The notes under the pieces are model-generated. The model had not been told where the DNA came from. It ran no database searches and was given only the letters and a program-made list of their open reading frames with translations. From positions 1 through 11,200 of the forward strand of contig JAITHR010000188.1 of NCBI GenBank assembly GCA_031279895.1: a stretch of DNA of 11,200 bases, in the 5' to 3' direction. This DNA comes from Spirochaetaceae bacterium. Lineage in GTDB: Bacteria > Spirochaetota > Spirochaetia > Treponematales > Breznakiellaceae. The position numbers were made by a program, and so were the translations under genes. This document shows positions 1 to 11,200 of this stretch, piece by piece (the first letter of the stretch is position 1; each line of letters opens with the position of its first letter).

Positions 1-456
1 CTTGGGGATACGGTGTTGAAACATAACGCCCGCAAGGTGCGGCGTCTTATGGAGGGGCGGGTGCTGTGCGGGTTTGCCGGCGCGACTGCCGACGCTTTTA
101 CCCTTTTTGACCGCTTTGAGAGTAAGCTTAAGGAGTATTCCGGGGACCTTCCCCGATCCGCGGTGGAACTGGCGAAGGACTGGCGGACGGACCGGGCGCT
201 CAGGCGTCTTGAGGCCCTGCTTCTTGCGGCGGACAGGGAGAAGATTCTGCTTGTTTCCGGTACCGGAGACGTGATAGAACCGGCTGAAGACGCCCTTGCC
301 ATCGGGTCCGGGGGAAACTACGCCTATGCTGCGGCTCTGGCGTACCTTGAGGGGAGCGCGTTTTCCGCCGCGGAGATTGCGGAAAAGAGTCTTAAAATCG
401 CGGGAACCATTTGTATTTACACGAATGGAAACATCATTTTGGAGGAGCTTGCATAA
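1..456 (+). CDS. hslV: ATP-dependent protease subunit HslV (5'-truncated)
   Basis: Peptidase subunit of the HslUV (ClpQY) protease, a double hexameric ring that degrades unfolded proteins fed by HslU in the cytoplasm. The frame is open from base 1 and begins [15 protein letters not shown], a block that lies about 25 residues inside other HslV proteins. The true start and the catalytic N-terminal Thr are therefore upstream of the window, and an internal GTG at 13 should not be taken as the start. Seen: the family blocks [28 protein letters not shown] and [12 protein letters not shown], and the C-terminal AGTICIYTN segment, which holds the conserved Gly/Cys/Thr positions of the cation site. The stop TAA touches the hslU ATG, so the two subunits are surely co-translated. 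About 151 residues are visible out of a usual 175-180. Confidence 0.96.
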
Positions 457-2082
457 ATGGACGAGCAGTATTCGGGCGAAGAGCATGAAGGGAAACCCTT
501 TGGGAAAGAGGGGAAAGAGGGAACAGAGGGGAGAGCCGGCGAACAGCCGAAAAAGAGAAAGGGGAAGGATCTGGACAGGCTTACGCCCCGCGAGATTGTC
601 GCGGAGCTTGACAAGTATATCGTGGGACAGAAGAAGGCGAAGCGGGCCGTGGCCGTGGCGCTCCGCAACCGCATAAGACGGCTCAAGCTGGAGAGCGATA
701 TGCGCGAGGATATAGCGCCCAAGAATATCCTTATGATAGGGCCCACAGGCGTAGGCAAAACCGAGATTGCCCGCCGCCTTGCGAAGCTGGTGGGATCCCC
801 GTTTATCAAAGTGGAAGCTACCAAGTACACCGAAGTCGGGTATGTGGGGCGGGATGTGGAGTCCATGATTCGGGACCTTATGGCCGCGGGAATACAGATG
901 GTCAAGCAGGAGATGCAGGAAGCTGTTACCGCCGAGGCGGAGCGGCGGACCGAGAACGCGATTTTGGACCTGCTTCTTCCCGGAACCGGCAGGAAGCGCA
1001 AAGACAAGCCCGAACCCCCTGGTCCGGTGGTGCGGCCCATGGGCGCTTTCACGATTAATCCGGAATCCGGAAACGCGGGCCATTCCCTTATCGGCACGGC
1101 AATTCAGGTGGGGATACCGATGACGAACAGGCAGGACGCCGATGACGAGGAATCCGCGCAGGAGGAGGAGGAATACGAGGACCTTGTCGAAGACCCTCCG
1201 GGATCCACGCGGGAGAAGTTCAGAGCCATGCTTCGGAGAGGGGAGCTGGAAGACAAGATGGTGGAGATTACCGTGCAGCAGCCCCCCCAGTTTCCCTCTA
1301 TCGAAATGATAGGCGGCGGCGGCCTGGAAGACATGGAGTCGAGCCTCTCCGGTATTGCCAGCCTCTTCGGGGGGGGCAAGAAAAAGAAACTCGTTACGGT
1401 ACAGCGGGCGCGGGAAATCATTCTCGCCGAGGAATCGGAAAAACTCATCGACCGCGATCGGGTGAGCGACGAGGCGCGCCAGCGGGTTGAGGAGACGGGC
1501 ATCGTGTTTATTGACGAGATCGATAAAATCGCGGTCAAAGGCGACCGGGGAGGCGGGCCCGACGTTTCCCGCGAAGGGGTGCAGCGGGACATACTGCCCA
1601 TTGTGGAAGGGGCCACGGTGACTACCAAATGGGGGCCCGTAAACACGAATCACATTCTCTTCGTGGCAGCCGGCGCTTTCAACGTCAGTAAGCCGTCGGA
1701 CCTTATTCCCGAATTGCAGGGCCGCTTTCCCCTGCGGGTAGAGCTGGATTCCCTTGGGAAAGAAGACTTTCTGCGTATCCTGACCGAGCCTAAGAACGCG
1801 CTTACCAAGCAGTATATCGAGCTTCTGGCAACCGAAAGGGTGTCCATAGACTTTACGGTAGACGCTATCGAGCGCCTCGCGGCTCTGGCGGCGGAGGTCA
1901 ACGCCCGACTGGAAAATATCGGCGCCCGAAGGCTCCACACCATCATGGAAGCGCTCCTTGAGGAGCTGTCTTTCGAGGCGCCGGATATAGCGCCCGCCGA
2001 AATATCCGTAACCGAGGCGTATGTAAACGAAAAACTCACGGATCTTGTGATGGATAATGACCTGGGGCGGTATATTCTGTGA
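457..2082 (+). CDS. hslU: HslU, ATPase/unfoldase subunit of the HslUV protease
   Basis: AAA+ ring that unfolds substrates and threads them into HslV. Visible motifs: TPREIVAELDKYIVGQ (43-58) typical of the HslU N-domain, Walker A GPTGVGKT (95-102), pore loop GYVG (128-131), Walker B VFIDEID (350-356), an arginine-finger region ELQGRF (419-424), sensor-2 GARRL (489-493), and the C-terminal tail DLGRYIL, which in this family docks into HslV. The intermediate (I) domain spans roughly 150-320 and carries an acidic insert (about 227-249). The protein has 541 residues against about 443 in E. coli. The excess is this enlarged I-domain plus a 40-residue Lys/Glu/Gly-rich N-terminal extension. No ATG, GTG or TTG in frame could give a shorter start, and a GGAGGAG ribosome site sits 9 bases before the ATG, so the extension is probably real. 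Confidence 0.96.
   Translation: MDEQYSGEEHEGKPFGKEGKEGTEGRAGEQPKKRKGKDLDRLTPREIVAELDKYIVGQKKAKRAVAVALRNRIRRLKLESDMREDIAPKNILMIGPTGVGKTEIARRLAKLVGSPFIKVEATKYTEVGYVGRDVESMIRDLMAAGIQMVKQEMQEAVTAEAERRTENAILDLLLPGTGRKRKDKPEPPGPVVRPMGAFTINPESGNAGHSLIGTAIQVGIPMTNRQDADDEESAQEEEEYEDLVEDPPGSTREKFRAMLRRGELEDKMVEITVQQPPQFPSIEMIGGGGLEDMESSLSGIASLFGGGKKKKLVTVQRAREIILAEESEKLIDRDRVSDEARQRVEETGIVFIDEIDKIAVKGDRGGGPDVSREGVQRDILPIVEGATVTTKWGPVNTNHILFVAAGAFNVSKPSDLIPELQGRFPLRVELDSLGKEDFLRILTEPKNALTKQYIELLATERVSIDFTVDAIERLAALAAEVNARLENIGARRLHTIMEALLEELSFEAPDIAPAEISVTEAYVNEKLTDLVMDNDLGRYIL
502..528 (+). repeat. In-frame 9-bp tandem repeat in the hslU N-terminal extension
   Basis: Three consecutive 9-base units: GGGAAAGAG, GGGAAAGAG and a diverged GGAACAGAG. 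They encode Gly-Lys-Glu, Gly-Lys-Glu, Gly-Thr-Glu (residues 16-24). The unit is a multiple of three, so copy-number change would lengthen or shorten the disordered N-terminus without a frameshift. Confidence 0.8.
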
Positions 2083-2094
2083 TGCGCTGCGGGA

Positions 2095-2152
2095 ATCTTC
2101 GCAAAACTTCGGGGATTTTGGGGTAAATAACCGCCTGCGATATGCCGAAGAT
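2095..2152 (+). promoter_or_regulatory. Foldable leader between hslU and flgB (possible cis RNA)
   Basis: The 96-base gap before flgB contains a perfect 7-base inverted repeat, ATCTTCG (2095-2101) with CGAAGAT (2146-2152). It can be extended by GCA/TGC (2101-2103 with 2143-2145) if one base bulges. Inside it, CAAAA (2102-2106) can pair with TTTTG (2116-2120) around a loop containing C-UUCG-G, but this pairing competes with the extension. The stem ends 15 bases before the flgB ribosome site. Folding was judged by eye. It overlaps the sigma-28-like promoter candidate, and the two readings are alternatives unless transcription comes from upstream. Confidence 0.4.
2124..2151 (+). promoter_or_regulatory. 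Candidate sigma-28 (FliA)-like promoter upstream of flgB
   Basis: TAAA (2124-2127), a 16-base spacer, then GCCGAAGA (2144-2151). The FliA consensus is TAAA-N15-GCCGATAA. All four bases of the -35 box and six of eight of the -10 box match, with a spacer one base longer than ideal. A start near 2158 would leave a leader of about 20 bases before the flgB TTG. No convincing sigma-70 pair was found in this gap. A match this short can arise by chance. Confidence 0.35.
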
Positions 2153-2167
2153 ATAACAGCTGGGGAA

Positions 2168-2172
2168 GAGGT
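2168..2172 (+). promoter_or_regulatory. Ribosome binding site deciding the TTG start of flgB
   Basis: GAGGT lies 6 bases before the TTG at 2179. No in-frame ATG or GTG lies near it, and the next in-frame ATG is 17 codons inside the conserved N-terminal helix. This ribosome site therefore supports the TTG start. Confidence 0.65.
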
Positions 2173-2178
2173 AAGGAT

Positions 2179-2598
2179 TTGCAGATCAGTAATAATTTTT
2201 TTAAGACCGTTGATCTTATACACAGAGCCATGGATGTAAGTCTCATCCGCCGGGGGGTCATCGCCAACAACCTTGCCAATGCGGAAGTGCCGAACTTCAA
2301 ACGCTCGGAGATCAACTTTGAAAGCGAGCTGAAACGGGCGCTGGAAACGGAAAAACAGCGCCCCCCGATAGAATTGGTTCGGACGGACCCGCGGCATATT
2401 TCCAACTGGCAGCCCCGTGATTACCGCGACGTGCGGCCCCGTCGGGTGGTGGATTTTGTCAGCGCGGCCCAAAATAACGGCAATAATGTGGATATGGAGC
2501 AGGAGCTTACGGGAGCTATGGAGAATCAACTGTTATATATGTTGTTAGCTCAGGCGGAAGCCTTTGAGTTTAATCAAGTTTCGACGGTGTTAAGGTAG
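2179..2598 (+). CDS. flgB: Flagellar basal-body rod protein FlgB
   Basis: Proximal-rod subunit of the flagellar driveshaft in the periplasm, exported by the flagellar type III apparatus. The 139-residue length is normal for FlgB. The N-terminal rod-protein signature is seen as ANNLANAEVPNFKR (about 28-41), the equivalent of the NNIANANTPGYKR block shared by rod and hook proteins. The middle section is variable, with NNGNNVDMEQE (the usual FlgB 'gN.VdlE.E' block) ahead of a C-terminal amphipathic helix that ends FEFNQVSTVLR. There is no Sec signal, as expected. Translation begins at TTG. It is the first gene of the flagellar run, 96 bases after hslU, and flgC follows after 9 bases. Confidence 0.95.
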   Translation: MQISNNFFKTVDLIHRAMDVSLIRRGVIANNLANAEVPNFKRSEINFESELKRALETEKQRPPIELVRTDPRHISNWQPRDYRDVRPRRVVDFVSAAQNNGNNVDMEQELTGAMENQLLYMLLAQAEAFEFNQVSTVLR

Positions 2599-2607
2599 CG
2601 CGGGTAT

Positions 2608-3066
2608 ATGGGTATTTTTAGCGCGATACAGATAGCGTCTACCGGCATGAGCGCGCAGCGGCTGCGGGCGGACATCATTGCCGATAATATCGCAAACGCC
2701 TCTACCACCCGCACCGACGAGGGGGGTCCCTATCGGCGGAGCCGCGTGATTATGCGTCCCAAGGTCGAGGGTCCCTATTGGCACTCCCCGTTCCTACCGG
2801 ATATGCTGGATAACGGCCCCGGAGAAGGGGTGCGGGTTATGGAAATCCAGAAAGATTTTGCCGCCAAAAACAGACTGGTGTATGATCCGACCCATCCTGA
2901 TGCCATTACGTCCGGGCCCAAGGAGGGGTATGTGGAAATGCCCAATGTGGACATTGTTACCGAGATGGTGGATATGATTGCCGCCTCCCGCGCCTATGAA
3001 GCGAACGCCGCCATTATCGACGGTTCCAAAGCGATGTTCCAGCGGGCGCTGGATATAGGAAGGTAG
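2608..3066 (+). CDS. flgC: Flagellar basal-body rod protein FlgC
   Basis: Second proximal-rod protein, exported by the flagellar secretion system and stacked on FliE/FlgB. The 152-residue length is usual for FlgC. The N-terminal helix reads IASTGMSAQRLRADIIADNIANAST, containing the rod/hook family motif. The C-terminal block MPNVDIVTEMVDMIAASRAYEAN is the classic FlgC/FlgG terminal signature (split here: MPNVDIVTEMVDMI then AASRAYEAN). The ribosome site is weak: TAAGG lies 12 bases before the ATG and overlaps the end of flgB, which suggests coupled translation. The flgC stop lies 6 bases before fliE. Confidence 0.96.
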   Translation: MGIFSAIQIASTGMSAQRLRADIIADNIANASTTRTDEGGPYRRSRVIMRPKVEGPYWHSPFLPDMLDNGPGEGVRVMEIQKDFAAKNRLVYDPTHPDAITSGPKEGYVEMPNVDIVTEMVDMIAASRAYEANAAIIDGSKAMFQRALDIGR

Positions 3067-3072
3067 TACAAA

Positions 3073-3444
3073 ATGATAAACGCTCCGCGTTTGATAGCGG
3101 TTGACCGGCTTCCCCTGCAAACAACCCATCCGAAACATTTTGAATCCGGAGTGAATAACGCTTCAACAGGGAAAAATATAGCGGACACGGGAAAGGCCGT
3201 CGGTGCCGACGGAGTTATGCGAAGCGGCGGTTTTGAAGACGCGATGCTCCGCGCCTTGGATAAGGTTTCCGGGGATCAGCAGGAGGCAAGCAATATTATG
3301 CGGGCCGCCATTACCGATCCCGGATCGGTGAACGTCCATGCCATTACCATTGCGCAGGCAAAGGCATCGATGTCATTAAATATTACTCGGACCGTGCTTA
3401 ACCGCTTGGTTCAGGGCTGGAAAGATCTTATCAATACCAGATAG
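3073..3444 (+). CDS. fliE: Flagellar hook-basal body protein FliE
   Basis: Small adaptor between the MS ring (FliF) and the rod, and an early export substrate. The C-terminal half fits FliE well: FEDAMLRALDKVSGDQQEAS, then the MRAAITDPGSVNVHAITIAQ block, then AKASMSLNITRTVLNRLVQG. The N-terminal 45 residues are poorly conserved, as is normal in this family. It has 123 residues against about 105 in enterobacteria, with the extra length at the N-terminus. The ribosome site GGAAGG is 9 bases before the ATG and overlaps the flgC stop. An 84-base gap follows before fliF. Confidence 0.93.
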   Translation: MINAPRLIAVDRLPLQTTHPKHFESGVNNASTGKNIADTGKAVGADGVMRSGGFEDAMLRALDKVSGDQQEASNIMRAAITDPGSVNVHAITIAQAKASMSLNITRTVLNRLVQGWKDLINTR

Positions 3445-3446
3445 AA

Positions 3447-3468
3447 TATAGTATAGTTCTATACTATA
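3447..3468 (+). promoter_or_regulatory. Perfect AT-rich palindrome between fliE and fliF
   Basis: TATAGTATAG (3447-3456), two bases TT, then CTATACTATA (3459-3468): ten perfectly paired bases in each arm, starting three bases after the fliE stop. As RNA it would make an 8-bp stem with a 6-base loop. No T-run follows, so it does not look like an intrinsic terminator. It could be an operator for a dimeric regulator or an mRNA processing/stability hairpin that sets the fliF:fliE ratio. Confidence 0.6.
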
Positions 3469-3471
3469 GAA

Positions 3472-3503
3472 GTCGTCTGAAATCTTAGAAACGCTCGGAC
3501 GGC
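3472..3503 (+). promoter_or_regulatory. Second hairpin in the fliF leader
   Basis: GTCGTCTGA (3472-3480) can pair with TCGGACGGC (3495-3503) in nine pairs, two of them G-U, around a 14-base loop. It stands 14 bases before the GGGGAGGGG ribosome site of fliF and directly follows the palindrome, so the gap can form two successive stem-loops. Folded by eye only. Confidence 0.35.
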
Positions 3504-3528
3504 ATACGAATTCTTCTGGGGAGGGGAT

Positions 3529-5232
3529 ATGGGTGATTGGATTAAAAAGGTTTTAGAACAAATAAAAAAATTATGGGCCAAATGGTCGTTAGTACAAAAA
3601 CTTGTCCTTGTGGGAATCTGCATCGCGGCTATCGCGGGAATAGTCGCGCTATTTTCAGTGTCTTCCGCGCCGACTCTCGTGCCGGTTATTGACGCGCCTA
3701 TTAAAAACGAAGATCTGCGGAACAGGATTATTACGAGAATTAACGCCGAGGGAATACGCTCCTCAGTGTCCGCCAACGGCACCGTCATGGTAAACGACGA
3801 GGCCACCGCCCGCCGAATGCGGGCTATTTTGCTCCGCGAGGATCTTATCCCCGCGGGAACAAATCCCTGGGAAGTGTTTGACCGGGAACGATGGACCATC
3901 ACCGACCTGGAAAGAAACGTAAACCTCCAGCGGGCCATCACCCAGCTAGTAACCGATCATATAAAAGCTATAGACGATGTGGACAACGCCCACGTAACCC
4001 TGGTCTTTCCGAAAGACGAGTTTTTTCGATCGGATCAGCACCCCGTAACCGCCAGCGTCATTATTACCCCTAAGGTTGGAAGTGATATTACTGAAAACCG
4101 CAAGAAAATCGAGGGCATTCAGAAGCTCCTGAAGTTCGCCGTGGCGGGGCTTAAAGATGAAAACATCGTAATCGCCGATTATAACGGCATGGTGCTTAAT
4201 GAATTTGACGGAATGGCTGATTTGGAGCGGCTTGATAATATTAAGAAGGGAGCTGCCCTCATCCGCGCTTTGGAGACCCAGTATCGGACGAGTATTCTCA
4301 GCGCCTTGCAAAGTACCTATACCTCCGAAAGAGTGCGGGACCTTAATGTCAAAATCGATATGGATCTTTCTAAAAAAATGGTCAACGTGGAAGAACATTT
4401 TCCGGTTACCCTAAAAGAGCAAACGCCCGGGCTTTCCTACGACGATTCGCAGCGGGTGCCTTCGCTTACTATATCAGAAAATACTTCTAACACCACTTAC
4501 GAGGGCACAGGGATAAATCCCGAAGGGCCTCCGGGAACAGAGGGGCAGGCCGCGCCGGCGTTTCGGGATATGACTTCTATTGTCGGGAAGGTTACCCAAG
4601 AAACCAAAACCACTAATCAGGTGGTTAATAAAAAGACCTCTCAGGAAGAAAGAAATCCCACCATAGATCGGGTAACGGTTTCGGTTAATATCGACGGGAA
4701 ATGGGACGTGAAGTATGATGAAAAGGGAAAGCCCGTGATTCTTCCGAACGGCTCCATCGAGCGGGAATATACCGCCTTGACAGGGGATCAGATACGGGCG
4801 GTTCAATCGCTTATCCAGGGGGCCATCGGCTATGACGCGGCTCGCGGAGACACGGTAACCGTGCAGAATATCCAGTATGACCGAAGCAAAGAATTTATTC
4901 AGGCGGATGCGCTGTATTTAAAACAGAAGAATATCCAGACCGCCATTTTCATAGGAATCGGGGTAGTCGTACTGGTGCTTATAGGCTTTATGGTATTCCG
5001 GGCGGTTTCCAAAGAACTGGATCGCCGCCGGCGTTTAGAAGAGGAAGAGCGCGCCCGCCGGGAGCAAGCTATGCGGGATCAGATGCTTATGCAAGCGGAG
5101 GAAGGCTCGGAAGTACCGCTGTCCGCCGAAGAGCAGGCCCGCATGAATTTGTACGAAAATATCGCCAATATGGCTAAGGATCATCCCGACGGAGTAGCCC
5201 AACTTATCAGAACGTGGCTTTTGGAGGAATAA
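3529..5232 (+). CDS. fliF: Flagellar MS-ring protein FliF
   Basis: Inner-membrane ring that nucleates the basal body and houses the export gate. It has 567 residues, typical of FliF. A cytoplasmic lead (1-21) precedes transmembrane helix 1 (about 22-43, LVQKLVLVGICIAAIAGIVA). The periplasmic ring-building domains follow, with the conserved stretch NVNLQRAITQLVTDHIKAID and LVFPKDEFF. A Pro/Gly-rich loop around 315-345 is the usual weakly conserved insert. Transmembrane helix 2 is about 472-492, followed by a charged cytoplasmic tail rich in Arg/Glu. The last residues, ENIANMAKDHPDGVAQLIRT then WLLEE, are the FliG-binding tail. A GGGGAGGGG ribosome site is close to the ATG. fliG starts 4 bases after the stop. 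Confidence 0.97.
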   Translation: MGDWIKKVLEQIKKLWAKWSLVQKLVLVGICIAAIAGIVALFSVSSAPTLVPVIDAPIKNEDLRNRIITRINAEGIRSSVSANGTVMVNDEATARRMRAILLREDLIPAGTNPWEVFDRERWTITDLERNVNLQRAITQLVTDHIKAIDDVDNAHVTLVFPKDEFFRSDQHPVTASVIITPKVGSDITENRKKIEGIQKLLKFAVAGLKDENIVIADYNGMVLNEFDGMADLERLDNIKKGAALIRALETQYRTSILSALQSTYTSERVRDLNVKIDMDLSKKMVNVEEHFPVTLKEQTPGLSYDDSQRVPSLTISENTSNTTYEGTGINPEGPPGTEGQAAPAFRDMTSIVGKVTQETKTTNQVVNKKTSQEERNPTIDRVTVSVNIDGKWDVKYDEKGKPVILPNGSIEREYTALTGDQIRAVQSLIQGAIGYDAARGDTVTVQNIQYDRSKEFIQADALYLKQKNIQTAIFIGIGVVVLVLIGFMVFRAVSKELDRRRRLEEEERARREQAMRDQMLMQAEEGSEVPLSAEEQARMNLYENIANMAKDHPDGVAQLIRTWLLEE

Positions 5233-5235
5233 GGT

Positions 5236-6276
5236 ATGGCAAAAGCATCAGCGGCTTCAGGAGCAAAAAAAGGAATAAAAGACACCAACGGAAGACAGAA
5301 GGCCGCCATTTTTCTGGTGTCAATAGGTTCCCAAGTTTCATCGGAAATATTTAAGTACCTGCGGGAAGATGAGATTGAAACCTTAACCTTTGAGATTGCC
5401 CGGCTTGAAACGGTGGAAACTGAGCAAAAGGACGCTATTCTGCAAGAGTTTCAAGAACTTATGATGGCAAATCAATTTATCAGTACCGGCGGTATTGATT
5501 ATGCCCGGGAACTTCTTGAAAAAGCGCTGGGAAGCCAGAAAGCGGTGGATGTTATTAACCGTTTGACGTCCAGCCTGCAAGTCCGTCCTTTTGACTTTAT
5601 CCGCCGGACCGATCCGGCCCATCTGCTTAACTTTATCCAACAGGAACATCCCCAAACGATTGCCCTTATTTTGGCGTATTTAGAGCCGAATAAGGCGTCG
5701 GTCATAATCCAGAACCTCCCCCATGAGGTCCAGACCGACGTGGCGCGGCGAATCGCGACTATGGACCGTACCAGCCCGGAAGTTCTCCGGGAGGTGGAGC
5801 GGGTTCTGGAAAAGAAACTTTCCACCCTGTCCAGCGAAGATTATACTGCCGCCGGCGGCGTGGAAAGTATCGTTGAAATACTTAACCTGGTGGACAGAAC
5901 GTCGGAAAAACAGATCATCGAAGCTCTGGAGGGAGACGATCCCGAATTGGCGGAGGAAATCAAGAAACGGATGTTCGTGTTCGAAGATATTGTTATGCTT
6001 GACGACAAGTCAATCCAGAAGGTGATGCGGGAGGTTGATTCCTCCGAACTGGCCAAGGCGCTCAAATCGGTTGACGCGGAAGTGCAGGATAAAATATTCC
6101 GCAATATGAGTAAGCGCGCCGCCGGGATGCTCAAGGAAGACATGGAGTTTATGGGACCGGTCCGGCTCAAAGATGTGGAAGAGGCCCAACAAAAGATCGT
6201 CTCGATTATCCGCAAGCTCGAGGAAAGCGGCGAAATCATAGTCGCCCGGGCCGGAGAGGACGAATTGGTGGTATAA
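5236..6276 (+). CDS. fliG: Flagellar motor switch protein FliG
   Basis: C-ring protein that converts stator ion flow into rotation and binds FliF and FliM. It has 346 residues, near the usual 330-345. Domains: N-terminal FliF-binding domain (about 20-110), middle domain with the FliM-binding EHPQ motif (137-140) and the GG-containing linker (207-208), and a C-terminal torque domain with MFVF (246-249). The charged torque residues known from E. coli (K264, R281, D288, D289, R297) align with K277, R294, E301, D302 and R310. All charges are kept and one Asp is replaced by Glu. The ribosome site GGAGG lies in the last codons of fliF. fliH begins one base after the stop. Confidence 0.97.
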   Translation: MAKASAASGAKKGIKDTNGRQKAAIFLVSIGSQVSSEIFKYLREDEIETLTFEIARLETVETEQKDAILQEFQELMMANQFISTGGIDYARELLEKALGSQKAVDVINRLTSSLQVRPFDFIRRTDPAHLLNFIQQEHPQTIALILAYLEPNKASVIIQNLPHEVQTDVARRIATMDRTSPEVLREVERVLEKKLSTLSSEDYTAAGGVESIVEILNLVDRTSEKQIIEALEGDDPELAEEIKKRMFVFEDIVMLDDKSIQKVMREVDSSELAKALKSVDAEVQDKIFRNMSKRAAGMLKEDMEFMGPVRLKDVEEAQQKIVSIIRKLEESGEIIVARAGEDELVV

Positions 6277-6277
6277 G

Positions 6278-7228
6278 ATGACAAAAACAGTTTTCAGACC
6301 CGGCGAAATAGAAATCAACGAAACCAAGATCTTTCTTGATCCGCCGCGGACCCTCACCGAAATGATCGTGCCGGAAATAGAAGATATAGTCGAAGAAGAA
6401 TACGAGGGACCCACAATAGAAGAACTTCGTCAGGAAGCGGAACTTTTTAAAAGCCAGTGGGAGTCTGAGCGGGAAACGATGATGCGTTCCGCTAAACTGG
6501 AAGTCGAGCGGATCATTAAAGAGGCGGAAGACGAGGCGTTTCAGGAGGTAAGCCGTAAAACCGGTGAGGCCGAAGCATTGAAAGAAGATGCTCGGGCCGA
6601 AGCGGAACGGATTATCGAAGAAGCAAACCAAAAAGCGCGGGAAATTATCGCCGCTTCCCAGGTCGATATTGAAACGCGGAAAAAAAAGGCGGAAGAGCAA
6701 GGGGAAATACAGGGACGGGAAGCGGGATTTCAGCAGGGCAAAATCGAGGTGGACCGGCTTATTGAGAGAACCCAATTGGTGCTTGAACGCGCTCAGGATA
6801 AACGCGGCGAGATATTGGTGGAAACGGAACAGCGGATTATCGACCTCGTAATCCTTATCGCCCGAAAGGTAATCAAAACGATTTCCGAAAATCAGCGGGA
6901 CGTGGTTGCTGCCAACGTGCAGGAGGCGCTCCGTAAGGTAAAAGGGCGCGGCGATGTTATCATTCGGGTACATACCGCAGATTTACAGCTCACCACCGAC
7001 CATATCAAAGATTTTATTCAAACCCTCGAAGGCCCCCGTAACATTCAGGTTCAAGAAGATTCATCGGTTGACAAAGGGGGCTGTGTCATCGAAACCGATT
7101 TCGGTGAGATAGATGCGCGCATTTCCAGCCAGCTCACGGAATTAGAAACAAAAATTATGGAAACCGTTCCTATAAAGACAAAATCGAAACCCGTCCGTAC
7201 TTCCGCTTCCGATGAAGAGAAAGGCTAA
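6278..7228 (+). CDS. fliH: Flagellar export ATPase regulator/stator FliH
   Basis: Dimeric peripheral stalk that holds the export ATPase FliI under the C-ring and restrains its activity. It has 316 residues, longer than the roughly 235 of Salmonella, and spirochaete FliH proteins are known to be long. Residues about 47-175 are highly charged and predicted coiled coil. They contain a register of glycines G142, G146, G150, G154 (three consecutive GxxxG units), a FliH hallmark. The C-terminal domain (about 180-290) matches the FliH/YscL fold, with IDLVILIARKVIKTI and GGCVIETDFGEIDARI. A GGTGG ribosome site inside the end of fliG and a single base between the genes suggest coupled translation. fliI follows after 5 bases. 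Confidence 0.93.
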   Translation: MTKTVFRPGEIEINETKIFLDPPRTLTEMIVPEIEDIVEEEYEGPTIEELRQEAELFKSQWESERETMMRSAKLEVERIIKEAEDEAFQEVSRKTGEAEALKEDARAEAERIIEEANQKAREIIAASQVDIETRKKKAEEQGEIQGREAGFQQGKIEVDRLIERTQLVLERAQDKRGEILVETEQRIIDLVILIARKVIKTISENQRDVVAANVQEALRKVKGRGDVIIRVHTADLQLTTDHIKDFIQTLEGPRNIQVQEDSSVDKGGCVIETDFGEIDARISSQLTELETKIMETVPIKTKSKPVRTSASDEEKG

Positions 7229-7233
7229 GGGTA

Positions 7234-8643
7234 ATGGAAACCCTGCTTGAAAAGTATATCGAAGTCGCCGAACAGGTGGATCCAATAAAATGCGTGGGGC
7301 GTATCTCCAAGGTTCAGGGCCTGCTCATTGAAAGCCGGGGGCCGGCGGCTATTATCGGAGAAATCTGCCGTATCGAAGCGCCCAGAAAAAGAGGCGTTCT
7401 TCAGGCTGAAGTGGTGGGCCTGCGGGATGAGACTGTCCAGCTTATGGCGTACCAGGAAACCGACGGCATTGAGGTGGGAAACCGGGTTATCGCCTCCGGC
7501 GCGGCACTGGAAGTGGCGGTCTCGCCTAAACTCCTGGGGCGGGTGCTTGACGCGCAGGGAAAACCCTGCGACGGCAGAGGGGATATTCAGTCCGTACTCC
7601 GTTATCCGGCTATGGGTTCCCCGCCGGACCCGCTGAAAAGAAAGCGGGTAACAAAGCGGATACGCACCGGCGTGCGGGCTATTGACGGGCTTCTGACCGT
7701 TGGCAGGGGCCAGCGGCTGGGTATCTTCGCCGGAACCGGCGTGGGAAAATCAACCCTCTTAGGCATGATCGCCCGCAACACCAGCGCGGACGTGAATGTG
7801 GTTGCCCTCATAGGCGAACGGGGCCGGGAAGTCAACGACTTTATTGAAAACGAACTGGGCCCCGCGGGGCTTGCGCGAAGCGTCCTCATTGTTACCCCGT
7901 CCAATTCACCGCCTTTATCCCGTCTGCGCGGCGCGTATGTGGCAACCGCCGTGGCCGAATACTTTCGGGATCAGGGGCTTGACGTGATGTTTCTCTTTGA
8001 TTCGGTAACCCGTTTCGCCCGGGCGCAGCGTGAAATCGGCCTTGCCATCGGGGAACCCCCTGCCACGCGGGGCTATACGCCCAGTATGTTCGACCAGATG
8101 CCGAAACTCCTTGAACGGTGCGGCACCTCTGAAAAGGGAACCATCACCGGTTTTTACACCGTGCTTGTGGACGGCGACGACCTTGACGAGCCGGTATCCG
8201 ATACGGCGCGGGGCATCCTTGACGGACACATCGTACTTTCCCGCTCCCTTGCCCAGCGTTACCATTATCCGGCCATTGACATCCTTGCCAGCATCTCCCG
8301 TCTGGCGCCGGAGGTATCGGGCCCGGCTGTCAATAAAGCCGTGGGGGTTATGCGTCGTCTTATCGCGGTGTACGCCGAAAACGAGGATCTTATCAACGTG
8401 GGGGCCTATCATGCCGGATCAAACGCGGCTGTTGATGAAGCCGTTGAAAAACACGACGCTATTCGGGAGTTCCTCATACAGGAAGTAACCGAAAAATCCT
8501 CCCTGGAGGACACGTTTTCCAAAATAGCCGCTATTACCGGCAGTCCCATACCGGAAACGGAAACAGCCGAACCGGAAGAATCTGACGAAAAGCCGGATTT
8601 GACCTCTTTTCCGGCACAAAAAACTCCTATGGGAGACGCATGA
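7234..8643 (+). CDS. fliI: Flagellum-specific ATP synthase/export ATPase FliI
   Basis: Hexameric ATPase of the flagellar type III export apparatus, related to F1-beta. It has 469 residues, against about 440-457 usually. Seen: an N-terminal beta domain (about 20-95), Walker A AGTGVGKST (166-174), the catalytic-glutamate block GERGREV (194-200), and Walker B with DVMFLFDSVTR (250-260). The block GEPPATRGYTPSMF (273-286) and the export-ATPase signature DEPVSDTARGILDGHIVLSR (318-337) are also present. The last 30 residues are an acidic tail not needed by the family. The Thr-rich signature distinguishes it from F1/V1 subunits, and the neighbours fliH and fliJ settle the identity. The stop overlaps the fliJ start as ATGA. 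Confidence 0.97.
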   Translation: METLLEKYIEVAEQVDPIKCVGRISKVQGLLIESRGPAAIIGEICRIEAPRKRGVLQAEVVGLRDETVQLMAYQETDGIEVGNRVIASGAALEVAVSPKLLGRVLDAQGKPCDGRGDIQSVLRYPAMGSPPDPLKRKRVTKRIRTGVRAIDGLLTVGRGQRLGIFAGTGVGKSTLLGMIARNTSADVNVVALIGERGREVNDFIENELGPAGLARSVLIVTPSNSPPLSRLRGAYVATAVAEYFRDQGLDVMFLFDSVTRFARAQREIGLAIGEPPATRGYTPSMFDQMPKLLERCGTSEKGTITGFYTVLVDGDDLDEPVSDTARGILDGHIVLSRSLAQRYHYPAIDILASISRLAPEVSGPAVNKAVGVMRRLIAVYAENEDLINVGAYHAGSNAAVDEAVEKHDAIREFLIQEVTEKSSLEDTFSKIAAITGSPIPETETAEPEESDEKPDLTSFPAQKTPMGDA

Positions 8644-9089
8644 AACGCTTCGCCTTTACGCTTGAGAAAGTCCTCGGCCTCCGCAGACATAAAGAGCGGG
8701 AAACCGAGATCGCGCTGGGCCGGGCGGTCGGCGCGCTCACCGGCATTGAGCGGAACATCGGCGCGGTACTAACCGAGCGGGCGCGGGTGTCTGAAAGTCC
8801 GCCGTCCGTTTCGGACCTTGCGGCGTTTGACCGGTATATCCTGCGCCTCGAAACGGAAAAAGCGGCGCTTTTGCGGGAGAAAGCCAAAGCGGAGCAAGCG
8901 GTCGGTGAGGCGCGGCAGGTCTATCTTGAAGCGGCCAGGGACCGCAAAATACTCGATCAGGTGAAAGAGCGCCGGCGCGGGGAGTACCGCAAACTCGCGG
9001 CACGGGAAGAAACGAAAATGCTGGACGACCTTGCCAGCAGCGCCAAAATTCGTGCGATAGCCGGTGAGCAAAGGCGGAGGGAATTATGA
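8640..9089 (+). CDS. fliJ: Flagellar export protein FliJ
   Basis: Coiled-coil stalk that sits in the FliI ring, resembles the gamma subunit of F1 and helps couple ATP hydrolysis to export. It has 149 residues, the normal size. The start MKRFAFTLEKVLGLRRHKE is the recognisable FliJ opening (F.f.Le.vL..R...E), and the rest is nearly all charged helix (about 15-145) without membrane segments. Sequence conservation of FliJ is low in general, so the name rests on the opening motif, the size, the coiled coil and the position after fliI. It overlaps fliI by 4 bases and the next gene by 4 bases. Confidence 0.92.
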   Translation: MKRFAFTLEKVLGLRRHKERETEIALGRAVGALTGIERNIGAVLTERARVSESPPSVSDLAAFDRYILRLETEKAALLREKAKAEQAVGEARQVYLEAARDRKILDQVKERRRGEYRKLAAREETKMLDDLASSAKIRAIAGEQRRREL

Positions 9090-9448
9090 TAAAAGGACTG
9101 GCTTTCTGGCTTTTTCTGAGTGCCGGCGCGCTTCTCTTCGGCGCGGGACAGAAGGAAAAAACCTTTCCGCCCCTTGAGTTGGGCAGCCTCCCGGACGGGA
9201 TGTATAAGGGCGCGGCGAAGAACTGGCCTGTGGCGGCGGACGTTGACGTGTATATCCAAGACCGTACCATTACGCGGGTGGTGATTACCCGCCATCAGGA
9301 GGGTCGGGGAGAAAAGGCCGAGGCCGTTACGGACAGGGTTATCGCGTCCCAATCTTTGAACGTCGACGTGGTAAGCGGCGCGACTTTGAGCAGCATCACC
9401 ATCCTGCAAGCTATTGAAAACGCCTGCGGGCCCCCGCAGCGCCCCTAA
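9086..9448 (+). CDS. Secreted small FMN-binding-domain protein
   Basis: A 120-residue protein. Residues 1-20 form a signal peptide: Lys at position 3, a hydrophobic core LAFWLFLSAGALLF, and a likely cleavage after FGA. No lipobox Cys was seen. The mature part (about 38-115) matches the FMN_bind domain found in RnfG, NqrC and related periplasmic flavoproteins: GMYKGAA, then DVDVYIQDRTITRVVI, then SGAT (97-100) followed by LSS. In this family the SGAT Thr (here T100) receives FMN covalently from the flavin transferase ApbE/Ftp. Its start overlaps the fliJ stop (ATGA), and a GGAGGG ribosome site lies inside fliJ, so it belongs to the flagellar transcript. Its partner and role are unknown; periplasmic electron transfer is the family-level guess. 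Confidence 0.85.
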   Translation: MIKGLAFWLFLSAGALLFGAGQKEKTFPPLELGSLPDGMYKGAAKNWPVAADVDVYIQDRTITRVVITRHQEGRGEKAEAVTDRVIASQSLNVDVVSGATLSSITILQAIENACGPPQRP

Positions 9449-9478
9449 TAGGGGAAGCGGGGACGGCCTTTGCGCCGC
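9424..9478 (+). terminator. GC-rich hairpin cluster at the end of the flagellar operon
   Basis: Three hairpins in a row: CTGCGG/CCGCAG (9424-9429 with 9434-9439, inside the last codons), CCCC/GGGG around TAATA (9442-9454, spanning the stop codon), and CGGC/GCCG (9464-9467 with 9474-9477). None is followed by a T-run, so they may slow RNA polymerase or protect the transcript end, but they do not make a standard intrinsic terminator. Confidence 0.3.
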
Positions 9479-9483
9479 ATTGC

Positions 9484-9512
9484 TTGACCCAAGGGATGGC
9501 TTGTAGTATATT
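9484..9512 (+). promoter_or_regulatory. Sigma-70-type promoter for the structured RNA / glycosidase leader
   Basis: TTGACC (9484-9489), exactly 17 bases, then TATATT (9507-9512). Each box differs from consensus (TTGACA, TATAAT) at only one or two positions, and the spacing is ideal. The start would fall near 9519-9521, leaving about 240 untranslated bases before the GTG at 9762. It is the best promoter match seen in the window. Confidence 0.7.
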
Positions 9513-9518
9513 TAAAAA

Positions 9519-9761
9519 ATTGAATAAACCTACTCACGCGGCGTAAGAAAGTTACGTCTATGGAGAGACGGTAAGACCGGGGGAATAGGGCGTTGGAACA
9601 ACCATACAATTCCTCTCTGGGAGGAATTTTGCGAAAACCAAGCGCCTGTCCCTTTGGCACTCTCAATACGGTAGAACACTTGGGGAGGAAGCCGGAGAGC
9701 CGGAACAAGCCCCGGGCCCTCGAAAAAACCTTTAGGCGTGAAGTAGCTGACAGGGGTTTTT
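9519..9761 (+). ncRNA. Unclassified structured RNA or long 5' leader
   Basis: Helices found by eye: closing stem CTAC-TCACGC (9530-9539) with GCGTGA-a-GTAG (9736-9746), ten pairs and one bulge. GGCGTAA/TTACGTC (9540-9546, 9552-9558) closes a GAAAG loop, and CGGT/ACCG (9569-9572, 9576-9579) is a small hairpin. A rod is built from GGGA/TCCC (9581-9584, 9649-9652), GGCG/CGCC (9589-9592, 9643-9646) and TTGG/CCAA (9593-9596, 9638-9641). It is capped by the 8-bp AATTCCTC/GAGGAATT hairpin (9608-9628). Last come CTTGGGG/CCCCGGG (9679-9685, 9710-9716) and CCGG-AGAG-CCGG (9692-9703). I compared it from memory with RNase P, tmRNA, SRP, 6S and the common riboswitches and found no diagnostic motif. It could be a leader controlling the next gene or a stand-alone RNA. 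Any short open frames across it look spurious. Confidence 0.6.
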
Positions 9762-9764
9762 GTG
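9724..9764 (+). promoter_or_regulatory. Hairpin hiding the glycosidase ribosome site (or weak terminator)
   Basis: AAAAACCTTT (9724-9733) can pair with AGGGGTTTTT (9752-9761): ten pairs, two of them G-U. The right arm contains the ribosome site AGGGG (9752-9756), which lies 5 bases before the GTG start. The 18-base loop holds GCGTGAAGTAG, which is also the right strand of the closing stem of the upstream RNA. Forming one helix should therefore strain or exclude the other, as in a riboswitch expression platform, unless the two make a pseudoknot. The CCTTT/AGGGG core followed by five Ts could also act as a poor terminator. Confidence 0.45.
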
Positions 9765-11200
9765 ACAAAGCGTGATTTCCCTAAAATTCACTTTTACGAT
9801 CAGGATTTTGTCGATATTTACGATAAAACATGGGCTTGGATTCAGGACTGCTGGCATATCGGCACTGAAAAGGAACCGAATGAGGAAGCGCCCTCTGAAA
9901 CGGAAAAACCCGCGGCCCCTGAAGGCATTGAGGGGAAATTCTTCTCCTACCCGGGAAGTCCGGTCATCCTCCAGTCAGACGCCATCTTTTCATCCTTTTT
10001 TCTGGTGTACTCAAACCGGATCTATCAGGCGTATCCCACGCTGGACGTGTTCTATAACCGGCAGGAGCCGGACGGAGCCATTCGGTCGGCGTATACCATC
10101 GAAACCGGCCTTCCCGCCGTAGAAGCGGATAACCCCGAGGGACTGGGCATCCCCCTCTTCGCCTGGGCCGAGTTCAACCTCTACCATAAATCGGCGAACA
10201 AGAAACGGGTGAAAGACGTGCTTCCCGTTCTCCACCGGTATACCGAATGGATAGATTCCCGCTTTAAGCGCCCCAACGGGCTCTACGCGGTTCCCGCCGG
10301 CGCGACCAACATGACGAACGCCCCCAGAGAGGGGGCCGAGTATCCTATGGATTTTAATACCATGATGGCGATTAACGTGCTGTATATGTCCGCCCTGGCG
10401 GACATCCTCAATGACAAAGAGGCCAGCTTCCAGTATAAACGCCACTATTTCTCCCTCAAAACCAGAATAAACAACCTTATGTGGGACCCGTCTGAGAAGT
10501 TTTACTACGATATTGACAAAGACGGGCGGCGCCTTCCGGTAAAGATGCTCTCAAGCTACTGGGCGCTTCTCGCGGAAATACCCAACGACGACAAGGCGGA
10601 ACAGCTCATCGCCAAATTGCAGGACCCCCGTCTTTTCGGCGCGCCCCACCCCTTCCCCTCGGTGGCGGTAAGCGATCCGGCCTTTGACGAACTTGGCCGG
10701 GGCTACCGGGGCGCGGTCTTTCCCCACCTCACTTTCATGGTGGTCAAAGGGCTTGAGCGCTACCAGCGGTGGGATCTGGCACGGGAATGTGCGATACGGC
10801 ACCTGTATTTCGTGCTTGACTCCATGAGCCCCGACGGTTCCCACAACCTCAGCCACCACAAGGGGCATCTTTGGGAAGCGTACCTCCCCTTACAAGAGGG
10901 GCCGGCGCGCTGGCCCGAAAATCCGTCGTTTCCCCGGTCCCAGTACCTTACCTACGACGCGCTTTCCACCATCTGCCTCACCATTGAGAACATTGTGGGG
11001 CTGTTTATCTCCCTGCCGCGCAAAACCGTTGACTGGATTATTCCCAGTCTGGAAATTATGGGGGTGGAAAACCTGTCGCTCAAAAAAAACATGATTACCA
11101 TCCTTTCAAACAAAAGCGGCAGAGGGTGGGAAATTCACATGGAAAGCGAAAAACTCTACTATTTCACCATCAATATTCTCGGAAAGAAAAAAAAGACCCT
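9762..11200 (+). CDS. MGH1/GH63-like glycoside hydrolase (3'-truncated)
   Basis: 479 codons are visible and run off the window. The frame is closed upstream by TAG at 9744, and GTG at 9762 with AGGGG 5 bases before it is the only good start. No signal peptide is seen, so the enzyme is probably cytoplasmic. An acidic, Pro-rich linker (about 35-56) precedes an (alpha/alpha)6-barrel of the type shared by trehalases, GH63 and mannosylglycerate hydrolases. Seen blocks: EYPMDFNTMMAINVLYMSAL, MWDPSEKFYYDIDKDGR, GYRGAVFPHLTFMVVKGLER and SPDGSHNLSHHKGHLWEAYL. By analogy with MGH-type enzymes, D197 (in YPMDFN) and E372 (in LWEAYLP) are the likely catalytic acids; this is inference. The last visible part (from about 425) begins a beta-rich C-terminal domain. 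The substrate cannot be told. Confidence 0.85.
   Translation, partial: MTKRDFPKIHFYDQDFVDIYDKTWAWIQDCWHIGTEKEPNEEAPSETEKPAAPEGIEGKFFSYPGSPVILQSDAIFSSFFLVYSNRIYQAYPTLDVFYNRQEPDGAIRSAYTIETGLPAVEADNPEGLGIPLFAWAEFNLYHKSANKKRVKDVLPVLHRYTEWIDSRFKRPNGLYAVPAGATNMTNAPREGAEYPMDFNTMMAINVLYMSALADILNDKEASFQYKRHYFSLKTRINNLMWDPSEKFYYDIDKDGRRLPVKMLSSYWALLAEIPNDDKAEQLIAKLQDPRLFGAPHPFPSVAVSDPAFDELGRGYRGAVFPHLTFMVVKGLERYQRWDLARECAIRHLYFVLDSMSPDGSHNLSHHKGHLWEAYLPLQEGPARWPENPSFPRSQYLTYDALSTICLTIENIVGLFISLPRKTVDWIIPSLEIMGVENLSLKKNMITILSNKSGRGWEIHMESEKLYYFTINILGKKKKT

Follow-up and report, generated by a model that had tools for sequence, protein, structure and literature searches.

The DNA analysed here, hereafter the window, is an 11,200-nt stretch of a contig (JAITHR010000188.1) from a Spirochaetaceae bacterium. 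A flagellar operon occupies positions 457-9089, with FlgB-, FlgC-, FliE-, FliF-, FliG-, FliH-, FliI- and FliJ-like frames recognised by eye from the translations, as was the HslU-like ATPase frame that precedes it. On the forward strand, which carries all the features described below, follows a gene for an FMN_bind-domain protein (9086..9448; Pfam FMN_bind, E 3e-9). The C-terminus of this protein is similar to that of an ortholog (L157) behind whose gene no RNA match was found. The end of the gene looks native, so that the element described here starts 3′ of it. According to the left-end comparison, 9449..9483 lacks the TTAY and GCCGTAAAACCCC of other copies, the left end being decayed or lost, and a sigma70-like promoter, TTGACC-17-TATATT, lies at 9484..9512, at a position comparable to that in other copies. 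With 10 of 12 consensus bases, it is indeed the near-consensus promoter with 17-base spacing announced by the original prediction, and it is directed towards a glycosidase gene. The right end, AGCTGAC (9745..9751), an end point common to the copies, is followed by flanking DNA at the position of a guide (9752..9767), defined by position only, with a length of 16 nt adopted by analogy with the reRNA described for ISDra2 (PMC8612924). This DNA contains a ribosome-site-like AGGGG together with the GTG listed as the start codon of the gene that follows, an unrelated neighbour that encodes an MGH1-like glycoside hydrolase (9762..11198; Pfam PF22422, E 3.2e-27) and runs off the window.

The roughly 240 bases in between had been described as devoid of a convincing gene, in agreement with the mechanical list of frames, which gives a 60-aa frame (9593-9775) and a 107-aa reverse frame for 9519-9761. 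No Y1 TnpA frame is present between the promoter and the right end, and this copy itself carries no tnpB. It had also been stated that no known RNA family fits, and Rfam covariance models gave six matches in the window at E ≤ 5, all below the gathering score and none within 9449-9767; among 14 loci carrying other copies, the same models, HEARO included, matched only a tRNA. A known Rfam class is thus rejected for the window and these loci.

The predicted architecture survives in its promoter and local hairpins but not in its 10-bp closing stem spanning more than 200 bases. Searching 9513-9570 against 9701-9775 with G-U pairs allowed, we found a longest uninterrupted helix of 9 bp (9552-9560 with 9733-9741), and helices of at least 10 bp arise at 49 of 500 randomly drawn window places of the same geometry; moreover, any arm at or beyond 9752 would fall outside the repeat. 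The folding energy of the stretch is unremarkable (z = -1.24), and it is the comparison of copies, with a covariation score reached by none of 500 shuffles, that places its structure above chance.

A dispersed repeat family and its ends

The RNA-bearing stretch of the window is one of six DNA matches in its own draft genome (weakest E 2.5e-4), and such matches occur in 10 of the 195 genomes of the family. R1, a covariance model of the core (128 positions) derived from 15 copies, retrieved one further copy from the same draft and matched 17 of the 195 family genomes and six of the 56 genera, with at least 17 matches each in G125 and G127. An order-wide search of 390 genomes with R1 gave matches in 16, all within the same family, and added no genome outside it. 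Seven of the 72 R1 matches listed run off a contig end, as repeats often do. We kept 71 of these matches, leaving out the second one in L121 (E 1.1e-4); 50 entered a first core alignment, and 47 loci were divided into two kinds by visual inspection. RNAalifold returned a poor structure from this alignment, so the structure used for R1 was drawn by eye, to be superseded later by the omegaRNA plan described below. In the window's genome, two copies, L004 and L005, agree at 116 of 116 nt and then diverge completely, with different flanks, a sequence pattern that suggests recent movement. A 19-base piece of the repeat is also present in the Treponema sp. MAGs Pc512_bin5, Pc512_bin91 and Po218_bin21, which look like members. 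The scan of genome contigs for this 19-mer gave 34 stretches, 17 of them from Treponema; R1, applied to 20 of the 34, matched three Treponema loci and remained silent in 17 non-Treponema loci, which were therefore taken as chance occurrences.

The copies share their right ends, directly after which flanking DNA begins and the sequences diverge at once. First-kind copies end in AGCTGAC (also AGTTGAC) and second-kind copies in TTGTCAA (also GTGTCAA and others); with kinds picked by eye, the end motif searched for is present in 26 of 28 second-kind and 15 of 19 first-kind copies, one of these 15 (L101) having an atypical end. At the other extremity, TTAY precedes 24 of 25 recognisable left ends, the exception being L100, and is followed by seven bases in 21 matches or eight in L071, L089 and L099, and then by GCCGTAAA or a near variant. 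Fixed ends and a left end placed behind a short T-rich motif are known for IS200/IS605 elements, as in IS608. Intact copies display the hallmarks of IS200/IS605 and PATE elements, namely subterminal hairpins (at the right end, for example, CCCC.GCCTTTAGGC.GGGG), fixed ends and insertion behind a short T-rich motif; in ISDra2, TTGAT is described as both target and TAM (PMC8612924). The window copy is of the first kind, with an AGCTGAC right end, a missing or decayed left end and a broken right-end hairpin.

Several loci reveal kinship with tnpB. Remnants of this gene at L030, L031, L034 and L038-L042 match the RNA, and in L034 and L039 the remnant extends into this right-end RNA, with the TnpB frame covering stem 1 and the bases that follow it. 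TnpB frames of 376 aa (L134) and 406 aa (L152) read into GGGTAGCTGAC. At L028, L029, L035, L132 and L143, TnpB frames overlap or precede second-kind RNA that ends in TTGTCAA and has the order stem 1, GCTTGGGGAG, AAGACC, short hairpin, GAAC(C/T)AAGAATC, right-end hairpin and GTTGTCAA, with a stem 1 loop reading GGGATA in L132 and GGGAC(A/G) in the other four. The position characteristic of an omegaRNA, at the right end and overlapping or following tnpB, is thus found in L034, L039, L028, L029, L132, L143 and L152. In copies without a reading frame, the place of the short hairpin of the tnpB-bearing relatives is taken by a domain roughly 70-80 nt long, whose junctions are strongly conserved. Within this domain, L108, L112 and L113 hold an additional stretch (e.g. 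CTACTACTGATAGTAG, a potential small hairpin). When 13 TnpB frames served as queries, a TnpB remnant was detected upstream of the RNA in one of the 71 matches, 17 of which had less than 500 nt of upstream sequence.

PF07282 matches occur in 24 of the 195 family genomes and are commoner in those bearing the RNA (9 of 17 versus 15 of 178; P 1.9e-5 by a Fisher test that ignores relatedness). Eight of the 17 RNA-bearing genomes, all drafts of 62-81% completeness, have no PF07282 match; they include that of the window, where neither PF07282 nor PF01385 matched. One of the copies in the latter draft (L002:1-117) is of the tnpB-coding scaffold type and lies at a contig edge, so that a tnpB gene or remnant may sit in the unassembled part. 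Y1 transposase matches (L043-L062) number 8 in G123, 16 in G124 and 11 in G125, with one in the window's genome (G000).

The RNA also has a third carrier. In G041, an 81%-complete draft in which no TnpB was found, the core lies inside elements of 192-273 bp that are bounded by terminal inverted repeats of 23 bp, CGCAATTATCCCCTTACGTATAA, and have no right end of the IS605 type (L170, L173-L175, L177, L178 and L180). Twenty loci were fetched with the repeat end, and nine of them match R1, with L180 being the L183 copy, L173 matching just at E 0.0025 and L171 being a G023 locus; the 116-bp forms L187 and L188 are without the RNA core. Matching 7-8-bp, mostly AT-rich flanks, like a target duplication, were seen by eye in L170, L175, L178 and L180, and none in L173, L174 and L177.

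Helix plan and covariation

The ISDra2 omegaRNA is built of stem 1, a stem 2 formed by four canonical pairs, stems 3a and 3b, stem 4 and a pseudoknot between bases -5 to -3 and -105 to -103 (PMC10097598), and this helix order recurs in the repeat copies. In the window, alignment A4 and pair counts delimit an omegaRNA-type scaffold of about 232 nt (9519..9751), whose 5′ end is inferred from the promoter. Stem 1 (9533..9547) contains one C-A mismatch in this copy, and its loop CGGC (9539-9542), the proposed pseudoknot arm, is able to pair with GCTG (9746-9749) within the right end. Stem 2 joins CTAT (9558..9561) to GTAG (9671-9674) in A4, and stem 3a joins GAGA (9565..9568) to TCTC (9661-9664), as read by eye and supported by other copies, although the window copy makes only two of the pairs in the A4 columns. 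They enclose the enlarged stem 3b domain (9577..9657), whose junctions are strongly conserved in alignments A1, A3 and A4 and which consists of an outer stem CCGGGGG/CCCTTTGG, an inner stem TTGG (9593-9596)/CCAA (9638-9641) and a hairpin at 9608-9628. The latter is the perfect 8-bp hairpin AATTCCTC/GAGGAATT of the original prediction, and it undergoes changes on both sides among copies. Further downstream lie an extra helix, CTTGGGG/CCCCGGG (9679..9716), common to the tnpB-remnant loci L034 and L039, and the right-end hairpin or stem 4 (9717..9744; A4, by eye), which is decayed in the window copy. The second hairpin that had been singled out, CGTAA-GAAAG-TTACG, does exist at 9542-9556 but is perfect in the window copy only: each of the 13 remaining A4 rows keeps three or four of its five pairs, and the conserved stem 1 shares bases with its 5′ arm.

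The original prediction had made its RNA depend on compensatory changes among homologues, and these were found. Alignment A3 comprises 22 of the 28 second-kind copies (L087, L100, L114, L119, L120 and L130 were dropped because of truncation, alteration or the lack of a recognised end) and A4 comprises 14 of the 19 first-kind copies (without L091, L101, L105, L110 and L115), the g13, g45 and remaining matches lying outside both. Paired cells amount to 85.8% of 937 in A3 and 87.5% of 720 in A4. In both alignments, none of 500 shuffles attains the covariation score, which also exceeds that of every slid version of the structure; our structures have an advantage over this slid control because they were drawn by eye from rows of the very alignments in which they were counted. 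Weaker measures are less discriminating: in A3, both-side changes are matched in 36 of 500 shuffles and do not exceed those of one slid version, and further pair types are matched in 31 of 500 shuffles in A3 and 182 of 500 in A4. Stems 1 and 3a account for most of the both-side changes in second-kind copies; in first-kind copies, most of them fall within these two stems, stem 3b and the hairpin of stem 3b. Stems 2 and 4 display no covariation; in A4, 92.9% of the stem 2 cells are paired, without any both-side change.

The pseudoknot arms differ jointly between the two kinds, with CAAC, CAGC or CGGC facing GUUG or GCUG in one and GACA facing UGUC in the other. In the first kind (CAAC-GUUG, CAGC-GCUG and CGGC-GCUG), 52 of 56 pairs form in 14 copies, four of which have a mismatch (permutation P 0.09); in the second kind, ten of the 14 readable rows are fully paired and four have one mismatch. 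For stem 1 and the pseudoknot of A4 considered together, the number of both-side-changed cells is reached in 6 of 500 shuffles, and one slid version gives six such cells against five.

Identity of the element and competing explanations

In all likelihood, the window RNA is the right-end omegaRNA/reRNA scaffold of a PATE-like, non-autonomous element of the IS200/IS605 type that lacks both tnpA and tnpB. More broadly, features of the sequence give good support to an element of IS605 type that is non-autonomous and codes for an omegaRNA whose stem 3b is enlarged; these features are dispersed copies with fixed ends, TTAY left ends, kinship with tnpB, the helix plan with its compensatory changes, promoter-like sites before many copies and the enlarged stem 3b itself. 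Hence a structured, promoter-led RNA without an Rfam match was correctly foreseen, and the suggestion that it might be a diverged, so far unrecognised representative of a known class agrees with a TnpB-type omegaRNA; the idea of a riboswitch or housekeeping RNA upstream of a glycosidase gene gives way to a multi-copy mobile element with unrelated genes downstream elsewhere.

A different reading, which we regard as possible though improbable, is that the repeat is decayed transposon debris, whose RNA would be a functionless by-product of the DNA hairpins needed by TnpA. The broken ends of the window copy and the failure to find tnpB in its draft genome are consistent with it, as is a known PATE made of a left end, a tnpB tail and a right end (PMC7290912). 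Against it stand compensatory changes in stems distant from the ends, promoters that recur among g1 and g45 copies, and stem 3b junction motifs common to copies of six genera, a conservation that is partly selected for because R1 finds copies by the same similarity. To our knowledge, these motifs are not needed for TnpA.

The promoters invite another explanation, which we consider less probable still, in which the element would be kept as a mobile promoter whose outward transcript activates the neighbouring gene. Sixty-one copies extend far enough upstream to be examined, and at a cut-off similar to that of the window promoter 34 of them show a promoter with 16-18-base spacing no more than 130 nt before the core, versus 6.1 expected from mononucleotide shuffles; in 31 of these 34, about 33-61 nt separate the -10 box from the core. 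Promoter-bearing copies belong mostly to genus g1, with additions from g45 (L068, L083, L118 and L128); the 27 copies without a promoter by this cut-off, under which promoters with a TTGCAT first hexamer fall (e.g. L067 and L072, by eye), lie mostly outside g1 and g45; in g15 and g13, most copies are without a promoter at this level. Moreover, the right end adjoins a ribosome-site-like stretch in the window copy and in L092, and for the 64 copies whose downstream sequence is long enough the main neighbour is on the same strand in 39, on the opposite strand in 22 and absent in three (binomial P 0.04). This same-strand excess is, however, small and based on mechanical frames, and a mobile promoter would leave the omegaRNA helices and the conserved stem 3b domain unexplained.

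A cis-acting riboswitch or leader RNA controlling the glycosidase gene, for which the promoter and structured RNA directly 5′ of that gene on the same strand and the 39:22 excess might speak, is largely refuted and most improbable: the copies are dispersed and some near-identical, the FMN_bind loci of three relatives (L157-L159) have no RNA match nearby, and no conserved link to one gene or pathway emerged from eight other copies scanned (nine with the window, chosen from the 39 same-strand cases), whose downstream proteins belong to unrelated families (PEPCK, chemoreceptor-like sensor, UvrB, SRP54, PHP-like (weak), class II tRNA synthetase, UvrD-type helicase and GFO/IDH).

If the RNA is the guide scaffold of a non-autonomous element, the latter is probably serviced in trans, and a TnpB acting in trans possibly uses the stand-alone omegaRNA. 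Co-occurrence with PF07282 helps this view, and RNA-bearing genomes without a detected TnpB, that of the window included, weaken it. In the mechanism that we propose, a TnpA produced elsewhere would mobilise the elements, and the promoter would yield the scaffold, with a 3′ extension copying neighbouring DNA as the guide. A TnpB produced elsewhere could then use this scaffold to cut empty sites (TTAY plus guide), and repair after cutting would restore the element. The window copy itself is probably an immobile relic, from which transcription may still extend into the glycosidase gene. A bolder proposal, to which we lend limited credence, is that the enlarged omegaRNA is a free-standing, promoter-driven selfish guide-RNA gene with a conserved stem 3b domain, which acts in trans by recruiting a TnpB or some other factor and has travelled on at least three mobile chassis: two lineages of IS605-like ends (AGCTGAC and TTGTCAA) and the short 23-bp terminal-inverted-repeat elements of G041. 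Use in trans would mean that a single TnpB might serve tens of copies, each with its own guide, and would illustrate the way in which elements without genes take advantage of RNA-guided nucleases.

Comparison with known guide RNA systems

No element of this type was recognised in searches of the open-access literature on stand-alone or non-autonomous TnpB guide RNAs or on TnpB/IS605 in Treponema. Stand-alone IscB omegaRNAs (HEARO), with no nuclease gene beside the guide loci, were reportedly described by Altae-Tran et al. in 2021, and the repeat resembles them in forming guide RNA loci without an adjacent nuclease gene. IscB guides are located at the 5′ end, and the repeat RNA gives no HEARO match. 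TldR, another TnpB-derived guide RNA system, is described as phage-encoded (PMC13418256). The repeat in the window also lies near flagellar genes, a proximity that looks accidental because copies are dispersed, and the protein search here used the PF07282 and PF01385 models.

A further counterpart is the PATE-like IS605 derivative of Halanaerobium hydrogeniformans, of about 271 nt, which has a 28-nt left end with a hairpin, the last 58 nt of tnpB, the whole right end and no tnpA (PMC7290912). The available text of that report deals with one sequence and describes no promoter or guide-RNA role, whereas the present family has many copies and an enlarged RNA.

ISDra2 and its omegaRNA/reRNA offer another parallel, drawn here from plan rather than from direct sequence similarity. 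Both RNAs occupy the right end, with overlap of the tnpB 3′ end in relatives (PMC8612924, PMC10097598); both have stems 2, 3a, 3b and 4 and a stem 1 loop that can pair with the last scaffold bases (PMC10097598); and both have flanking DNA at the guide position and a T-rich target motif on the left (PMC8612924). Unlike ISDra2, the repeat carries its own promoter and no tnpB, the window's kind has the extra helix at 9679-9716, and stem 3b is enlarged to a conserved domain of 70-80 nt. If the RNAs are indeed used in trans, this would also be a naturally occurring TnpB guide RNA whose stem 3b position holds a large, conserved insertion; the corresponding part is disordered in the ISDra2 structure (PMC10097598).
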